Source of the DNA: Halocynthiibacter namhaensis
GTDB taxonomy: Bacteria; Pseudomonadota; Alphaproteobacteria; Rhodobacterales; Rhodobacteraceae
Direction of reading: 5' to 3'
Assembly (NCBI RefSeq): GCF_000812685.1
Contig: NZ_JWIF01000040.1
Span: forward strand, 62,001-126,000
Length of the DNA stretch: 64,000 nucleotides
Below, in pieces: positions 1 through 64,000 of this stretch. Every line of letters starts with the position of its first letter. The first letter of the stretch is position 1. The notes beneath the pieces are model-generated. The model had not been told where the DNA came from and did not search any database. It saw only the letters and a list, made by a program, of their open reading frames with translations. Both the position numbers and the translations under genes were made by a program.

Positions 1-475
1 GTATCAATGCCTCGGCGTCAGAAAAGTTCCCTGTGTTTAGCTTTGCGACAATTGCCTGAAGCTTTGCGGGGGCAATGCCGCCCGTGTCAATTTTTGAGGA
101 TTTAGCAGAGGATGAAATACGCGCAGAAATTTGCCTTTGCACGTTCTTCGGCAGGCCTGATGCCGCCAGTTGCTTCAGGGCGCTCGTCGTCGTTGCGGCA
201 TCATCCAGACGAATAAGCGCTTCTGTCCAGCGTGTCCAAATTGCACCCTCGCGGGGTTTCAGCTTGGCCGCGGTGGCCAAAGCGCCAGACGCGCGGCGAA
301 AATCGAGCGCCAGTAAATACAGTTCGCCCAGCTGGAAATGTGCCTCAGCTGTTTGTGGGCGGGTCACAATGATCTGGTTCAAAAGCTTGCGGGCCCCATC
401 TCCGTCGCCTTTTGACTTCAGTACAAGTGCTTGCTTGTAAAGGGTAGGGATCTGCTGTGGATTGATCGGAAGCAT
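1..475 (-). CDS. TPR-repeat protein, N-terminal 158 residues (runs off the left edge)
   Basis: Reading leftward from an ATG at 475, the frame stays open to base 1. A GAGG Shine-Dalgarno lies five bases before the ATG. The product begins MLPINPQQIPTLYKQALVLK and shows helix-turn-helix repeats of TPR type (A-x-x-L-x-x-G-D-x-x-G-A, then A-H-F-Q-L-G-E-L-Y-L), followed by further alpha-helical sequence. It diverges from rplU and shares the 476-751 intergenic region with it. In roseobacters TPR repeats of this sort often precede a C-terminal sulfotransferase domain, but that part would lie outside the window, so only TPR is claimed. Confidence 0.8.
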   Translation of the reverse strand, partial: MLPINPQQIPTLYKQALVLKSKGDGDGARKLLNQIIVTRPQTAEAHFQLGELYLLALDFRRASGALATAAKLKPREGAIWTRWTEALIRLDDAATTTSALKQLAASGLPKNVQRQISARISSSAKSSKIDTGGIAPAKLQAIVAKLNTGNFSDAEALI

Positions 476-584
476 TGGGACCTCAAACTTTGGTTTCCAT
501 TGTCCTATCGCCTTCAATGGGCTACGAAAAGGGCCAATAGCGGATCAAGGGCCATATATTCAGCGACATATGCCCCATGAACGC

Positions 585-613
585 TTGACTTCTTTCCCCA
601 TCCCGTCGATAAG
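585..613 (+). promoter_or_regulatory. Candidate sigma-70 promoter of rplU-rpmA
   Basis: TTGACT (585-590) and GATAAG (608-613) are separated by 17 bases, matching five of six and four of six consensus positions. Transcription would start near 620, about 130 bases before the rplU start, leaving a long leader that contains the hairpins described separately. Inference from sequence only. Confidence 0.5.
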
Positions 614-624
614 CGCGCTTCATT

Positions 625-648
625 CCGGGCATTCGCTCGGGGTTTTTT
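625..648 (+). terminator. Terminator-like hairpin in the rplU leader (possible attenuator)
   Basis: Stem 625-630 pairs with 635-640 (six pairs including one G-T) around the loop ATTC. It is followed by GG and six T residues at 643-648. It lies a few bases after the predicted rplU start site, with no upstream plus-strand gene to terminate. A second hairpin (CGTCC-GAAG-GGACG, 657-670) follows. This arrangement fits premature termination or a protein-binding leader controlling L21/L27 synthesis, which is an inference. Confidence 0.4.
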
Positions 649-751
649 ATGACAAACGTCCGAAGGGACGCGCAGTTTAAGGTGCGGTAACGCAGAAACA
701 TATGGGGGCAGACCCATGGGCCGGATGACGCGGAAAACAAAGGAATATCAA

Positions 752-1450
752 ATGTTTGCGGTTATGAAAACCGGTGGCAAGCAATATAAAGTTCAGTCAG
801 GCGACGTCCTGCGTATTGAACGTATTGCTGCTGTTGCGGGCGAAACTGTCCAATTCAACGAGATTCTCATGGTTGGTGGTTCCGTTGGCACCCCGACTGT
901 TGAAGGCGCTGCTGTTCAAGCTGACGTTATCGACCAGATCAAAGGTGAAAAACTAATTCACTTTGTAAAGCGTCGTCGTAAGCACTCTTCCAAGCGCACC
1001 AAAGGCCACCGTCAAAAGCTGACTCTCGTACGGATCACTGAGATCCTCGAGAAAGGCGCTGACAAATCCGGCGTTAAAGCTGCGATCGGTACCGGTTCTG
1101 TTCCAGCGGCTGTTGTTGCTGAAATGAACGCGGCTGTTGCACCTGCGATTTCCAAGAAAGGCGCTGCTGCTAAGAAAGCAAAAGCTGCTGCTCCTGCTGA
1201 AAAAGCTGCTGCACCGAAAAAAGCGAAAGCTGCTAAAGTTGAAGCACCTGCGGGCGCTGACGATCTTAAGGTTCTGTCTGGTGTAGGCCCGGCGCTTGAG
1301 AAAAAGCTGCACGCAGCTGGCGTCACAACTTTCGCACAAATCGCTGGCTGGAATGCTGACGATATCGCTGCCATGGACGAAAAACTGTCCTTTAAAGGCC
1401 GCATCGAACGTGAAGGCTGGGTGGCACAAGCCGCTGAGCTCGCGAAATAA
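752..1450 (+). CDS. rplU: 50S ribosomal protein L21 with C-terminal extension
   Basis: Structural protein of the large ribosomal subunit that binds 23S rRNA. Residues 1-103 are the ordinary L21 fold (MFAVMKTGGKQYKV at the start, H-S-S-K-R-T-K-G-H-R-Q near its end). The protein then continues to 232 residues: an Ala/Lys-rich linker (about 125-170) and a helix-hairpin-helix domain (about 170-232, L-S-G-V-G-P-A-L-E-K-K-L). L21 is normally about 103 residues; this tail is known from alphaproteobacteria. The ATG at 752 is preferred to an earlier in-frame ATG at 716 because AAGGA precedes it and family N-termini begin here. Cotranscribed with rpmA 21 bases downstream. Confidence 0.97.
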   Translation: MFAVMKTGGKQYKVQSGDVLRIERIAAVAGETVQFNEILMVGGSVGTPTVEGAAVQADVIDQIKGEKLIHFVKRRRKHSSKRTKGHRQKLTLVRITEILEKGADKSGVKAAIGTGSVPAAVVAEMNAAVAPAISKKGAAAKKAKAAAPAEKAAAPKKAKAAKVEAPAGADDLKVLSGVGPALEKKLHAAGVTTFAQIAGWNADDIAAMDEKLSFKGRIEREGWVAQAAELAK

Positions 1451-1471
1451 TCGGATTAAGGAGAGAACCTC

Positions 1472-1741
1472 ATGGCACATAAAAAAGCAGGCGGCTCATC
1501 CAGAAACGGTCGCGATTCAGCCGGTCGTCGTCTTGGTGTTAAAAAATATGGTGGCGAAGCTGTCATCCCAGGCAACATCATTGCCCGTCAACGTGGCAAC
1601 AAATGGTGGCCAGGTGTTGGCGTAGGCGAAGGCAAAGACCACACGCTTTTCGCTGTTACTGAAGGCACCGTATCCTTCAAAAAAGGCTTCAAAGGCCGCA
1701 CCTTTATTTCGGTTCTTCCAGTGGCGGAGGCCGCTGAATAA
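1472..1741 (+). CDS. rpmA: 50S ribosomal protein L27
   Basis: L27 lies next to the peptidyl-transferase centre and stabilises tRNA there. The 89-residue product begins [20 protein letters not shown], the conserved unprocessed N-terminus that reaches the P-site, and contains the G-N-I-I-A-R-Q-R-G core. Length is normal. An AAGGAGA Shine-Dalgarno precedes the ATG. It is the second gene of rplU-rpmA and is followed by a strong intrinsic terminator at 1767. Confidence 0.98.
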
Positions 1742-1766
1742 GCCGAACCTTTCAGGTTAAGATATT

Positions 1767-1797
1767 GGGATCGGCTTTCAGAGCCGGTCCCTTTTTT
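1767..1797 (+). terminator. Intrinsic terminator after rpmA
   Basis: GGGATCGGCT (1767-1776) pairs with AGCCGGTCCC (1782-1791) over ten positions with one G-T pair and a five-base loop, followed by six T residues (1792-1797). It ends the rplU-rpmA transcript 26 bases after the rpmA stop. Confidence 0.9.
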
Positions 1798-2099
1798 GTT
1801 GTGAAATTGTTTCCCTTAACAAAAATTAAATCAGGCTTTGATCATCCATTGGGGAATGGATCACGGGGCCTTGATGTTGAGGGCGTAAAGAGTGAGTGTT
1901 TCGGGCTTCACTGCGGAGGGTAAGCAGGGCGCGGGGCGTATAGTTATTAAAGAATATGACGTATTCGGTTTTACTTCTTGTAGTTGTGAAAATTGTTACC
2001 AAATATTTACCAGATGGATGGAAAATACGCGTTTGCATGGATGGAGAGCTTTTCGAATGAAAGCTATGTGCATCAAGCGCTTTCCGAAGGAGGAGAGAT
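1798..2099. other. Intergenic region with no recognisable gene
   Basis: About 300 A+T-rich bases between the rpmA terminator and the GNAT gene. Open frames here lack ribosome-binding sites and family-like composition. A small inverted repeat (ATCCATT-GGGG-AATGGAT, 1844-1861) is present without a T-run. The region probably carries the promoter of the 2100 gene; no convincing -35/-10 pair stands out. Confidence 0.5.
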
Positions 2100-2672
2100 A
2101 TGAATATTGAGATCCCGACGTCGGCGGAAGTTTCGACAACGCAAATGATCATCGAAACTGAACGTTTTACTCTGCGCCCGGCACAGAAATCGGACACGGG
2201 CTTGATCGAGATGCATGGATCCGACATTCGCGTGGCCCGCAATACGGCGTCCATTCCTCATCCATACCCGCCTGGTGCAGCGGATGCGTTTGTTGCGCGC
2301 GCCAATGCCGCAGATCGCACAGAAGATTTATGGGTTCTCGATGGCAGCAAGTCTGGCCACGCAGAAGTGATCGGTGTCATTTCATCGACGCGCCAAGATA
2401 TGGGCACCCGTATGGGTAAACAATCCGAGATTAGCTATTGGATCGCACCCGCTTTTTGGAATTCAGGTATGGCATCCGAGGCCGTGAACGCGATTTTACA
2501 AGCCAACCCCCAGGACTGTGACACTGTTTTTGCAGCTGTGTTTCAGGATAACCCCGCATCGGCACGCGTTTTAACCAATGCTGGCTTTGCCTATATTGGC
2601 GATGCGGAAAACTATTCCGTGGCCCGTATGGCCAATGTCGCCACCTGGACCTATGTCAAAAAGCTGAAATAA
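2100..2672 (+). CDS. GNAT-family N-acetyltransferase (RimJ/RimL-like)
   Basis: The 190-residue product resembles acetyl-CoA transferases of the RimJ/RimL group: an N-terminal beta strand E-T-E-R-F-T-L-R-P-A (about 18-27), a central S-Y-W-I-A-P-x-F-W-N-S-G-M-A-S-E-A segment (about 117-133, the acetyl-CoA loop) and a C-terminal N-P-A-S-A-R-V-L-x-N-A-G-F motif (about 155-167). The substrate could be a protein N-terminus or a small amine and cannot be told from sequence. GGAGGAGA precedes the ATG. It lies between rpmA and obgE, a position I associate with this gene in related genomes. Confidence 0.85.
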   Translation: MNIEIPTSAEVSTTQMIIETERFTLRPAQKSDTGLIEMHGSDIRVARNTASIPHPYPPGAADAFVARANAADRTEDLWVLDGSKSGHAEVIGVISSTRQDMGTRMGKQSEISYWIAPAFWNSGMASEAVNAILQANPQDCDTVFAAVFQDNPASARVLTNAGFAYIGDAENYSVARMANVATWTYVKKLK

Positions 2673-2937
2673 GTCGCAGCAAAGACGATATTACATTGAT
2701 CGGGTGCCTTGGTGGCAGCGTGACACTAGGGGGAACTGCCTATATCGCGGACCTAAATTGTCTGCGCCACGGGTCATTTTTCTGGTATTCACGTTTCAAG
2801 CCAGACTATACGTAAATCTGGCTCGAAGAATATGGTACAGATCAAGGTAAAAGCGCTGCACGGCTTGAACCCGGGGCACTTGTCCTTTATCGCCAGACCA
2901 AGCAGCGGTTGAATGCGCTGAACAAAAGGGCCACGTC

Positions 2938-3981
2938 ATGAAGTTTCTCGATCTTACCAAAGTCTACATCCGTTCTGGTGGTGGTGGCGGGGGCTGTGTC
3001 AGCTTCCGTAAAGAGAAATACATTGAATACGGTGGTCCCAATGGCGGTGATGGCGGCAAAGGTGGTTCCGTTTATGTTGAGGGCGTTGAAGGCCTGAACA
3101 CATTGATCGATTTCCGCTATCAACAGCATTTCTTTGCCAAAAGTGGCATCCCTGGCATGGGCGCACAACGCACTGGTGCGGATGGCGCGGATATTATCTT
3201 GAAAGTGCCCGTTGGCACTGAAATCCTAGATGAAGATCAAGAAACCATGATTGCGGATGTGTCTGAGGTTGGTCAAAAAGTTCTGCTGGCCAAGGGCGGC
3301 AATGGCGGCTTTGGCAACTTGCACTTCAAATCCTCGACCAACCAAGCGCCGCGCCGCGCAAACCCTGGTCAAGAAGGCGTTGAACGCACCCTGTGGCTGC
3401 GCCTGAAATTGATCGCGGATGCGGGTCTTTTGGGCATGCCTAATGCCGGTAAATCCACGTTCCTTGCGGCAAGCTCCAATGCGCGTCCAAAAATTGCGGA
3501 TTACCCGTTTACCACATTGCACCCAAACCTCGGGGTTGTTGGCGTTGATAACGCTGAATTCGTTGTGGCCGATATCCCAGGCTTGATTGCGGGCGCCTCG
3601 GAAGGGCGCGGGATTGGTGACCGTTTCTTGGGCCATGTTGAACGTTGTTCCATGCTTTTGCATCTTGTCGATGGCACCTCTGATGATGTGGTTTCCGATT
3701 ACGAAACCATTATCGGCGAACTTGAAGCTTATGGCGGTCATTTGGCGGATAAACCACGCGTGACAGCTTTGAATAAGGTCGACGCGCTTGATGAAGAAGA
3801 ACGCGCTGAAAAGCTTGCCGCGCTTGAAAAAGCGTCTGGCGGAAAAGTGATGCAAATGTCGGGCGTCAGCCAAGAAGGCCTGCTTGATGTTTTGCGTGCC
3901 GTGCGTGGCGAGATCGAAGAGGATCGCCTGCGCATTAAGCAAGAGGAAGAAGGAGGGGAACCCGAGGCATGGCGTCCTTAA
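2938..3981 (+). CDS. obgE: GTPase ObgE/CgtA, ribosome assembly
   Basis: Essential GTPase that binds the maturing 50S subunit and links ribosome assembly to growth state. Residues 1-158 form the glycine-rich Obg fold (S-G-G-G-G-G-G-C at 13-20). The G domain follows with G1 GMPNAGKS (166-173), the F-T-T switch at about 191-193, G3 DIPG (212-215), G4 N-K-V-D near 279 and an S-G-V-S-Q-E-G G5-like segment near 308. Length 347 is normal. AAAAGGG lies seven bases before the ATG. The 3' end overlaps proB by 13 bases, so the two are probably translationally coupled. Confidence 0.98.
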
Positions 3982-5099
3982 CTGAACGCCTCGACGGTCT
4001 ACGCGGGGCGAAAACCCTTGTTCTTAAGATTGGTTCAGCGCTGTTGGTGGATGCAACCACTGGCCGCCTGAAAGCGGCATGGCTGCACTGTTTGGCAGAG
4101 GATGTCGCGGCAGCACACGCACGTGGCAGTCAGGTTGTTCTTGTGTCGTCTGGATCAATCGCTTTGGGGCGCCAAGTTTTGGGCTGGCCTAGGGGGCCGC
4201 TTTCGCTAGAGAAAGCGCAGGCCGCGGCGGCGGTTGGTCAAATTCGTTTGGCCCGCGCCTGGGAAGAAGCGCTTGCAACGCATGCAATTACAACCGCGCA
4301 GGTTCTGGTCACGTTGGAAGACAGCGCAGATCGTCGCCGTTACCTCAATTCTCGTGCCACTTTGGCGCAATTACTGGCGGCAGGGGCTGTGCCGATTGTG
4401 AATGAAAATGACACCGTCGCCACGGATGAGATCCGGTTTGGTGATAATGATCGTTTGGCGGCGCAGGTCGCCGTGACCGTCGGTGCGGATCATCTGATAC
4501 TTTTGTCTGATGTGGACGGGCTGTATTCCGACAATCCACAGATCAACAGTGACGCAGAACACTTTGAAATCGTGCGGGAAATTACACCCGAAATTGAAGC
4601 CGTTGCAGGTGAAGGTGTGTCCGGCCTGTCAAAAGGCGGCATGAAAACAAAGATCATGGCTGCCAAGACCGCCATGCAAGCGGGCTGCGCGATGTTGATC
4701 GCCCAGGGTGCTGCTTTGCGGCCGATACAGGCCATTTTGGACGGCGCGCGGGCCAGTTGGTTTATTCCGCAGACTACACCGCAAGCCGCGCGCAAGGCGT
4801 GGATCGCGTCGATGAAATGCCAAGGCGTCATTTCGGTCGATGCGGGGGCTGCCAATGCGCTCACGTCGGGGAAAAGTCTTCTTCCCGCGGGTGTCAGCAA
4901 GGTTTCAGGTCGATTCCATCGTGGGGATCCCGTCGAAATTTGCACATCTGATGGGCGACAACTTGGTGTTGGGCTTGCTGGATATTCTGCCGTGGAAGCG
5001 GAACAGATTGCAGGCCATAAAAGCGCCGAAATTTCTGAGATTTTAGGATATGATGGCCGCGCTGCCTTGATCCATCGTGATGATATGGCATTGCAATAA
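3969..5099 (+). CDS. proB: Glutamate 5-kinase
   Basis: First step of proline synthesis: ATP-dependent phosphorylation of glutamate to gamma-glutamyl phosphate, handed to ProA. The 376-residue protein has the amino-acid kinase domain (L-V-L-K-I-G-S at 17-23, S-S-G-S-I-A-L-G at 60-67, N-E-N-D-T-V-A near 145) and a C-terminal PUA domain from about 275 ([14 protein letters not shown]). It overlaps obgE by 13 bases and is followed 30 bases later by proA, giving obgE-proB-proA. Confidence 0.97.
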
Positions 5100-5129
5100 G
5101 GCCCGAGACGGGAACAGAAGGATAAGCAG

Positions 5130-6380
5130 ATGACAACAGATAATATTCCCGCTTTGATGGCCGAGATTGGCCACCGCGCCAAAGATGCAGCAACGGTACT
5201 TGCGATGGCGACATCGGATGCCAAAGTAAAGGCACTGAATTTCTCTGCGGATGCGTTGATCGCGAATATGGACGATCTGATTGCCGCCAATGCGAAAGAC
5301 CTGGCTTTTGGACGTGATAAAGGCCTGCCTGACGCAATGATGGATCGACTTCTGCTAGACGCTGATCGCATCACCGCGATGGCGAATGGTTTGCGTGCAA
5401 TCGCGGCGCAAGATGACCCCGTAGGCGAGGTGATCGCCGAATGGAACCAGCCATCCGGGCTAAATATTCAACGTGTGCGCACGCCGCTTGGTGTGATTGG
5501 TGTGATCTATGAAAGTCGCCCAAATGTCACGGCAGATGCGGGGGCATTGTGTTTGAAATCTGGCAATGCAGTCATTCTGCGTGGCGGGTCAGAAAGCTTG
5601 CATTCGGCGACAGCTATTCGCAATGCGATGGCCCAAGGGCTGCGGGCCGCTGGGTTGCCTGAAGACGCAATTCAACTGGTGCCGACACGTGATCGTGCCG
5701 CTGTTTCTGAAATGTTAACCATGACCGATACCATTGATGTCATCGTGCCACGGGGGGGCAAAGGCCTCGTGGGGCTTGTGCAACGCGAAGCGCGCGTCCC
5801 TGTTTTTGCCCATCTTGAGGGGATTTGCCACATCTACGTGGATGCCTCGGCTGACCCACAAAAAGCCATTGATGTTGTATTAAACGCGAAAACACGTCGC
5901 ACCGGCATTTGTGGCGCGGCGGAATGCTTGTTGGTCCATAAGGATATCGCGGATGGCCTAGGGCAGGCGATTGTTGATGCCTTGAAAGATCAGGGCGTTG
6001 AGGTGCGTGCAGAAGGGCTGGATGGGTCACGCGTAGCGGATGCAGATGATTTCGGGAAAGAATACCTTGATATGATTATAGCCGCGAAGGTTGTCGACAA
6101 CGCACAAGCCGCGATTGCGCATATTCGTCAATTTGGATCGGGTCATACGGAAAGCATAATCGCTGAAGACGAGGCGGTCGCACAGCAGTTCTTTGCCCAG
6201 CTGGACAGTGCTATTTTGATGCAGAATACATCCACGCAATTCGCTGATGGTGGTGAGTTTGGCATGGGCGGGGAAATCGGCATTGCGACAGGAAAGTTGC
6301 ATGCACGCGGCCCCGTTGGTGCCGCGCAATTGACCAGCATCAAATATTTGGTCCGCAGCGATGGCGCTGTTCGGGCGTAA
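5130..6380 (+). CDS. proA: Glutamate-5-semialdehyde dehydrogenase (gamma-glutamyl phosphate reductase)
   Basis: Second step of proline synthesis, NADPH reduction of gamma-glutamyl phosphate to glutamate-5-semialdehyde. The 416-residue product is an aldehyde-dehydrogenase-fold enzyme of normal length with [14 protein letters not shown] (121-134), the nucleotide-site [11 protein letters not shown] (145-155) and the [10 protein letters not shown] region carrying the presumed catalytic cysteine (Cys261). AGAAGGA precedes the ATG. It converges on chpT with only 14 bases between stop codons. Confidence 0.97.
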
Positions 6381-6394
6381 GGGGCTGGTAAAGT

Positions 6395-7006
6395 TTAGAA
6401 CTGAACAACGATCCCAACATCTTCGCCGACCTCAAGCGTAAGAACGCGTCCCGCTTGACCGGCGGCTTGCGGCGCAAGTGCAAATTGGACCTCGGACGGT
6501 TTGAGAGGGAAATCTGCCGAAGGATTTGAAATGACTTCCCAAAGCTCGGGATTGATTTTCATTTTCTCGGCGCGTCCAGAAATTTTCCAACCAGACGCAT
6601 CTTCTGTAATGCTGATGGTGCCACCAAATGGCATTGCTGTTTCAAGGCATTGCAACAGCAGAAAAGCCAATTTTGCATCACAGCGATCGGGATCAGCGCC
6701 AATTCTCCAATCGATCTGTACGCGAGACGCAGCAGAATAATCCTTTAATATGTTTTGGATCTCGCTGTTGGAAATGCCTTGCCCCCGGGTGGCCGTGCCA
6801 AATGCTAGTCTAAAATATCGGATGCGCGCATTGGCGTGGGCAACACTTTCCGAGATCAGCATAATTTCAGCGCTGCCATTCGTGCCAGATTGTCCAGCCA
6901 TTTCCAACAATTCCACGCCGTTGCTGATCGCGCCAATCGGGCTGATCAGGTCGTGACAGATACGCGATCCAAGTAGATCAGCGAGGGTGGCATCTGATTG
7001 TGTCAT
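6395..7006 (-). CDS. chpT: Histidine phosphotransferase ChpT
   Basis: ChpT passes phosphate from the hybrid kinase CckA to CtrA (and CpdR), controlling cell cycle, motility or gene-transfer-agent functions in alphaproteobacteria. The 203-residue product shows the dimerisation/phosphoacceptor helix S-R-I-C-H-D-L-I-S-P-I-G-A-I (phospho-acceptor His18) followed by a degenerate ATPase-like C-terminal domain. The ATG at 7006 is chosen because family proteins start just before this helix; the frame is open upstream to 7219 but those residues do not look like the family. It diverges from olsB. Confidence 0.9.
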   Translation of the reverse strand: MTQSDATLADLLGSRICHDLISPIGAISNGVELLEMAGQSGTNGSAEIMLISESVAHANARIRYFRLAFGTATRGQGISNSEIQNILKDYSAASRVQIDWRIGADPDRCDAKLAFLLLQCLETAMPFGGTISITEDASGWKISGRAEKMKINPELWEVISNPSADFPLKPSEVQFALAPQAAGQAGRVLTLEVGEDVGIVVQF

Positions 7007-7275
7007 GAGGGGCCCTTCAGGATTAGGTTGTATATGCTCTTTCTTATACCGACTTTTGATTGAGCGTAAAACGAGGTGACGTGTTGCATTCCCCAAATTC
7101 CTTGCAGAGTGTAAATTAATGGTTAATGGATGACCGGGAAACGCAAGGTTTTGTTCCCATGTGAAGGTTTTTCGTGCCGCGCGGGAATGGGGGTGGTGAC
7201 ATCTAGGCGCCCTTGCCAATTTCCGCCAGTCGCACTAAAAACAGCTGACATTCTGAACAGGATAGAGTTTCAAGT
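7007..7275. other. Divergent intergenic region chpT/olsB
   Basis: 269 bases that must hold the promoters of chpT (leftward) and olsB (rightward). TTAATGGTTAA at about 7117 recalls a CtrA half-site pair, but the spacing is three bases rather than seven, so it is not claimed. No hairpin or open frame of note. Confidence 0.4.
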
Positions 7276-8052
7276 ATGGGTACGAAGAATACACAGTTTG
7301 AATGTCGTCTTGCCCAAACACCCGGTGAGCTCGAAGCAGCGCAACGCTTGCGATATCGCGTTTTTGTCGATGAGTTGGGCGGTGATGGCACGCTGGTTGA
7401 TCACGAACAAAAGCTCGAGCGTGATCGATTTGACCCGTTCTTTGATCATCTGCTGTTGCTGGATCACAACCGCGATAACCACCCAGATGGCCCTGTCGTT
7501 GGGGTTTACCGCTTGATGCAAGGCGAGGCCGCCAAGCGTGCAGGCAGCTTCTATTCAGAAAGCGAATATGACCTGGCTGCATTGAAGTCATCCGGGCGTA
7601 AACTGTTGGAATTGGGGCGTAGTTGCCTGCATGAAGAATACCGTGGCGGGATGGCTATGTATCATCTGTGGAACGGTTTGTCGGCATATGTTCATGAACA
7701 CGAAATAGAGGTGCTGTTTGGCGTCGCAAGCTTTCATGGTGTGGATATTGACCCTTTGAAAGAAGCATTGTCTTTGCTGCATCACAATCATCTCGCACCA
7801 GAAGATTTGCGGGTACGTGCACAACCGACTGCGTTCCAATCTATGAATTTGATGGCAGCGGATGAGATCAGCCGCAAACAAGCGATGTTATCCATTCCCG
7901 CGTTGATTAAGGCCTACCTAAGATTGGGCGGTTTTGTTGGTGAGGGGGCGTATATCGACCATGAATTCAACACCACAGATGTGTGTTTATTGATGGACAC
8001 GAAACGTATGAATGCGCGTAAAACAGGTCTGTATGATCGCAGGGCGCCCTAA
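7276..8052 (+). CDS. olsB: L-ornithine N(alpha)-acyltransferase
   Basis: First step of ornithine-lipid synthesis: transfer of a 3-hydroxyacyl group from acyl carrier protein to the alpha-amino group of ornithine, giving lyso-ornithine lipid. The 258-residue protein has the family N-terminus (A-x-R-L-R-Y-R-V-F-V-D-E-L about 24-36), an E-L-G-R-S-C-L-H-E-E-Y-R-G-G core and an internal acyltransferase fold similar to GNAT/autoinducer synthases. Stop and the next start overlap (TAATG at 8050-8054) with the acyltransferase that would do the second step, which strongly supports the OlsB assignment. Confidence 0.9.
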   Translation: MGTKNTQFECRLAQTPGELEAAQRLRYRVFVDELGGDGTLVDHEQKLERDRFDPFFDHLLLLDHNRDNHPDGPVVGVYRLMQGEAAKRAGSFYSESEYDLAALKSSGRKLLELGRSCLHEEYRGGMAMYHLWNGLSAYVHEHEIEVLFGVASFHGVDIDPLKEALSLLHHNHLAPEDLRVRAQPTAFQSMNLMAADEISRKQAMLSIPALIKAYLRLGGFVGEGAYIDHEFNTTDVCLLMDTKRMNARKTGLYDRRAP

Positions 8053-8879
8053 TGGCGCGCTGGGAAAAAGAGACCGATGGCGATCTAAATGATGTGATGG
8101 GCACAATCCCGCTTTGGGGGTGGGCGCTTGCCTTGGTCCGGGGTATTTTCGTTGCGTTGATTTTGCTCTCTGGTGTTGTCCTTACGGTGATTTTACGGCT
8201 TCCAGAAAAGCTGTTATTTGGCGCGGGTCGCCCCGTCACGCCAGGAATTACCACATTGGTTTGTCGTGCAGTTCTGGTGGTGATTGGCCTACGTTTTATC
8301 TTTCGTGGAGCGGTGATGAAGCAAGGCGGTGCAGTTGTTGCCAATCATGCGTCTTGGCTAGACATCTTGGTGCTAAATGCACGCAAACGCATCTTTTTCG
8401 TGTCCAAGTCTGAAGTGTCCGCATGGCCTGGCATTGGATTTCTGGCGCGATTGACCGGCACCGTATTTATATCCCGCAACGCAAGGGATTCGGCGGTGCA
8501 AACCAAAACATTCAATGATCGGTTAAGCCAAGGCCACAGATTGTTGTTTTTCCCGGAAGGAACGTCAACAGATGGTTTGCGAGTTTTGCCTTTTAAATCA
8601 ACGCTTTTTCAGGCGTTCTTTGCGCAGGAATTGCGCGAACAAATGGCGATTCAGCCGGTTACGGTGCTCTACAATGCGCCGGCGGGAAAGCCAGATGATT
8701 TCTATGGATGGTGGGGTGACATGGACCTTGGTCCGCATCTGTTGAAAGTGCTTTCAACGCTCAGCAGAGGCACTGCAACTGTGATTTGCCACACGCCGTT
8801 GCATGTTCGGGATTTTTCGGGGCGTAAAGAACTGGCTATGGCCTGCGAAAAGGCTGTTTCAAACCCTTTTAATCAATAA
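8052..8879 (+). CDS. olsA: Lyso-ornithine lipid O-acyltransferase (PlsC family)
   Basis: Second step of ornithine-lipid synthesis: acylation of the hydroxyl of lyso-ornithine lipid at the inner membrane. The 275-residue protein has an N-terminal membrane segment (about 25-50), the catalytic NHASWLD motif (His99, Asp104), and F-P-E-G-T-S (167-172), the hallmarks of 1-acylglycerol-3-phosphate acyltransferases. From sequence alone it could be PlsC, but the one-base overlap with olsB makes OlsA the better call. Ends two bases before the converging HD gene. Confidence 0.87.
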   Translation: MARWEKETDGDLNDVMGTIPLWGWALALVRGIFVALILLSGVVLTVILRLPEKLLFGAGRPVTPGITTLVCRAVLVVIGLRFIFRGAVMKQGGAVVANHASWLDILVLNARKRIFFVSKSEVSAWPGIGFLARLTGTVFISRNARDSAVQTKTFNDRLSQGHRLLFFPEGTSTDGLRVLPFKSTLFQAFFAQELREQMAIQPVTVLYNAPAGKPDDFYGWWGDMDLGPHLLKVLSTLSRGTATVICHTPLHVRDFSGRKELAMACEKAVSNPFNQ

Positions 8880-8880
8880 C

Positions 8881-10038
8881 TTAGGTTACTCTGTTAAACC
8901 ATTTTTGCGTGCGAGAACGGATGAACTTCCACAGCTCTGGTGCACCTTTTGCGACCTTCACGCCAACCCGTCGGTCGATCTGATCCATGGTGACGTCGTA
9001 GTCCTTCCATGATCCGCCACCTGCCGCCATATTTTGCAACAAGGGTTGAACGCGGTCGATAGATTTCGCAAAAACCGCATCCGGGCTTTGAGCGGCCTCA
9101 AATTCGTCCCACAACGCGCGAATTTCATGGTTTTGCGCGTCAGGAAGAAGGCCGAACAAACGTGCCGCAGCCAATTGTTCCTTAGCGTTCTGTGCCGCCG
9201 CATCAAAGTCGCCATGTATGGGGGCGTCGCCTGCGTCAACTTCGACAATGTCATGGATAATAAGCATTTGCGTGACGCGGTTGATGTTCACATTCGCCGC
9301 GGACTGATCCGCAAGGGTCGGCGCATAAAGCGCGATGTGCCAGGAATGCTCGCCAGAATTCTCGCGCCGACTGTTATTCGCGATCGGCGTGGCCCGCAAA
9401 ACAGACTTAAGCTGATCTGCCTCAAGCAAAAACGCCAAACGCTGGCCAAGGTCGGACGCGCGTTGCGTCGCAGTTAGGGTGCCATCGGTCATGTCGCGCG
9501 CATATTGCCAAAGTGCGGGCCATGCCTCGCGCAGCCAAGATGCCCGCCCTGTGCTTAAGGTTTCATTCGCGATGTCACGATGCCAGTCAATCGGTGTGTC
9601 CGGCGCAACGGTTTGAAACACGGGCTGGATGTGATCCAACATTTTCGCATATTGCGCTGTGGGCGTCGCGCAGGCTTCGAATTCAGTCCAAGTCGCGCGA
9701 AAATTGAGGGCAATATCATCCGGCAAAAGCCCATAGATCCGATCCGCTGCCAGACGTTCGTTTATCGCAACTTGTTCCCAATCATGTTTTTCATGAATCG
9801 GGTGATCACCCGCGTCGATTTCGACGATGTCATGCAGCAAAAGCATTAGAATAGCTCTGTTGATATCGACATCGGGGCCTGCGTCTGGCGCAAGGATCAG
9901 TGCAAATAACGCCAAATGCCATGAATGTTCGGCTGAGTTCTCGTGCCGGGACAGATCGATCAGGCAATTTGATCGATCAATTGATTTAAGGCGGTCAATT
10001 TCGTCAAGAAAAGCGAACTGCGCGGTCAAACGATCCAT
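8881..10038 (-). CDS. Tandem-duplicated HD-domain hydrolase (YfbR/HDDC2-like)
   Basis: Two HD phosphohydrolase domains in one 385-residue chain. Copy 1 has H-E-N-S-A-E-H-S-W-H (metal His38), L-H-D-I-V-E-I-D (His69-Asp70) and M-L-D-H-I-Q-P (Asp135). Copy 2 repeats these as R-E-N-S-G-E-H-S-W-H (His231), I-H-D-I-V-E-V-D (His262-Asp263) and S-I-D-R-V-Q-P (Asp328). Every ligand is shifted by exactly 193 residues, so the copies are in perfect register and both sites look intact. Related single-domain proteins of about 190 residues are metal-dependent 5'-deoxynucleotidases; the substrate here is unknown. Its start overlaps the previous stop (TGATG), placing it last in a three-gene leftward operon. 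Confidence 0.85.
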   Translation of the reverse strand: MDRLTAQFAFLDEIDRLKSIDRSNCLIDLSRHENSAEHSWHLALFALILAPDAGPDVDINRAILMLLLHDIVEIDAGDHPIHEKHDWEQVAINERLAADRIYGLLPDDIALNFRATWTEFEACATPTAQYAKMLDHIQPVFQTVAPDTPIDWHRDIANETLSTGRASWLREAWPALWQYARDMTDGTLTATQRASDLGQRLAFLLEADQLKSVLRATPIANNSRRENSGEHSWHIALYAPTLADQSAANVNINRVTQMLIIHDIVEVDAGDAPIHGDFDAAAQNAKEQLAAARLFGLLPDAQNHEIRALWDEFEAAQSPDAVFAKSIDRVQPLLQNMAAGGGSWKDYDVTMDQIDRRVGVKVAKGAPELWKFIRSRTQKWFNRVT

Positions 10039-10382
10039 CAGCGACCAGTCGGTTTGGCGGGTGGTCGCCCCGTGATCGCTTGGATGCTCGCGGCTTTCAC
10101 TGCTGGATCAATACGAACTGCCGCTGTCGGCGCAGGTGGCTGCGGGGCAGTTTGCCTGGCTTCCGCCGCCGCAATCGCGTCAAACTTTTGTTTCAGGAAG
10201 GCGCGGGCTTGTTCGCCGGCCAACCGAACCCGAATTTCGGTCAGAAAGGCCTCTTCCAAGGTTTGTGATGAAGCGCCAAGAACCTTGGCGACTTCATAAT
10301 ACATCCGGTCTTCACCGGTTTTCTTCATCAGCTTGACGGTATCATCAGCCAATTGCGCGGCAATATCGTCAAGTGTTGCCAT
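10038..10382 (-). CDS. Conserved small protein of unknown function
   Basis: A 114-residue protein I do not recognise by function. It is helical and charged to about residue 80 (M-A-T-L-D-D-I-A-A-Q-L-A-D-D-T, then K-V-L-G-A-S-S-Q-T-L-E-E-A-F), ending in an Ala/Pro-rich tail. No signal peptide or membrane segment. Its ATG overlaps the stop of the upstream hydrolase by one base (TGATG), and its own stop overlaps the HD gene start in the same way, so all three are translated from one message. The tight coupling is the main support that it is real. Confidence 0.8.
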   Translation of the reverse strand: MATLDDIAAQLADDTVKLMKKTGEDRMYYEVAKVLGASSQTLEEAFLTEIRVRLAGEQARAFLKQKFDAIAAAEARQTAPQPPAPTAAVRIDPAVKAASIQAITGRPPAKPTGR

Positions 10383-11035
10383 CAGCGTGTGGTCTCTGTC
10401 AGGCGACGACGCACATAAGTGTCAACGGAATCCAACATGGTATCCATGTGAGGTTCTTCAAAGAAATGGCCAGCGCCTTCAACTTCTTGGTGGGTGACGG
10501 TGATGCCTTTTTGCTCATGCAATTTGTTCACAAGCGTATGCGTGTCAGCCGGTGGGGCGACGCGGTCAGCGGTGCCATTGATCACCAATCCGGAACTTGG
10601 GCAAGGGGCAAGGAAGCTGAAGTCGTACATATTGGCCGGGGGGGACACGGACACAAATCCGGTGATCTCAGGACGACGCATCAAAAGTTGCATGCCAATC
10701 CAAGCCCCAAAGGAGAACCCAGCGACCCAACAATGTTTCGCATTGGTGTTCATAGACTGTAGATAGTCCAACGCGCTTGCCGCATCAGACAATTCGCCCA
10801 CACCTTGGTCATATTCACCCTGGCTGCGGCCAACGCCACGGAAGTTAAACCGCAACACTGTGAAGCCCATTTTATGGAACGCATAGTGAAGGTTATAAAC
10901 CACGCGGTTGTTCATCGTGCCGCCGAATTGCGGATGCGGATGCAAAACGATCGCGATTGGCGCGTCTTTTTTCTTTTGCGGGTGGTAACGGCCTTCGAGA
11001 CGGCCCTCTGGACCAGGAAAAATTACTTCGGGCAT
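10382..11035 (-). CDS. Alpha/beta hydrolase (COG2945-like)
   Basis: Serine hydrolase fold with 217 residues: H-P-H-P-Q-F-G-G-T-M at 32-41 (oxyanion region), G-F-S-F-G nucleophile elbow (Ser108), N-G-T-A-D acid region and G-A-G-H-F-F (catalytic His). The substrate is not predictable. First gene of the leftward three-gene unit; it diverges from iscR across 197 bases that hold an Irr/ICE-like palindrome 53 bases from its start. Confidence 0.88.
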   Translation of the reverse strand: MPEVIFPGPEGRLEGRYHPQKKKDAPIAIVLHPHPQFGGTMNNRVVYNLHYAFHKMGFTVLRFNFRGVGRSQGEYDQGVGELSDAASALDYLQSMNTNAKHCWVAGFSFGAWIGMQLLMRRPEITGFVSVSPPANMYDFSFLAPCPSSGLVINGTADRVAPPADTHTLVNKLHEQKGITVTHQEVEGAGHFFEEPHMDTMLDSVDTYVRRRLTETTR

Positions 11036-11087
11036 TTAAATCCTGCCTTGTTGGGCCTGGGAATAGTTGACGAATTCCCTCGGGCAT

Positions 11088-11104
11088 ATTAGAACGGTTC
11101 TAAA
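11088..11104. promoter_or_regulatory. Irr/ICE-like palindrome between hydrolase and iscR
   Basis: The 15-base palindrome TTAGAACGGTTCTAA (11089-11103), extended by a final A, matches the alphaproteobacterial iron control element TTTAGAA-N3-TTCTAAA at all but the first position. That element is bound by Irr, a Fur-family heme-responsive regulator. It could serve the iscR-suf operon (start 129 bases to the right) or the hydrolase operon. Motif match seen; regulator inferred. Confidence 0.55.
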
Positions 11105-11185
11105 CCGGATGGTGACGCTTTGTCATATGGCATGCGTTTTCATGTCGGTATCTGGTCCAATGGAAATAGGGTGCAAGCGCGCGGG

Positions 11186-11202
11186 CGTCAATCTGTTTGA
11201 CG
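11186..11202. promoter_or_regulatory. Inverted repeat just upstream of iscR
   Basis: CGTCAA (11186-11191) and TTGACG (11197-11202) are perfect inverted arms five bases apart, 30 bases before the iscR ATG. The right arm also reads as a -35 TTGACG. Position fits an operator, perhaps for IscR autoregulation, but it does not match any motif I can name with confidence. Confidence 0.4.
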
Positions 11203-11232
11203 TTTTTGGTTTAAAGTGATGCGGGAAAAGCG

Positions 11233-11691
11233 ATGAAACTGAGTACAAAAGGCCGATATGCAATGGTGGCGCTTGCAGATTTGGCGCTGCAACCGGACAA
11301 TAAGTTGACGACGCTTGCAGAAATCTCTGAGCGTCAGGGTGTTTCACTGCCGTATCTTGAACAGTTATTCGTCAAATTGCGCCGCGCTGAACTGGTGCAA
11401 TCCGTGCGTGGTCCTGGTGGTGGATACCGCTTGGCGCGTTCTGCATCCGATATTCGTGTCGTTGATATTCTGGGCGCTGTGGACGAAACCGTTTCTGCGA
11501 TGCACAAAGGGGCCGGGGCATCCGGTGCGGTATCAGGATCGCGCGCACAATCGCTGACCAACCGTCTGTGGGAAGGCCTTTCTGCCCATGTATATGTATT
11601 TCTACACCAAACCCGCTTGTCAGATGTTGTGCAAAATGACCTCGTTCCATGCCCCGCCGTTCCTGGCCTGTTTGAGGTTGTGGATGATTGA
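11233..11691 (+). CDS. iscR: Rrf2-family Fe-S regulator IscR (Rhodobacter type)
   Basis: Transcription regulator of Fe-S cluster assembly genes. The 152-residue protein has the Rrf2 winged helix (MKLSTKGRYAMVALADLAL; L-P-Y-L-E-Q-L-F-V-K-L-R-R at 39-51; G-P-G-G-G-Y-R-L at 60-67). The three clustered cysteines of E. coli IscR (92, 98, 104) are absent: that region reads H-K-G-A-G-A-S-G-A-V-S-G-S, and the only cysteine is Cys140. A single-cysteine IscR is known from Rhodobacter sphaeroides, where it still binds a cluster. First gene of the suf operon; its last eight bases overlap the next gene. Confidence 0.93.
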   Translation: MKLSTKGRYAMVALADLALQPDNKLTTLAEISERQGVSLPYLEQLFVKLRRAELVQSVRGPGGGYRLARSASDIRVVDILGAVDETVSAMHKGAGASGAVSGSRAQSLTNRLWEGLSAHVYVFLHQTRLSDVVQNDLVPCPAVPGLFEVVDD

Positions 11692-12169
11692 CTCGCGCCC
11701 GACTGAATTCTTTCAGCTGCCGATGATTGTTGTTGTCGATAGCGGGAGCACGTTTGACAGCTTTGATGCGCTATACCGCGCAACGGCGGCGATCAGGAAG
11801 CATCTGCTATCTATTGTTCCGTATTACGTTGGTCTCCACAGAAAGCCAATTTATCATATTACGACTGATAATCAACCTGAAGAGCCTGAGGTTTGCGTTA
11901 TGGTACTGGCTGGGGAGGTTGAAGATATGCTTGTGGCGTATAAGCGTAGCAGGTGGATCGTCGGACGAATATACAATCGGCTTTGCGGCTTCACGCCAGA
12001 TTATATTTCTGTAACTGGAAAGGTTCTTGCCGGGATTTATCGTTTCCTTGAAGAACCCTTGCCACCCGAATTTGAGCGCGGGTTTAAGTATTTACTTCGG
12101 GCGGATCATGCTGAGCGGCTTAACGCACAATCGACATGCAAAGCCAGAACCGTGGGAATGATTAAATGA
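11684..12169 (+). CDS. Unrecognised 161-residue protein between iscR and the cysteine desulfurase
   Basis: I do not recognise this protein. The ATG at 11684 overlaps the end of iscR by eight bases, and its TGA overlaps the start of the next gene as ATGA (12166-12169), so it fills the space between them exactly. It begins MIDSRPTEFFQLPMIVVVDS, looks soluble and alpha/beta with hydrophobic strands (M-I-V-V-V-D, E-V-C-V-M-V-L-A-G-E), and has three cysteines; no signal peptide or obvious fold motif. Codons in 11820-11890 are more A+T-rich than the neighbours. The frame is open upstream to 11588 but those codons lie within iscR. Likely a real, possibly acquired, operon member with a role linked to Fe-S assembly only by context. 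Confidence 0.65.
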   Translation: MIDSRPTEFFQLPMIVVVDSGSTFDSFDALYRATAAIRKHLLSIVPYYVGLHRKPIYHITTDNQPEEPEVCVMVLAGEVEDMLVAYKRSRWIVGRIYNRLCGFTPDYISVTGKVLAGIYRFLEEPLPPEFERGFKYLLRADHAERLNAQSTCKARTVGMIK

Positions 12170-13200
12170 AACGCGTTTATTTCGATCATAACGCCACAAC
12201 GCCTGTGCGGGTTGAGGCGCGCGACGCGATGATTGCGGCGATGGATGTGTTTGGAAATCCGTCTTCTGTGCATGGCGAAGGGCGTGCGGCTAAACGAGTG
12301 ATCGAGAACGCCCGTGGGCAGATTGCTGCGGCTTTTGGTGCGGATGGGGCTGAGATTGTCTTTACATCCGGCGCAACGGAAGCTGCGCGTTTGGCGTTGA
12401 TTGGTGGTGCATTTGCGGGTTCTGACGTTGAGCATGATTGCATCGTTGTCCACACCACGGCGTCTTTGGATGTGGATGAGAACGGCGTGATTGCCGGGCA
12501 GGCGGGTGCTGTTATGCAGGCGGCGAATTCTGAAACTGGGGTGTTGCAGGAGGTGACCGAGGGCACCTGGTTTTGTGATGCGGTTCAGATTGCGGGCAAA
12601 TCACCTTGGGCGTTTAATTGGTCTGGTGCGACGACGGCAGCGTTGTCAGCGCATAAGTTTGGCGGGCCAAAGGGCGTTGGGGCGCTTGTGTTGAAACGTG
12701 GCACTGATTTGCCAATGCCAGCACAGGGTGGTCAGGAAATGGGGCGCCGTGCGGGCACGGAAAACCTGATCGGGATTGTTGGCATGGGGGCGGCTGCTGA
12801 GGCCGCATCACGCGATCTTGAACGCGGGGTCTGGGATGAAGTTGCGAAACTTAGAACCATTCTAGAAAAAACGCTGGAAGAATCTGCGCCAGATATTATT
12901 ATAGTCGGGAAGCGCGCGAAAAGGCTTCCCAATACATCATGTTTTGCCATTCCGGGTTGGAAGGGCGAAACCCAGGTTATGCAGATGGATCTGGCTGGCT
13001 TTGCTGTCTCGGCTGGCTCTGCTTGTTCCTCTGGAAAAGTCCGTGAAAGCCGGGTTTTGCGCGCAATGAATTACGGGCCGGATGTCGCATCCTCGGCCAT
13101 TCGGGTGTCACTTGGCCCCGATAACACAGAACAAGAGGTCCTGGCGTTCGCCGAGGCCTGGATCAAAGAATACCGTCGCCAAAAAGCGCGCGCGGCCTGA
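12166..13200 (+). CDS. Cysteine desulfurase, short NifS/IscS-like form
   Basis: PLP enzyme that takes sulfur from cysteine for Fe-S assembly. The 344-residue chain has Y-F-D-H-N-A-T-T-P (5-13), the PLP lysine in S-A-H-K-F-G-G (Lys164), and the persulfide cysteine in [10 protein letters not shown] (Cys287). It is about 40-50 residues shorter than IscS/NifS, mostly between residues 85 and 130, where A-N-S-E-T-G still aligns with the usual A-N-N-E-x-G. A second, SufS-type desulfurase closes the same operon, so this is the group I enzyme. Overlaps the preceding gene by four bases. Confidence 0.93.
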
Positions 13201-13211
13201 AGGGAAAGCAC

Positions 13212-14732
13212 ATGTCCAAGGACGATTTCATTGCCAAAGATGGCGTCGAAGCAGAAACTGTTGAAGCGGTGAAAACCCTTGCTGGGACCTATAAGCACGG
13301 TTGGGAAACCGATATTGAAATGGAATATGCGCCCCTTGGCGTGAACCATGACATCGTGCGTTTGATCTCTGAGAAGAATGAAGAACCGGAATGGATGTTG
13401 GAATGGCGTCTGGCGGCGTTTGATCGTTGGCTTAAGATGGTTGAACCGGATTGGGCGATGGTTGATTACCCTGAGATCAACTTCCAGGACATCTATTATT
13501 ACGCCCGCCCAAAATCCATGGAAGTGAAGCCAAAATCCTTGGATGAGGTCGACCCAAAGCTTTTGGCGACTTATGCGAAACTCGGGATTCCCTTGAAAGA
13601 ACAGATGGTTCTGGCCGGTGTTGAAGGTGCGGAAGATTACAACCCGAATGAGCGCAAAGTTGCGGTGGATGCTGTGTTTGACTCAGTTTCCCTTGGCACG
13701 ACCTTCCAGAAGGACCTGGAAAAAGCCGGCGTGATTTTCTGTTCCATCTCAGAAGCGATCAAAACCCACCCTGAGCTTGTGAAAAAATATCTCGGTTCTG
13801 TTGTGCCCGTGACCGACAATTTCTACGCGACGCTGAACTCGGCGGTCTTTTCCGATGGGTCGTTTGTTTACATCCCTGAAGGCGTACGTTGCCCGATGGA
13901 ATTGTCCACCTATTTCCGCATCAACGCTGAAAACACCGGCCAGTTTGAACGCACTTTGATCGTTGCCGAAAAAGGGTCATATGTGTCCTATCTTGAGGGC
14001 TGTACCGCGCCGCAACGTGATGTGGCCCAGCTGCACGCCGCCGTGGTTGAAATCGTGATCGAGGAAGACGCCGAGGTGAAATATTCCACCGTTCAGAACT
14101 GGTATCCTGGCGATGAAGACGGCAAGGGCGGCATCTATAATTTTGTGACGAAACGTGCGGATTGTCGCGGTGATCGTGCGAAAATCATGTGGACCCAGGT
14201 TGAAACCGGGTCTGCGGTGACCTGGAAATACCCAAGCTGCATTCTGCGCGGCGATGACAGCCAGGGCGAGTTCTATTCCATCGCCATTGCCAACAACATG
14301 CAGCAGGCCGACACTGGCACGAAAATGGTGCATCTCGGCAAGAATACAAAGTCACGCATCGTGTCCAAGGGGATTTCAGCTGGTAAGGCACAAAACACCT
14401 ATCGCGGGCTGGTTTCGATGCATCCAAAAGCCAAGAATTCCCGCAATTTCACCCAATGTGACAGCTTGCTGATTGGCGATAAATGCGGGGCGCATACGGT
14501 GCCTTACATTGAAGTCAAAAACAATTCTTCCCGCGTGGAACATGAAGCGACGACATCCAAAGTGGATGACGACCAACTGTTCTACTGCCGCTCACGTGGC
14601 ATTGGCGAGGAAGAGGCCGTGGCCCTTGTGGTCAACGGCTTCGTGAAGGACGTTCTGCAAGCTCTGCCAATGGAATTTGCCTTGGAAGCCCAAGCGCTTG
14701 TGGCGATTTCTCTGGAGGGATCCGTTGGTTGA
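13212..14732 (+). CDS. sufB: Fe-S cluster assembly protein SufB
   Basis: Scaffold subunit of the SufBCD complex on which Fe-S clusters form. The 506-residue product has the full SufB length, including [14 protein letters not shown] (about 216-229), S-Y-L-E-G-C-T-A-P, and the C-terminal core [10 protein letters not shown]. Conserved cysteines (for example in C-T-A-P and F-Y-C-R-S-R) are present. An AAGGGAAAG stretch precedes the ATG. The last eight bases overlap the TTG start of a small membrane-protein gene whose Shine-Dalgarno lies inside sufB. Confidence 0.98.
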
Positions 14733-15075
14733 TTTTATCTCTCAGTGGGAAGATCGGTTTCGTAACCTTGGCCGTTTGAAGTCTTGTTTGTTGGGGATAT
14801 CTCTAGCATTGTTGATTTCACTTTTCGGATCTTTTGTTGGCGCAAAGGTCAGTGTTGCAATTGCCCTTTTGTTATACTTCCCGGCTCATATGTGGCTGGT
14901 GTTAAGCTGCTTGGCTGTTGTATTGTCGCGTGAAAAGAGAGTTTGGCTTTTGGGAGAAAACTGGACCACTTTGGGGAGCTTTTTCGGGCGGCTTTTCTCT
15001 GCATTTGGGTTCTTTTGCATCGGATTCTTCTACGCATTGATGGGCAGCGCATATTTCTTGGGTCTAATGCAATGA
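14725..15075 (+). CDS. Small integral membrane protein in the suf operon (TTG start)
   Basis: A 116-residue protein with three hydrophobic segments (about 22-42, 43-69 and 92-113). It begins at a TTG (14725) inside the sufB stop region, with CTGGAGGGA seven bases upstream as a near-perfect Shine-Dalgarno. The only earlier start lies deep in sufB and lacks such a site. Its TGA overlaps the following ATG (ATGA, 15072-15075). I do not recognise the family. Overlaps on both sides argue that it is a genuine operon gene. Confidence 0.7.
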
Positions 15076-15383
15076 TCATCACAACCACACCCTCTATCGA
15101 AGGCAAACCCATTCGCAGCTACCACGGCATTGTCGTGGGCGAGGCGATCATGGGGGCGAATGTTGTGCGTGATGTGTTTGCGTCGATCACCGATATCGTG
15201 GGTGGGCGCTCTGGTGCTTATGAAAGCAAGCTGCAAGATGCCCGCGACACGGCCCTGCGCGAACTTGAAGAACGCGCCCATGAAAAGGGTGCAAATGCGG
15301 TGGTGGGCGTTGATCTTGACTATGAAGTTGTCGGATCATCCATGTTGATGGTTTCGGCCTCTGGCACTGCGGTGACTGTGTAA
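15072..15383 (+). CDS. YbjQ/UPF0145 family protein
   Basis: The 103-residue product matches the YbjQ family, a pentamer-forming small protein of unclear function that has been called a putative heavy-metal-binding protein. Recognisable stretches are T-T-T-P-S-I-E-G-K (4-12), [10 protein letters not shown] (21-30), G-G-R-S-G-A-Y-E (44-51) and [10 protein letters not shown]-x-x-A (57-69) before G-A-N-A-V-V-G-V-D. Length is normal. Start overlaps the previous stop (ATGA). Placement within a suf operon may hint at a metal-linked role, but this is only context. Confidence 0.9.
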
Positions 15384-15546
15384 TTCATGAAGCAGTGGGC
15401 GGACATATCTCTTTCCTGTGACAAGGTTAACCTGGATCTGGTTGATGTTAGGGAATGCAATTGGGGCAGTGCCTGCGCTGAAATTACCCCGATCACGCCT
15501 TTTTCGCGCCATGTTTTCACTGAAAGTTACGCCTCAAGGGTGAGCA

Positions 15547-16161
15547 GTGGGAACAAACATCATGGCAATGGCCGATCAACACGATATCTTCAGCAAACGA
15601 ATTTCGCGCATCAACAAAGGCACGGGGCCAAATTTGATGGGGCAAATGTTGGTCGGGGCTGCGGACACAAGCCAGCACGGCAAACGTTCCAGCAAGAAAC
15701 ATGTGAAACGCGGATTGGTTCTGTCACGCTCTGCGGTGGGCAAACCAAAGGCACCGCTGATCGAACGTCTGTTGGGCGCGCCTTTGGCGTTGATCTTGGG
15801 CGCGGGCGCGGTCTTGATCGCCAATATCGGTGTGTTCCAGATGTATTCTGCAGGGCGCGCGCCATTGTTCGACCTGCCAGTTCAGATCGCTTCATCGTTG
15901 CAAAGCGCAAACGGCCCGTTTTGGGCGGCTTTGGCCGTCGCCACTTTGGCGATCTTGATGTTCAAAATCTTCTCAGTGACGCGCTTGATGGCCTTCGCAC
16001 TGGGGTTTGGGGCAATGATCTATGGCGAAAGCCTGTTGCAGGATCGATATCCAACGATCTGGGCACAGCTTTACGCACCACAACTGTCAACACCTGCGCC
16101 GGTCATACCGACCGAGGGCACGGATCCCGTACAACCCATCGTGGCGGCGCAAAACCTTTAA
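15547..16161 (+). CDS. Membrane protein of unknown function in the suf operon
   Basis: A 204-residue protein with a hydrophilic, basic first third (K-R-I-S-R-I-N-K-G-T, then K-R-S-S-K-K-H-V-K-R), two clear membrane segments (about 78-98 and 125-155) and a Pro/Thr-rich C-terminus. I do not recognise a function. The GTG at 15547 follows AAGGG by six bases; an ATG at 15562 is an alternative start. A longer overlapping frame from 15387 is rejected because its composition is not protein-like. It lies between YbjQ and sufC. Confidence 0.75.
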   Translation: MGTNIMAMADQHDIFSKRISRINKGTGPNLMGQMLVGAADTSQHGKRSSKKHVKRGLVLSRSAVGKPKAPLIERLLGAPLALILGAGAVLIANIGVFQMYSAGRAPLFDLPVQIASSLQSANGPFWAALAVATLAILMFKIFSVTRLMAFALGFGAMIYGESLLQDRYPTIWAQLYAPQLSTPAPVIPTEGTDPVQPIVAAQNL

Positions 16162-16308
16162 ATACCATAGAAAACCGAATGCTGCTTAGCCCGTTTCGCG
16201 GGCAATCGGCGTTTCCGCTTCACAGTAAATCCGGTCGCATTGCTGCGCGCCGGATCTTTACTTTTCTAATAACCCCGCGTGAACACACGCTGACGAAAAG
16301 AGAAAACC

Positions 16309-17064
16309 ATGCTTGAAATTAAAAATCTGCACGCTGAACTTGAAGATGACGGCAAAAAGATCCTGAAAGGTGTCGATCTGACCCTTGAGGCCGGCAAAGT
16401 GCACGCGATCATGGGGCCAAACGGTTCTGGCAAATCCACATTGTCTTACGTTTTATCAGGCCGCGCGGGTTATGAAGTGACCGAAGGCACAGCCCAACTT
16501 GACGGTGCAGATATCCTTGATATGGAAGCTGAAGAACGCGCCGCCGCAGGCCTGTTTTTGGCGTTCCAATACCCGGTTGAGATCCCAGGTGTGGGCAACA
16601 TGACTTTCCTGCGGACCGCTGTGAATTCACAACGCAAAGCACGCGGCGAAGATGAAATGTCCGCAGCTGATTTTTTGAAAGTCGTTCGCGCCAAGGCGAA
16701 AACCCTGAAAATTGACGCGGATATGCTGAAGCGCCCGGTGAATGTTGGCTTTTCTGGCGGTGAAAAGAAACGCAATGAGATCCTGCAAATGGCCATGCTT
16801 GAGCCAAAGATGTGCATCTTGGATGAAACCGATTCCGGCCTTGATGTGGATGCGATGAAGCTGGTGTCTGAAGGCGTGAACGCCCTACGTGACGAGGGGC
16901 GTTCTTTCCTGGTTATCACGCATTATCAACGCCTTCTGGACCATATCAAACCTGACGTTGTGCATATCATGGCGGAAGGTCGCATTATCAAAACCGGTGG
17001 CCCTGAGTTGGCGCTTGAAGTTGAAAACAACGGCTATGCCGACCTGTTGGCGGAGTATGCATAA
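16309..17064 (+). CDS. sufC: Fe-S assembly ATPase SufC
   Basis: ABC-type ATPase subunit of SufBCD that powers cluster formation on the scaffold. The 251-residue protein has Walker A GPNGSGKST (36-44), the SufC signature F-S-G-G-E-K-K-R-N-E (about 147-156) and Walker B I-L-D-E-T-D-S-G-L-D. A hairpin without a T-run (16189-16203) and 147 non-coding bases precede it, so an internal promoter is possible. Its TAA overlaps the sufD ATG by one base (TAATG). Confidence 0.98.
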   Translation: MLEIKNLHAELEDDGKKILKGVDLTLEAGKVHAIMGPNGSGKSTLSYVLSGRAGYEVTEGTAQLDGADILDMEAEERAAAGLFLAFQYPVEIPGVGNMTFLRTAVNSQRKARGEDEMSAADFLKVVRAKAKTLKIDADMLKRPVNVGFSGGEKKRNEILQMAMLEPKMCILDETDSGLDVDAMKLVSEGVNALRDEGRSFLVITHYQRLLDHIKPDVVHIMAEGRIIKTGGPELALEVENNGYADLLAEYA

Positions 17065-18347
17065 TGGCTGTTGCAGAACAGAAGAACGCACAGCTTGCTG
17101 TGACCGCGCCTGTTTCTGGTGGTTGGTCTTTGAAGGCACGCGAAGATGCGCTGACACGGCTGAATGCTGCTGGCTTGCCAGGGCGTCGCGATGAGTATTG
17201 GAAATACACCCGTCCCGATGCGCTGACCCAAGCCCAAGCCCCAGAAGGCAAGTTCGTTTCTTATGAAGAGACCCCGGTTTTTTCAGAAGTTGATCGCCTG
17301 AAAATCGTTTTTGTTGACGGTGTGTTTGACGCCGATCAATCTGATGATTTGTCCCTAGAAGGCGTTACAATTGAACGTCTTGCTGGGGTTGCCGATAAAG
17401 ACATTCATTGGGCACAAGGTCTGTATGGTGTGCTTGAAGCCAATGGGCAAACCCCGGTTTCACGCCCCCTTGCCACGGCCAATACCGTTGCTGCGACAGA
17501 TGGTATTCTGTTGAATGTAACGGGTAAAGTGTCAAAGCCCGTATCCATGATTTATCTTTATGAATCAAATAATTCCGATGCGATGTTACACCATGTTGTG
17601 AAACTTGCTGAGGATACGGAAATCACAATTCTTGAGAACGGACCAGCAGCCGCGCGTTTCAATACGGTGATGGAAGTTGACGTTGGGGATCGCGCGTCAT
17701 TCCATCATATGCGCACGCAAGGCCGTCAACATGTGCGCCATGCTGTCACCCATATGTTTGCGCGTCTTGGTGAGGAAAGCCAGTTCCGCAGCTTTACCAT
17801 GACTGTGAACGGTACACTGACCCGCAATGAAGCGGTGATAGAGATCAACGGTGACAACACACTTGCCCATATCGCAGGTGTTGTTGCGGGTGACGGGGCG
17901 ACGGATCAAGGTTTCCATCACGACGACACCATCTTTATCACCCATGATGCGGTGAATGGCGAAAGTCGTCAGGTGTTCAAAAAGGTGTTGCGCAATGGTG
18001 CGACGGGGGTTTTCCAAGGCAAAATCTTGGTGAAAGCTGATGCCCAGAAAACCGACGGTTATCAGATTTCTCAGGGTTTGTTGTTGGATGATGACAGCAA
18101 CTTTCTTGCCAAACCCGAACTGGAAATCTACGCGGATGACGTGATTTGTTCCCATGGGTCCACCTGTGGCGCAATTGACGATGCGGCCTTGTTTTACTTG
18201 CGTTCGCGTGGTGTACCTTTGGCCGAAGCGCAGGATCTTTTGGTTCTGGCGTTTTTGGCGGAAGCAATTGACGAAGTCGCGGATGAAGCCATTCGTGACC
18301 TGTTGACTGTGCGTCTTGAATCTTGGCTGGCGCGCCGTCGCGCATAA
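17064..18347 (+). CDS. sufD: Fe-S cluster assembly protein SufD
   Basis: Partner of SufB in the SufBC2D complex. The 427-residue protein shows the SufD/SufB C-terminal beta-helix core (K-P-E-L-E-I-Y-A-D-D-V-I-C-S-H-G-S-T, then A-L-F-Y-L-R-S-R-G-V) and an N-terminal helical region with R-R-D-E-Y-W-K-Y-T. Length is normal. Start overlaps sufC by one base. Two Yip1-family genes follow at close spacing. Confidence 0.97.
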   Translation: MAVAEQKNAQLAVTAPVSGGWSLKAREDALTRLNAAGLPGRRDEYWKYTRPDALTQAQAPEGKFVSYEETPVFSEVDRLKIVFVDGVFDADQSDDLSLEGVTIERLAGVADKDIHWAQGLYGVLEANGQTPVSRPLATANTVAATDGILLNVTGKVSKPVSMIYLYESNNSDAMLHHVVKLAEDTEITILENGPAAARFNTVMEVDVGDRASFHHMRTQGRQHVRHAVTHMFARLGEESQFRSFTMTVNGTLTRNEAVIEINGDNTLAHIAGVVAGDGATDQGFHHDDTIFITHDAVNGESRQVFKKVLRNGATGVFQGKILVKADAQKTDGYQISQGLLLDDDSNFLAKPELEIYADDVICSHGSTCGAIDDAALFYLRSRGVPLAEAQDLLVLAFLAEAIDEVADEAIRDLLTVRLESWLARRRA

Positions 18348-18356
18348 GGAACTACA

Positions 18357-18845
18357 ATGTCCGTTACACGCGATATTCTTGCTTGCTATCGTCGTCCGCG
18401 TGAGGTGTTTGAACGCCGCATGTCGGGCGATGAAGGCTTGGTGCTGACCTATGCGATTATCGCTGGTTTGCTGGCTTTCGTTGGTCAGCTTCCGGTTTGG
18501 TCCCGTCAGGCCGAATTGCTGCCTGAACTGGGAAATTTTGCCAGCCTTGTTTATAGTGGCTTTCTTGTGTTGGTCTTTGTTTTTCCCTTATTTTTCTACA
18601 TATTGGCGGCGCTGATTTGGTTCCCGCTTCGGGCATTGGCGGGGGTCAGCGGCCTTGATATTCGTCTCAGCATGTTTTGGTCGCTTCTGGCTGCAATGCC
18701 GCTTTGGTTGTTGCTTGGATTGACGCAAGGCTTGATTGGGCCGGGCACGGAAACCTATTTGGTATTTGTGTTGTGGTTCATCGCGTTTTTGGCTTTTTTT
18801 ACAATCGGCCTTCGCATCGCGTCGCGCAACATGGGAACAGCTTGA
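18357..18845 (+). CDS. Yip1-family membrane protein (first copy)
   Basis: A 162-residue protein with four to five hydrophobic segments, starting M-S-V-T-R-D-I-L-A-C-Y-R-R-P-R-E-V with a repeated theme R-R-x-x-x-x-x-x-x-x-x-L-x-x-A-I-I-A-G-L. This resembles the Yip1 group of multi-pass membrane proteins, whose bacterial role is unknown. It follows sufD by nine bases and overlaps the second copy by one base (TGATG), so the two are probably a pair. Confidence 0.75.
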   Translation: MSVTRDILACYRRPREVFERRMSGDEGLVLTYAIIAGLLAFVGQLPVWSRQAELLPELGNFASLVYSGFLVLVFVFPLFFYILAALIWFPLRALAGVSGLDIRLSMFWSLLAAMPLWLLLGLTQGLIGPGTETYLVFVLWFIAFLAFFTIGLRIASRNMGTA

Positions 18846-19444
18846 TGGAACGTTCGATAAATGGCTTAAAGTCGTTGATTTTGCGCAGCTTTCAGGATCC
18901 ACGCGGCGCAATATCCGAGGTGACATCCCTTCAATTGCCACGTCCAACCCTGTGGCTTTTGCTTGCTCTCAGCTGCGCGGTATCGGTGATCGTCAGTTAT
19001 GTCACTGGTTTGTTGCTGCCAACACCTGAACTTGCGGATAACACACAGATCTTTCGCCCAAGCCCGTTCTTTCTGGCTGGATTGATGCTTGTCAGCCAGG
19101 CGATCCTCATCTTTTTGGCGTCATTTTTTGCCGGAAATATCGCAGGCGGGCAGGGCAGTTTTGATGATGTTCTTGCATTGGTGATCCTCCAACAGATCAT
19201 CTTGCTTGCGCTGAACCTCATTCAATTCGGTATCGCGTTGGTGCTTCCGGCGGGGGCTGGTCTATTTGGCCTTGGCGCGATGATCATCGTGACATGGCAG
19301 CTGTGCCATTTCGTAGCAGAGATTCATGGCTTTAAGTCCGCGCTGCAAGTGTTCTTTGGTGGCGTTGCCGCAATATTTGTGATCAGCATTGTCCTAAGTA
19401 TTGTGTTGATCTCCCTTGGGCTGGTCCCGCTAGAAGGTATCTGA
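18845..19444 (+). CDS. Yip1-family membrane protein (second copy)
   Basis: A 199-residue protein, starting MERSINGLKSLILRSFQDPR and containing five hydrophobic segments (about 36-56, 75-98, 108-133, 137-160 and 170-195). Similar in plan to the gene just upstream. The ATG at 18845 is chosen because it overlaps the previous stop by one base; the frame is open further upstream but only inside that gene. It ends four bases before sufS. Confidence 0.75.
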   Translation: MERSINGLKSLILRSFQDPRGAISEVTSLQLPRPTLWLLLALSCAVSVIVSYVTGLLLPTPELADNTQIFRPSPFFLAGLMLVSQAILIFLASFFAGNIAGGQGSFDDVLALVILQQIILLALNLIQFGIALVLPAGAGLFGLGAMIIVTWQLCHFVAEIHGFKSALQVFFGGVAAIFVISIVLSIVLISLGLVPLEGI

Positions 19445-19448
19445 ACAG

Positions 19449-20666
19449 ATGTATGACGTCGAAAAAATCCGGGGTGATTTCCCGATCTTGTCCCGTGAAG
19501 TGAATGGTAAGCCGTTGGTTTACTTGGATAATGGCGCATCGGCCCAGAAACCCCAAGTTGTGATTGATGCGGTGACACGTGGATATGCGGAAGAATATGC
19601 GAATGTGCACCGCGGTCTGCATTTCCTGTCCAACCTGGCGACTGAAAAATACGAAGCCGTACGGGGCACCATTGCGCGTTTCCTAGGGGCGGATGAAGAC
19701 GAAATCGTCATGAATTCGGGCACGACTGAGGGCATCAATATGGTTGCCTATGGTTGGGGGGCTGCGAACCTGCGCGCCGGTGATGAGATCATCCTGTCGG
19801 TCATGGAACATCACGCCAATATTGTACCATGGCATTTTCTGCGCGAACGACTGGGCGTGGTGATCAAATGGGTCGACATTGACAGCAATGGTGATCTGGA
19901 TCCGCAACGTGTCATTGATGCCGTGACCGAAAAAACAAAATTGATCTCAATCACCCAGATGTCCAATGTGTTGGGCAGCGTTGTGGATGTGAAATCGATC
20001 TGTGAATTCGCACGCGGCCGGGGCATTCCTGTGATGGTCGATGGATCACAATCATCCGTTCATATGCCCGTAGATATGCGCGATATCGGGTGTGATTTCT
20101 TCTCGATCACAGGGCACAAGCTCTATGGTCCGTCCAGTTCCGGTGCGATGTTCATCCGCAAGGAACGCATGGCTGAAATGCAGCCTTTTATGGGCGGTGG
20201 CGACATGATCCGGGAAGTGACCAAGGATGTGATCACCTATAATGATCCACCGATGAAGTTCGAAGCCGGGACACCAGGCATTGTTCAAATGATTGGCCTT
20301 GGCGCCGCGCTTGAATATTTAATGGATCTGGGAATGGACAATGTCGCCCAACATGAACGTGATTTGCGTGATTATGCCCGGACCAAGCTTGATGGGCTGA
20401 ACTGGTTGAATGTGCAGGGAAATTCCGCGACCAAAGGCGCGATTTTCTCCTTCACCATGGAAGGGGCTGCCCACGCGCATGACTTGTCTACGGTTCTCGA
20501 TAAGCGTGGTGTTGCGGTGCGTGCAGGTCACCATTGTGCGCAACCCTTGATGCAACATCTCGGGGTTCCCGCGACCGCACGCGCCTCATTTGGTCTTTAT
20601 AATACAAAGGCTGAGGTCGACACCCTTGTCAGCGCGCTAGAGCTTTGCCACGAATTATTCGCCTGA
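19449..20666 (+). CDS. sufS: Cysteine desulfurase SufS
   Basis: Group II cysteine desulfurase feeding the SufBCD scaffold. The 405-residue product has N-G-A-S-A-Q-K-P (28-35), the PLP lysine in I-T-G-H-K-L-Y-G-P (Lys224) and the persulfide cysteine in R-A-G-H-H-C-A-Q-P (Cys363), the SufS signature. SufS normally needs SufE or SufU as sulfur acceptor; neither is seen nearby. Last gene of the operon in this window; no clear terminator follows. Confidence 0.96.
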   Translation: MYDVEKIRGDFPILSREVNGKPLVYLDNGASAQKPQVVIDAVTRGYAEEYANVHRGLHFLSNLATEKYEAVRGTIARFLGADEDEIVMNSGTTEGINMVAYGWGAANLRAGDEIILSVMEHHANIVPWHFLRERLGVVIKWVDIDSNGDLDPQRVIDAVTEKTKLISITQMSNVLGSVVDVKSICEFARGRGIPVMVDGSQSSVHMPVDMRDIGCDFFSITGHKLYGPSSSGAMFIRKERMAEMQPFMGGGDMIREVTKDVITYNDPPMKFEAGTPGIVQMIGLGAALEYLMDLGMDNVAQHERDLRDYARTKLDGLNWLNVQGNSATKGAIFSFTMEGAAHAHDLSTVLDKRGVAVRAGHHCAQPLMQHLGVPATARASFGLYNTKAEVDTLVSALELCHELFA

Positions 20667-20949
20667 ACCGTCGCAATGCTGGTGAAAGGGGCGGCTGTTT
20701 CCGGGGGATTGAAACCGTAAGGTGCGACGTCCAGTTGGTATGGAAAACGGCGGGGTTTGCGTTTGGTGCCGCTTCCGCTGATGATCGCGCAAATTAGCAA
20801 TTGCAGCCCTCACATCTTTGCCCTAAAACCAGCGCATCCCGTCCGTGTTGGATGTCTGCAAAAGGGCATATAAAGACGTCGGATTGGGTGAAGGACTTAT
20901 TCGTAATAAGCCCGCAGCGTTGGTTGCATTCATATGCAAGCAAACCGGG
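20667..20949. other. Intergenic region sufS to tRNA-Arg
   Basis: 283 bases without a convincing gene. A minus-strand frame overlapping the sufS 3' end and another antisense to the tRNA were considered and rejected. The tRNA promoter must lie here; a TATAAA near 20869 is the best -10 but lacks a clear -35. Confidence 0.4.
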
Positions 20950-21026
20950 GGTCCCATAGCTCAGCTGGATAGAGTGCTCGCCTCCGAAGCGAGAGGTCGC
21001 TGGTTCGAATCCAGCTGGGACCACCA
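20950..21026 (+). tRNA. tRNA-Arg (anticodon CCG)
   Basis: Acceptor GGTCCCA (20950-20956) pairs with TGGGACC (21016-21022), then discriminator A and an encoded CCA (21024-21026). The anticodon stem is CTCGC/GCGAG with loop CTCCGAA, giving anticodon CCG, which reads CGG arginine codons. The T arm has GGTTCGAATCC. Total 77 bases. Confidence 0.96.
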
Positions 21027-21175
21027 TTTGAATTTTCGGTTTTTAAGCTTGGCATAGTCTCACCGACGGTGGGTGTTGTTCCCTGTGAAGGCAGGTCAAA
21101 TGACCTGTCCGAAATACCTTTCGCTTTAAAGGCCTGATATGGTTCGTATAATAATCACGCGGTCTCGTAAGGTTT

Positions 21176-21772
21176 TTGAACGATGGACCAAATTTCTCCT
21201 TATTTCGGCATTATAAATTTGGCATGTTTAACGATGATATGATCCTGGAAACCAAGGAACCTGGCACGGTGCGTCAGGATGGTTTTGCCCGTCACTTTGT
21301 GACTTTGGTGTTGGCTGTGGTCGGGGGAACGCTTGCAGATGCAGTGTTTATCCGGTTGGCCATGATTGAAAACCCCGAGCTCGCTGTTCGATTGTCCTAT
21401 GGTATCCGTTCCGGCGTGTTTGCCGCGATATTAATGGCGCAACCGATCACTGCGATCATGCAAAAGCGCAAACCTATGCAGGTTTTGGCATACTTCCTTG
21501 GGGGGTTTTTGCTTGGCATCTCGTTACAGTTTTTTCTGTTGACGCCAAATCTTGGCCCTAGGTCGATGATCTTAGCTTATTTTATTATCAGCGTTATTGT
21601 CATGTTGGTCTGGGGGGTTGGGCGCGGCACCGAGCGCATTTCAGCATGGTTTGGTCTTCCTCAACCCGTTGATGCCGGGCGTGCGATCTTTGGCTTTTTT
21701 CGAAAGTTCCGTAAAAGGAAAGGACCTGATCCGTTGGATCCAAGCGATCTAGATGATTTGGATGATTACTGA
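21176..21772 (+). CDS. Multi-pass membrane protein of unknown function
   Basis: A 198-residue protein with four hydrophobic segments (about 41-61, 72-95, 103-123 and 128-148) and an acidic tail (P-L-D-P-S-D-L-D-D-L-D-D-Y). I do not recognise a family. The TTG at 21176 lies 24 bases after a TATAAT (21147-21152); an ATG at 21224 is an alternative start and would give 182 residues. Its end overlaps the converging TetR gene by seven bases. Confidence 0.7.
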   Translation: MNDGPNFSLFRHYKFGMFNDDMILETKEPGTVRQDGFARHFVTLVLAVVGGTLADAVFIRLAMIENPELAVRLSYGIRSGVFAAILMAQPITAIMQKRKPMQVLAYFLGGFLLGISLQFFLLTPNLGPRSMILAYFIISVIVMLVWGVGRGTERISAWFGLPQPVDAGRAIFGFFRKFRKRKGPDPLDPSDLDDLDDY

Positions 21773-22386
21773 TCGGGGGTGATCAAACCCAGGCCGCGCA
21801 GATATACACCGATCCCGCTTTCCAGCAGGTCTTCTGGCGAAAATGGTGATGCGGTTCCAGGTGCATTTCGGGCGAAAAGTTCAACGACCCCATGGGACAT
21901 CGCCCAAATATGTGCGGAAAACATACGTGAAGGAGGTCGCTTATCTGCTGGAATTTGTTGAATTAATTTGTCCGCCGCGGATTCCATAACACCCATCGCA
22001 CGATTGGCGACTTCTGCCAAAGCTGGTGATCGGTTCACCTGTACACCGCTTTCAAACATCGCAACATAATGGCCTGGATAGCGCCGCGCGAATGCCAAGT
22101 AGGCACGTCCCGTTGCTTCAAAACGTGCGAGATCTGTGACATCACCCTTGGTCCAAGCATATTCGAGCAGATCAGCGAATATCTCATATCCTTGTCGAGC
22201 TGCCTCTGCGATTAGATCTTCGCGCCCTTCGAAATGGCGATAAACGGCGGCCGGCGTTACGCCCGCGCGTTTTGCCGTTTCTGAAAGTGTGAACCCCGTT
22301 GGCCCTTTTTCTTCGATCAACGATAGGGTGGCCTCAACCAAGGCGGCACGCAAATTCCCGTGGTGATAGCCGCGTTTTTTGACCAT
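21766..22386 (-). CDS. TetR-family transcriptional regulator
   Basis: DNA-binding repressor of the TetR/AcrR class, 206 residues. Residues 1-55 form the helix-turn-helix domain (G-Y-H-H-G-N-L-R-A-A-L-V-E-A, then G-V-T-P-A-A-V-Y-R-H-F-E-G-R-E-D-L), followed by a helical ligand-binding domain with a WHG-like C-terminus (I-W-A-M-S-H-G-V-V-E-L-F). The ligand is unknown. Its start lies directly after the ppk2 stop, so it may be cotranscribed with ppk2. Confidence 0.92.
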   Translation of the reverse strand: MVKKRGYHHGNLRAALVEATLSLIEEKGPTGFTLSETAKRAGVTPAAVYRHFEGREDLIAEAARQGYEIFADLLEYAWTKGDVTDLARFEATGRAYLAFARRYPGHYVAMFESGVQVNRSPALAEVANRAMGVMESAADKLIQQIPADKRPPSRMFSAHIWAMSHGVVELFARNAPGTASPFSPEDLLESGIGVYLRGLGLITPDQ

Positions 22387-23262
22387 TTACCCCATATCCC
22401 ACAATGCGGGAGAGCCACAGATTTTGTCATCAGGTTTCTGAATGACATTCAGGTTTTTGTCTTTGTAATCTATGGCTTGCAAGATGCACTCGATTGCCGC
22501 GAGGCGCGCGCGTTTTTTGTCGTCGCTTCTGATGACGGTCCAAGGCGCTGCCTCGGTGTGGCTGCGCTCAAATGTTTCTTTGATCGCCTGGGAATACGCA
22601 TCCCACCGCTTCAAGCCTTCAACGTCAATCCAACTTAATTTCCATTGCTTTAGCGGGTCTTCCTCACGCTTTAAAAAGCGTTTCAACTGTTCAGAGCGCC
22701 CGACGTTCAACCAAAATTTAAACAAGTGGATGCCTTCCGAGGTGATCTGATGTTCAAATCCTGGCAATTGATCAAAGAAACGTTCCCGGTCTTCATCTTC
22801 ACAGAAGCCAAAGACTTTCTCAACGACGCCGCGATTGTACCAAGATCGATCAAAGAGCACCATTTCTCCAGCGGTCGGCAGATGCTTGGCATAGCGTTGA
22901 AAATACCATTGACCGGCCTCGCGATCACTGGGTTTGGATAAGGCGACGACGCGCGCACTTCTAGGATTAAGGTTTTCGCGCAACCGTTTGATTGTGCCAC
23001 CTTTTCCGGCAGCATCACGGCCTTCGAACACCACAGCAATGCGTTCACCACTGTCTTTAATATGCGCCAAAAGCTTAACCAGTTCGACCTGTAACGCTTC
23101 CATTCTACTGTCGTATTCGGCGCGTTTCATCTGGGTTTTGTATGGATAACTGTCCGACAGGATATCTTTTTTGCCAGAATTATTGATGGCATCGCGCAGG
23201 TCTTTGGGCGCTTCATCATTGAAAAATGTGCTGATAGCGCCATCAAAGGGCAAGTTGGTCAT
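22387..23262 (-). CDS. ppk2: Polyphosphate kinase 2
   Basis: PPK2 enzymes transfer phosphate between polyphosphate and nucleoside diphosphates. The 291-residue protein has Walker [11 protein letters not shown], the lid [11 protein letters not shown], and the C-terminal K-L-S-W-I-D region, typical of single-domain class I PPK2 (about 290-300 residues). The ATG at 23262 follows ACGGAG; the frame is open to 23316 without a better start. Likely expressed with the TetR gene downstream. Confidence 0.93.
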
Positions 23263-23322
23263 GTTAATCTCCGTCACTTTACCCTTTATGCGGCGCAATT
23301 TGGTCAATGGCAACATCTGGGG

Positions 23323-24249
23323 CTAGCTTTGATCTGTCCCAATCAGCGACATATCATAGGATGTGGTTTGGTAAATTTGGTTGATCCAATTGCCATATAA
23401 AAGATGGGCGTGGCTGCGCCATCTGTTGTGTGGTGGCTTGGCAGGATCATCATCCGGATAGTAGTTATCTGGCACATTGATCGGGGTGCCATTGGCGACA
23501 TCGCGATCATATTCTTCCTTCAGTGTCCCGCTGTCATATTCCAAGTGGTTGAAGATATACAGCGCGCGATGGTCAGGGTCTTCAATCAAGCAAGGCCCTG
23601 ATACATTTGAAGAAAGTAGCGTGCGAAGACGGCCATTGGCGTCGATCTCGGCCTGATGCATCTCTGTCCAGCGGCTGACCGGGATCACACATTCATCGGA
23701 AAACCCACGCAAATAGGGCGAGGTCGGTGCTTGGTTGTGGTGTTTAAAGCAGCCAAATGCCTTATGATCGAGTTTGTGTTTCTGCACCCCATGGAAATAG
23801 TTAATCATCGCCATGCCGCCCCAACACACTCCAAATGTTGAATGCACATTGGTTTGGGTCCATTCCATGACTTCGGTCAGCTCTTGCCAGTAAGTGACAT
23901 CGTCAAAGGGCATATGTTCGATCGGTGCGCCGGTGATGATGAGCCCGTCGAACTTTTGATCTTTCATCTCGCTAAAGGGGCGATAAAATTCTTCCATATG
24001 CTCGGCGGCGGTATTGCGTGTTTGGTGTTCGGACATGCGAATAAGATGCAGATCAATCTGCAAGGGGGTGGCACCGATCAAACGGGCGAATTGATTTTCC
24101 GTTTGGATCTTTTTCGGCATCAGATTGAGCAAAGCAATCTTCAACGGCCGAATGTCTTGGTTGGCAGCACGACCTTCACCAATGACCATAACCCCTTCCT
24201 CGGAAAGGACTTTATATGCGGGCAGGGTGGATGGAAGTTTTATAGGCAT
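23323..24249 (-). CDS. metA: Homoserine O-acyltransferase MetA family, predicted acetyl-CoA specific
   Basis: First committed step of methionine synthesis, acylation of homoserine. The 308-residue protein begins [19 protein letters not shown] and has the catalytic cysteine in F-G-V-C-W-G-G (Cys142) and the His/Glu pair in F-N-H-L-E-Y. Residue 111, in G-A-P-I-E-H, is glutamate. In MetA enzymes Glu at this position goes with acetyl-CoA use, while glycine (as in E. coli G-A-P-L-G) goes with succinyl-CoA, so a homoserine O-acetyltransferase is predicted. No SAM riboswitch was recognised in the 68-base upstream gap. Confidence 0.94.
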
Positions 24250-24317
24250 TATGTGACCTCAGGCATGTATAGACGATAGATAAGCAACGGGGGCGTTACG
24301 AACAAGTCGCAGCCCCA

Positions 24318-25181
24318 TCACATTCGCGCGTCTATTGCCTTTGCGATCAATTCATTGAAATCGCTTTCACTGCGGATTTTGGAGACGTCATCCGCGGACA
24401 CGGTGACACCCCAATTATCAGCCATTGCGCGATAGATCGGCTGGCGATGACTGACGGCACGTTTATATGCCCATCGGATGAACGCGTTTGGATCAACATC
24501 ACCCGGTTGAGTGTTGTTTTCATTAAGATATGTTGACCATGCATCTTTCAGGATATCTCGCTGATAATACATCGGTTTTGGTGATTTATCGAACCGACGG
24601 GTCAGTTCCTGTGTATGGGCATCAGATCCCTCGATCCAGACCATCAACAGGTTTTCCGACAGAGATTTCAGTACCGGATCATCGTCGTCATGGGGATCCA
24701 CAACTTCGCAGATGGAACCGCCGCTGTCGCCGATGAAGTTTTTATAACCATAGATCTCGCGAGCGCGGGCAATGAAATGTTGCGTGTCCAACAGGGATGC
24801 GACTTCTGCATGGCGATGTTGTTCTTGACGCTTTAGATACTCTTCAATCGCAATGCCACCATGGTCGCTGTTTCCCGGTTTGCCAAGGTAGGTTGACAGC
24901 GGATCGAGGTTCTCGAATGTGATATTTGACGCGATATAAATGGAATCTGAGCGCAGAAGTTCCGCCAGAAACGGCGTTTTCATCGCCTCGCGTTTGAAAT
25001 TATCAACGATATGTTCGCCCATGTATCGCGTGCCGATGCGGTAATCGACGGAATAGTGAAACCAGTTGCCAGCCTCGCGCAACATATTGGAAATATAAGT
25101 TTTTCCAAGTCCCGACATGGCAAAAAGCATCGCCTGTTTATTGTCGGATTTCAGCCAGTCCTGACCGGAAGAATACTGCAT
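24318..25181 (-). CDS. P-loop ATPase-like protein upstream of metA
   Basis: The 287-residue product begins MQYSSGQDWLKSDNKQAMLF and continues with A-M-S-G-L-G-K-T-Y-I-S, a Walker A-like loop (23-28, S-G-L-G-K-T), and later W-I-E-G-S-D. It resembles proteins annotated simply as ATPase in Rhodobacteraceae; no biochemical role is known to me. GAGG precedes the ATG at 25181; an open extension to 25259 overlaps a terminator and is not used. It lies 68 bases upstream of metA on the same strand. Confidence 0.8.
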   Translation of the reverse strand: MQYSSGQDWLKSDNKQAMLFAMSGLGKTYISNMLREAGNWFHYSVDYRIGTRYMGEHIVDNFKREAMKTPFLAELLRSDSIYIASNITFENLDPLSTYLGKPGNSDHGGIAIEEYLKRQEQHRHAEVASLLDTQHFIARAREIYGYKNFIGDSGGSICEVVDPHDDDDPVLKSLSENLLMVWIEGSDAHTQELTRRFDKSPKPMYYQRDILKDAWSTYLNENNTQPGDVDPNAFIRWAYKRAVSHRQPIYRAMADNWGVTVSADDVSKIRSESDFNELIAKAIDARM

Positions 25182-25245
25182 CTGAACCTCATTACGTCTT
25201 TTACCGTTGGTAACCAGCGGGCTGGCGGGCGTCAACACGCCAAAG

Positions 25246-25276
25246 AAAAAGCCCCACATGAATGCGGGGCTTTTTC
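25246..25276 (-). terminator. Bidirectional intrinsic terminator after the FadL-type gene
   Basis: AAAAAGCCCC (25246-25255) pairs with GGGGCTTTTT (25266-25275) around a ten-base loop, so both strands carry a T-run. It stops leftward transcripts of the outer-membrane gene (ending at 25297) before the ATPase gene. Confidence 0.85.
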
Positions 25277-25296
25277 CTTGCGTTAGTGAATTTTGT

Positions 25297-26385
25297 TTAG
25301 AAAGCTATCCCAAGTTTTACACCTACACCAATCGCAGAGTTTCCAGAAAAGCTGGCCCGTGCAACATCAGGCGTACCTGTTTCGGGCTGAGCATCGCCAA
25401 GCTTAGTGTAATTGACACCGATCGTCAGTTCGGTGTTGCCTTCGGTATAGACACCAGCAAGTGTTAAGCCTAGTTTTCCGGTGGTCGGAGCAAGAGGCGA
25501 CACCAGTGGCTTACCTGCGTCTTCGTATGTAATGGATACCGCACCAGACCAGCTATCATTGAATTTGCGCCCGACACCAAGAGTGTATGTGGTGCTATCT
25601 TCAAGATCAATAAGGCCCCCTCCCGTTGCGCCTACGAACGCCGCTGGGTCAAAGCGCAAAGCAGACCAATCCACCCAACGGATCTGACCAAACAGCAAGG
25701 TATTTTGCGAGATACCGCTTTGGAAATCAAGGTTGATTGATTTGGGGGTGGTGACTTTGGTAACAGAAGACGGCCCAATACTTTCTGTTGTTTGGAAGCT
25801 ATGGTCGATTTCAGAATGATAGGTTAATGCAACACGCAACGCGATATCTGGAATTTCATACGCAGCGCCGATCGTATATCCATAGGCAATATCTTGATCC
25901 ATTTTGACATTGTATCCGGCAACAGGACCATATGCAGCACCGTTTAAGGTGACTTCAGCCGAGGCTTGCTGTGCACGTATGCCCCCATGGACGCTGAAAC
26001 GATCTGACATTTTGTAACGCAAAATCCCGGACACAGAGGTTGAGTCAGCACGGGCGAATGTACCACCCAAAACAGGGCTTGTCGGACCATAGGACACATC
26101 TGCGCCAAAAGGAGAATCTGCAATCAGTGAAAGTGACAAGGAATCTGTCAATTGGCGACGATATGCAAGACTCGCCTGAGTGAAGGAAGACGCAACATTA
26201 CCCGTTGGTTGATTAGCGACATCGACACCAGACGCAGTGGGGCTAACTGTGCCGAAAGAAAGCTCAACACGGTTACCTTCTTCAAAAATGATACCTACAC
26301 CTTGGCCCGAACGATCAATTCCGCCAGCGAGGGCTCCGGTTGAGGTCAGGGCCAGCAAGGCTGCTGTGCTCATCAATTTGTTCAT
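25297..26385 (-). CDS. FadL/OMPP1/TodX-type outer membrane transport protein
   Basis: Beta-barrel channel for hydrophobic compounds such as fatty acids or aromatics. The 362-residue protein starts with a signal peptide (MNKLMSTAALLALTSTGALA, cleavage before G-G-I-D). Alternating aromatic/hydrophobic strands follow to a C-terminal phenylalanine (G-V-G-V-K-L-G-I-A-F), the outer-membrane sorting signal. The substrate is not predictable. The ATG at 26385 is chosen for the signal peptide and a GGGATGGA upstream. Single-gene transcript with its own terminator. Confidence 0.9.
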   Translation of the reverse strand: MNKLMSTAALLALTSTGALAGGIDRSGQGVGIIFEEGNRVELSFGTVSPTASGVDVANQPTGNVASSFTQASLAYRRQLTDSLSLSLIADSPFGADVSYGPTSPVLGGTFARADSTSVSGILRYKMSDRFSVHGGIRAQQASAEVTLNGAAYGPVAGYNVKMDQDIAYGYTIGAAYEIPDIALRVALTYHSEIDHSFQTTESIGPSSVTKVTTPKSINLDFQSGISQNTLLFGQIRWVDWSALRFDPAAFVGATGGGLIDLEDSTTYTLGVGRKFNDSWSGAVSITYEDAGKPLVSPLAPTTGKLGLTLAGVYTEGNTELTIGVNYTKLGDAQPETGTPDVARASFSGNSAIGVGVKLGIAF

Positions 26386-26506
26386 TTTTCCATCCCTGTT
26401 TTGTTTTTTATGATTAAGCAAAGTTTTGCCGATCACATCCTATCGGTCAATTCTTTACCAAACGTAACCTAAGAAAGTTGCCTGAACGTAACAAAATGTA
26501 CACAAT

Positions 26507-27388
26507 TCAGGTCATTTTTCGAGATTCTGACAATATATTCAGGTAGTTCGCCGCAAATATGATTAACGCACCTAGGATTGCAGTCCATTGCAGGGGCTCA
26601 TTGTATAAAACAATTCCGACCACAACGATGATGGGGAGGCGTGCAAAATCGATGGGCGACACGATCATGGCAGGTGCGACGGCAAGGGCCCTTGCAATGC
26701 AAAAATGGGCCAGAAGGCCGCAAATGCCAACCAAAATCAGCCAGGGTGCGGTGTTCAGTGATGGCAGCGTGATTTGCCCATCATAGCCCGCGGTCACAAG
26801 ACCAAAAGCGGTTTGTAGTGTCACCAGCCAAAACATGATCTTTGTGATGCTGTCGCCTTTGGTCATCTGTTTTGTCAAAATGGTGGTGACCGCAAAACCG
26901 ATCGCGGCAAATGCAGCGGCGATAAAGCCTGGTGAAATCGTTGCTGTGTCCGGTCGTGCAACCAAAAGAATTCCCGAAAACCCTAAAAGCACCGCCATGA
27001 TGCGCGTTTGTGTCATTTTTTCGCCCAGGAACAGCGCCGCCAAAATCATGACCCAAACCGGGACGGTGAATTCAAGGGCAAAGACCTGCGCGAGCGGGAT
27101 CAAGGGCAGGGCGAAGAACCACAGGTTTTGACCAATGAAATGCGCAATATTGCGTAGCATATGTTTGCCAAAATCACGTGTGTTGACCTGGTTTAAAGTG
27201 CCCGCCGCGCCGCCGATGCTGAGAACGATGATCATGCCGATGACTGAACGCCATAACATCAGCTCAAATGTGTCCATGTCGCTGGCCAGCGCGCGCCCGG
27301 CAATAGCCATCAAGGTAAATGAGACGATGGAACCGGACATCCACAAAGCGGCGGTCAGAATGGCGGGGCGTTGAGGTGTTTGTGTCAT
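26507..27388 (-). CDS. EamA/DMT-family transporter
   Basis: Drug/metabolite exporter superfamily permease, 293 residues with about ten membrane segments in two EamA repeats (repeat one about 10-145, repeat two about 150-285), including E-F-T-V-P-V-W-V-M-I and P-I-D-F-A-R-L-P-I. The substrate is unknown. It is the last gene of a leftward series guaA-ABM-YdcF-EamA, 37 bases after YdcF. Confidence 0.92.
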   Translation of the reverse strand: MTQTPQRPAILTAALWMSGSIVSFTLMAIAGRALASDMDTFELMLWRSVIGMIIVLSIGGAAGTLNQVNTRDFGKHMLRNIAHFIGQNLWFFALPLIPLAQVFALEFTVPVWVMILAALFLGEKMTQTRIMAVLLGFSGILLVARPDTATISPGFIAAAFAAIGFAVTTILTKQMTKGDSITKIMFWLVTLQTAFGLVTAGYDGQITLPSLNTAPWLILVGICGLLAHFCIARALAVAPAMIVSPIDFARLPIIVVVGIVLYNEPLQWTAILGALIIFAANYLNILSESRKMT

Positions 27389-27425
27389 AGCGGCATGAGT
27401 GATGTTTTAAGGCCTGGTTGCAAGC

Positions 27426-28097
27426 CTATTCGAGCCAAGCATCCAGATTTTCCGCCCCGAACAGCTTGCCGGATTGCCAGGCAATGACGCGCAGACTGTT
27501 GAAACCCGTGGCAAGAACTTCGCGCCATACCATTTTACCTTGGGGCCACGTCAGATGCGGACTGGTGCTGCGAAAGAGTTCGGAATTGGCGAGCGCAATA
27601 TCAAAACTGCGCCCATCATTCCAACCAGCCCATTTAAGCGAGGCCCAAACACGCGGCAAATGAAACCCTTCGGATACGGCAATGATGCGCCCTGTCTGAG
27701 GAAGATCAGGCAATGAAAACAAAGCGTTTTGCAGTGTGGAAAGTGATCGCGTTTCGCTTGTAATTGCGTCGCGGGGCACTCCTAGCGAGACTGCAAGATC
27801 GCGCATTTGATCCCCAGCAGAAGGGCCGCCCGCGCGTGCCATGCCACCGGACATATGCATTTGGGGGGCCGTGCCTTGATTGTAGAGGGCGACGCCTTTT
27901 TCAACGCGCAATATTGTGGATTGGTGCAGTGTGCCATCGGCATCCATGCCCGCGCCAAAGACCATGATCACGTCAGCCTGTGTGAATTCTCTAGGCTCAG
28001 AAATATCTTGGAGCCAGGAAAATGTCGGAATGAAAATCAGAAGACATACAAATGTAAGAACACAAAATGCCAGAACGCGGCGGAACAGTTTAATCAA
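27426..28097 (-). CDS. YdcF-like DUF218 protein (TTG start)
   Basis: The 223-residue protein has an N-terminal membrane anchor (about 7-27) and a DUF218 domain (A-D-V-I-M-V-F-G-A-G at 41-50, S-G-G-M-A-R, then V-S-E-G-F-H-L-P-R). In other bacteria DUF218 proteins (YdcF, SanA, ElyC) act at the envelope; the role here is unknown. The TTG at 28097 overlaps the preceding TGA (TTGA) and follows TGAGG by seven bases, which supports this start. Confidence 0.85.
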   Translation of the reverse strand: MIKLFRRVLAFCVLTFVCLLIFIPTFSWLQDISEPREFTQADVIMVFGAGMDADGTLHQSTILRVEKGVALYNQGTAPQMHMSGGMARAGGPSAGDQMRDLAVSLGVPRDAITSETRSLSTLQNALFSLPDLPQTGRIIAVSEGFHLPRVWASLKWAGWNDGRSFDIALANSELFRSTSPHLTWPQGKMVWREVLATGFNSLRVIAWQSGKLFGAENLDAWLE

Positions 28098-28375
28098 TCA
28101 GGGACCTCAGTGATGCTATATTCACGGGGGATGCCTGCTGTGATCTCTGCCCAGACAGATGCTTTCGTGCGGGTCTGGTGGGCGTCAAATGATGATTGAT
28201 CCGTAAATATTTCTGCGACGTTGAAACGCCCGGAAATCTCAGGATCTTCGGTCACGTCAAAGGAAATGCAGCCAGGTTCCGCGTGGGTCAGACGGATATG
28301 GTCAACAAGACCCGCGCGCACAGTATCCATACGATCATCGGGAACAAGAATGTAACCGTTGAGTTGGATTTTCAT
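28094..28375 (-). CDS. Antibiotic biosynthesis monooxygenase (ABM) domain protein
   Basis: A 93-residue ferredoxin-like fold protein of the ABM/YgiN type (M-K-I-Q-L-N-G-Y-I-L-V-P; E-P-G-C-I-S-F-D-V-T-E-D; F-N-V-A-E-I-F-T-D-Q-S-S-F-D-A-H). Such proteins include quinol or heme monooxygenases and many of unknown role. The ATG at 28375 gives the family length; it lies 43 bases after guaA. Its stop overlaps the YdcF start. Confidence 0.88.
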   Translation of the reverse strand: MKIQLNGYILVPDDRMDTVRAGLVDHIRLTHAEPGCISFDVTEDPEISGRFNVAEIFTDQSSFDAHQTRTKASVWAEITAGIPREYSITEVPD

Positions 28376-28418
28376 GGCGCAGGTCCTTCGTTCTGTGGTC
28401 CTCAAAGGGCTTTGAGGA

Positions 28419-29975
28419 TTACTCCCATTCAATCGTGCCGGGAGGTTTCGACGTGATGTCATAGGTCACGCGGTTGATGCCTTCGATTTCATTGATGATG
28501 CGCGTTGCGGTTTCACCAAGGAATTCATGCGTGAACGGGTAGTAATCCGCGGTCATGCCGTCGACAGATGTCACCGCGCGCAGGGCACAGGCGTAATCAT
28601 AGGTGCGACCATCGCCCATCACGCCAACGGTTTTCACCGGAAGGATCGCGACAAAAGCTTGCCAGATCTCATCATACAGACCGTGTTTACGGATCTGGTC
28701 GATGTAAACCGCGTCAGCTTTGCGCAGGATTTCCAATTTTGGACGGGTGATTTCACCAGGGCAACGAATGGCAAGGCCAGGTCCTGGGAAGGGGTGACGA
28801 CCGATGAATGATGTCGGCAGACCAAGTTCACGACCAAGGGCGCGGACCTCATCTTTGAACAACTCACGCAGGGGTTCAACCAGTTTCAGACCCATCTTTT
28901 CGGGCAGGCCGCCAACATTGTGGTGCGATTTGATGGTCACGCTTGGACCGCCAGAAAAGGACACAGATTCAATCACATCTGGGTAAAGCGTGCCCTGAGC
29001 AAGGAACTCAGCGCCTTCGATTTCATTGGCGTATTTCTGGAATACATCAATGAACAATTTGCCGATGATTTTGCGTTTGGTTTCTGGATCAGATTGACCG
29101 TCCAACTCGCCCAAGAACAATTCTTGCTCATCCGCGTGGATCAGCTTCATTTTGTAATTGTCGCGGAACATGGCGACAACTTCTTCCGCTTCACCCTGAC
29201 GCAAAAGGCCATGGTCCACGAAAACACAGGTCAGCTGATCGCCGATTGCTTCGTGCAACAAAACAGCCGCAACAGAACTGTCAACGCCACCGGACAGGCC
29301 GCAGATCACGTTCTTGTCGCCAACCTGTTCGCGGATCTTGTCGATCATTTGCTGGCGATAAGCACCCATGGTCCAATCGCCAGAGAATCCAGCGAGTTTA
29401 ACGAAGTTTTCATATAGTTTCGCACCGCGCGGGGTGTGGTGAACCTCAGGGTGAAATTGCACCGCATAGAAATGACGCGACGCATCTGCTGTGATCGCAT
29501 AAGGGGCATTCGGGGATGTGCCGTAAACGTCAAAGCCAGGTGCGATTTCAGAGACATGGTCGCCGTGGCTCATCCAGACTTGTTCATCACCATCGGTGAA
29601 CCAACCGTCCAGAATATCAAGCGTATTTCCAGGCGTGACAAAAGCACGACCAAATTCAGCGGTGCCATGACCGCTTTCTACTTTGCCGCCCAACTGGTGC
29701 ATCATGACCTGTTGGCCGTAACAGATCCCTAGGATCGGCACGCCATAGTCAAATATTTCCTGCGGCGCGCGCGGCGACCCTTCGCGGGTCACACTGTCTG
29801 GGCCGCCAGAAAAGATGATGGCTTTGGGGGCGAATTCCTTAACAAACGCCATGTCGACGCTTTGGTAAGGATGAATTTCGCAATAAACCCCGAGCTCACG
29901 CAGGCGACGCGCAATAAGCTGCGTGACCTGGCTGCCGAAGTCGATGATCAGGAGGTTTTCATGGTGCTGTGTCAT
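28419..29975 (-). CDS. guaA: GMP synthase (glutamine-hydrolysing)
   Basis: Converts XMP to GMP with ATP and glutamine, the last step of guanine nucleotide synthesis. The 518-residue enzyme has the class I glutamine amidotransferase domain (F-G-S-Q-V-T-Q-L at 13-20, G-I-C-Y-G-Q-Q with Cys85), the ATP-pyrophosphatase loop S-G-G-V-D-S-S (near 230) and the dimerisation domain ending P-P-G-T-I-E-W-E. The ATG at 29975 has AGGA five bases upstream and matches family N-termini; an ATG two codons earlier is less likely. A terminator-like hairpin lies 56 bases upstream. Confidence 0.98.
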
Positions 29976-30030
29976 GTGCATCCTGTAAATTGTGCGCCGG
30001 GGTGAAGCAAGGTGCAAAACGTTTCACAGT

Positions 30031-30053
30031 AAAAAAGACCAAGCGGCGCTTGG
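30031..30053 (-). terminator. Terminator-like hairpin in the guaA leader
   Basis: On the minus strand CCAAGC-GCC-GCTTGG (30053 to 30039) is followed by TCTTTTTT (30038 to 30031), 56 bases before the guaA ATG. No minus-strand gene lies upstream to be terminated, so it may be a leader attenuator, or it may simply protect guaA from antisense read-through. The stem is only six pairs. Confidence 0.4.
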
Positions 30054-30206
30054 GGTATGAAAATGATGACAATTCAATCACAAATTGCATTCCGTTAACC
30101 AAATTCACCCAATTAATTTGATTTTTGAGTTAGTTTTCCCTAAATTAAAAAAAATGAGCAATTTTTGCTTACCCCAGAAAGGGGAAGCGGAAGGCGGGCG
30201 GAAAAA

Positions 30207-31229
30207 TTGAATACTATTGTCCTATACGCCCTCAGCGGCGATCCTTTTGGCTTGACCAACGTTACCGTAACGAATGCGTATACGGTAGATATCGTTGACG
30301 ATGACAATCTACTTGAGCATTCAGATGACAATGGACTTCCAAGTGGCTCCGCTCAGCTGGATGTAAGTTCGGTTCCCGGGCTAAACAACTCTGTTAACTT
30401 TCAAGTGTTTGAGAGTAGATCTGGTTTTGTGAACGGTTCGCCTGTGACCTTTACTCTGCTGCAATGGAGCGGCATTGATTATATGGTGCTGACCGGCGGT
30501 TCGGTCAGCGTCGGTCAAACTATTACAGGCACAGCAAACGGACCCGCGCCCAACGCCGGCCCAACTGATTATTCGACGCTTCCTGACTTTGTCTGCTTTG
30601 CGGCGGAAACGCTTATCGAAACGCCTGCTGGGGCACGACGCATTGATACATTAACCTCGGGCGATTTAGTTGTGTTGGCAAATGGCAGTGTCAAACCTAT
30701 TCGTTGGATCGGCAAGCGCGTGCTGTCGCCAGATGATCTGAAAGACGCGCCGCATTTACGCCCGATACGGATTGGCGCCCATAGTTTTGGCCGCAACAGC
30801 CCCACACAAGATGTTCACCTATCACCGCAGCATCGGATTGCCGTGACGTCTGGCGCACTTGAGATGTTGATGGAACACCCCGTGATGTTAACTTCTGCCA
30901 AGGCGGTGTTGGGCCGCACGGGGGTGGAACAGAACCAAGATGTTCAAGAGGTCACTTATTTTCACATGATGTTTGATCAGCACGAGATGCTAAATGTGTG
31001 TGGTTTGATGTGTGAATCCTTTTACCCAGGTACAGTGTCAATGGACGCACTTTCGAATGATGTTCGCGCAGAGCTGTTTGAGCTTTTCCCAGACCTTGAA
31101 ACCGATGACGCCAGTTATGGACCAACTGTGTTGCCTGTGATGAAACCGTTTGAAGCACAAATCGTGTTAAATAGCTTGTCCTCTCCCAAGGCCCATGACC
31201 TTGAAATGCCATTCGAGATGGCATCATAG
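30207..31229 (+). CDS. Hint-domain protein (roseobacter type)
   Basis: About 340 residues with a beta-rich N-terminal part (residues 1-130, [15 protein letters not shown] at the start) and a Hint domain beginning [14 protein letters not shown] (the inteinlike Cys) through [10 protein letters not shown] and L-S-P-Q-H-R-I. Such proteins are common in roseobacters and may be secreted or autoprocessing; no signal peptide is visible. The TTG at 30207 after GGCGGAAAAA is preferred; another TTG at 30165 is in frame. No ATG start is available near. Confidence 0.75.
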
Positions 31230-31236
31230 GCGAATA

Positions 31237-31258
31237 GTTTTCAACATTTATTGAAAAC
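31237..31258 (+). promoter_or_regulatory. Inverted repeat just after the Hint gene
   Basis: GTTTTCAA (31237-31244) and TTGAAAAC (31251-31258) are perfect eight-base inverted arms with loop CATTTA. No T-run follows, so it is not a classic terminator. It could be a weak hairpin ending the Hint transcript or an operator for the mttB gene. Confidence 0.35.
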
Positions 31259-31266
31259 CAAGCCGC

Positions 31267-31318
31267 AAATGTCGCTTTCGCCTGTCAGAGGCCGTATTTT
31301 CTCTCATACGCGACATTT
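31267..31318 (+). promoter_or_regulatory. Candidate structured 5' leader of the mttB homologue
   Basis: AAATGTCGC (31267-31275) is exactly complementary to GCGACATTT (31310-31318), so RNA here could close a nine-pair stem around 34 bases. Inside are two competing small stems, GCCT/AGGC and AGAG/CTCT, which could form alternative pairings. The element ends 43 bases before the mttB ATG. No known riboswitch class is recognised. Confidence 0.35.
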
Positions 31319-31361
31319 TCCCGGTCTAAACATGGATCAAACGACATTCAGGGGAAGATCC

Positions 31362-32903
31362 ATGGCAGAAACAGCTCGCAGACGTGCTCGTGGTGGTGGT
31401 GGTGCGGCGCGCCGTGCAGAACGCACAGCCGTTAACATCGAGACCGCGAAATACATTGAACGCAACATTCCGAACCTAGAGATTCTGAATGAAGAGGCTT
31501 TGGCGATCATCGAAGAAAACGCGGAAACCGTTCTCGCTGAGATCGGCGTTAACTTTGTTGAATGCCCGGAGGCGCTTGAATTGTGGCGTGAAGCGGGTGC
31601 TGAGATCGACGGCGAACGTGTACGGATCCCACGTGGTCTGTGCCGTGAGCTGATCAAAACCGCTCCGCAAAGCTATACGCAACATGCACGCAACCCAGAG
31701 AAATCCGTTGTCATCGGCGGCAATAATCTGGTGCTTGCACCTGTTTATGGCCCGCCCTTTGTGCGTGATGCCGACGGTGGCCGTCGCTATGCGACCATGG
31801 ATGATTTCAACAAATTCGTAAAACTGGGCTATATGTCCAAATGGCTGCACCATTCCGGTGGTACAGTGTGCGAACCTACAGATATCCCCGTGAACAAACG
31901 TCACTTGGACATGCTGTATTCCCATATGACCTTGTCCGACAAGCCGTATATGGGCTCCGTTACTGAGCCTTCTCGTGCGCAGGATTCGGTTGAGATGTCG
32001 AAGATCCTGTTTGGTGACGAATTCGTTGATCAGAATGCGGTTATGACGTCATTGATCAACATTAACTCGCCTTTGACATTTGATCCGATCATGGTTGGCG
32101 CTTTGGATATCTACGCGAAAGCGGGCCAGGGCTGCATCATCTCACCCTTTATCGTTGGCGGTGCGATGGCGCCGGTATCGGTTGCTGGCACGTTGACGCA
32201 GGTTCTCGCTGAGGTTCTCGCGGGCATCGCATATAGCCAACTTGTGCGCAAAGGCGCGCCAGTGATCTTTGGCTGCTTCGTGACATCCATCGATATGAAT
32301 TCAGGCGCGCCAACATTTGGCACACCAGAAGCTTCCCAAATCCTTTACGGGGCAGGGCAGTTGGCCCGTCGCCTTAAGCTTCCGTTTAGATCTGGTGGCG
32401 GCCTTTGTGGGTCCAAATTGCCTGATGCACAGGCAGCATATGAGACTGCGCATACGCATAATGCCGCCTTGCTTGGTGGTGTGAACTTCATGTTGCATTC
32501 TTGCGGTTGGCTTGAGGGCGGGCTTGTTTCATCCTTTGAGAAATTCGTCATGGATGCCGATCAGCTTGGCGTTCTGCACCATTTGGCTGCGGGCGTTGAC
32601 ATGTCAGAGAATGGCCAAGCAATGGGCGCCATGCGTGAGGTCGGGCCAGGTGGTCACTATCTTGGATGTGAACACACCCAGGCCAACTATAAAGACGCGT
32701 TTTGGCGTACCGATTTGCTGGACTACAAACCGTTTGAAACCTGGGATGAAGAAGGTGCACGTGACACCGTCGCATTGGCCAAAGCTCGCGTCGAAAAACA
32801 GTTGAACGACTATCAGCAACCAGCGATGGACCCTGCAATTAAAGACGCATTGGACGAATATGTCGCCCGTAAAAAAGCGGCAGAGCCTGACGCGTTTATG
32901 TGA
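31362..32903 (+). CDS. MttB-family (trimethylamine methyltransferase-like) protein without pyrrolysine
   Basis: The 513-residue product belongs to the MttB superfamily, corrinoid-dependent methyltransferases acting on methylated amines or quaternary amines. Visible blocks: an Arg/Gly-rich N-terminus, N-S-P-L-T-F-D-P-I-M (about 235), F-G-T-P-E-A-S-Q-I-L-Y-G and G-G-G-L-C-G-S-K-L-P-D-A-Q-A-A-Y-E, then H-S-C-G-W-L-E-G-G-L. The frame has no internal amber codon, so it is not the pyrrolysine enzyme; homologues of this kind act on glycine betaine or related compounds in some bacteria. No corrinoid protein or reductase lies nearby. AGGGGAAG precedes the ATG at 31362. Confidence 0.88.
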   Translation: MAETARRRARGGGGAARRAERTAVNIETAKYIERNIPNLEILNEEALAIIEENAETVLAEIGVNFVECPEALELWREAGAEIDGERVRIPRGLCRELIKTAPQSYTQHARNPEKSVVIGGNNLVLAPVYGPPFVRDADGGRRYATMDDFNKFVKLGYMSKWLHHSGGTVCEPTDIPVNKRHLDMLYSHMTLSDKPYMGSVTEPSRAQDSVEMSKILFGDEFVDQNAVMTSLININSPLTFDPIMVGALDIYAKAGQGCIISPFIVGGAMAPVSVAGTLTQVLAEVLAGIAYSQLVRKGAPVIFGCFVTSIDMNSGAPTFGTPEASQILYGAGQLARRLKLPFRSGGGLCGSKLPDAQAAYETAHTHNAALLGGVNFMLHSCGWLEGGLVSSFEKFVMDADQLGVLHHLAAGVDMSENGQAMGAMREVGPGGHYLGCEHTQANYKDAFWRTDLLDYKPFETWDEEGARDTVALAKARVEKQLNDYQQPAMDPAIKDALDEYVARKKAAEPDAFM

Positions 32904-32917
32904 TTAACAGATGTTGC

Positions 32918-33208
32918 CTATGACGCGCATCGGGTCCGCAGGATCTGAATCTCGGCCATAAGTGCAATCAACAATTCAACATGACGGGCGATGCTATAGG
33001 AAGCATCGCCCGTTTTGCGTCGTTCCTCCATATCGCCTTCGACATTCATAAGCTGCGTCACGGCACGTCCGGGCCCAGGTAGTTTTTCGTCGTTCACAAG
33101 ACGCAAAAGGTCACGTTCTCGGCTGTAGCTGGTTAAGCCAAAACGTGCTGCACGGATAAGCAGGCGTGGTCGGCGAAGTGTATTGAGAAATGTCATAAGG
33201 TCGGTCAT
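32918..33208 (-). CDS. DUF6477-type small protein
   Basis: A 96-residue protein starting M-T-D-L-M-T-F-L-N-T-L-R-R-P-R-L-L-I-R-A-A-R, with a conserved T-G-D-A-S-Y-S-I-A-R-H-V-E segment. I recall this family as DUF6477 in Rhodobacteraceae; no function is known. It converges on the mttB homologue with 14 bases between stops. Its codons for G-D-A-S-Y-S-I-A-R also form, on the other strand, a strong terminator for mttB (32984-33016). Confidence 0.8.
   Translation of the reverse strand: MTDLMTFLNTLRRPRLLIRAARFGLTSYSRERDLLRLVNDEKLPGPGRAVTQLMNVEGDMEERRKTGDASYSIARHVELLIALMAEIQILRTRCAS
32984..33016 (+). terminator. Intrinsic terminator of mttB located inside the DUF6477 coding sequence
   Basis: ACGGGCGATGCT (32984-32995) is perfectly complementary to AGCATCGCCCGT (33002-33013), a 12-pair stem with loop ATAGGA, followed by four T residues (33013-33016). 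It lies 80 bases after the mttB stop in the right orientation. It overlaps the converging gene's codons for a conserved peptide. Confidence 0.65.
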
Positions 33209-33302
33209 GTCTGAGCCCCTTTTTTGGTTATGGCGTGATCAAGGGTGACACTACTTATGCGGGTGTTGCGTGTTGCCTAAGGCACCGTTCGATGGGTTAC
33301 TT

Positions 33303-33317
33303 AACTGTTTAACAGTT
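33303..33317. promoter_or_regulatory. 15-base palindrome between the DUF6477 and DUF6456 genes
   Basis: AACTGTTTAACAGTT is a perfect inverted repeat about a single central base, lying 95 bases from the DUF6477 start and 111 from the DUF6456 start, in the divergent promoter region. It looks like a dimer binding site; the helix-turn-helix protein at 33428 is a natural but unproven candidate. Confidence 0.4.
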
Positions 33318-33427
33318 GAAATCAATGATAGTGACACCTGAATATGTTAATCAACAAGTAACCAATGCAATCTTAAGTTGTGTGTAGCTGATGTCCTATA
33401 GGGTTAGAAAGAAAGGGCGCAAAGGGA

Positions 33428-34645
33428 ATGAAAAAGCAGGCTGATACGATTGATGTTGGTGTTGCTGAACTCCCCCAATGGGTTCCCGGGGCTGCAAGGA
33501 ACTACCTGTTACATACGGTCACGGGCGTTTCAATTCGTAAGCTTGCTCGTATCTGTGACTGTCACGCGTCCACTGTGATGCGGCAAGTACACCGTATCGA
33601 AAGTCAGCGTGACGACATCTTGGTTGACGAAGCCCTAAGTCGACTGGGCCAGACATATCTTCAGGTATCCCGCTCATCTGCTGAGCAAAATAAAAAGGAT
33701 GCCACTAAAATGACTATTCCGCACTCAACCTCCGCCCAAATGCGCAACTCTGATGCCGACGACCAATCTCAGTTTGCTGCCTGCAACGATCAATCTACCA
33801 CAGCGCCAAATCCTAAGAAGCTGCGTCGTGAGAAAGACGAACGTCGTGTTTTGACGCGCTTGTCTGAAAACGGCGCGGTGCTTGTGGTTGCTGGCGATTT
33901 GGACAAGGCTGTTGTTGTGCGCAGCTTGCCTGGGGGCAAATCCGCAAGAACTGCGGTCGTTGAACGGGAAGTCGCGCAATCTATGGCGTTGAAGGATTTG
34001 ATCAGTTGCGCGGCCAAAGGCAAAGTTACGCAGTATAAGATTACAACGGCGGGCCGTGCTGCGCTGAAAAGAATGATCAGCACAGGTGATCCGGCGCAAC
34101 CGGGCTTTTCTGATATGCAAGCCAGTTTTGGGGATCAGCACCGCGTGTGGGGTGAGAAACAGCTGGCCAGCGGATGCGAGCAAGAGCAGCCAAAACACAT
34201 CCGTTACAACATTGCTGAAAGCCCATTGGCGGGCCTTGCAAGGCGTCGGGATAAGGATGGAAAACCCTTTTTAAGCGATGATCTTGTGCATGTGGGAGAA
34301 CGTCTGCGCGAGGATTTTGAATTGGCTCAAATGGGCCCGCGTGTTGCACAGAATTGGGAACGGTTCTTGACCGGTGGTGGTCGTGGTGGATTTGCGGCGG
34401 ACAGTGGCGTTGGGCATGGTCCAGAAGAGGCCCGGCGTCGCGTTTCGGGCGCACTGGAACATCTAGGGCCGGGGTTGGGGGACGTTGTTCTGCGGTGCTG
34501 CTGTTACCTTGAGGGCATGGAAGCGGCCGAGAAACGCATGGGCTGGTCGGCACGATCAGGCAAAGTTGTTCTGCGCATCGCCTTGCAACGTCTAAAGCGT
34601 CATTACGACGAAACACATGGCAAATTTGGCCCAATGATCGGCTGA
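33428..34645 (+). CDS. DUF6456-type helix-turn-helix protein
   Basis: A 405-residue protein with an N-terminal helix-turn-helix (about 25-60: L-L-H-T-V-T-G-V-S-I-R-K-L-A-R-I-C-D-C-H-A-S-T-V-M-R-Q-V), a winged-helix-like middle (about 150-225) and a conserved C-terminal domain (A-E-S-P-L-A-G-L-A-R-R, G-L-G-D-V-V-L-R-C-C-C-Y-L-E-G-M-E, then R-L-K-R-H-Y). I recall the C-terminal part as DUF6456 of Rhodobacteraceae. A regulatory role is inferred. GCAAAGGGA precedes the ATG; a bidirectional terminator follows. Confidence 0.8.
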   Translation: MKKQADTIDVGVAELPQWVPGAARNYLLHTVTGVSIRKLARICDCHASTVMRQVHRIESQRDDILVDEALSRLGQTYLQVSRSSAEQNKKDATKMTIPHSTSAQMRNSDADDQSQFAACNDQSTTAPNPKKLRREKDERRVLTRLSENGAVLVVAGDLDKAVVVRSLPGGKSARTAVVEREVAQSMALKDLISCAAKGKVTQYKITTAGRAALKRMISTGDPAQPGFSDMQASFGDQHRVWGEKQLASGCEQEQPKHIRYNIAESPLAGLARRRDKDGKPFLSDDLVHVGERLREDFELAQMGPRVAQNWERFLTGGGRGGFAADSGVGHGPEEARRRVSGALEHLGPGLGDVVLRCCCYLEGMEAAEKRMGWSARSGKVVLRIALQRLKRHYDETHGKFGPMIG

Positions 34646-34656
34646 ATGAGAAATGA

Positions 34657-34687
34657 GAAAAGGCCCGCACAAATGGCGGGCCTTTTC
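34657..34687 (+). terminator. Bidirectional terminator between DUF6456 and peroxiredoxin genes
   Basis: GGCCCGC (34662-34668) pairs with GCGGGCC (34676-34682) and the flanks AAAA/TTTT extend the pairing, giving T-runs on both strands. It serves the converging genes at 34645 and 34717. Confidence 0.88.
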
Positions 34688-34716
34688 TTTATTGCTTAGA
34701 AACGAAGGCGCTTAGA

Positions 34717-35250
34717 TTATGCGGTTTCTTTGAGCCAGTTCAGAACTGTTTCTGGTGAAGATTCACCGTATGGATCTTCGCCGTGGTTGTCTGCAAGGCC
34801 TGGCTCTTCGAACCATGCTTCTACAACGCCGTCTTTGATGACAGCGGCATAGCGCCAAGAACGCATGCCAAAGCCCAGGTTATTCTTCTCAACCAGCATG
34901 CCCATTTTACGGGTGAATTCACCGGAACCATCTGGGATAACGTTTACGTTGCTGATCTCTTGTGCTTGCGCCCATTTGTTCATCACGAAGCTGTCGTTGA
35001 CGGACATGCAATAGATTTCATCAACGCCTTCAGCTTGAAAATCAGAAAATCCGTTCTCAAAGCCTGGAAGTTGGTATGTGGAACAGGTTGGTGTGAACGC
35101 GCCTGGCAAAGAGAAAAGAACAACGCGTTTGCCTGAAAAATAGTCAGCAGTTGTTTTGTCTTCCCAACGGAATGGGTTGTCGCCGCCGATGCTTTCGTCG
35201 CGTACACGTGTTTTGAAGGTAACTTCGGGCAGTTTTTGTCCGGCTTTCAT
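34717..35250 (-). CDS. Peroxiredoxin, Prx5 type
   Basis: Thiol peroxidase of the Prx5/type II group that reduces peroxides, usually with glutathione and glutaredoxin or thioredoxin. The 178-residue protein has P-G-A-F-T-P-T-C-S (the peroxidatic cysteine) and a second cysteine in E-I-Y-C-M-S-V-N-D. Length is normal for the stand-alone form. The ATG at 35250 starts M-K-A-G-Q-K-L-P-E-V, as in the family; the frame is open further upstream. No OxyR-type site was recognised upstream. Confidence 0.93.
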   Translation of the reverse strand: MKAGQKLPEVTFKTRVRDESIGGDNPFRWEDKTTADYFSGKRVVLFSLPGAFTPTCSTYQLPGFENGFSDFQAEGVDEIYCMSVNDSFVMNKWAQAQEISNVNVIPDGSGEFTRKMGMLVEKNNLGFGMRSWRYAAVIKDGVVEAWFEEPGLADNHGEDPYGESSPETVLNWLKETA

Positions 35251-35434
35251 ATCGATATCCTTTGTGTTTTGTACGGTCTGGCGGTGGCTGACCATGTCAT
35301 TCTTGAATGCACTTAAAACGATTCTAAGTTCTGATCAATCTCATCTGTATCGATATCGATTTGCTTTGATGCGGGGGTGGCCAATCGGGCAATAATTCGC
35401 TAGCACTAGGGCAATTCTGACAAGGATGCCTGAT

Positions 35435-36388
35435 ATGCGTGATCTTAAAGTACCAGCCGAACGCCACCCGGAAAAAGCCAAGAATCCAAGCACCGCGCGT
35501 GTGAAGAAACCGGATTGGATCCGGGTAAAGGCCCCTGGTGGCAAAGGCTATGCCGAAACCCATAAAATCATGCGTGACAATGGGTTGGTGACCGTCTGTG
35601 AAGAAGCGGGCTGTCCTAATGTTGGCGAATGCTGGTCTCAGGGCCATGCGACTATGATGATTATGGGCGAGGTTTGCACGCGCGCCTGTACTTTCTGTAA
35701 TATTGCCACGGGTAAACCACCAGAAGATCTGGATGTGTTTGAACCTGGTCGTGTGGCAAGTGCGGTTAAAAAACTTGGCTTGAATCACGTGGTGATTACA
35801 TCTGTGGATCGTGATGATGTTGAAGATGGCGGCGCGGAACATTTCGCGCAAACCATTCGCGCCGTGCGCCAACAATCGCCCTCCACGACCATTGAAATTC
35901 TGACACCTGACTTTATTCGCTGTGCGCCGGAAGCTTTGGAAGTTGTGGTCGCCGCCAAACCTGATGTATTCAATCACAACCTTGAAACCGTGCCTGGCCT
36001 GTATCCAGAAGTGCGTCCTGGCGCGCGTTACTTCCATTCATTGCGCTTGTTGCAACGGGTGAAAGAGCTTGATCCAACGATGTTTACAAAATCTGGCATC
36101 ATGGTGGGGCTGGGTGAAAACCGTCAATCTGTGATGCAGGTGATGGAAGACATGCGTGCGGCTGACATCGATTTTTTAACCATCGGTCAGTATCTACAGC
36201 CAACGCCGAAACACCACGCGATTGACCGTTTTGTGACACCGGATGAATTCAAAGCCTATGAAAAATCCGCTTATGGCAAAGGGTTCTTGATGGTTTCTGC
36301 CACGCCTTTGACGCGATCCAGCTATCACGCGGGCGATGATTTTGCGCAATTGCGTGCGGCACGGTTGGAAAAGCTCGGCAAAGCTTAA
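35435..36388 (+). CDS. lipA: Lipoyl synthase
   Basis: Radical-SAM enzyme that inserts two sulfurs into protein-bound octanoyl groups. The protein carries both clusters: the N-terminal auxiliary motif [12 protein letters not shown] and the radical-SAM C-T-R-A-C-T-F-C. I prefer the ATG at 35435 (317 residues) because AAGGA lies eight bases upstream; the ATG at 35426 overlaps that Shine-Dalgarno. It depends on Fe-S assembly by the suf operon in this window. A bidirectional terminator follows. Confidence 0.97.
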
Positions 36389-36398
36389 GGGGAACAGT

Positions 36399-36435
36399 AA
36401 AAAGCACGCAAGACATATTCCCATGCGTGCTTTTT
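36399..36435 (+). terminator. Bidirectional terminator between lipA and hpt
   Basis: GCACGCA (36404-36410) pairs with TGCGTGC (36424-36430), flanked by AAAAA and TTTTT (36399-36403 and 36431-36435). It stops both converging genes. Confidence 0.9.
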
Positions 36436-36473
36436 ACCATGCGATTCATCATGGCTATCATTTTGATAGGGGC

Positions 36474-37022
36474 TTAGGTATCGGTGAAACGCACCTTGCC
36501 GATATACCCAAGATTGCGATTTCTCTGAGCGTAATCAATGCCGTAACCGACTACGAATTCATCAGGGATTTCAAAGCCTGTCCAATCCGCACGAATTTCA
36601 ACTTCGCGCCGAGACGGTTTATCTAGCAAGGCGATTGTACGCAGTTTGTTGGGTTTACGCGTATGCAGCAGGGCGGTTACATGTTTCAACGTAAAACCCG
36701 TGTCGACGATATCTTCAACCAACAGCACATCACGCCCGCCGATTTCGCCGCGCAAATCTTTTAGAATACGCACTTCGCGCGAACTTTCCATGGAATCGCC
36801 ATAAGACGATGCCTCAAGGAAATCGACCTCTACCGGAAGATCAAGTTCACGTACCAGATCGGCAATGAACACAAAGGACCCCCGCAGCAGACCAACCACA
36901 ACCAGTTTATCCGTGCCCTTGAACTCATCTTGAATTTCGCACGCGAGGTCTTCGATCCGTGCGGCAATGGACTTGGCTGAAATCATCTGATCGATGACAT
37001 ATTCGGGGGCAGGGTTGGTCAC
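36474..37022 (-). CDS. hpt: Hypoxanthine phosphoribosyltransferase (GTG start)
   Basis: Purine salvage enzyme making IMP (and GMP) from PRPP. The 182-residue protein has V-G-L-L-R-G-S-F (the PPi loop) and the PRPP motif [11 protein letters not shown], with the C-terminal [12 protein letters not shown] at 37022 is chosen because GGAAGGA lies six bases upstream; a TTG at 37037 would place that Shine-Dalgarno inside the gene. It diverges from the coq10-like gene. Confidence 0.94.
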
Positions 37023-37156
37023 ATTTCGTCCTTCCAAAGGATTGCTGTATTGATCAGGCCCGGTTTAGCCATTCACATGGGCCAGGGTCAACCATTCTGG
37101 CGCAATGCGGCGTTTTTGTCCTGGTATCTTTTTCATTGTGGTTTTAAACATCGGCC

Positions 37157-37612
37157 ATGCCTAAGCACAGTGAAACAAAATTCCTGCCATATTCTGCCGA
37201 TCAGATGTATGATCTGGTCGCTGATGTTGCCTCTTATCCCGCGTTTTTGCCCTGGTGTTCCGCCGCGCGCATTCGCAGCCGTAAACCTTTGCCCGGCGAT
37301 GAAACCGCCGAGGTGATGGAGGCGGACCTTGTGATTTCATTCAAACTGTTTCGCGAACGTTTCGGCAGCCGTGTGCATCTTTACCCTGACCAACACCGGA
37401 TTGAGATGGAATATCTTGACGGCCCATTCCGCTACCTTAAATCCTATTGGCAATTTCAAGATCAAGGGGATGCAGGCTGTAACGTTGAATTCTATGTTGA
37501 TTTTGAGTTTAAGAACATCGTGCTGCAAAAGCTGATCGGTGTGGTTTTTAACGAAGCGATGCAACGTATCGTGCGCGCCTATGAGGCACGCGCAAAGGTT
37601 CTATACGGTTGA
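37157..37612 (+). CDS. COQ10/RatA-type START-domain protein
   Basis: A 151-residue START-like protein related to the ubiquinone-binding COQ10 and to bacterial RatA (M-Y-D-L-V-A-D-V-A-S-Y-P-A-F-L-P-W-C, then G-P-F-R-Y-L-K-S-Y-W-Q-F, F-E-F-K-N-I-V-L-Q-K-L-I-G). In alphaproteobacteria the ubiquinone-carrier or chaperone role is the likelier. Toxin annotations of RatA relatives come from E. coli and need not apply. Single gene. Confidence 0.9.
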   Translation: MPKHSETKFLPYSADQMYDLVADVASYPAFLPWCSAARIRSRKPLPGDETAEVMEADLVISFKLFRERFGSRVHLYPDQHRIEMEYLDGPFRYLKSYWQFQDQGDAGCNVEFYVDFEFKNIVLQKLIGVVFNEAMQRIVRAYEARAKVLYG

Positions 37613-37620
37613 TCTGAAAG

Positions 37621-37713
37621 AAAAACGGGCCTTCTTCAAAGCGATAAAGAAGACCCGTCGCGCGCCCAAGAGAGAGAGAAGGGCCGACGGAACGTCGAGA
37701 CGCGCATAAGTGA
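37621..37713 (-). ncRNA. Candidate small RNA with its own -10 and terminator
   Basis: On the minus strand a perfect TATAAT (37725 to 37720; the -35 is weak) predicts a start near 37713. The RNA would contain a CGACG-TTC-CGTCG hairpin (37697 to 37685), a pyrimidine-rich single-stranded stretch (37683 to 37663, repeated CU), and a 12-position terminator stem with one mismatch (37658-37647 with 37636-37625) followed by TTTTT. No reading frame fits. The alternative is a long 3' tail of the cinA transcript that ends here. Confidence 0.45.
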
Positions 37714-37896
37714 CGATAGATTATATGGCAGGAGAGGATCCGATGAAGTCGGAAAAAGCGTTAACAACCGCTGAAATTCACCACACACTGTTCGTTTCTC
37801 TATGAAGGACCAGAATGTATGAGAATGCCAAGCGTTTTTTGGTCTTTGCATAATTTATGTGCAGTTTTTGGCCTTAGTTGCCTTAGAAACGTGCGG

Positions 37897-38388
37897 TTAG
37901 GCCAGTTCACAGCGCAACAACCGTAAGGCATAGTCGCGTGCACGTAAGCGTACCTTGTCGCGACCACAGGCGCCGAACTCTTTGGTTTCGGCGGATACGG
38001 AAGCTGGGGCATGTTTTTGACGCCGAGCCAGGGCAAAACACACGCGCCCCTCTGGTTTGTGATCTGACCCACCAGGCCCTGCGATCCCACTGATCGCGAC
38101 GCTGATATCCGCCCCGGATTGTGCTAGCGCCCCCAATGCCATTTCACGAACGGTCGGTTCAGAGACCGCGCCGAAAGTATCAACGGTGCTTGGCGCAACG
38201 TTCAACAGCTTGATCTTGGCCATGTTTGAATAGGTCACGAAACCAAATTCAAACATCTTTGATGATCCAGGTGCATGGGTTAGGGCAGCAGCCACCATGC
38301 CACCGGTGCAGCTTTCTGCACAGGTCAACACCAGGTTTTGTTCTGTTGCAAGTCGCAGTATTGCGTCAATGTCTGAGGCGTTTGTCAT
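37897..38388 (-). CDS. CinA C-terminal-domain protein (PncC-type NMN amidohydrolase)
   Basis: The 163-residue protein is the stand-alone CinA C-terminal domain (C-A-E-S-C-T-G-G-M-V-A-A, G-F-V-T-Y-S-N, and S-G-I-A-G-P-G-G), which in characterised members deamidates nicotinamide mononucleotide in NAD recycling. The ATG at 38388 overlaps the pgpA stop (ATGA). It is the last gene of the ispDF-pgpA-cinA series. Confidence 0.92.
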   Translation of the reverse strand: MTNASDIDAILRLATEQNLVLTCAESCTGGMVAAALTHAPGSSKMFEFGFVTYSNMAKIKLLNVAPSTVDTFGAVSEPTVREMALGALAQSGADISVAISGIAGPGGSDHKPEGRVCFALARRQKHAPASVSAETKEFGACGRDKVRLRARDYALRLLRCELA

Positions 38389-38888
38389 ACGCCGATCAGT
38401 CCGTGACTGATCCAAGCGGCCCCCATAACAACGAATGCGGCCAAAATACCGGCAATGACATCATCCAGCATCACGCCGAACGCATCATGTCGCCGATCCG
38501 CCATACCAACAGGGCCTGGCTTGAGGATATCAAAGAACCGAAATGCGGCAAAGGCAGTCAGAATACCGGGCCAAAGGGCCAAGATCGATGCGCCGGAATG
38601 GGTTGCACCAATTGCAACAGGGATAAGGGCGATCCATTGTCCGGCGACCTCGTCAATTACGATCTCTGATGGGTCATGATCATCCTGTCCGTGCGTTGAC
38701 ACAAGCGTCGCCCACCAGCCAACGAAAAAGGCCACACAAGCCCCAATCGCCAGCAAGACTGGCCCGCCAAGCACATGCAGACCCAATCCCGCTGGAATGG
38801 CCGCCAATGACCCCCAAGTGCCGGGTGCGGGGCGGATTAGGCCCGCGCCAAAAAAGACCGCGATTGATCTGGCAATGAATTTTTGCAT
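38385..38888 (-). CDS. pgpA: Phosphatidylglycerophosphatase A
   Basis: Membrane phosphatase converting phosphatidylglycerophosphate to phosphatidylglycerol. The 167-residue protein shows P-A-P-G-T-W-G-S-L-A-A (20-30), the D-E-V-A-G-Q-W motif, and R-x-x-D-I-L-K-P-G-P-V. Four membrane segments. It follows ispDF by 17 bases and overlaps cinA by four. Confidence 0.95.
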   Translation of the reverse strand: MQKFIARSIAVFFGAGLIRPAPGTWGSLAAIPAGLGLHVLGGPVLLAIGACVAFFVGWWATLVSTHGQDDHDPSEIVIDEVAGQWIALIPVAIGATHSGASILALWPGILTAFAAFRFFDILKPGPVGMADRRHDAFGVMLDDVIAGILAAFVVMGAAWISHGLIGV

Positions 38889-38905
38889 GGGTGTTGGACC
38901 TTATC

Positions 38906-40099
38906 TTATTGTTTGATCAAGGAAACCGTTGCAAGGCTTGCGATGCCTTCGCCGCGCCCTGTGAAACCAAGTTTTTCTGAAGTTGTTGCTTTGACTGAAA
39001 CGCGATCAACGTCAATGCCGCAGATCTCGGCCAAGCGTTCCCGCATTGCGTTGGAGACGGGGCCGATTTTGGGAAATTCGCAGACAAGGGTGCAATCCAT
39101 ATTGCTGATCGAGAACCCTTTTCTAGCAACCAATTCAACAGCATGTGATAGGAATATATGGCTTTCGACGTTCTTCCATTTCATGTCAGACGGAGGAAAA
39201 TGCTGGCCAATATCGCCTTCGGCCAAAGCCCCATAGATCGCATCCGTCAGGGCATGCATACCTACATCTGCATCAGAATGCCCAAGCATGCCCTGATCAT
39301 GGGGAACCTTAACGCCACAAATCACGACGTGATCATTTGCGCCGTCATCACGTTGGCCAAAACGATGCACGTCATAGCCATTGCCAACACGAATATCCAT
39401 CGGTTCGTCCTTTGCTTTGCTTAATAAGGTCTCGGCACGCCGAAAATCTTGGGGATGGGTGATCTTGATATTATCTTCATCGCCCAGAACGATTTGGACT
39501 TCAACGCCATTTGCCCGGGCGACTTCGACATCATCCGCGGCAATGGTTGTGTTATTGGCGTGTGCCGCACGGATCACCGAAAGGTGAAATCCCTGCGGGG
39601 TTTGCGCGCGCCACAGGCCGCTGCGATCAACCGTTTCCCGCACGACCCCATCACAGCCACGCCATAATGCGTCAGTGACGGGCACCGCTGGTGCGGCGGC
39701 GGCAGATGTATTCAATGCGTCGCAAACCCTAGAAATCAAAGTAGATGTAAGCATCGGGCGCGCGCCGTCATGAATTAAAACGCGACTAAATTCGTCTGGG
39801 ATGGCCTGTAAACCTGCACCTACGGATTGGTCACGCTCAGCGCCGCCGTCCACGATCTGAACAGGGATGTTGTCTGGCAACGTAACTTCGGTCGAAACAA
39901 ATTCACGATCTTGCGGGCGTATAACCAGGACGATATGATCGATATCCGGGTGTTGGGCAAATTGTAGCAAACTGTGATCGATCACCAACTTCGATGCAAG
40001 TGTTTGATATTGCTTCGGCAATATACGATATCGGCCCGAGGCGGCGCGGGTGCCAGTGCCTGCAGCAACGATGATCGCCGCGGTTTTTTGGTTCTGCAT
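38906..40099 (-). CDS. ispDF: Bifunctional IspD/IspF (isoprenoid synthesis)
   Basis: Fusion of 2-C-methyl-D-erythritol 4-phosphate cytidylyltransferase and 2-C-methyl-D-erythritol 2,4-cyclodiphosphate synthase, the third and fifth enzymes of the MEP pathway. The IspD half (about 1-230) has A-A-G-T-G-T-R and H-D-G-A-R-P; the IspF half (about 237-397) has [15 protein letters not shown] and C-T-L-V-C-E-F-P-K. The fusion is common in alphaproteobacteria. It diverges from dusB, and the NtrC-type sites lie between them. Confidence 0.97.
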
Positions 40100-40180
40100 C
40101 CTAGGGCCGCTGTCGTTGTCGAAAAACTATGCATTACCTTTAGGCATTTTGAACGCGCGGGGCAATCGGCTTCCATGTGT

Positions 40181-40197
40181 CGCACAATTATTGTGCA
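40181..40197. promoter_or_regulatory. NtrC-type binding site 1 upstream of dusB-ntrBC
   Basis: CGCAC-N7-GTGCA (40181-40197) matches the NtrC consensus TGCAC-N7-GTGCA in nine of ten defined positions; the core GCACAATTATTGTGC is a perfect 15-base palindrome. It lies 118 bases before the dusB start and 82 before that of ispDF. Regulation of ntrBC by NtrC is an inference. Confidence 0.6.
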
Positions 40198-40211
40198 AGA
40201 ACTGTCGTCAC

Positions 40212-40228
40212 TGCATTAAAATTATGCA
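40212..40228. promoter_or_regulatory. NtrC-type binding site 2 upstream of dusB-ntrBC
   Basis: TGCAT-N7-ATGCA (40212-40228) matches eight of ten positions of the NtrC consensus and is symmetrical. Its centre is 31 bases from that of site 1, about three helical turns, so both would face the same side of the DNA, as expected for tandem NtrC dimers. Confidence 0.5.
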
Positions 40229-40314
40229 TACTGTGGTGTTTCTAGGTATTTGCGTTAGTGGGTGATTGCCTCAGATGGGGGCAGAGTGGTCTTGACGGGC
40301 GGAAGGGATGAACT

Positions 40315-41304
40315 GTGACGTTTACAATCGGCGATATAACTGTTGAAGCTCCGGTGCTGTTGGCGCCGTTGGCGGGGATCACAGATCTACCGTTTCGCAA
40401 TCTCGTGTCTGGGTTTGGTGCTGGACTGGTTGTCAGTGAAATGGTTGCAAGCCAAGAAATGGTACAGCAAAAACCAGGCGTGCGCGAAAAGGCAGAGCTT
40501 GGACTTCAACTTGCCAACACCGCAGTTCAACTGGCCGGACGCGAGGCCCATTGGATGTCAGAAGCCGCGAAAGTTGTTGAAGACAATGGCGCGCGGATCA
40601 TCGATATCAACATGGGGTGCCCTGCAAAGAAGGTCGTGAATGGGTATTCTGGCTCGGCTTTGTTGAAAGATCTTGATCACGCATTGCACTTGATTGAGGC
40701 AGTCGTCGCGGCAACGTCTTTGCCCGTCACATTGAAAACCCGGCTTGGGTGGGACGACGCTTTATTGAACGCACCAGAGCTTGCAAAAAGGGCCGAAAGC
40801 GCGGGCATTCAGATGATCACCATTCATGGTCGAACCCGCTGTCAATTCTATAAAGGTCATGCAGATTGGGCTGCGATCAAACTGGTGAAAGACGCAGTTT
40901 CTATTCCTGTTATTGCCAACGGTGACATTAAGAATGCAGAAGATGCCATTGATGCAATGAGACTTTCTTCTGGCGATGGCGTAATGATCGGTCGTGGCGC
41001 TCAGGGGCAACCTTGGCGTTTGGCCCAAGTGTCATCACAGCTGTTCGGGACCGCAGCCCCCAAAGTTCCTGTGGGGGCCGACCTCGCGGCGATGGTTTCT
41101 GGTCACTATCAAGACATGCTGGGATTCTATGGCAAAGACCTGGGAAACCGAACCGCGCGCAAACATTTGGGTTGGTACATGGATCAAGCGCATACGCCCA
41201 TGGATTTGCGCCGCGCTGTGTTGACAGAACGCGATCCGAATGCGGTGATAGATCTGCTGCCTGATGCGATGTCTGCGGACCATTGTGAGGTGCCACATGG
41301 CTGA
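40315..41304 (+). CDS. dusB: tRNA-dihydrouridine synthase (DusB / NifR3)
   Basis: Flavoenzyme that reduces uridines in tRNA. The 329-residue protein has the TIM-barrel N-terminus L-L-A-P-L-A-G-I-T-D-L-P-F-R, the catalytic cysteine in N-M-G-C-P-A-K-K, and I-H-G-R-T-R. Start is a GTG at 40315 with GGAAGGGA upstream. The gene is called nifR3 in Rhodobacter, where it precedes ntrBC as here; its end overlaps ntrB by eight bases. Confidence 0.95.
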   Translation: MTFTIGDITVEAPVLLAPLAGITDLPFRNLVSGFGAGLVVSEMVASQEMVQQKPGVREKAELGLQLANTAVQLAGREAHWMSEAAKVVEDNGARIIDINMGCPAKKVVNGYSGSALLKDLDHALHLIEAVVAATSLPVTLKTRLGWDDALLNAPELAKRAESAGIQMITIHGRTRCQFYKGHADWAAIKLVKDAVSIPVIANGDIKNAEDAIDAMRLSSGDGVMIGRGAQGQPWRLAQVSSQLFGTAAPKVPVGADLAAMVSGHYQDMLGFYGKDLGNRTARKHLGWYMDQAHTPMDLRRAVLTERDPNAVIDLLPDAMSADHCEVPHG

Positions 41305-42415
41305 GACACCATCCGTGATCCACGGTGATCTTTGGGACATATTCCCTTTGCCCTTGTTGATGTTGAATGAAGCGGGGCAGATCATCGGAAGCAATCCTGC
41401 GGCGCAGGCCTGTTTTCACCAGTCCCAACGCGGCCTTCAGAATGCAAATCCAGATCAAATCATGGAAATTGCGCCGTCAGTCTCAGATTTGCTGGCCCGG
41501 TTCTCAGACGGGCGGCCATCAATCGCTGTGAATGATCTGCGTCTGTCATTTCGCAACAGGTCTTCGATCTTTTGTCGGTTGCAAATCAATCGGGTTGGCG
41601 CTGATTTTATATTGGTGTTTCAACCCGATGAAACCGAAAGCCTGCCTCATATTATTTCCAGCCCAGACAGTGCTGCGCGGGTTGCTGTCGGCATGGCTGA
41701 TATGTTGGCGCATGAGATTAAGAACCCACTCGCGGGGATTTCAGGCGCGGCGCAACTTATTGAAATGTCGCCGGATCGTGACACGAAGGAACTGACAGAT
41801 TTGATCGTTGAGGAATGCCAACGAATAGTAAAGCTGCTGTCACAAGTCGAAGACTTTGGCAATTTGCAGCCGCCAGAAACATTATCTGTCAACCTGCATG
41901 ATGTGCTGGATCGCGCGGTTCAATCCGCCAGTCTTGGCTTTGCAACCGGCATCGAGATCAAGCGGGAATATGATCCTTCTTTGCCGATGACCTTTGGTGA
42001 CAGTGACCGTTTGGTTCAGGTGTTTTTGAACCTGCTGAAAAACGCATCAGAGGCGCTTGGACGTGCACCCGACACGGATGTGCCACAGATCGTGTTGCGC
42101 AGTTTCTATGAACAGGGCTTGCGTCGTCAAAACCAAGATGGAAGCGTGGAAAACCTGCCGCTTCACGTTGAGGTGATTGATAATGGTCCCGGTATTCCCG
42201 CGCATATCAACGACGAGGTCTTCGATCCATTTGTATCGGGCCGGGTCAATGGCACCGGGCTTGGCTTGCCGCTGGTTCGTCATATTATTGAGGCACATGG
42301 CGGGCTTGTACGCCTGACGTCATGCCCTGGAAAAACCAGTTTCAGGGTTTCCTTGCCGGTCGCACCCATGGATGACGCCGCAGCTGTGGCGAACCCCAAA
42401 GAAGGAGAACGATAA
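41297..42415 (+). CDS. ntrB: Nitrogen sensor histidine kinase NtrB
   Basis: Soluble two-component kinase that phosphorylates NtrC under nitrogen limitation and is held off by PII. The 372-residue protein has an N-terminal PAS-like domain (about 10-110), HisKA with A-H-E-I-K-N-P-L-A-G (His139), and a HATPase domain (D-N-G-P-G-I-P, G-T-G-L-G-L-P-L). Start at 41297 overlaps dusB by eight bases; it abuts ntrC directly. Confidence 0.94.
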   Translation: MAETPSVIHGDLWDIFPLPLLMLNEAGQIIGSNPAAQACFHQSQRGLQNANPDQIMEIAPSVSDLLARFSDGRPSIAVNDLRLSFRNRSSIFCRLQINRVGADFILVFQPDETESLPHIISSPDSAARVAVGMADMLAHEIKNPLAGISGAAQLIEMSPDRDTKELTDLIVEECQRIVKLLSQVEDFGNLQPPETLSVNLHDVLDRAVQSASLGFATGIEIKREYDPSLPMTFGDSDRLVQVFLNLLKNASEALGRAPDTDVPQIVLRSFYEQGLRRQNQDGSVENLPLHVEVIDNGPGIPAHINDEVFDPFVSGRVNGTGLGLPLVRHIIEAHGGLVRLTSCPGKTSFRVSLPVAPMDDAAAVANPKEGER

Positions 42416-43960
42416 ATGGATGGCACAGTTTTAATCGCCGATGATGATCGCACAATCCGAACCGTTCTGAGCCAAGCCATGACGCGGGCAGGGATGCAGG
42501 TTCACGCGACCTCGTCTTTGACGACATTGATGCGCTGGGTGGCTGAGGGACGCGGGGACTTGGTGATTACGGATGTTGCCATGCCTGACGGCAACGGTAT
42601 TGAAATGATCCCGCGTATTTCAGAATTGCGCCCGGGTCTTCCGGTTATCGTGATTTCAGCGCAAAACACCGTAATGACCGCCATTCGTGCCACCGAAGCT
42701 GAAGCCTGGGATTACCTGCCAAAACCCTTTGATCTTCCTGAACTTATGCGTCGTTCCGCGCGTGCATTGGAAGAAACCCGTCAGGTTACATCGGTCGTTG
42801 CGTCTGCGGCGGCCACGAGCGCACCTATGGATGTGATGCCTCAACGCACGGATGGCGCCGAGTTTGCCTTGTCTGGCCGATCACCCGAAATGCAGCACAT
42901 CTATCAGACGATCGCACGCGTTATGAATTCTGATATCTCGGTGCTTATCACCGGCGACAGTGGATGCGGTAAAACCCAAATTGCGCGTGCGGTGCATCAG
43001 CTGGGGGAGCGGCGCAATCGGAATTGGGCTGTGTTGGACCCAAGCCTTCTGGGGCGGCAGGAAAATGAAGACCAGCTTTTGGCCAAACTGGCAGGCGGCA
43101 CATTGGTGATTGAGGACCCCGCCGATTATTCCGATGAGGAACAGACACGCCTGAACCGTTTGTTGGGGCGAATGGGGGCGGAAACCCAGAACACTGCGCC
43201 GCGCATTGTGACGACCAGTCAGAAGAACCTGATGCAGGTGATGTCATCGGGGCAGCTCCGCCAGGATCTATATTACCGCTTCGCAGGGATCGAATTGCAT
43301 GTGCCCAATTTGGCGCAGCGCCCCTCTGATATTTTGGTGTTTGCGCAAGAATTCCTCAGCAGCGACGAGTTCGATGAACGTGGACCAGGGCTTGGACGAA
43401 GCAACGGAACCGCGCGTGCTTTCTCACCTGAGGCGGAGGCCTTGTTGCGTCAACACCCTTGGCTTGGAAACGTGCGCGAGCTGAAAAACGTGGTTCGGCA
43501 GCTGGTCGCCGTCAGCAGTGGCACGATCATCACAGATGTTGATGTGCGATTGACGTTGAAACTGCCACTGGATCGCTACATGGGGGATCGGGGCGCCATG
43601 GTTGCAGGCGACGCGATGCCTAATGTGGCCGGTGTCGGCAATGTTTCGCCTGGATCGACGGGGCTTGCGCCCCCAGCGCATTACGCCGAGCAACCCGCGC
43701 CACAGAGAGAGAAACTGGCAGAGTCCGTGGGGTATCATTTGCGTAGGTACTTTGATTTGCACCAAGATTCTTTGCCGCCGCCCGGATTGTATCAGCGGAT
43801 CCTGAAAGAGGTGGAAATCCCACTGTTCGAAATCGCTTTAGAGGCAACCCAAGGAAATCAGGCAAAATGTGCCGAACTTCTGGGGATCAATCGCAATACC
43901 TTGCGCAAGAAGCTTACCGGACTCGATATTCGCGTGACACGCGGTCGGAAAATGATGTAA
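42416..43960 (+). CDS. ntrC: Nitrogen response regulator NtrC lacking the sigma-54 loop
   Basis: Response regulator for nitrogen control, 514 residues: receiver (phospho-acceptor Asp53), AAA-type ATPase-like domain with G-D-S-G-C-G-K-T near 180, and a C-terminal helix-turn-helix (N-Q-A-K-C-A-E-L-L-G-I-N-R-N-T-L-R-K-K-L). The GAFTGA loop that contacts sigma-54 is missing; the segment runs W-A-V-L-D-P-S-L-L-G-R-Q-E-N-E-D. Rhodobacter capsulatus NtrC has the same loss and works with the housekeeping polymerase. It follows ntrB without a gap. Confidence 0.95.
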   Translation: MDGTVLIADDDRTIRTVLSQAMTRAGMQVHATSSLTTLMRWVAEGRGDLVITDVAMPDGNGIEMIPRISELRPGLPVIVISAQNTVMTAIRATEAEAWDYLPKPFDLPELMRRSARALEETRQVTSVVASAAATSAPMDVMPQRTDGAEFALSGRSPEMQHIYQTIARVMNSDISVLITGDSGCGKTQIARAVHQLGERRNRNWAVLDPSLLGRQENEDQLLAKLAGGTLVIEDPADYSDEEQTRLNRLLGRMGAETQNTAPRIVTTSQKNLMQVMSSGQLRQDLYYRFAGIELHVPNLAQRPSDILVFAQEFLSSDEFDERGPGLGRSNGTARAFSPEAEALLRQHPWLGNVRELKNVVRQLVAVSSGTIITDVDVRLTLKLPLDRYMGDRGAMVAGDAMPNVAGVGNVSPGSTGLAPPAHYAEQPAPQREKLAESVGYHLRRYFDLHQDSLPPPGLYQRILKEVEIPLFEIALEATQGNQAKCAELLGINRNTLRKKLTGLDIRVTRGRKMM

Positions 43961-44071
43961 TACCGCAACAGAGAGTGGCCAAAAAGTTTCATTGTTACCA
44001 TGGAAGCCTTTGGTCTATGCGGTTGTCATGTGGGATCTACCTGCATGACCCATCATGAATAGGGTTTGAAT

Positions 44072-46342
44072 ATGCGGCTGCGGGGCAAACGCGCAACGCT
44101 GGAGAGATTGAACAAACTGCGCAAGCGACGTCAGGTGCAAACCATTGCGACGCTTGGGTTGGTTATTCTTGGCCCAATTCTGGCAATTATTACATTTCTT
44201 GTGTTGGGCCCACTTGAGGTTCTAAGCAACGATAGATGGTTGCGTCCTGTTCTTTTGCTTGATTTCATCTATGTCCTTTCGATTGCGACAATGATCTTGC
44301 AGCGCATTGCGCAGATGATCTCGGCGCGGCGTGCGCAATCTGCGGGGTCTCGTTTACACCTTAGACTGACTGGGGTTTTCGCCCTTGTTGCCCTTCTTCC
44401 CACTGTGTTGGTTGCGGTTTTTGCCGCCCTTACCATTAATTTTGGCCTAGAGGGCTGGTTTTCCGAACGGGTGCGGACCGTCATTGGCACGTCCCTTGGG
44501 GCTGCCGAAGCATATGAAGCAGAACATCGCCGTGATCTGACACGCGATGCCCGTGCGCTGGGGCGTTTTCTTGAAGACGAACGTCGGCGCGTCGGCGTGT
44601 TGCTGTCGGACGGCGAGATACAAGCGGTATTGTCGCGTGGGCAGGCGCAAGTGCAGCGGGGGTTGAAAGAAGCTTTTGTTGTCGGTGGTAACGGTGAGTT
44701 GCGCAGTCGGGGCAATCAATCTTATTTGTTCGACTTTGAACCCATTCCCCCACAAGTGCTGGAAATTGCGCTGACGGATGAAGTACCTGTTATTCAGGAT
44801 TGGGAAAATAACGAATTCCGCGCCTTAGTAGCTTTGCGCAACTATCCCGATCATTTCCTATACGTCAGCCGTGTGGTTGACGGCGAACTTCTCGCATTGC
44901 TGGATGACACGCGCGAAACCGCAGTGCTTTATCAACAGTTGGAAAGCGATCGAGGCCGGCTGTTGTTCGAATTTGGTCTGTTGTACCTTGGGTTTTCCGT
45001 CATCATGATTTTGGCCGCGATTTGGCTTGGCCTGTGGTTTGCGGAACGTCTGTCGGGGCCAGTGGGCCAGTTGGCTGCGGCCGCCCAAAAGGTGGGTGCC
45101 GGGGATTTTGATGTTCATGTGCGCGAAATCGATAGTGATGATGAAATCGCTATGCTTGGTCGCATTTTCAACCAAATGACCACGCAGTTGCAGGGGCAGC
45201 GCGAAAACCTCGTCGAAAACACCCGACAGATTGAACGTCGACGTCGGTTGTTTGACTCTGTTTTGTCGTCGGTCACGGCGGGGCTTATTGGTCTCGACAG
45301 TGATAGGCATATTGCTTTTGTGAACCGCGCCGCGACCCGTATTTTATCTATGGACCCTAGTGACGCAGAAGATGCCGCACCGGATGCGCTTGCTGTCGCC
45401 GTTCCTGAGTTCTCGTCACTATTTGACCAGCTGCGCGACAGTGGCCGCGATGTGGTCCAAGACGAAATTCGCGTCACGCGTGATGGCAAACAGGAACATC
45501 TTCTGGTTCGAATGGCGGTGCGTCGGAACGACCGGGATGAAAGCGAAGGTTATGTGTTGGCCTTTGACGATGTGACCGATCTAGTTGCAGCGCAACGGAT
45601 GGCCGCCTGGGGGGATGTTGCACAGCGCATTGCCCATGAAATCAAGAACCCACTGACCCCCATTCAGCTGTCAGCTGAGCGCATGAAACGGAAATATCAA
45701 CCCAAATTGGCGCAGGATGACAGTGACACATTGGGGCAATTGGCGGATGTTATTATCCGCCAAACGGGTGATCTGCGACGCATTGTTGATGAGTTTTCGC
45801 AATTTGCACGCATGCCAGAACCCGTTCGTCGTGAGACAGATGTTCTCACGCTGGTGCGCGACGCTGTCACGCTGCAACAAGCCGGGCAAGAACAGGTCGA
45901 AATCACGGCTGACATTCCAAGCGACCCGATTGAGATCATGATTGATCATACGATGATCTCGCAAGCGCTTACAAACTTGATAAAAAATGCCGGTGAAGCC
46001 ACGGAAACCTTTGTGGAAAATGGGCGTGCCACCTCCGGTTATAAGCCACGCGTACATGTTGAGATAATGCGTGAAGCGGATCATGTTCAGATTCAGATTA
46101 GTGATAATGGCAATGGTCTGCCAGAAGATCGGTCTCGATTGTTTGAGCCCTACGTGACGACACGTGACAGCGGAACGGGCCTAGGTCTGCCGATCGTGAA
46201 AAAGATAATTGAAGAGCACGGCGGCACACTTGTGCTGACCGATGCGAATGAATTCAGCGGCTGCACACACCAAGGTGCGATGGCAATTCTAAGCCTTCCA
46301 CTGGCCGGAAATGCGGCGTCAAAAAAAGAGACAAACAGATGA
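44072..46342 (+). CDS. ntrY: Membrane sensor histidine kinase NtrY
   Basis: Kinase partner of NtrX, sensing nitrogen or redox state. The 756-residue protein has four membrane segments (three near the N-terminus, one at about 300), HAMP (about 325-380), a PAS region (about 395-510), HisKA with A-H-E-I-K-N-P-L-T-P and HATPase (D-N-G-N-G-L-P, G-T-G-L-G-L-P). The ATG at 44072 is preferred over a TTG two codons earlier. Seven bases separate it from ntrX. Confidence 0.94.
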   Translation: MRLRGKRATLERLNKLRKRRQVQTIATLGLVILGPILAIITFLVLGPLEVLSNDRWLRPVLLLDFIYVLSIATMILQRIAQMISARRAQSAGSRLHLRLTGVFALVALLPTVLVAVFAALTINFGLEGWFSERVRTVIGTSLGAAEAYEAEHRRDLTRDARALGRFLEDERRRVGVLLSDGEIQAVLSRGQAQVQRGLKEAFVVGGNGELRSRGNQSYLFDFEPIPPQVLEIALTDEVPVIQDWENNEFRALVALRNYPDHFLYVSRVVDGELLALLDDTRETAVLYQQLESDRGRLLFEFGLLYLGFSVIMILAAIWLGLWFAERLSGPVGQLAAAAQKVGAGDFDVHVREIDSDDEIAMLGRIFNQMTTQLQGQRENLVENTRQIERRRRLFDSVLSSVTAGLIGLDSDRHIAFVNRAATRILSMDPSDAEDAAPDALAVAVPEFSSLFDQLRDSGRDVVQDEIRVTRDGKQEHLLVRMAVRRNDRDESEGYVLAFDDVTDLVAAQRMAAWGDVAQRIAHEIKNPLTPIQLSAERMKRKYQPKLAQDDSDTLGQLADVIIRQTGDLRRIVDEFSQFARMPEPVRRETDVLTLVRDAVTLQQAGQEQVEITADIPSDPIEIMIDHTMISQALTNLIKNAGEATETFVENGRATSGYKPRVHVEIMREADHVQIQISDNGNGLPEDRSRLFEPYVTTRDSGTGLGLPIVKKIIEEHGGTLVLTDANEFSGCTHQGAMAILSLPLAGNAASKKETNR

Positions 46343-46349
46343 GGTTCCT

Positions 46350-47759
46350 ATGAGCGACATTCTTATTGTGGATGATGAACGTGACATTCGCGAGTTGATA
46401 TCCGACATTCTACAGGACGAGGGATATTCCACCCGGTTGGCCGGAAATTCCGATGACTGTATGAAATTGGTGGAAGAACAGCCGCCAGCATTGATGGTGT
46501 TGGATATTTGGCTGAAAGACAGCAATATGGATGGGATTGATATCCTCAAGACCATCAAACGGGAAAACCCAACCATCCCAGTTGTGATTATCTCGGGTCA
46601 CGGCAATATTGAAATTGCCGTCGCCGCGATCAAACAGGGTGCATATGATTTCATTGAAAAGCCCTTCAATATTGATCAGTTGATGGTGGTTGTGCGTCGC
46701 GCGATGGAAGCCTCGCAATTGCGTCATGAAAACCAAGAATTGAAGCGCCAAGACGACAGCGTTGACGAAATGGTCGGGTCCTGTACGGCGTTCAAAACCC
46801 TGAAATCACAGCTCGACAAAGTGACGAAATCGAACGGACGCGTGATGTTGACTGGACCTGCGGGATCAGGAAAAGAGATCGCAGCCCGTTATATCCACTC
46901 TGAATCCAACCGAAGTGATGCGCCCTTTATCTCGGTGAACTCGGCCTCGGTTGAGCCTGACCGGATGGAAGAGGTGCTATTTGGTCATGAAAATCCCGAC
47001 GGCAGCATTGAGCAAGGCCTGCTTGAACAAGCCAATGGTGGGGTTCTGTTTTTCGACGAAATCGCGGATATGCCTGTGGGGACGCAGTCAAAGATTTTGC
47101 GTGTTTTGGTCGATCAGAAATTCGTTCGTACCGGGGGATCTCAAGAGGTTCTGGTTGACGTACGCGTTGTGTCGAGCACAAATAAAAACCTTGAGATGGA
47201 AATCCAAAACGGAACGTTCCGCGAAGAACTTTACCATCGTTTGAACGTTGTGCCGATTGTGGTTCCATCGCTGGAAGAACGTCGCGAAGACGTGCCCGAA
47301 CTGGCCAATTATTTCATTGCGCGCCTAAACGCGAGTCAAGGCCTCCCGTTACGCACGCTGTCGGACGACACCATTGCCTTGTTGCAAACAAGCCTGTGGC
47401 CGGGAAATGTGCGACAGTTGAAAAACCTGCTGGAACGCATTCTTATTCTTGGTGAAAACACTGGCGAGATCACGCCCTCTGAACTGCCCCAAAGCGCGGA
47501 TCAGCCTGCCGATAACGGGCGTATAATCCTGTCTGGGTCCTTGGCGACACTGCCATTGCGCGAAGCCCGTGAGTTGTTCGAACGTGAATATCTGATGACG
47601 CAGATCAACCGTTTCGGCGGCAATATTTCCAAAACTGCGAATTTCGTCGGCATGGAACGTTCCGCGCTGCACCGTAAATTGAAATCCCTAAATGTGGTCA
47701 CTTCAAGCAAAGCAGGGGCACGTGTTGCCCATGTAAGCGAAGATGAGCTGTCCGAGTAA
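46350..47759 (+). CDS. ntrX: Response regulator NtrX
   Basis: Partner of NtrY. The 469-residue protein has a receiver (Asp52), an AAA domain with G-P-A-G-S-G-K-E and F-F-D-E-I-A-D-M-P, and a C-terminal helix-turn-helix. The L-F-G-H-E-N-P-D-G-S-I-E region replaces the GAFTGA loop, as is usual for NtrX. GAGG precedes the ATG at 46350; an earlier frame start at 46311 lies inside ntrY. Confidence 0.94.
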   Translation: MSDILIVDDERDIRELISDILQDEGYSTRLAGNSDDCMKLVEEQPPALMVLDIWLKDSNMDGIDILKTIKRENPTIPVVIISGHGNIEIAVAAIKQGAYDFIEKPFNIDQLMVVVRRAMEASQLRHENQELKRQDDSVDEMVGSCTAFKTLKSQLDKVTKSNGRVMLTGPAGSGKEIAARYIHSESNRSDAPFISVNSASVEPDRMEEVLFGHENPDGSIEQGLLEQANGGVLFFDEIADMPVGTQSKILRVLVDQKFVRTGGSQEVLVDVRVVSSTNKNLEMEIQNGTFREELYHRLNVVPIVVPSLEERREDVPELANYFIARLNASQGLPLRTLSDDTIALLQTSLWPGNVRQLKNLLERILILGENTGEITPSELPQSADQPADNGRIILSGSLATLPLREARELFEREYLMTQINRFGGNISKTANFVGMERSALHRKLKSLNVVTSSKAGARVAHVSEDELSE

Positions 47760-47877
47760 TCTTGGGCAGATCAGTTATGACAGCTTTGCCAACGAAACGA
47801 CGAGGCTTTTGCTTACTGTCGTGGGGTGATATGCCTGTGAAACGGGCAGGGATCTGCTGTGCACAAAGGAATGAGAC

Positions 47878-49254
47878 ATGAAAGTTATCATCTGCGGAGC
47901 AGGGCAAGTCGGTTGGCAAATTGCACGTCATTTGTCAGGTGAAAACAATGATGTAACGGTTGTTGATAACAACCCAGAACTTGTGCATCGGGCAACAGAA
48001 ACACTGGATGTACAGGGTATTTATGGTTCCGCGTCATATCCTGATATTTTGACGCGGGCAGGGGCGCGCGATGCTGACATGATCATCGCGGCGACCTATT
48101 CGGACGAGGTGAACATGGTGATTTGCCAGGTTGCCCATTCCGTGTTTGCCATCCCTCGTAAGATCGCTCGACTGCGCAGTCAGTCCTATTTGGACGCGAT
48201 TTATTCTGATTTATACCGGCGTGATCACATGCCGATTGATGTTGTGATCAGCCCGGAACGTGAGGTCGCGAAAGCGGCGCTTAAACGTTTGTCAGCACCA
48301 TCCGCGTTTGATCGCGAAAGCTTCCTTGACGGCGCTGTGGATATGCTTGGCATCACCCTTGATGAAGATTGCCCGGTTCTAAACACGCCATTGCGCCAGC
48401 TAACGGATCTGTTTTCGACGCTCGCCGCGACCGTTGTGGGGGTGCGCCGTGAAGGCACATTATTCGCCCCAGAAGCGGGGGATCAGCTGTTCGCGGGTGA
48501 CGAGATCTATCTGTTCACACTGCAAAGCGATCTTGCCCGTACGTTGGATGTTTTTGGTAAATCATCGCGCAAACAAGAACGCGTGGTGATCGTTGGTGGT
48601 GGCAATGTTGGACTTGCGGTTGCGCATGCTTTGGAACAGGACAAAAGCCGGGTCCGCGCACGCATGATTGAAATGGACCGGGAGGTCGCGGAAATCGCTG
48701 CTGACGCCCTAGAGCGAACCATCGTATTAAACGGCGATGGTATGAACGCCGATTTGCTGGCGGAAGCGAATATTTCATCTGCAGACGCGATCCTTGCCGT
48801 GACCGACGACGATAAAGTGAACCTGTTGACCTCGGTGCGTGCAAAGGCCGAAGGCTGCCCAATGGCCGTCTGCTTGATCAATGACCCAACCTTGACAACT
48901 TTGATGCAACCACTTGGAATTGATGCGTATATCAACCCGCGTGTCACCACCGTTAGCTCAATTTTGCGACATATTCGGCATGGGCGCGTGCGCGAGATTT
49001 ATTCGATTGGCAATGCCGAAGCCGAGATTATCGAAGCACAAGTTCTTTCAACATCACCGATTTGTGGCCACAGCATCCGGGATATCGACTTTCCTGAGGG
49101 GGTGTTGATTGGCGCGTTGCGCAAAGGAAACAATGTGCAACGCCCAACCGGAAAAACCCGCATTGATGAAGGCGACGTTATTGTGTTATTTGCGATGTCT
49201 GCAGATGTTTCAGAGGTTGAGAGGCTCCTGCAGGTCTCGGTTGATTTCTTCTAA
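47878..49254 (+). CDS. trkA: Trk potassium uptake regulator TrkA
   Basis: Cytoplasmic NAD-binding subunit that gates TrkH. The 458-residue protein has two RCK halves, each with a Rossmann motif (I-I-C-G-A-G-Q-V-G near the N-terminus; V-I-V-G-G-G-N-V-G at about 240) and each followed by a TrkA-C domain. GGAATGAG precedes the ATG. It is two bases upstream of trkH. Confidence 0.97.
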   Translation: MKVIICGAGQVGWQIARHLSGENNDVTVVDNNPELVHRATETLDVQGIYGSASYPDILTRAGARDADMIIAATYSDEVNMVICQVAHSVFAIPRKIARLRSQSYLDAIYSDLYRRDHMPIDVVISPEREVAKAALKRLSAPSAFDRESFLDGAVDMLGITLDEDCPVLNTPLRQLTDLFSTLAATVVGVRREGTLFAPEAGDQLFAGDEIYLFTLQSDLARTLDVFGKSSRKQERVVIVGGGNVGLAVAHALEQDKSRVRARMIEMDREVAEIAADALERTIVLNGDGMNADLLAEANISSADAILAVTDDDKVNLLTSVRAKAEGCPMAVCLINDPTLTTLMQPLGIDAYINPRVTTVSSILRHIRHGRVREIYSIGNAEAEIIEAQVLSTSPICGHSIRDIDFPEGVLIGALRKGNNVQRPTGKTRIDEGDVIVLFAMSADVSEVERLLQVSVDFF

Positions 49255-49256
49255 TT

Positions 49257-50777
49257 ATGATGACACGCATTTTATCCCTGCCGTTTATGGTCATCCTGAT
49301 GGGGATCGCATCGTTACTGATGTTTCCGGTGGCCATGGTTGGCGTATATTTTAACGACAGTCGCGAGGCCCGCGTGTTCCTTTACGGCGGCATTTTGTTC
49401 CTGATCCTGACCGCTTTGATCGCGATCGCCACGGAACACAACAAATCCCGATCCGTGTTGCAAAGTCACCTTCTGGCCTTGGCTGGTGCTTGGACGTTGT
49501 TGCCCATCATGTTGGCGGTTCCATTCTACGAATCCTTGCGCAACACGGCCTTTCTGAACGCCTATTTTGAGATGTTATCCGCCTTCACGACCACCGGAGC
49601 AACGCTGTTTGACGATCCAGACCGCCTGTCACGAACTCTGCATTTTTGGCGCAGTCTTGTCGGCTGGATGGGCGGTTTTTTCATCTGGGTTGTTGCAATC
49701 TCGATCCTTGCGCCGCTGAATTTAGGTGGTTTTGAAGTCACTGCACGATCCCGACTTAGTCGGACCGGAAATTACTTCAACTGGATCGGTCGCGAGGCGT
49801 CTCCGGCAAAAAGACTGTCCCATCATGCGGCACATCTCGCACCGATTTACGGCGGTTTAACCGCAGCACTCGCGTTCTTTCTATTCGTCAGCGGAGAGAA
49901 CGCCTTCATCGCGATTTGCCACGCGATGGCAACGCTTTCGACCAGTGGGATATCACCGGTCGGGGGGCTTGCAGGTGGCAATAACAGTTTTGCAAGCGAA
50001 GCGTTGATTTTCATCTTTTTGTTCTTCGCGATTTCACGCCTTACGTTCGCACCAGAAACACAACGTAACAGCCTGACACGTCTGTCATCTGATCCAGAAT
50101 TCCTCATGGGGATCTTGCTGGTTCTTGCGGTGCCAACACTGTTGTTCCTACGCCATTGGTGGGGGGCATTCGAATTTAATGACCAAGAAAACACCACTGC
50201 GGCATTCAACGCATTTTGGGGCGCAGCTTTTACGGTTTTGTCCTTTCTAACCACCACTGGCTTTGAAAGCACCGCGTGGTCAGATGCGCGCGGGTGGTCT
50301 GGGCTTCCCACGCCGGGATTGATTATGGTGGGATTGGCGACCGTGGGTGGGGGGGTCGCAACAACTGCTGGCGGCGTGAAATTACTGCGGGTATTTGCGC
50401 TTTATCGCCACGGCGTCCAGGAAATGGAAACCTTGGTTCATCCGCATATTGTCTCTGGTTCAGGCGAGAACTCACGCCACCTTGGGCGTCAGGGGGCTTA
50501 TATGGCGTGGATATTTTTCATGCTTATGGCCGTTAGTATTGCGCTGGCCAGTTTGGGTCTTGCGCTGACGGGGTTGGACTTTGAAACCTCGTTCATATTT
50601 GCGGTCTCTTCCCTGTCGACCACCGGCCCATTGCCTGGCGTTGCGATGCACCAGCCGCTGTCTTGGGCCGATATGTCAGGGATTGGCAAAGCCATTGCGG
50701 GAACCGCCATGGTCCTTGGGCGTATGGAAACCCTTGCAGTTATCGCGCTGCTGAACCCCGGTTTCTGGCGCCGATAG
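49257..50777 (+). CDS. trkH: Trk potassium transporter TrkH
   Basis: Potassium channel-like transporter of the inner membrane, 506 residues and about ten membrane segments. Four pore-loop filter motifs are visible: T-T-G-A-T-L-F, S-T-S-G-I-S-P-V-G-G, T-T-G-F-E-S-T and S-T-T-G-P-L-P-G, as in the Trk/Ktr family. The start is ATG at 49257, with another ATG next to it. Coupled to trkA. Confidence 0.97.
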   Translation: MMTRILSLPFMVILMGIASLLMFPVAMVGVYFNDSREARVFLYGGILFLILTALIAIATEHNKSRSVLQSHLLALAGAWTLLPIMLAVPFYESLRNTAFLNAYFEMLSAFTTTGATLFDDPDRLSRTLHFWRSLVGWMGGFFIWVVAISILAPLNLGGFEVTARSRLSRTGNYFNWIGREASPAKRLSHHAAHLAPIYGGLTAALAFFLFVSGENAFIAICHAMATLSTSGISPVGGLAGGNNSFASEALIFIFLFFAISRLTFAPETQRNSLTRLSSDPEFLMGILLVLAVPTLLFLRHWWGAFEFNDQENTTAAFNAFWGAAFTVLSFLTTTGFESTAWSDARGWSGLPTPGLIMVGLATVGGGVATTAGGVKLLRVFALYRHGVQEMETLVHPHIVSGSGENSRHLGRQGAYMAWIFFMLMAVSIALASLGLALTGLDFETSFIFAVSSLSTTGPLPGVAMHQPLSWADMSGIGKAIAGTAMVLGRMETLAVIALLNPGFWRR

Positions 50778-50838
50778 CACGAACCTGTGAAGAAAAACTG
50801 TAAAAGTATGTTGCATATCACGTTGTTTTCAGGCTGAA

Positions 50839-50854
50839 TTGCAACATGTGGCAA
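50839..50854. promoter_or_regulatory. Near-palindrome upstream of hfq (1)
   Basis: TTGCAACATGTGGCAA is symmetrical apart from one pair around an ACATGT core, in the 181-base gap between trkH and hfq. A similar palindrome follows 65 bases downstream. Confidence 0.3.
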
Positions 50855-50906
50855 AAACGCTTCCTGTGCGTGTGCCGTAACGACCAGAAATATGTGCCTT
50901 TCGTAT

Positions 50907-50916
50907 CAACATGTTG
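50907..50916. promoter_or_regulatory. Palindrome upstream of hfq (2)
   Basis: CAACATGTTG is a perfect ten-base palindrome with the same ACATGT core as the element at 50839, its centre 65 bases from it. It lies 43 bases before the hfq start. Regulator unknown. Confidence 0.3.
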
Positions 50917-50958
50917 CTTGATGCTAGGCCGGCGAGAAAAATAAAAAGGTAAAAACCT

Positions 50959-51195
50959 ATGGCTGCCGACAAGCAAAATCTCCAGGAAACCTTCCTGAAT
51001 CATGTGCGCAAATCCAAAGTGCCTGTGACCATCTTCCTGATTAATGGTGTTAAACTTCAAGGGGTTATCTCTTGGTTTGACAATTTTTGTGTGTTGCTAC
51101 GTCGCGACGGGCAATCACAGTTGGTGTTCAAAGGTGCAATTTCTACAATCATGCCGTCCCAACCGATCAGTCTCTATGAAGGCGAAGAAGAATAA
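50959..51195 (+). CDS. hfq: RNA chaperone Hfq with altered Sm2 signature
   Basis: Hexameric Sm-like protein that pairs small RNAs with messages. The 78-residue protein is clearly Hfq: [23 protein letters not shown] and [16 protein letters not shown]. The conserved Y-K-H-A motif, however, reads F-K-G-A (residues 57-60), so the histidine of the proximal RNA-binding pore is glycine, as the codons at 51127-51138 (TTC AAA GGT GCA) show. Length and acidic C-terminus are ordinary for the group. AAAGG precedes the ATG. hflX starts three bases after. Confidence 0.96.
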
Positions 51196-51198
51196 CTT

Positions 51199-52491
51199 TT
51201 GACCATTGATCGCCAGGAACAGCCCACGCGCGCGTGGGTTTTGCATCCCGATATAAAATCATCTGACTCGCGTTTACGGCGCGGACGACGCAGTCCTGAG
51301 CACGCCATTGGCGAAGGTGTCGCGCTTGCGTCTGCCTTGCCAGGACTTGAAGTCATCGGTCAAACAATTGTGCCTCTGCCGAAAACGCGGCCGGGCTTTT
51401 TGTTTGGGTCAGGTAAAACCAATGAACTTGGAAACCTTTTGGCTGAGAACGAGGTCGAGTTGGTCCTGATTGATGGCCCATTGACCCCAGTTCAGCAACG
51501 CAACCTTGAAAAGGCTTGGGGCCTCAAGATCTTGGATCGCACGGGTCTGATCTTAGAGATCTTCTCTGATCGGGCGCAAACCCGCGAGGGTGTGTTACAG
51601 GTCGAGATGGCCGCCTTATCCTATCAGCGAACCCGTTTGGTGCGCGCTTGGACCCACTTGGAACGCCAGCGTGGTGGTTTGGGATTTGTTGGTGGTCCGG
51701 GTGAAACCCAGATTGAGGCTGACCGTCGCGCGATTGATGACCAAATCGTGCGTTTGAGGCGTCAGTTGGAAAAGGTTGTGAAAACCCGTGACTTACACCG
51801 ATCGGCGCGGGCAAAAGTGCCCTATCCGATTGTGGCTTTGGTTGGCTATACCAACGCCGGGAAATCGACCCTTTTCAATTACTTGACCGGTGCCGAGGTC
51901 ATGGCGAAAGACATGCTTTTTGCCACGCTTGACCCAACCATGCGGTCTGTCCAGCTGCCGTCCGGGCGCGACATAATTCTGTCCGATACCGTTGGGTTCA
52001 TTTCTGAACTGCCGACCGAATTGGTTGCTGCGTTTCGTGCAACGTTGGAAGAGGTGCTGAGCGCAGATTTGATCGTGCATGTACGCGATATATCTCATCC
52101 AGATTCAGAGACCCAAGCCAAGGATGTTGAACAGATTTTGACAACGCTTGGGATCCAGCAGGATGTGAAACGCGTTGAAGTCTGGAACAAGCTTGACCTT
52201 GTTGAGGATGCGGTTCGAGATGCCCTTGAGATCCGTGCAGACCGATCCGAGGAAACATTCGCCGTCTCGGCTTTAACCGGGGAAGGTTTGGACGCGCTGC
52301 TTGAGACGATTTCAAACAGGCTTACCGATCCAAAGACCGAGGAAACAATCGTGCTGCCCTGGGCTGATGGGCGTAAGCGGGCTTGGTTGTTTGATCAGGG
52401 CGTGATTGAGGCTGAGCGTCAGGAAGAAGACGGGTTTCATCTCGATCTTCTCTGGACAGCGCGTCAAAAGAAACGTTATCGCGAGCTTTAA
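51199..52491 (+). CDS. hflX: GTPase HflX (TTG start)
   Basis: Ribosome-associated GTPase involved in rescue of stalled ribosomes. The 430-residue protein has the HflX N-domain (G-S-G-K-T-N-E-L), the helical G-G-P-G-E-T-Q-I-E-x-D-R-R segment, and G motifs G-Y-T-N-A-G-K-S-T, D-T-V-G-F-I and N-K-L-D. No ATG is available near; TTG at 51199, three bases after the hfq stop, gives the family N-terminus. It ends in a hairpin overlapping the stop. Confidence 0.94.
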   Translation: MTIDRQEQPTRAWVLHPDIKSSDSRLRRGRRSPEHAIGEGVALASALPGLEVIGQTIVPLPKTRPGFLFGSGKTNELGNLLAENEVELVLIDGPLTPVQQRNLEKAWGLKILDRTGLILEIFSDRAQTREGVLQVEMAALSYQRTRLVRAWTHLERQRGGLGFVGGPGETQIEADRRAIDDQIVRLRRQLEKVVKTRDLHRSARAKVPYPIVALVGYTNAGKSTLFNYLTGAEVMAKDMLFATLDPTMRSVQLPSGRDIILSDTVGFISELPTELVAAFRATLEEVLSADLIVHVRDISHPDSETQAKDVEQILTTLGIQQDVKRVEVWNKLDLVEDAVRDALEIRADRSEETFAVSALTGEGLDALLETISNRLTDPKTEETIVLPWADGRKRAWLFDQGVIEAERQEEDGFHLDLLWTARQKKRYREL

Positions 52492-52504
52492 GGCCTCGCG
52501 ATAA
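52476..52504 (+). terminator. Hairpin overlapping the hflX stop codon
   Basis: TTATCGCGAG (52476-52485) and CTCGCGATAA (52495-52504) form a perfect ten-pair stem that includes the last hflX codons and stop (52489-52491). CCCTTTCT follows, so the T-run is weak. Probably a terminator for the hfq-hflX transcript, converging with the gene ending at 52523. Confidence 0.6.
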
Positions 52505-52522
52505 CCCTTTCTAATAAATGCG

Positions 52523-55084
52523 TTATTCTGATGGCGAAACGTTCGGTATTAGCGTCATAATGCCTGCGTTTGCGGCGCGCGCCAGGGCTGGATCCAGTGA
52601 CATCGGGATGTATTCGCCGCGCCGCCACAATTCCCCAAGATTATCATAAAAGCGGGAAAATGGGTGGCCGGACTGGCCGGTTGACAGAATGAAAACAGAG
52701 CTATCTGGATCTGCGAAATCATAGACACCACGATATCCCGCCGCATGAATATTGGCATAGGGGGTTTCGCCACTGCCAATCATTCGGCCACGCATCAATG
52801 CTTCGTCGCCACCACTGGTGGATTGCCTGATATTGACCACCCAACCTAAGAATGGGTTTGTTCCCAAAACCTTATGATCTTGCTGGGCCTCATGTTGGTC
52901 ACCCCAACGCTGGCTTTCAGGCGTACCGCCGATGTTCTCGTCAATCCAGATAAGGGCCTCGTCTAATGCGGCTTGAGCGATTTCAGGGCAGGTCTCAATC
53001 ACGGTGGATTGTACCACATCGCACCAGCGAGATGCACCATCGATGTCGCGGAAAACCCGTTCGATGAAGAGGGGTTCGAGACTTGTGAATTCATCTGCGA
53101 GATCCCCAAGTTCGTCCCGAATTAGACGATCCTGAAGGTGGCGCATCCATGTTGCATAGAGCAGCGGTTCAGGCAAATGTTCATTCATCGCACCATTCCA
53201 CACAGACAACAGTTCAAGCGCCTTGTGACGCCGCCGTTCGACCGATCCGGCGGCGGCAGGTGTGTCGTTATACCAAAGCTCAGCACCGACCAAAGTCAGC
53301 AGCGTGCGGGCTGCGGTGGAAACCTCATCCAATTGCACATCGATAAAGCTGTCACGGGTGTGGACACGGCGATTTTGCATGAGAAACTCCCAACGTTGAA
53401 CCCGCTGGCTGTCGCCCCAATTGAAGGTCATGTGACGTGGGAAGGGGGCGTCGGTGATCTTGTTATTGGTGTTGCCCAATATCCCGCCCGTGGGTTCAAT
53501 GAACTCGGGGTTTTCGCTATAGGCAAGGCGTCCCAGCCATTGATTGAAGGCCAAAGCCCCCAATGCGGGAATGCGCCCTTGGCCCGTCTGACGGAATGCG
53601 CGTTTTGGAAAAGCGCCCAGTGTTTTCATGGCGATACGGTTGGGCTCGGCCAAGGTCAGGTTGATTGACGGCGCAATGAAATCTTCGCCAGATGTGATGG
53701 CTTCTTCAATCGTTTGGGCGTTGGTCAGATTAACAATTGCCGCGATCGTTGTGTCTGCGGGGGAAAGTGCGGTCCAGGAAATCGATGCGACATGACCCGG
53801 GGGGGTAACGCTGCCGATATCATAGTGCCAGTCGGGAATGACCGGGCCGTGGGCGCTCCAACGGAGGGTAATACGGCGTGGCTGTGCGCCCTTAATATTG
53901 ATCACGTCATCACGTTGATCAAAGGTCGCAAAGCCCGTCGGTGTCAGATATTCATCAGCATTGGACGGGTTGATTTCCTCAAGGAAGACATCCAAGTCAT
54001 CAAGCGTGCTGGCCGTATAGCCCCATGCCAAGTGATCGGAACGCCCAGACCAAACACCGGGAACACCGGGAATGGTGGCACCGATTAGACCACCGCCAGC
54101 CAGTTCAAGTCGGGCGAGATACCAAACAGACGGCGCGGAGAGATCGAAGTGCGGATCATTGGCCAGCAGTGTCGCCCCGGTTGCTGATCTTGTGGGGGCG
54201 GCGGCAAACACGTTCGACGCCCCGGCAAATGCGCGGCGGGGAAATGGCGACAAAGCCAAATCCGGAGAGACCAAATCCGTACCAAAGGCCAAGTCATCGT
54301 CCGTCGACAACAATCTGCGCAATTGATTGATGGCTTGCGCAGTTTGATTAGGATCAGCCTGACGTCGATGATCACCTGACAGTCCGGCGTTCTTATCTTC
54401 ATAGCTTGGCAATTCCGCAAGCGCGCTGCCTGGCACATCAGGAAGCAGATCTGCCAATTGTTCGGGTGCCAATACCATCGCGGTTTTCATACGCAAAATG
54501 TCTTGTTCAAGCTGACCGGACATGCGCAACGCCAGCAGTTTAACAAGCGCAATACTGTCAGCCGCTTCCCAGGGTTCAACCGCGCCAGGGAACAAGAAAA
54601 ATTCAGGCGCGCCGCGGCCCAACGCTTCGGTGTTGATCGTATTGATCCATGCATTAATGCCGGCAGAATAGGCGTCCAAAATTTCCAATGTGCTTGGGTC
54701 TAGCGCGCCAACAGATTGCCTTGCCGCAGCATAAAGCCCGAGTCGACGCATGACTTCGTCAGTGTCGGCGGTTTCCGCGCCAAAGACTTCGGATAAACGC
54801 CCTTGCGCTGTGCGACGGTCCACGATCATCTGCCAGATGCGATCTTGGGCGTGTACAAAGCCAAGACCAAACCAGGCATCCTTGTCGTTCTGCGCAAAGA
54901 TATGTGGGACAGCCGCATTTGTGCGAATAACTTCTATCGGTTCCGATACTGCATTTAGGCGATATGTGGCGTTGTAATCGGGCAGGGAACGGGATGCCAA
55001 ATACCAAATGATGGCCACAGCGCAAAGCGACAATACGCAGAGGGATACGAAAATTCGGAAGGTCCAGCGAAGTAAATGCGCCAT
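52523..55084 (-). CDS. Penicillin acylase/N-acylamide hydrolase family protein
   Basis: Ntn-hydrolase family made as a precursor that cuts itself into two chains; members act on penicillins or acyl-homoserine lactones. The 853-residue protein has an N-terminal membrane anchor (about 5-28), H-A-Q-D-R-I-W-Q-M, and the autocleavage site F-A-G-A-S-N-V-F-A, where the serine becomes the new N-terminal nucleophile. N-D-P-H-F follows as in the family. The substrate cannot be told. The ATG at 55084 follows AAAGG. Confidence 0.93.
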   Translation of the reverse strand: MAHLLRWTFRIFVSLCVLSLCAVAIIWYLASRSLPDYNATYRLNAVSEPIEVIRTNAAVPHIFAQNDKDAWFGLGFVHAQDRIWQMIVDRRTAQGRLSEVFGAETADTDEVMRRLGLYAAARQSVGALDPSTLEILDAYSAGINAWINTINTEALGRGAPEFFLFPGAVEPWEAADSIALVKLLALRMSGQLEQDILRMKTAMVLAPEQLADLLPDVPGSALAELPSYEDKNAGLSGDHRRQADPNQTAQAINQLRRLLSTDDDLAFGTDLVSPDLALSPFPRRAFAGASNVFAAAPTRSATGATLLANDPHFDLSAPSVWYLARLELAGGGLIGATIPGVPGVWSGRSDHLAWGYTASTLDDLDVFLEEINPSNADEYLTPTGFATFDQRDDVINIKGAQPRRITLRWSAHGPVIPDWHYDIGSVTPPGHVASISWTALSPADTTIAAIVNLTNAQTIEEAITSGEDFIAPSINLTLAEPNRIAMKTLGAFPKRAFRQTGQGRIPALGALAFNQWLGRLAYSENPEFIEPTGGILGNTNNKITDAPFPRHMTFNWGDSQRVQRWEFLMQNRRVHTRDSFIDVQLDEVSTAARTLLTLVGAELWYNDTPAAAGSVERRRHKALELLSVWNGAMNEHLPEPLLYATWMRHLQDRLIRDELGDLADEFTSLEPLFIERVFRDIDGASRWCDVVQSTVIETCPEIAQAALDEALIWIDENIGGTPESQRWGDQHEAQQDHKVLGTNPFLGWVVNIRQSTSGGDEALMRGRMIGSGETPYANIHAAGYRGVYDFADPDSSVFILSTGQSGHPFSRFYDNLGELWRRGEYIPMSLDPALARAANAGIMTLIPNVSPSE

Positions 55085-55218
55085 GTTAATTGCCTTTGCG
55101 ATCGCTTTTGAGGTGCAAACTTGACGCCCCAAGAGGCAGCCTGGAATTGACCTTTGATGGTTTCCACTTCATTACGAAATGAGCATGTGAAAAGCAATTC
55201 AAAGAAGTGGGGAAGATC

Positions 55219-56088
55219 ATGGCGAAACTGGCATTTTTGGGTTTAGGGGTGATGGGATACCCGATGGCGGGGCATCTGGCGAAGGCTGGACATACGCTTA
55301 CGGTCTATAATCGCACGACATCCAAGGCAGAAACCTGGGCGCATGAACATGGTGGCGAATTTGCGCCGACCCCGCGCGAAGCCGTTTCTGGCGCGGACAT
55401 CGTGTTCTGTTGTGTAGGCAATGATGATGACCTACGTGCGGTGTGTCTTGGGGCGGATGGTGCCTTTGCAGGAATGACCGCAGGCAGTATTTTTGTGGAT
55501 CACACAACGGTTTCAGAAACCGTGACGAAAGAATTGCACGCGATTGCGGCGACATCTCAGATCGGCTTTGTCGATGCGCCTGTGTCCGGTGGTCAAGCTG
55601 GGGCTGAAAACGGTGTGCTTTCGGTCATGTGTGGTGGCTCGCTTGCTGATTACGACCGCGCCACACCCATGATTGATACGTTTTCAAGCATGTGTCGTCA
55701 CATCGGTGAAAGCGGCGCAGGTCAGATGACTAAGATGTGCAACCAAATCGCGATTGCTGGGCTTGTTCAGGGCCTGTCAGAAGCGCTTCACTTTGCCGAT
55801 AAGGCCGGGCTTGATGGCCGTGCAGTTGTTGAGGTGATCAGCAAAGGCGCCGCTGGAAGTTGGCAGATGATGAACCGCCATGAAACCATGTTGGATGATC
55901 ATTTTGACCACGGGTTTGCAGTCGATTGGATGCGCAAAGACCTGGGCATCTGCTTGGATGAGGCTGATAAGAATGGTGCCAGCTTGCCTGTGACCGCGTT
56001 GGTGGATCAATTTTACAAAGATGTGCAGAAAATGGGCGGTGGACGTTGGGATACATCTTCCTTGTTCAAGCGTTTGCAAAAGTTCTAA
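55219..56088 (+). CDS. Beta-hydroxyacid dehydrogenase (HIBADH/tartronate-semialdehyde reductase family)
   Basis: NAD(P)-dependent oxidoreductase, 289 residues: the Rossmann motif L-G-L-G-V-M-G near the N-terminus, the F-V-D-A-P-V-S-G-G substrate signature and the catalytic-lysine region K-M-C-N-Q-I-A. The exact substrate (3-hydroxyisobutyrate, tartronate semialdehyde or succinic semialdehyde) cannot be chosen. The ATG at 55219 follows GGGGAAG. A terminator follows. Confidence 0.92.
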   Translation: MAKLAFLGLGVMGYPMAGHLAKAGHTLTVYNRTTSKAETWAHEHGGEFAPTPREAVSGADIVFCCVGNDDDLRAVCLGADGAFAGMTAGSIFVDHTTVSETVTKELHAIAATSQIGFVDAPVSGGQAGAENGVLSVMCGGSLADYDRATPMIDTFSSMCRHIGESGAGQMTKMCNQIAIAGLVQGLSEALHFADKAGLDGRAVVEVISKGAAGSWQMMNRHETMLDDHFDHGFAVDWMRKDLGICLDEADKNGASLPVTALVDQFYKDVQKMGGGRWDTSSLFKRLQKF

Positions 56089-56095
56089 ACAAAAG

Positions 56096-56130
56096 AAAAG
56101 CCGCGCTTCCAATTGAAAACGCGGCTTTTT
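56096..56130 (+). terminator. Bidirectional terminator after the beta-HAD gene
   Basis: AAAAGCCGCG (56096-56105) pairs with CGCGGCTTTT (56120-56129), with T-runs on both strands. It serves the converging genes that end at 56088 and 56149. Confidence 0.88.
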
Positions 56131-56148
56131 GTGCATATTCACCCGGGT

Positions 56149-56709
56149 CTATGGAATGATGCGGGTATATTTTGTTCCCTCAAGGCTTGCACCAATGTGC
56201 AGCCCGGCTTGACCGAATATGACAGCGATCACAGGCGACAGAACCGAGGTTGTATCGGTGGAAATATCGCCACCACGGTCAGATACCGCATATTCAAGAT
56301 CAGCACCCGCGGCCCAGCCACTGCTGTTGCGGAAGTCGTATAGTGATTCATTGGTCATGAAAAACAGAACATGTGCGAATTGTTTGGCACCAATTTGCAG
56401 ACCAAAGCTGCCGGATGCGGCGGAATAATAATCCACTGTCGCGCCGTCGATTTGTAGCGCGCCGCGCCCAAAGGATCCACCAATGCCAAAGCCTGCTTCG
56501 GTGATCAAAGGCATGACCAGCATGCCAACGGCTTTATTCGCAAGGTCACGCGTACCGGGATATTCAGAATACATATGGCTAAGCGTTGGGCCGACGCGTG
56601 CATCGATACGGGCGGAACCGCCACTGCTTACACCGTTGCCGCAAGCCGCTGTCGTGGCAAGGGCACCCGTGCCAAGAATGAAACCGCGTCTGGAAGTTTT
56701 GTTGCTCAT
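56149..56709 (-). CDS. SYLF-domain lipoprotein, likely Tat exported
   Basis: The 186-residue protein has a twin-arginine-type N-terminus (T-S-R-R-G-F-I-L-G), a hydrophobic stretch and a lipobox T-T-A-A-C-G (Cys23), so it is probably a Tat-exported lipoprotein. The remainder resembles the SYLF/YSC84 lipid-binding domain (G-A-L-Q-I-D-G, Y-Y-S-A-A-S-G-S-F-G-L-Q-I-G-A). The exact role is unknown. It stands alone between two terminators. Confidence 0.87.
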   Translation of the reverse strand: MSNKTSRRGFILGTGALATTAACGNGVSSGGSARIDARVGPTLSHMYSEYPGTRDLANKAVGMLVMPLITEAGFGIGGSFGRGALQIDGATVDYYSAASGSFGLQIGAKQFAHVLFFMTNESLYDFRNSSGWAAGADLEYAVSDRGGDISTDTTSVLSPVIAVIFGQAGLHIGASLEGTKYTRIIP

Positions 56710-56833
56710 GATTTAACCGCCTCTGGTTGTTGATGGGTGTTTTCACCCTTTAAACGCAAGCTAGTGGAAAAAAATCTATCTGTCATCCGTATTTCAATGT
56801 CTGACCTTGAAACGGCAGAAGATTGCGGATGAC

Positions 56834-56871
56834 AAAAAAAGGCCCCGAGGTTCCAAAGAACGACGGGGCCT
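56834..56871 (-). terminator. Intrinsic terminator after agcS
   Basis: AGGCCCCG (56840-56847) pairs with CGGGGCCT (56864-56871), and seven T residues follow on the minus strand (56840 to 56834). It ends the usp-agcS transcript 16 bases after the stop. Confidence 0.9.
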
Positions 56872-56886
56872 GCAGCGTGTTATGGC

Positions 56887-58389
56887 TTAGTTGCGAAAGC
56901 TTTTGATCTCGCCGCTGTCCAGTTTCGCCTGGTATTTGAGCATTTCTTTCTTCACGATTGGCGCGAGGAAATACAGGCCCAGGATGTTCGGCACACAGAT
57001 CAAGAAGACCAGCGCGTCAGAGATATCCAAGATTGGGCCAAGTTGAACCATGCAGCCAAGCGCAACGAAGACACAGAAGATGACTTTATAGATCATCTGT
57101 GTTTTCGCGTCTTCGCCAAACAGATATGTCCAGCCTTTCAAACCGTAGTAAGACCAAGAGATCATGGTTGAAAACGCAAACAACAGGGCAGCAACGGCAA
57201 GTGGTGTTGGGAACCATGAGAACTGGCGCTCAAACGCGGCAGATGTCATGGCAACGCCGGTTGCGTCACCCGCAAAGTTTGGATCCATCACTTGGCTTGT
57301 ACCGATGACCAAGGCTGTGATCGTACAGATCACGATGGTGTCGATGAACGGCTCAAGCAGGGAAACGTAACCTTCTGTCACTGGCTCAGATGTTTTCACA
57401 GCAGAGTGCGCGATGGATGCGGAACCGATACCTGCTTCATTAGAGAAGACAGCACGTTGGAAACCAATGATCAAAGCACCAATGGCACCACCGGCAACGC
57501 CTTCACCAGTGAAAGCACCTGTGAAAATGTTGGAAATCGCCTGTGGGATAGCAGTGAAGTTCATCAGGATCACGATGATCGCAAACACACAGTAGAAGAC
57601 AGCCATGAAAGGCACGACTTTTTCAGTCACACGCGCGATGGATTTGATACCACCGATGATCACAGCGAAAACCACACCTGCAAGGATCAGGCCAACCAGC
57701 CAGCCCATGCCGTCAAGTGCGCCACCAGCAACAGTGTTCAGCTGAACGTAAGCTTGGTTTGATTGGAACATGTTGCCAATGCCAAGTGCGCCGATACAGA
57801 TACCAACCGCATAGAAAATGCCCATGAAACGGCCGAAGCCAGCCATGCCAAGCTCAGTAAACCCTTTATCAAGGTAGTACATTGGACCACCGGATACGGA
57901 TCCATCTTCGTTCTCAAGGCGATATTTCACACCAAGGGTACATTCCACAAACTTGGTGGACATGCCCAAGATACCAGCAACGATCAACCAGAACGTCGCA
58001 CCCGCGCCCCCAACAGTCACCGCAACCGCAACACCACCGATGTTACCGATGCCAACGGTACCGGAAACAGCTGTTGCGAGGGCCTGAAAGTGACTGACTT
58101 CGCCTGAAGAATTGGGGTCGGAATAATCACCGCGCACCAGTTTGATTGCATGACCAAAGCCACGCAGGTTGATAAAGCCCATGTAAACGGTGAAGAACAC
58201 CGCGCCGATGACCAACCAAAGTACAACAAGTGGCAGTTCTGCGCCAAACAGTGGGATTTTAAAGAACACAACCGAACCAATGAAAGCGGCAATTGGTTTG
58301 GTAATGTTATTGATCCTATCGTCAATACCTGCGAATGCCGGAGCAGACAGGCAAAAGAGTGTCACAAGAGACAATATAATGCGATTCAT
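56887..58389 (-). CDS. Sodium:alanine/glycine symporter (AgcS family)
   Basis: Amino-acid carrier driven by sodium, 500 residues and about eleven membrane segments. A-T-A-V-S-G-T-V-G-I-G-N-I-G-G-V-A near residue 107 and F-S-N-E-A-G-I-G-S-A are family signatures. An N-terminal hydrophobic stretch looks like a signal peptide or first membrane helix. It follows the usp gene by 26 bases on the same strand, so it may be cotranscribed. Confidence 0.93.
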   Translation of the reverse strand: MNRIILSLVTLFCLSAPAFAGIDDRINNITKPIAAFIGSVVFFKIPLFGAELPLVVLWLVIGAVFFTVYMGFINLRGFGHAIKLVRGDYSDPNSSGEVSHFQALATAVSGTVGIGNIGGVAVAVTVGGAGATFWLIVAGILGMSTKFVECTLGVKYRLENEDGSVSGGPMYYLDKGFTELGMAGFGRFMGIFYAVGICIGALGIGNMFQSNQAYVQLNTVAGGALDGMGWLVGLILAGVVFAVIIGGIKSIARVTEKVVPFMAVFYCVFAIIVILMNFTAIPQAISNIFTGAFTGEGVAGGAIGALIIGFQRAVFSNEAGIGSASIAHSAVKTSEPVTEGYVSLLEPFIDTIVICTITALVIGTSQVMDPNFAGDATGVAMTSAAFERQFSWFPTPLAVAALLFAFSTMISWSYYGLKGWTYLFGEDAKTQMIYKVIFCVFVALGCMVQLGPILDISDALVFLICVPNILGLYFLAPIVKKEMLKYQAKLDSGEIKSFRN

Positions 58390-58415
58390 CTTATTTCCTT
58401 TCTGGATTTCCGGCC

Positions 58416-58850
58416 TTACGGCACAACAACAACGGGAACGGGCGAGGTTTGGATCAGATTGCCTGCAACAGAACCGAAAATCAGCGATTTAATTCCGCTT
58501 TCCCCACGGCGACCGATCACGATCTGTGCAACATCATGTTCCTTTGCCAAACGGATCAAAGTTTCAGCAGGGGGCCCGTGCACCACGAGTGTTTCCACCT
58601 CAACGCCTTCGCCACGCAGGCGTTCGGCGGCGGGTTCAACCACCGACGACGTCGCCTTGGCGATTTCTTGTTCGCGACGCTTATGGCGTTCCGCATTTTC
58701 TTCGGGCGTATTAAATGAATAGGCCGACCATTCGATGACATAGGTCAGAAGGATTTTGGCCCCTCCAAGCTTCGCCCGGGCAATGGCGTGGGCGGTTGCG
58801 CGATGGCTTCCGTCACTTCCATCCACGGCCAGTAAAACTGTATTTGACAT
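58416..58850 (-). CDS. Universal stress protein (UspA family)
   Basis: A 144-residue ATP-binding Usp-fold protein: V-L-L-A-V-D-G-S-D-G-S near the N-terminus and the nucleotide loop G-R-R-G-E-S-G-I-K-S-L-I-F-G-S-V-A near the C-terminus, with P-V-P-V-V-V-V-P at the end. Members bind ATP or lack activity and often modulate neighbouring transporters; it precedes the AgcS gene. Confidence 0.94.
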   Translation of the reverse strand: MSNTVLLAVDGSDGSHRATAHAIARAKLGGAKILLTYVIEWSAYSFNTPEENAERHKRREQEIAKATSSVVEPAAERLRGEGVEVETLVVHGPPAETLIRLAKEHDVAQIVIGRRGESGIKSLIFGSVAGNLIQTSPVPVVVVP

Positions 58851-58985
58851 TATTTTCCCTCGTTATTGTGATGTGACATTCGGCTTGCTGATCTATGTCC
58901 GCATTGCTGCGTTGAAATGCCTCAGATAACACCCAGCCTGATTGACGCAAGGGAATGGGGGTATAACCAGTTTGGCGCAAATTCC

Positions 58986-59026
58986 AAAAAAAATGGACCG
59001 ATCCTGTCGGAAACGGTCCTTTTTTG
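58986..59026 (-). terminator. Bidirectional terminator after hemB
   Basis: GGACCG (58995-59000) pairs with CGGTCC (59014-59019), flanked by an A-run (58986-58993) and a T-run (59020-59025). It lies just beyond the hemB stop on the minus strand, between hemB and usp. Confidence 0.8.
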
Positions 59027-59052
59027 TGGCGTTTTTGTGACATTAACGAAAA

Positions 59053-60057
59053 TCAGCCTTGCAGGATCTTTGCGACCTCGGGGGCAAAATAGGTTAGAAC
59101 ACCGTCACAACCTGCGCGCTTAAAGGCCATTAAGCTTTCCATCATAACTTTCTCGCCATCGATCCAGCCGTTAAGTGCTGCCGCTTTGACCATCGCGTAT
59201 TCACCGGACACCTGGTAGGCAAACACGGGCACGCCAAATTCGCTTTTGGCGCGATGACAAATATCCAAATAGGGCATGCCTGGCTTGACCATAATCATGT
59301 CGGCACCCTCAGACAGATCGCGCGCCACAAGGCGCATGGCCTCGTCTGAATTGGCCGGATCCATCTGATAGGTCTTCTTGTCACCTTTCAGGGCGCCAGA
59401 TGCGCCGACGGCATCGCGAAATGGCCCGTAAAACCCGGACGCGTATTTCGCCGTATAGCTGAGGATCGCAACATTCTGATGGCCTTCAGATTCAAGCGCG
59501 CCGCGAATGGCACCGATGCGACCATCCATCATGTCCGAGGGGCCAAGAATATCAGCGCCGGCATCGGCCTGGGCGATTGCCATTTTTACCAAAGCCTCGA
59601 CCGTTTGGTCATTCACGATTTCACCGTCAACCACATAACCATCGTGGCCGTTGATGTTATAGGGATCCAAGGCGATGTCGGTCATGATCATCATCTCAGG
59701 CACTGCGTCTTTAATGGCACGGATCGCTTGATTTGACAGGTTGTCGGGATTCCATGCCTCGGCGCAATCTTCGGTCTTCAAAGACGGATCGGTATACGGG
59801 AAAATACAGATCGCAGGGATGCCAAGATCAAAGGCCTCACGGGCCGCTTTTACCAAAAGATCGACAGAAAGGCGTTCCACGCCAGGCATAGAAGCCACCG
59901 CATCGCGTTGATTTTTACCCGCGGTCACAAACACCGGCCAGATCAAGTCATCGGCCGTTAATGTGTTCTCGCTTACCATGCGGCGCAAGGCGTCGGATTT
60001 GCGCAGCCTGCGTGGACGCGCGAGTGGAAAACCGGGGGTGATTATGGATGATGACAT
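59053..60057 (-). CDS. hemB: Porphobilinogen synthase (delta-aminolevulinate dehydratase)
   Basis: Condenses two aminolevulinate molecules to porphobilinogen in heme (and, where present, bacteriochlorophyll) synthesis. The 334-residue protein has both Schiff-base lysine regions (Y-T-A-K-Y-A-S-G-F-Y-G-P-F and M-V-K-P-G-M-P-Y). The zinc-binding cysteine cluster is replaced by D-I-A-L-D-P-Y-N-I-N-G-H-D-G, the magnesium-dependent type. The ATG at 60057 follows GAGG by six bases; an open extension upstream is not used. Confidence 0.96.
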   Translation of the reverse strand: MSSSIITPGFPLARPRRLRKSDALRRMVSENTLTADDLIWPVFVTAGKNQRDAVASMPGVERLSVDLLVKAAREAFDLGIPAICIFPYTDPSLKTEDCAEAWNPDNLSNQAIRAIKDAVPEMMIMTDIALDPYNINGHDGYVVDGEIVNDQTVEALVKMAIAQADAGADILGPSDMMDGRIGAIRGALESEGHQNVAILSYTAKYASGFYGPFRDAVGASGALKGDKKTYQMDPANSDEAMRLVARDLSEGADMIMVKPGMPYLDICHRAKSEFGVPVFAYQVSGEYAMVKAAALNGWIDGEKVMMESLMAFKRAGCDGVLTYFAPEVAKILQG

Positions 60058-60194
60058 CGTGAACCTCATTTCAATCTCGATAGGGTTCGCATGGATTGCG
60101 CTTCGGCTCAAGCTGTCATATGCAAAGGCGGTTATCTTGCCTGAAATAACGTCTGGAATCCACGCGATACAGATCATAAAAACACGAGGTCTGA

Positions 60195-60767
60195 GTGGAC
60201 ATTTATACGAGCATTTTTGAATTGATCGACATGCGGTCCTTTTCCAACCTATGGTTTTGGATTGGCTTGGCTGTCATGTGGTCATCGACCAGTCATTGGG
60301 TGCTTGGCGTGCCTTTTGACATCATTCAACGTGCGCGCAATCAGATCCAACAAAACGCCACCAATCAGACGCAAGAAGATGACCTGCCAACGCCGCAAGC
60401 TGTCACTGACCTTGAGGATCTGGTGCGTATAAACATCAGAAGGCTGACCCATATCTCTCGTACCGCAGCGATTTGGATGTTTGGGTTCGTCTTCTTTTTG
60501 ATCACCAGCACGTTTTTGCTGGGTTTTTTCTATAAGGCTGAGTTTTCCCAAGCGGTTTTCTTTCTGATCTTTCCCTTTTCCATCGTGATTATGATGTCGA
60601 TCGATTTGGCGATCAAAATCGACCGTGACCAACCCAAAGGCATCGCGTTGATCGATCTATTGGTGCGCTTGCGGTTTTACACTCAACTGATCGGTATGTT
60701 TTCCATTCTGGTAACTTCGATGTGGGGCATGTATCAGAATATCTCTGCAAATGTTCTGGGCATTTGA
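60195..60767 (+). CDS. Membrane protein (GTG start) often annotated as a SufBCD component
   Basis: A 190-residue protein with membrane segments at about 20-38, 91-115, 119-140 and 160-182, starting M-D-I-Y-T-S-I-F-E-L-I-D-M-R-S-F-S-N-L-W. I recall relatives in Rhodobacteraceae annotated as a component of the SufBCD complex; I cannot verify this and see no motif supporting it. The GTG at 60195 follows GAGG by five bases; an internal ATG is at 60231. It lies between hemB (divergent) and mfd. Confidence 0.75.
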   Translation: MDIYTSIFELIDMRSFSNLWFWIGLAVMWSSTSHWVLGVPFDIIQRARNQIQQNATNQTQEDDLPTPQAVTDLEDLVRINIRRLTHISRTAAIWMFGFVFFLITSTFLLGFFYKAEFSQAVFFLIFPFSIVIMMSIDLAIKIDRDQPKGIALIDLLVRLRFYTQLIGMFSILVTSMWGMYQNISANVLGI

Positions 60768-60797
60768 TTCAGTAGGCATGGGATAAGGGCATAGGTT

Positions 60798-63700
60798 ATG
60801 GCGGCTGAGAAAATCACATTTGGCGGTGCACCTGAAGGCTTTGATGCCTTGTTAATTGCGCGTGAGATTGCCAAAAATTCATGTCCCGTTGTTCATATTG
60901 CGCGCGATGATAAGCGTCTTGCCCAAATGCGTGCGGCGCTTGCATTTTTCGCTCCACAGCTGACGGTTATTGATTTTCCCGGTTGGGATTGCTTGGCCTA
61001 TGATCGAATTTCGCCAAATGCATCTATATCCGCGGCGCGCATGGCGACCCTGGCTGGGCTTGTACGCGGCGTGCCTGGTCCCTTTGTGTTACTAACGACA
61101 CTCAAAGCAGCGGCGCAAAAACTGCCCGCACGCGAAACCCTTAAGCAATCCAGCTTTGTCGCCAACGTCGGCGAGCGCGTGAATGAGGGCGCCTTACGCG
61201 AATTCCTAACACGGATGGGGTTTTCACAGACGTCCACCGTGATGGAACCCGGTGATTATGCGGTGCGCGGCGGGATCATTGATATTTTCCCACCCTCAGG
61301 TCTTGGCAAAGAGGGCGCGCCAGTGCGTCTTGATTTCTTTGGCGATATATTGGACGGCGCACGTCATTTTGATCCGGCCACACAACGCACGACGCAAAAG
61401 CTTGAAAGGATAGAACTTTCGCCCGTATCTGAGGTGATATTGGATGAAGCGTCGATCACGCGGTTCCGTCAGAATTACCGGATCGAATTTGGCGCCGCTG
61501 GCACGGATGATCCTTTGTACGAACATGTCAGCGCGGGCATGAAATATGCTGGCGTTGAACATTGGTTGCCGTTTTTCCATGAACGTCTTGAGACGCTGTT
61601 CGACTATTTGCCCGGCGCGACTGTTATGGTCGACGATCAGGTGCCAGCGATGCAAGACGCATGTTGGGATATGATCGCAGATCAATATGAAACCCGCACA
61701 ATCGCGATGAAAGATCGCAATCGCATTGATACGGTCTATAAACCCGTTGCCCCAGCCGCCTTATATTTGGATGGAACGGCGTTTGACGTGGCTGTGCAAG
61801 ATCACCGGGTGGTGCAATTGTCACCTTTGGCGCAGGCGCCAGGACCGGGCATGTTGGATGCTTCCGCCAAGGTAGGACGAAGTTTCGCAGCTGAACGTAA
61901 AATGGAATCTATAAGCTTATTCAGCGCATTAAAGGACCACATTAATGTGGTTCGCGAAGACAAACAGGTTGTCATCGCATCTTGGTCTGAAGGCGCACGG
62001 GAACGATTGTCTGGCTTGATGGCTGACGAAGGTTTGGCGGATGCGCGACCTATCTCGGATTACCGTGACATTCCCGACGGCACAGGCGGTGTTTTTCTTG
62101 CGATTTGGCCCTTGGAAACCGGGTTCGAGGCCCCAGGCCTGACCGTTATTTCAGAACAAGATGTGTTGGGGGATCGCTTGATCCGTGCCCCAAAACGCAA
62201 ACGTCGCGCCGAGAATTTTCTGACAGAAGCGCAAAGCCTGTCCCCAGGGGATTTGGTTGTACATGTGGATCACGGTGTCGGGCGCTACAATGGCTTGGAA
62301 ACGGTCACCGCCATGGGCGCGCCGCATGATTGCATCGCACTTGAATATGCTGGTGGCGATCGACTGTTCCTACCTGTTGAAAACATTGAACTATTGTCCA
62401 AATTTGGCGCCGATGAGGGGTTGCTTGATCGTCTGGGTGGTGGGGCTTGGCAAGCCAAGAAAGCCAAACTTAAAGAACGCATCCGACAGATCGCAGACAA
62501 GCTGATCCGTATCGCAGCCGAACGCGCTTTGCGCAGTGCACAGATCATGGAAGCCCCACAAGAGATCTGGGAAGCCTTTTCCGCCCGTTTCCCCTATCAA
62601 GAGACCGAAGATCAGCTTGGTGCGATTGAAGACGTGCTGGGGGACATGGCATCTGGGCAACCGATGGATCGCTTGGTCTGCGGTGATGTGGGTTTTGGCA
62701 AAACCGAAGTCGCCATGCGCGCGGCCTTTGTCGCGGCCATGTCAGGCACCCAGGTTGCCGTGATTGCGCCCACAACACTGTTGGCGCGTCAACATTTCAA
62801 AAGCTTCTCTGAACGGTTCCGAGGTTTTCCCGTGGAAGTGCGCCAATTGTCTAAGTTTGTCAGCGCAAAAGAGGCAGAAAACACCCGCAAGGGCATGGCT
62901 GAGGGCACGATTGATATCGTGATCGGCACCCATGCGCTTTTGGCGAAAACCATTCGCTTCAAAGACCTGGGTTTGCTGGTGATTGATGAGGAACAGCATT
63001 TCGGCGTAACCCATAAAGAGCGTTTGAAATCAATGCGTTCCGACGTGCATGTTCTGACATTGACCGCAACACCCATCCCACGCACCTTACAGATGTCATT
63101 GTCTGGCGTACGCGAACTTTCGATCATTGGCACGCCGCCAGTCGACCGGCTGGCGATCCGAACATATGTCAGCGAATTTGACAGTGTCACCATCCGCGAA
63201 GCCTTGTTGCGCGAACATTATCGCGGGGGGCAAAGTTTTTACGTGGTGCCGCGCATTAAGGATCTGCAAGAGATCGAAGATTTCTTGACCGACCACGTTC
63301 CTGAAATCAGCTTCGTCACCGCCAGCGGCCAGATGGCTGCCGGGGAACTTGATGACCGGATGAACGCTTTTTATGACGGTAAATTCGATGTGCTTTTGGC
63401 GACGACCATTGTCGAAAGCGGTTTGGACATTCCCACCGCCAACACGATGATCATTCACCGGGCTGACATGTTCGGCCTTGCCCAGCTTTATCAAATTCGT
63501 GGTCGTGTTGGACGTTCAAAAACAAGGGCTTATGCCTATCTTACCACACGTCCACGCAAACCATTAACCCAGACCGCACAAAAGCGGTTGCGGGTGATTG
63601 GCAGCCTTGACAGCCTTGGCGCTGGCTTTACTTTGGCCAGCCAAGACCTCGATATTCGCGGTGCTGGCAACCTGATTGGGGAAGAACAATCAGGTCAGAT

Positions 63701-64000
63701 GCGCGAAGTTGGGTATGAGTTGTATCAAAACATGCTGGAAGAAGCGGTTGCCAAGATCAAATCTGGCCAGATGGAAGGCCTGCTAGATGATGATGGCCAG
63801 TGGTCACCGGTGATCAACCTTGGCGTTCCGGTATTGATTCCAGAAGCTTATGTGCAAGACCTTGACGTGCGTCTTGGGCTGTATCGTCGCTTGTCGGGCT
63901 TGACCACCAAAGTCGAACTTGAGGGATTTGCCGCAGAATTGATCGACCGTTTTGGCAAACTGCCTAAAGAAGTGAACACCTTGATGTTGGTTGTGCGCAT
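60798..64000 (+). CDS. mfd: Transcription-repair coupling factor Mfd (first 1067 codons, runs off the right edge)
   Basis: ATP-driven translocase that pushes stalled RNA polymerase off damaged DNA and recruits UvrA. From the ATG at 60798 (A-A-E-K-I-T-F-G-G-A-P-E-G) the frame is open to the window end. UvrB-like N-terminal domains come first, then the RNA polymerase-interacting CarD-like domain (G-D-L-V-V-H-V-D-H-G-V-G, His492), Walker A G-D-V-G-F-G-K-T near 629, the D-E-E-Q box and the helicase motifs. Full-length Mfd is about 1150 residues, so roughly 80 are missing. Confidence 0.96.
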   Translation, partial: MAAEKITFGGAPEGFDALLIAREIAKNSCPVVHIARDDKRLAQMRAALAFFAPQLTVIDFPGWDCLAYDRISPNASISAARMATLAGLVRGVPGPFVLLTTLKAAAQKLPARETLKQSSFVANVGERVNEGALREFLTRMGFSQTSTVMEPGDYAVRGGIIDIFPPSGLGKEGAPVRLDFFGDILDGARHFDPATQRTTQKLERIELSPVSEVILDEASITRFRQNYRIEFGAAGTDDPLYEHVSAGMKYAGVEHWLPFFHERLETLFDYLPGATVMVDDQVPAMQDACWDMIADQYETRTIAMKDRNRIDTVYKPVAPAALYLDGTAFDVAVQDHRVVQLSPLAQAPGPGMLDASAKVGRSFAAERKMESISLFSALKDHINVVREDKQVVIASWSEGARERLSGLMADEGLADARPISDYRDIPDGTGGVFLAIWPLETGFEAPGLTVISEQDVLGDRLIRAPKRKRRAENFLTEAQSLSPGDLVVHVDHGVGRYNGLETVTAMGAPHDCIALEYAGGDRLFLPVENIELLSKFGADEGLLDRLGGGAWQAKKAKLKERIRQIADKLIRIAAERALRSAQIMEAPQEIWEAFSARFPYQETEDQLGAIEDVLGDMASGQPMDRLVCGDVGFGKTEVAMRAAFVAAMSGTQVAVIAPTTLLARQHFKSFSERFRGFPVEVRQLSKFVSAKEAENTRKGMAEGTIDIVIGTHALLAKTIRFKDLGLLVIDEEQHFGVTHKERLKSMRSDVHVLTLTATPIPRTLQMSLSGVRELSIIGTPPVDRLAIRTYVSEFDSVTIREALLREHYRGGQSFYVVPRIKDLQEIEDFLTDHVPEISFVTASGQMAAGELDDRMNAFYDGKFDVLLATTIVESGLDIPTANTMIIHRADMFGLAQLYQIRGRVGRSKTRAYAYLTTRPRKPLTQTAQKRLRVIGSLDSLGAGFTLASQDLDIRGAGNLIGEEQSGQMREVGYELYQNMLEEAVAKIKSGQMEGLLDDDGQWSPVINLGVPVLIPEAYVQDLDVRLGLYRRLSGLTTKVELEGFAAELIDRFGKLPKEVNTLMLVVR

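Follow-up and report, generated by a model that had tools for sequence, protein, structure and literature searches.

Hfq helps small regulatory RNAs (sRNAs) to their targets, and the histidine of its pocket, H57 in Escherichia coli numbering, is regarded as a conserved feature of the protein and has been studied by means of engineered mutants. In the window, the whole stretch of 64,000 nucleotides that was analysed, hfq encodes F-K-G-A at residues 57-60 (TTC AAA GGT GCA, 51127-51138), whereas residues 55-58 of E. coli Hfq read Y-K-H-A. The locus raises the question whether a protein that lacks this histidine is an artefact, a decaying Hfq, or a working Hfq with an altered pocket. Translation of the gene bears out the replacement reported in the initial annotation, and the features concerned are collected in Table 1.

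Table 1. Features of the hfq locus in window coordinates, with E. coli residues in brackets
Feature	Position	Strand	Description	Basis
hfq	50959..51195	+	78 aa, sole genome copy	profile searches, AlphaFold2, best PDB match C. crescentus 6gwk
F57 (Y55)	51127..51129	+	codon TTC	translation, alignments
K58 (K56)	51130..51132	+	codon AAA, kept	invariant in 28-sequence alignment
G59 (H57)	51133..51135	+	codon GGT, the missing histidine	Gly in 0/191 non-F-K-G order loci
Q9 (Q8)	50983..50985	+	uracil contact, kept	invariant in 28-sequence alignment
E10-T11 (D9-P10)	50986..50991	+	altered alongside F-K-G	locus comparison within order
N42 (Q41)	51082..51084	+	kept in window	Ser in 41/46 Y-K-S relatives
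F43 (F42)	51085..51087	+	base-stacking residue, kept	order loci, 28-sequence alignment
hflX	51199..52491	+	input for stand-in species tree	HflX domains
trkH	49257..50777	+	upstream of hfq; input for stand-in species tree	TrkH domain

The open reading frame is complete, with an ATG start and a TAA stop, and although its product departs from the Sm2 signature Y-K-H, it passed the curated Hfq models, which do not require that motif: Pfam PF17209 (106.3 bits, cut-off 27), NCBIfam NF001602 (121.2, cut-off 95) and TIGR02383 (104, cut-off 61.7). With NF010691, a longer Hfq model of 176 positions, 73 positions were matched and the score of 127.9 bits lay below the cut-off of 270. The proximal-pocket set of Q8, Q/N/K41, F/Y42 and K56 (E. 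coli numbers) is present as Q9, N42, F43 and K58. The AlphaFold2 monomer model (mean pLDDT 90.4, input alignment of 28 sequences) showed the Sm fold, with a predicted helix at 2-18 and strands at 22-27, 32-40, 44-49, 52-57 and 61-66, and the best PDB match of this model in Foldseek was Caulobacter crescentus Hfq, 6gwk (TM 0.83 by query), with the engineered Pseudomonas aeruginosa H57A (3m4g) and H57T (3inz) structures also near it. The neighbourhood agrees with this assignment, as hflX starts 3 bases past the hfq stop and an hflX match was found in the fetched hfq flank at all 203 loci of the order; upstream of hfq lie domains of Dus, two NtrBC/NtrYX-like pairs, TrkA and TrkH. Family models and fold alike place the protein among the Hfq proteins, with one signature motif missing; it is a genuine alphaproteobacterial-type Hfq and most likely in working form. 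A search of the 3.5-Mb window genome, rated 99.99% complete, gave this single Hfq match and no second, normal Hfq.

We rejected a sequencing or assembly error as the source of F-K-G and regard its probability as practically nil, since the motif is shared by several genomes and genera through different codons. It was present in all three genomes of the window genus examined (the window genome and two others), where phenylalanine and glycine are encoded by TTC-GGT in the window and by TTT-GGC and TTC-GGC in the other two, and with this the sister-genome check proposed in the initial annotation came out in favour of the motif. Comparison of hfq genes within F-K-G lineages spoke in the same direction against decay. 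Over 77 codons the window hfq (L001) and L112 are separated by 31 silent differences and a single one in amino acid, and L005 and L006, both F-K-G, by 22 silent and no amino-acid differences in 78 codons; the most amino-acid differences among the eight pairs compared were found in L127/L136 (40 silent and 4 amino-acid differences, 76 codons) and L142/L143, which tied with it (35 silent and 4, 78 codons). Because silent differences far exceed amino-acid differences, F-K-G Hfq has been under strong purifying selection since the change of motif, and the annotation was right in saying that the protein, which is intact, does not look decayed. One might still argue that selection has been relaxed, such that these lineages rely little on the proximal face of their Hfq, with a pocket now in decay; this would suit the disappearance of a highly conserved residue and its replacement by serine or glycine, both small and without the imidazole, but it is very unlikely in view of the many silent against few amino-acid differences inside F-K-G lineages, the retention of Q9, F43 and K58, and the state of a probable RNA partner, described below.

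In Rhodobacter sphaeroides UpsM, which comes from the Rho-independent terminator upstream of mraZ, is the most abundant sRNA, makes up about 60% of the Hfq-bound sRNAs and is a feature of the family, according to PMC5089854. We searched for such a terminator in 30 genomes with mraZ (8 F-K-G, 11 Y-K-H and 11 Y-K-S). A first, generic hairpin scan performed poorly, giving hairpins below -8 kcal/mol in 4/8 F-K-G, 6/11 Y-K-H and 9/11 Y-K-S genomes. TGGCAG, the loop present in that scan's own hits, was then used as the search target instead, a choice that favours detection, and a long hairpin around it, followed by a T-rich stretch, was found in 7/8 F-K-G, 10/11 Y-K-H and 11/11 Y-K-S genomes. The hairpin loop is mostly CAGTGGCAGCAG and, judged from place and shape, the hairpin is probably UpsM. 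Over the first 8 bases of the tail, the start of which drifts by a base or two between rows, the number of T averaged 4.86 in F-K-G, 4.80 in Y-K-H and 5.00 in Y-K-S genomes, and over the first 12 bases 5.00, 5.90 and 5.64, respectively, in what are related genomes compared without a statistical test. Altered U-tails in F-K-G genomes were accordingly rejected for this one UpsM-like terminator, the T count not differing over the first 8 bases and being slightly lower over the first 12. The likely main ligand of Hfq seems to keep its terminator and T-rich tail, with no clear compensation in the RNA, which argues against an abandoned proximal face. The terminator of the window genome lies at 1111-1148 of L353 (contig C74), upstream of mraZ, and those of the other genomes within L335-L364. 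The CAGTGGCAGCAG-loop hairpin, with paired changes in its stem, occurred in 28 of the 30 genomes, and its loop is seemingly more conserved than termination needs. An Rfam scan of the window gave one tRNA and nothing else, and the suhB family RF00519 had one match in the window genome, under the gathering score.

How far the histidine has been lost was examined in the order and in the class. Among 203 loci read in the order, some of which are probably the same species present in two collections, 145 carried Y-K-H, 46 Y-K-S and 12 F-K-G; position 59 was occupied by H, S or G only, and neither F-K-H nor Y-K-G was found as an intermediate among these loci. Y-K-S is a second and commoner natural loss of the pocket histidine in the order (46/203), and it is spread over many genera (L114-L126, L128-L135, L137-L139, L141, L151, L155-L173 and L022). 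When the best 80 of 587 named-genome loci, those nearest to the query, were kept, 75 were Y-K-H, 4 F-K-G (Palleronia pontilimi, an uncultured Litoreibacter and two uncultured Rhodobacteraceae) and 1 Y-K-S (Limimaricola litoreus, L022). Whole genomes of the order gave an Hfq match in 292 of 292 sampled; the motif was read in 122 of them (the 30 top scorers, 90 taken upward from the bottom of the score list, G000 and G072), of which 70 were Y-K-H, 45 Y-K-S and 7 F-K-G, so that the histidine is missing in at least 52 of the 292. In the score table the 170 unread genomes are bracketed by the 30 best on one side and by 30 that were read at 9.8e-33 to 1.9e-32 on the other; each of these two flanking score bands was Y-K-H in 30/30. 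Outside the order, 127 reads of the class (67 high scorers and 60 picked for low score or small genome) comprised 118 Y-K-H, 4 F-K-H, 2 Y-K-S and one each of Y-K-K, F-K-Q and L-K-H, and F-K-G was absent from them. The initial annotation had held that wide occurrence of F-K-G in functional Hfq of the group with normal RNA binding would speak against its reading; this is borne out in part, F-K-G being no peculiarity of one genome (12/203 loci in four lineages, beside the commoner Y-K-S).

The number of times F-K-G arose was estimated on a stand-in species tree of the flanking HflX and TrkH proteins. FastTree with 211 rows required 4 F-K-G changes and 11 changes of the motif overall, and IQ-TREE with 80 rows 5 and 11, respectively; when only the F-K-G and Y-K-S rows of the latter were set against each other 4 changes were counted, 2 of them forced by starred branches. 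In a 41-row tree (LG+G4 model, genus row L113 omitted) there were 4 F-K-G changes, 3 forced by starred branches, and F-K-G as a single clade was rejected by the AU test under the same model and rows (p 1.25e-58) and appeared in none of 200 bootstrap trees. F-K-G is thus divided among four lineages: the window genus (lineage 1), Palleronia and relatives (lineage 2; L002, L005, L006, L142 and L143), a Litoreibacter-like group which also has Y-K-H members and whose inner branching is unsettled (lineage 3; L004, L127 and L136), and L140, beside Jannaschia (lineage 4).

A scatter of this kind could also be produced by exchange of the gene. A recent transfer of hfq between F-K-G lineages is unlikely, because their silent sites are no more similar than HflX divergence predicts (residual -0.01, sd 0.065, 199/203 loci). 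An older event is harder to judge since hfq is too short and conserved, and we think it unlikely, though well worth keeping in mind, that F-K-G had a single origin, perhaps together with E10-T11, and was afterwards carried between lineages by old transfer or recombination of hfq and not made by repeated mutation. Lineages 1, 2 and 4 would fit such a history, as they share E10-T11 along with F-K-G and differ by just 1-3 other core residues, but lineage 3 carries D10-V11, the silent sites show no extra similarity, and hfq has hflX in its fetched flank at every one of the 203 loci of the order.

The motif does not change alone. F-K-G loci differ from Y-K-H loci of the order at four sites (57, 59, 10 and 11), in addition to a preference at the variable residue 67. 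Residue 10 is E in 9/12 F-K-G loci and in 0/191 other loci of the order, D being found in 145/145 Y-K-H and 46/46 Y-K-S loci; the link is imperfect, as D10 is kept in 3/12 F-K-G loci, and outside the order E10 occurs with Y-K-H in 9/118 reads. Residue 11 is T in 9 and V in 3 of the 12 F-K-G loci, against A in 138/145 Y-K-H loci of the order, and T11 is also present in 4/145 of the latter and in Caulobacter Hfq. The statement that the rest of the protein is normal consequently needs qualification: the protein is intact and the pocket residues named above are kept, but E10-T11 is atypical. In Y-K-S proteins the change lies elsewhere, with Ser42, at the site of E. coli Q41, in 41/46 Y-K-S against 0/157 other loci of the order, and with Y-K-H outside the order in 7/118. 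The only formal test by phylogenetically independent pairs, that of Y-K-S with S42, had too few pairs (5) and did not reach significance (median p 0.25). We therefore regard the changes at residues 10-11 and at 42 as associated with the motif, coupling being a stronger statement than these alignments prove.

What the altered pocket may do can be argued from known structures and mutants. The H57 imidazole lies near the ribose 2'-OH of the bound uridine, while the base is contacted by Q8, Q41 and K56 (PMC4337610, PMC10628458), and the histidine has also been placed close to the terminal 3'-OH (PMC5379935). Y55 stacks on H57, the positive K56 is partly balanced by D9 where subunits meet, and the hexamer is destabilised by Y55A and retained with Y55W (PMC9228748). 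We lean, with somewhat better than even confidence, to the reading that the window protein is a working Hfq whose proximal pocket is remodelled, the contact to the ribose and 3' end being lost and the reading of the base kept. The change from Y-K-H to F-K-G replaces both the pocket histidine and the tyrosine that stacks on it, and the Tyr-His stack is lost. Without the imidazole there would be no hydrogen bond to the ribose 2'-OH and a poorer reading of the terminal 3'-OH, while stacking and base contacts could still hold U-tailed sRNAs on the proximal face; Phe57 may keep the packing that tyrosine supplied, and with residues 10-11 changed the subunits may pack differently at their interface. 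Binding of sRNA tails might then be weaker, release faster, or the preference for RNA 3' ends reduced. On this reading U-tails are probably bound somewhat more weakly or with lower selectivity for RNA.

The nearest solved structure, both by sequence (2.1e-38) and by fold, is Caulobacter 6gwk, which resembles the window Hfq in the S-W-F-D-N-F context and in a T after residue 10, but has Y-K-H and D10 where the window has F-K-G and E10. In the P. aeruginosa structures 3m4g and 3inz (the latter compared by title only) the same histidine is gone and the proteins were still solved as Hfq; 3m4g is engineered and keeps Tyr55 and D9, whereas the window protein is natural and both stacking partners are changed. 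The engineered E. coli mutants H57A and K56A/H57A likewise remove this pocket position. In one assay H57A bound DsrA at 66.5 +/- 17.0% and RNA I at 72.7 +/- 5.0% of wild type, the RNA I value being marked p <= 0.05, as compared to 24.4% and 36.1% for K56A and 13.2% and 13.8% for the double mutant (PMC11012335). H57A has alanine and keeps Tyr55, whereas the window protein has glycine and retains the lysine whose loss is costlier. Since H57A keeps so much of its binding, and the window Hfq keeps Q9, N42, F43 and K58, a moderate loss of grip is expected and not a loss of function. The suggestion that loss of the histidine could alter sRNA binding is then plausible from the published contacts, with a moderate effect to be expected from H57A. 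The Y-K-S proteins of the order are like F-K-G in having lost the same histidine naturally in several lineages, and unlike the window protein they have Ser instead of Gly, keep Tyr and D10, and carry N42S in 41/46 (L022 keeps N42).

Given the partial effect of H57A in E. coli, the consequence for function may be negligible. In its full form this would mean near-neutral variation, in which the other contacts suffice, H, S and G are interchangeable in the order and binding is normal. The coexistence of H, S and G within one order, the 11 motif changes on two trees, the engineered H57A with roughly two thirds or more of its binding left, the solved histidine mutants (3m4g and 3inz) and the lack of a difference in T over the first 8 bases of the UpsM-like tails all agree with it. 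On the other hand, just H, S and G occupy the site in 203 loci despite many other one-step neighbours of CAY, G59 is paired with F57 and a non-A residue 11 in 12/12 F-K-G loci and S59 with S42 in 41/46 Y-K-S loci, although shared descent explains part of this, and H57A is listed as one of 25 alanine mutants of E. coli in which viable cells were reduced by 25% or more at N-24 (PMC11770335), a point taken to be 24 h of nitrogen starvation. Weighing these, we judge near-neutral variation rather unlikely, yet a reading to be reckoned with. An extension of the remodelled-pocket reading, which we put forward tentatively as a real but lesser possibility, is that F-K-G with E10/T11 (or V11) forms a second, co-adapted working state of the pocket, reached independently several times, in which U-tails would be bound by stacking and base contacts without reading of the 2'-OH and 3' end and the rules of RNA choice would differ, Y-K-S with S42 being a third state. 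If that were true, looser discrimination of 3' ends or of RNA over DNA and a faster exchange of sRNAs would follow.

What is new here is that a usually conserved residue is replaced in two ways, in several lineages of one order, together with neighbouring changes of pocket or interface; no description of a natural loss of the pocket histidine was found among the listed titles and abstract openings of the literature searched, the coverage of which was partial and included few subscription papers. Evolution may already have supplied pocket mutants of the kind that are otherwise built by hand in biochemistry. The natural set of variants, with H, S and G in one order and H and G in one genus-level group (g38), lets one ask what share H57 really has in recognition of sRNA tails and which neighbours compensate for it. 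Should binding indeed be affected, part of a large bacterial order would depart somewhat from the enterobacterial model of sRNA regulation; should it not be, the textbook role of H57 is overstated.

Some further observations were made in passing. Among small or divergent genomes of the class outside the order, L246, L251, L252 and L253 have the histidine replaced (Y-K-K, F-K-Q and two Y-K-S), and L255 (G446), from a 0.9-Mb genome, has an Hfq match with an in-frame TAA and is possibly a decaying hfq. Two Hfq matches per genome were seen in G304 (L226), G436, G534 and G614, from one family of the class, and in G304 both lie in one open frame of 194 residues, perhaps a tandem double Hfq. In the window itself a penicillin amidase family protein of 869 aa is encoded just past hflX on the opposite strand (52523-55132, -).
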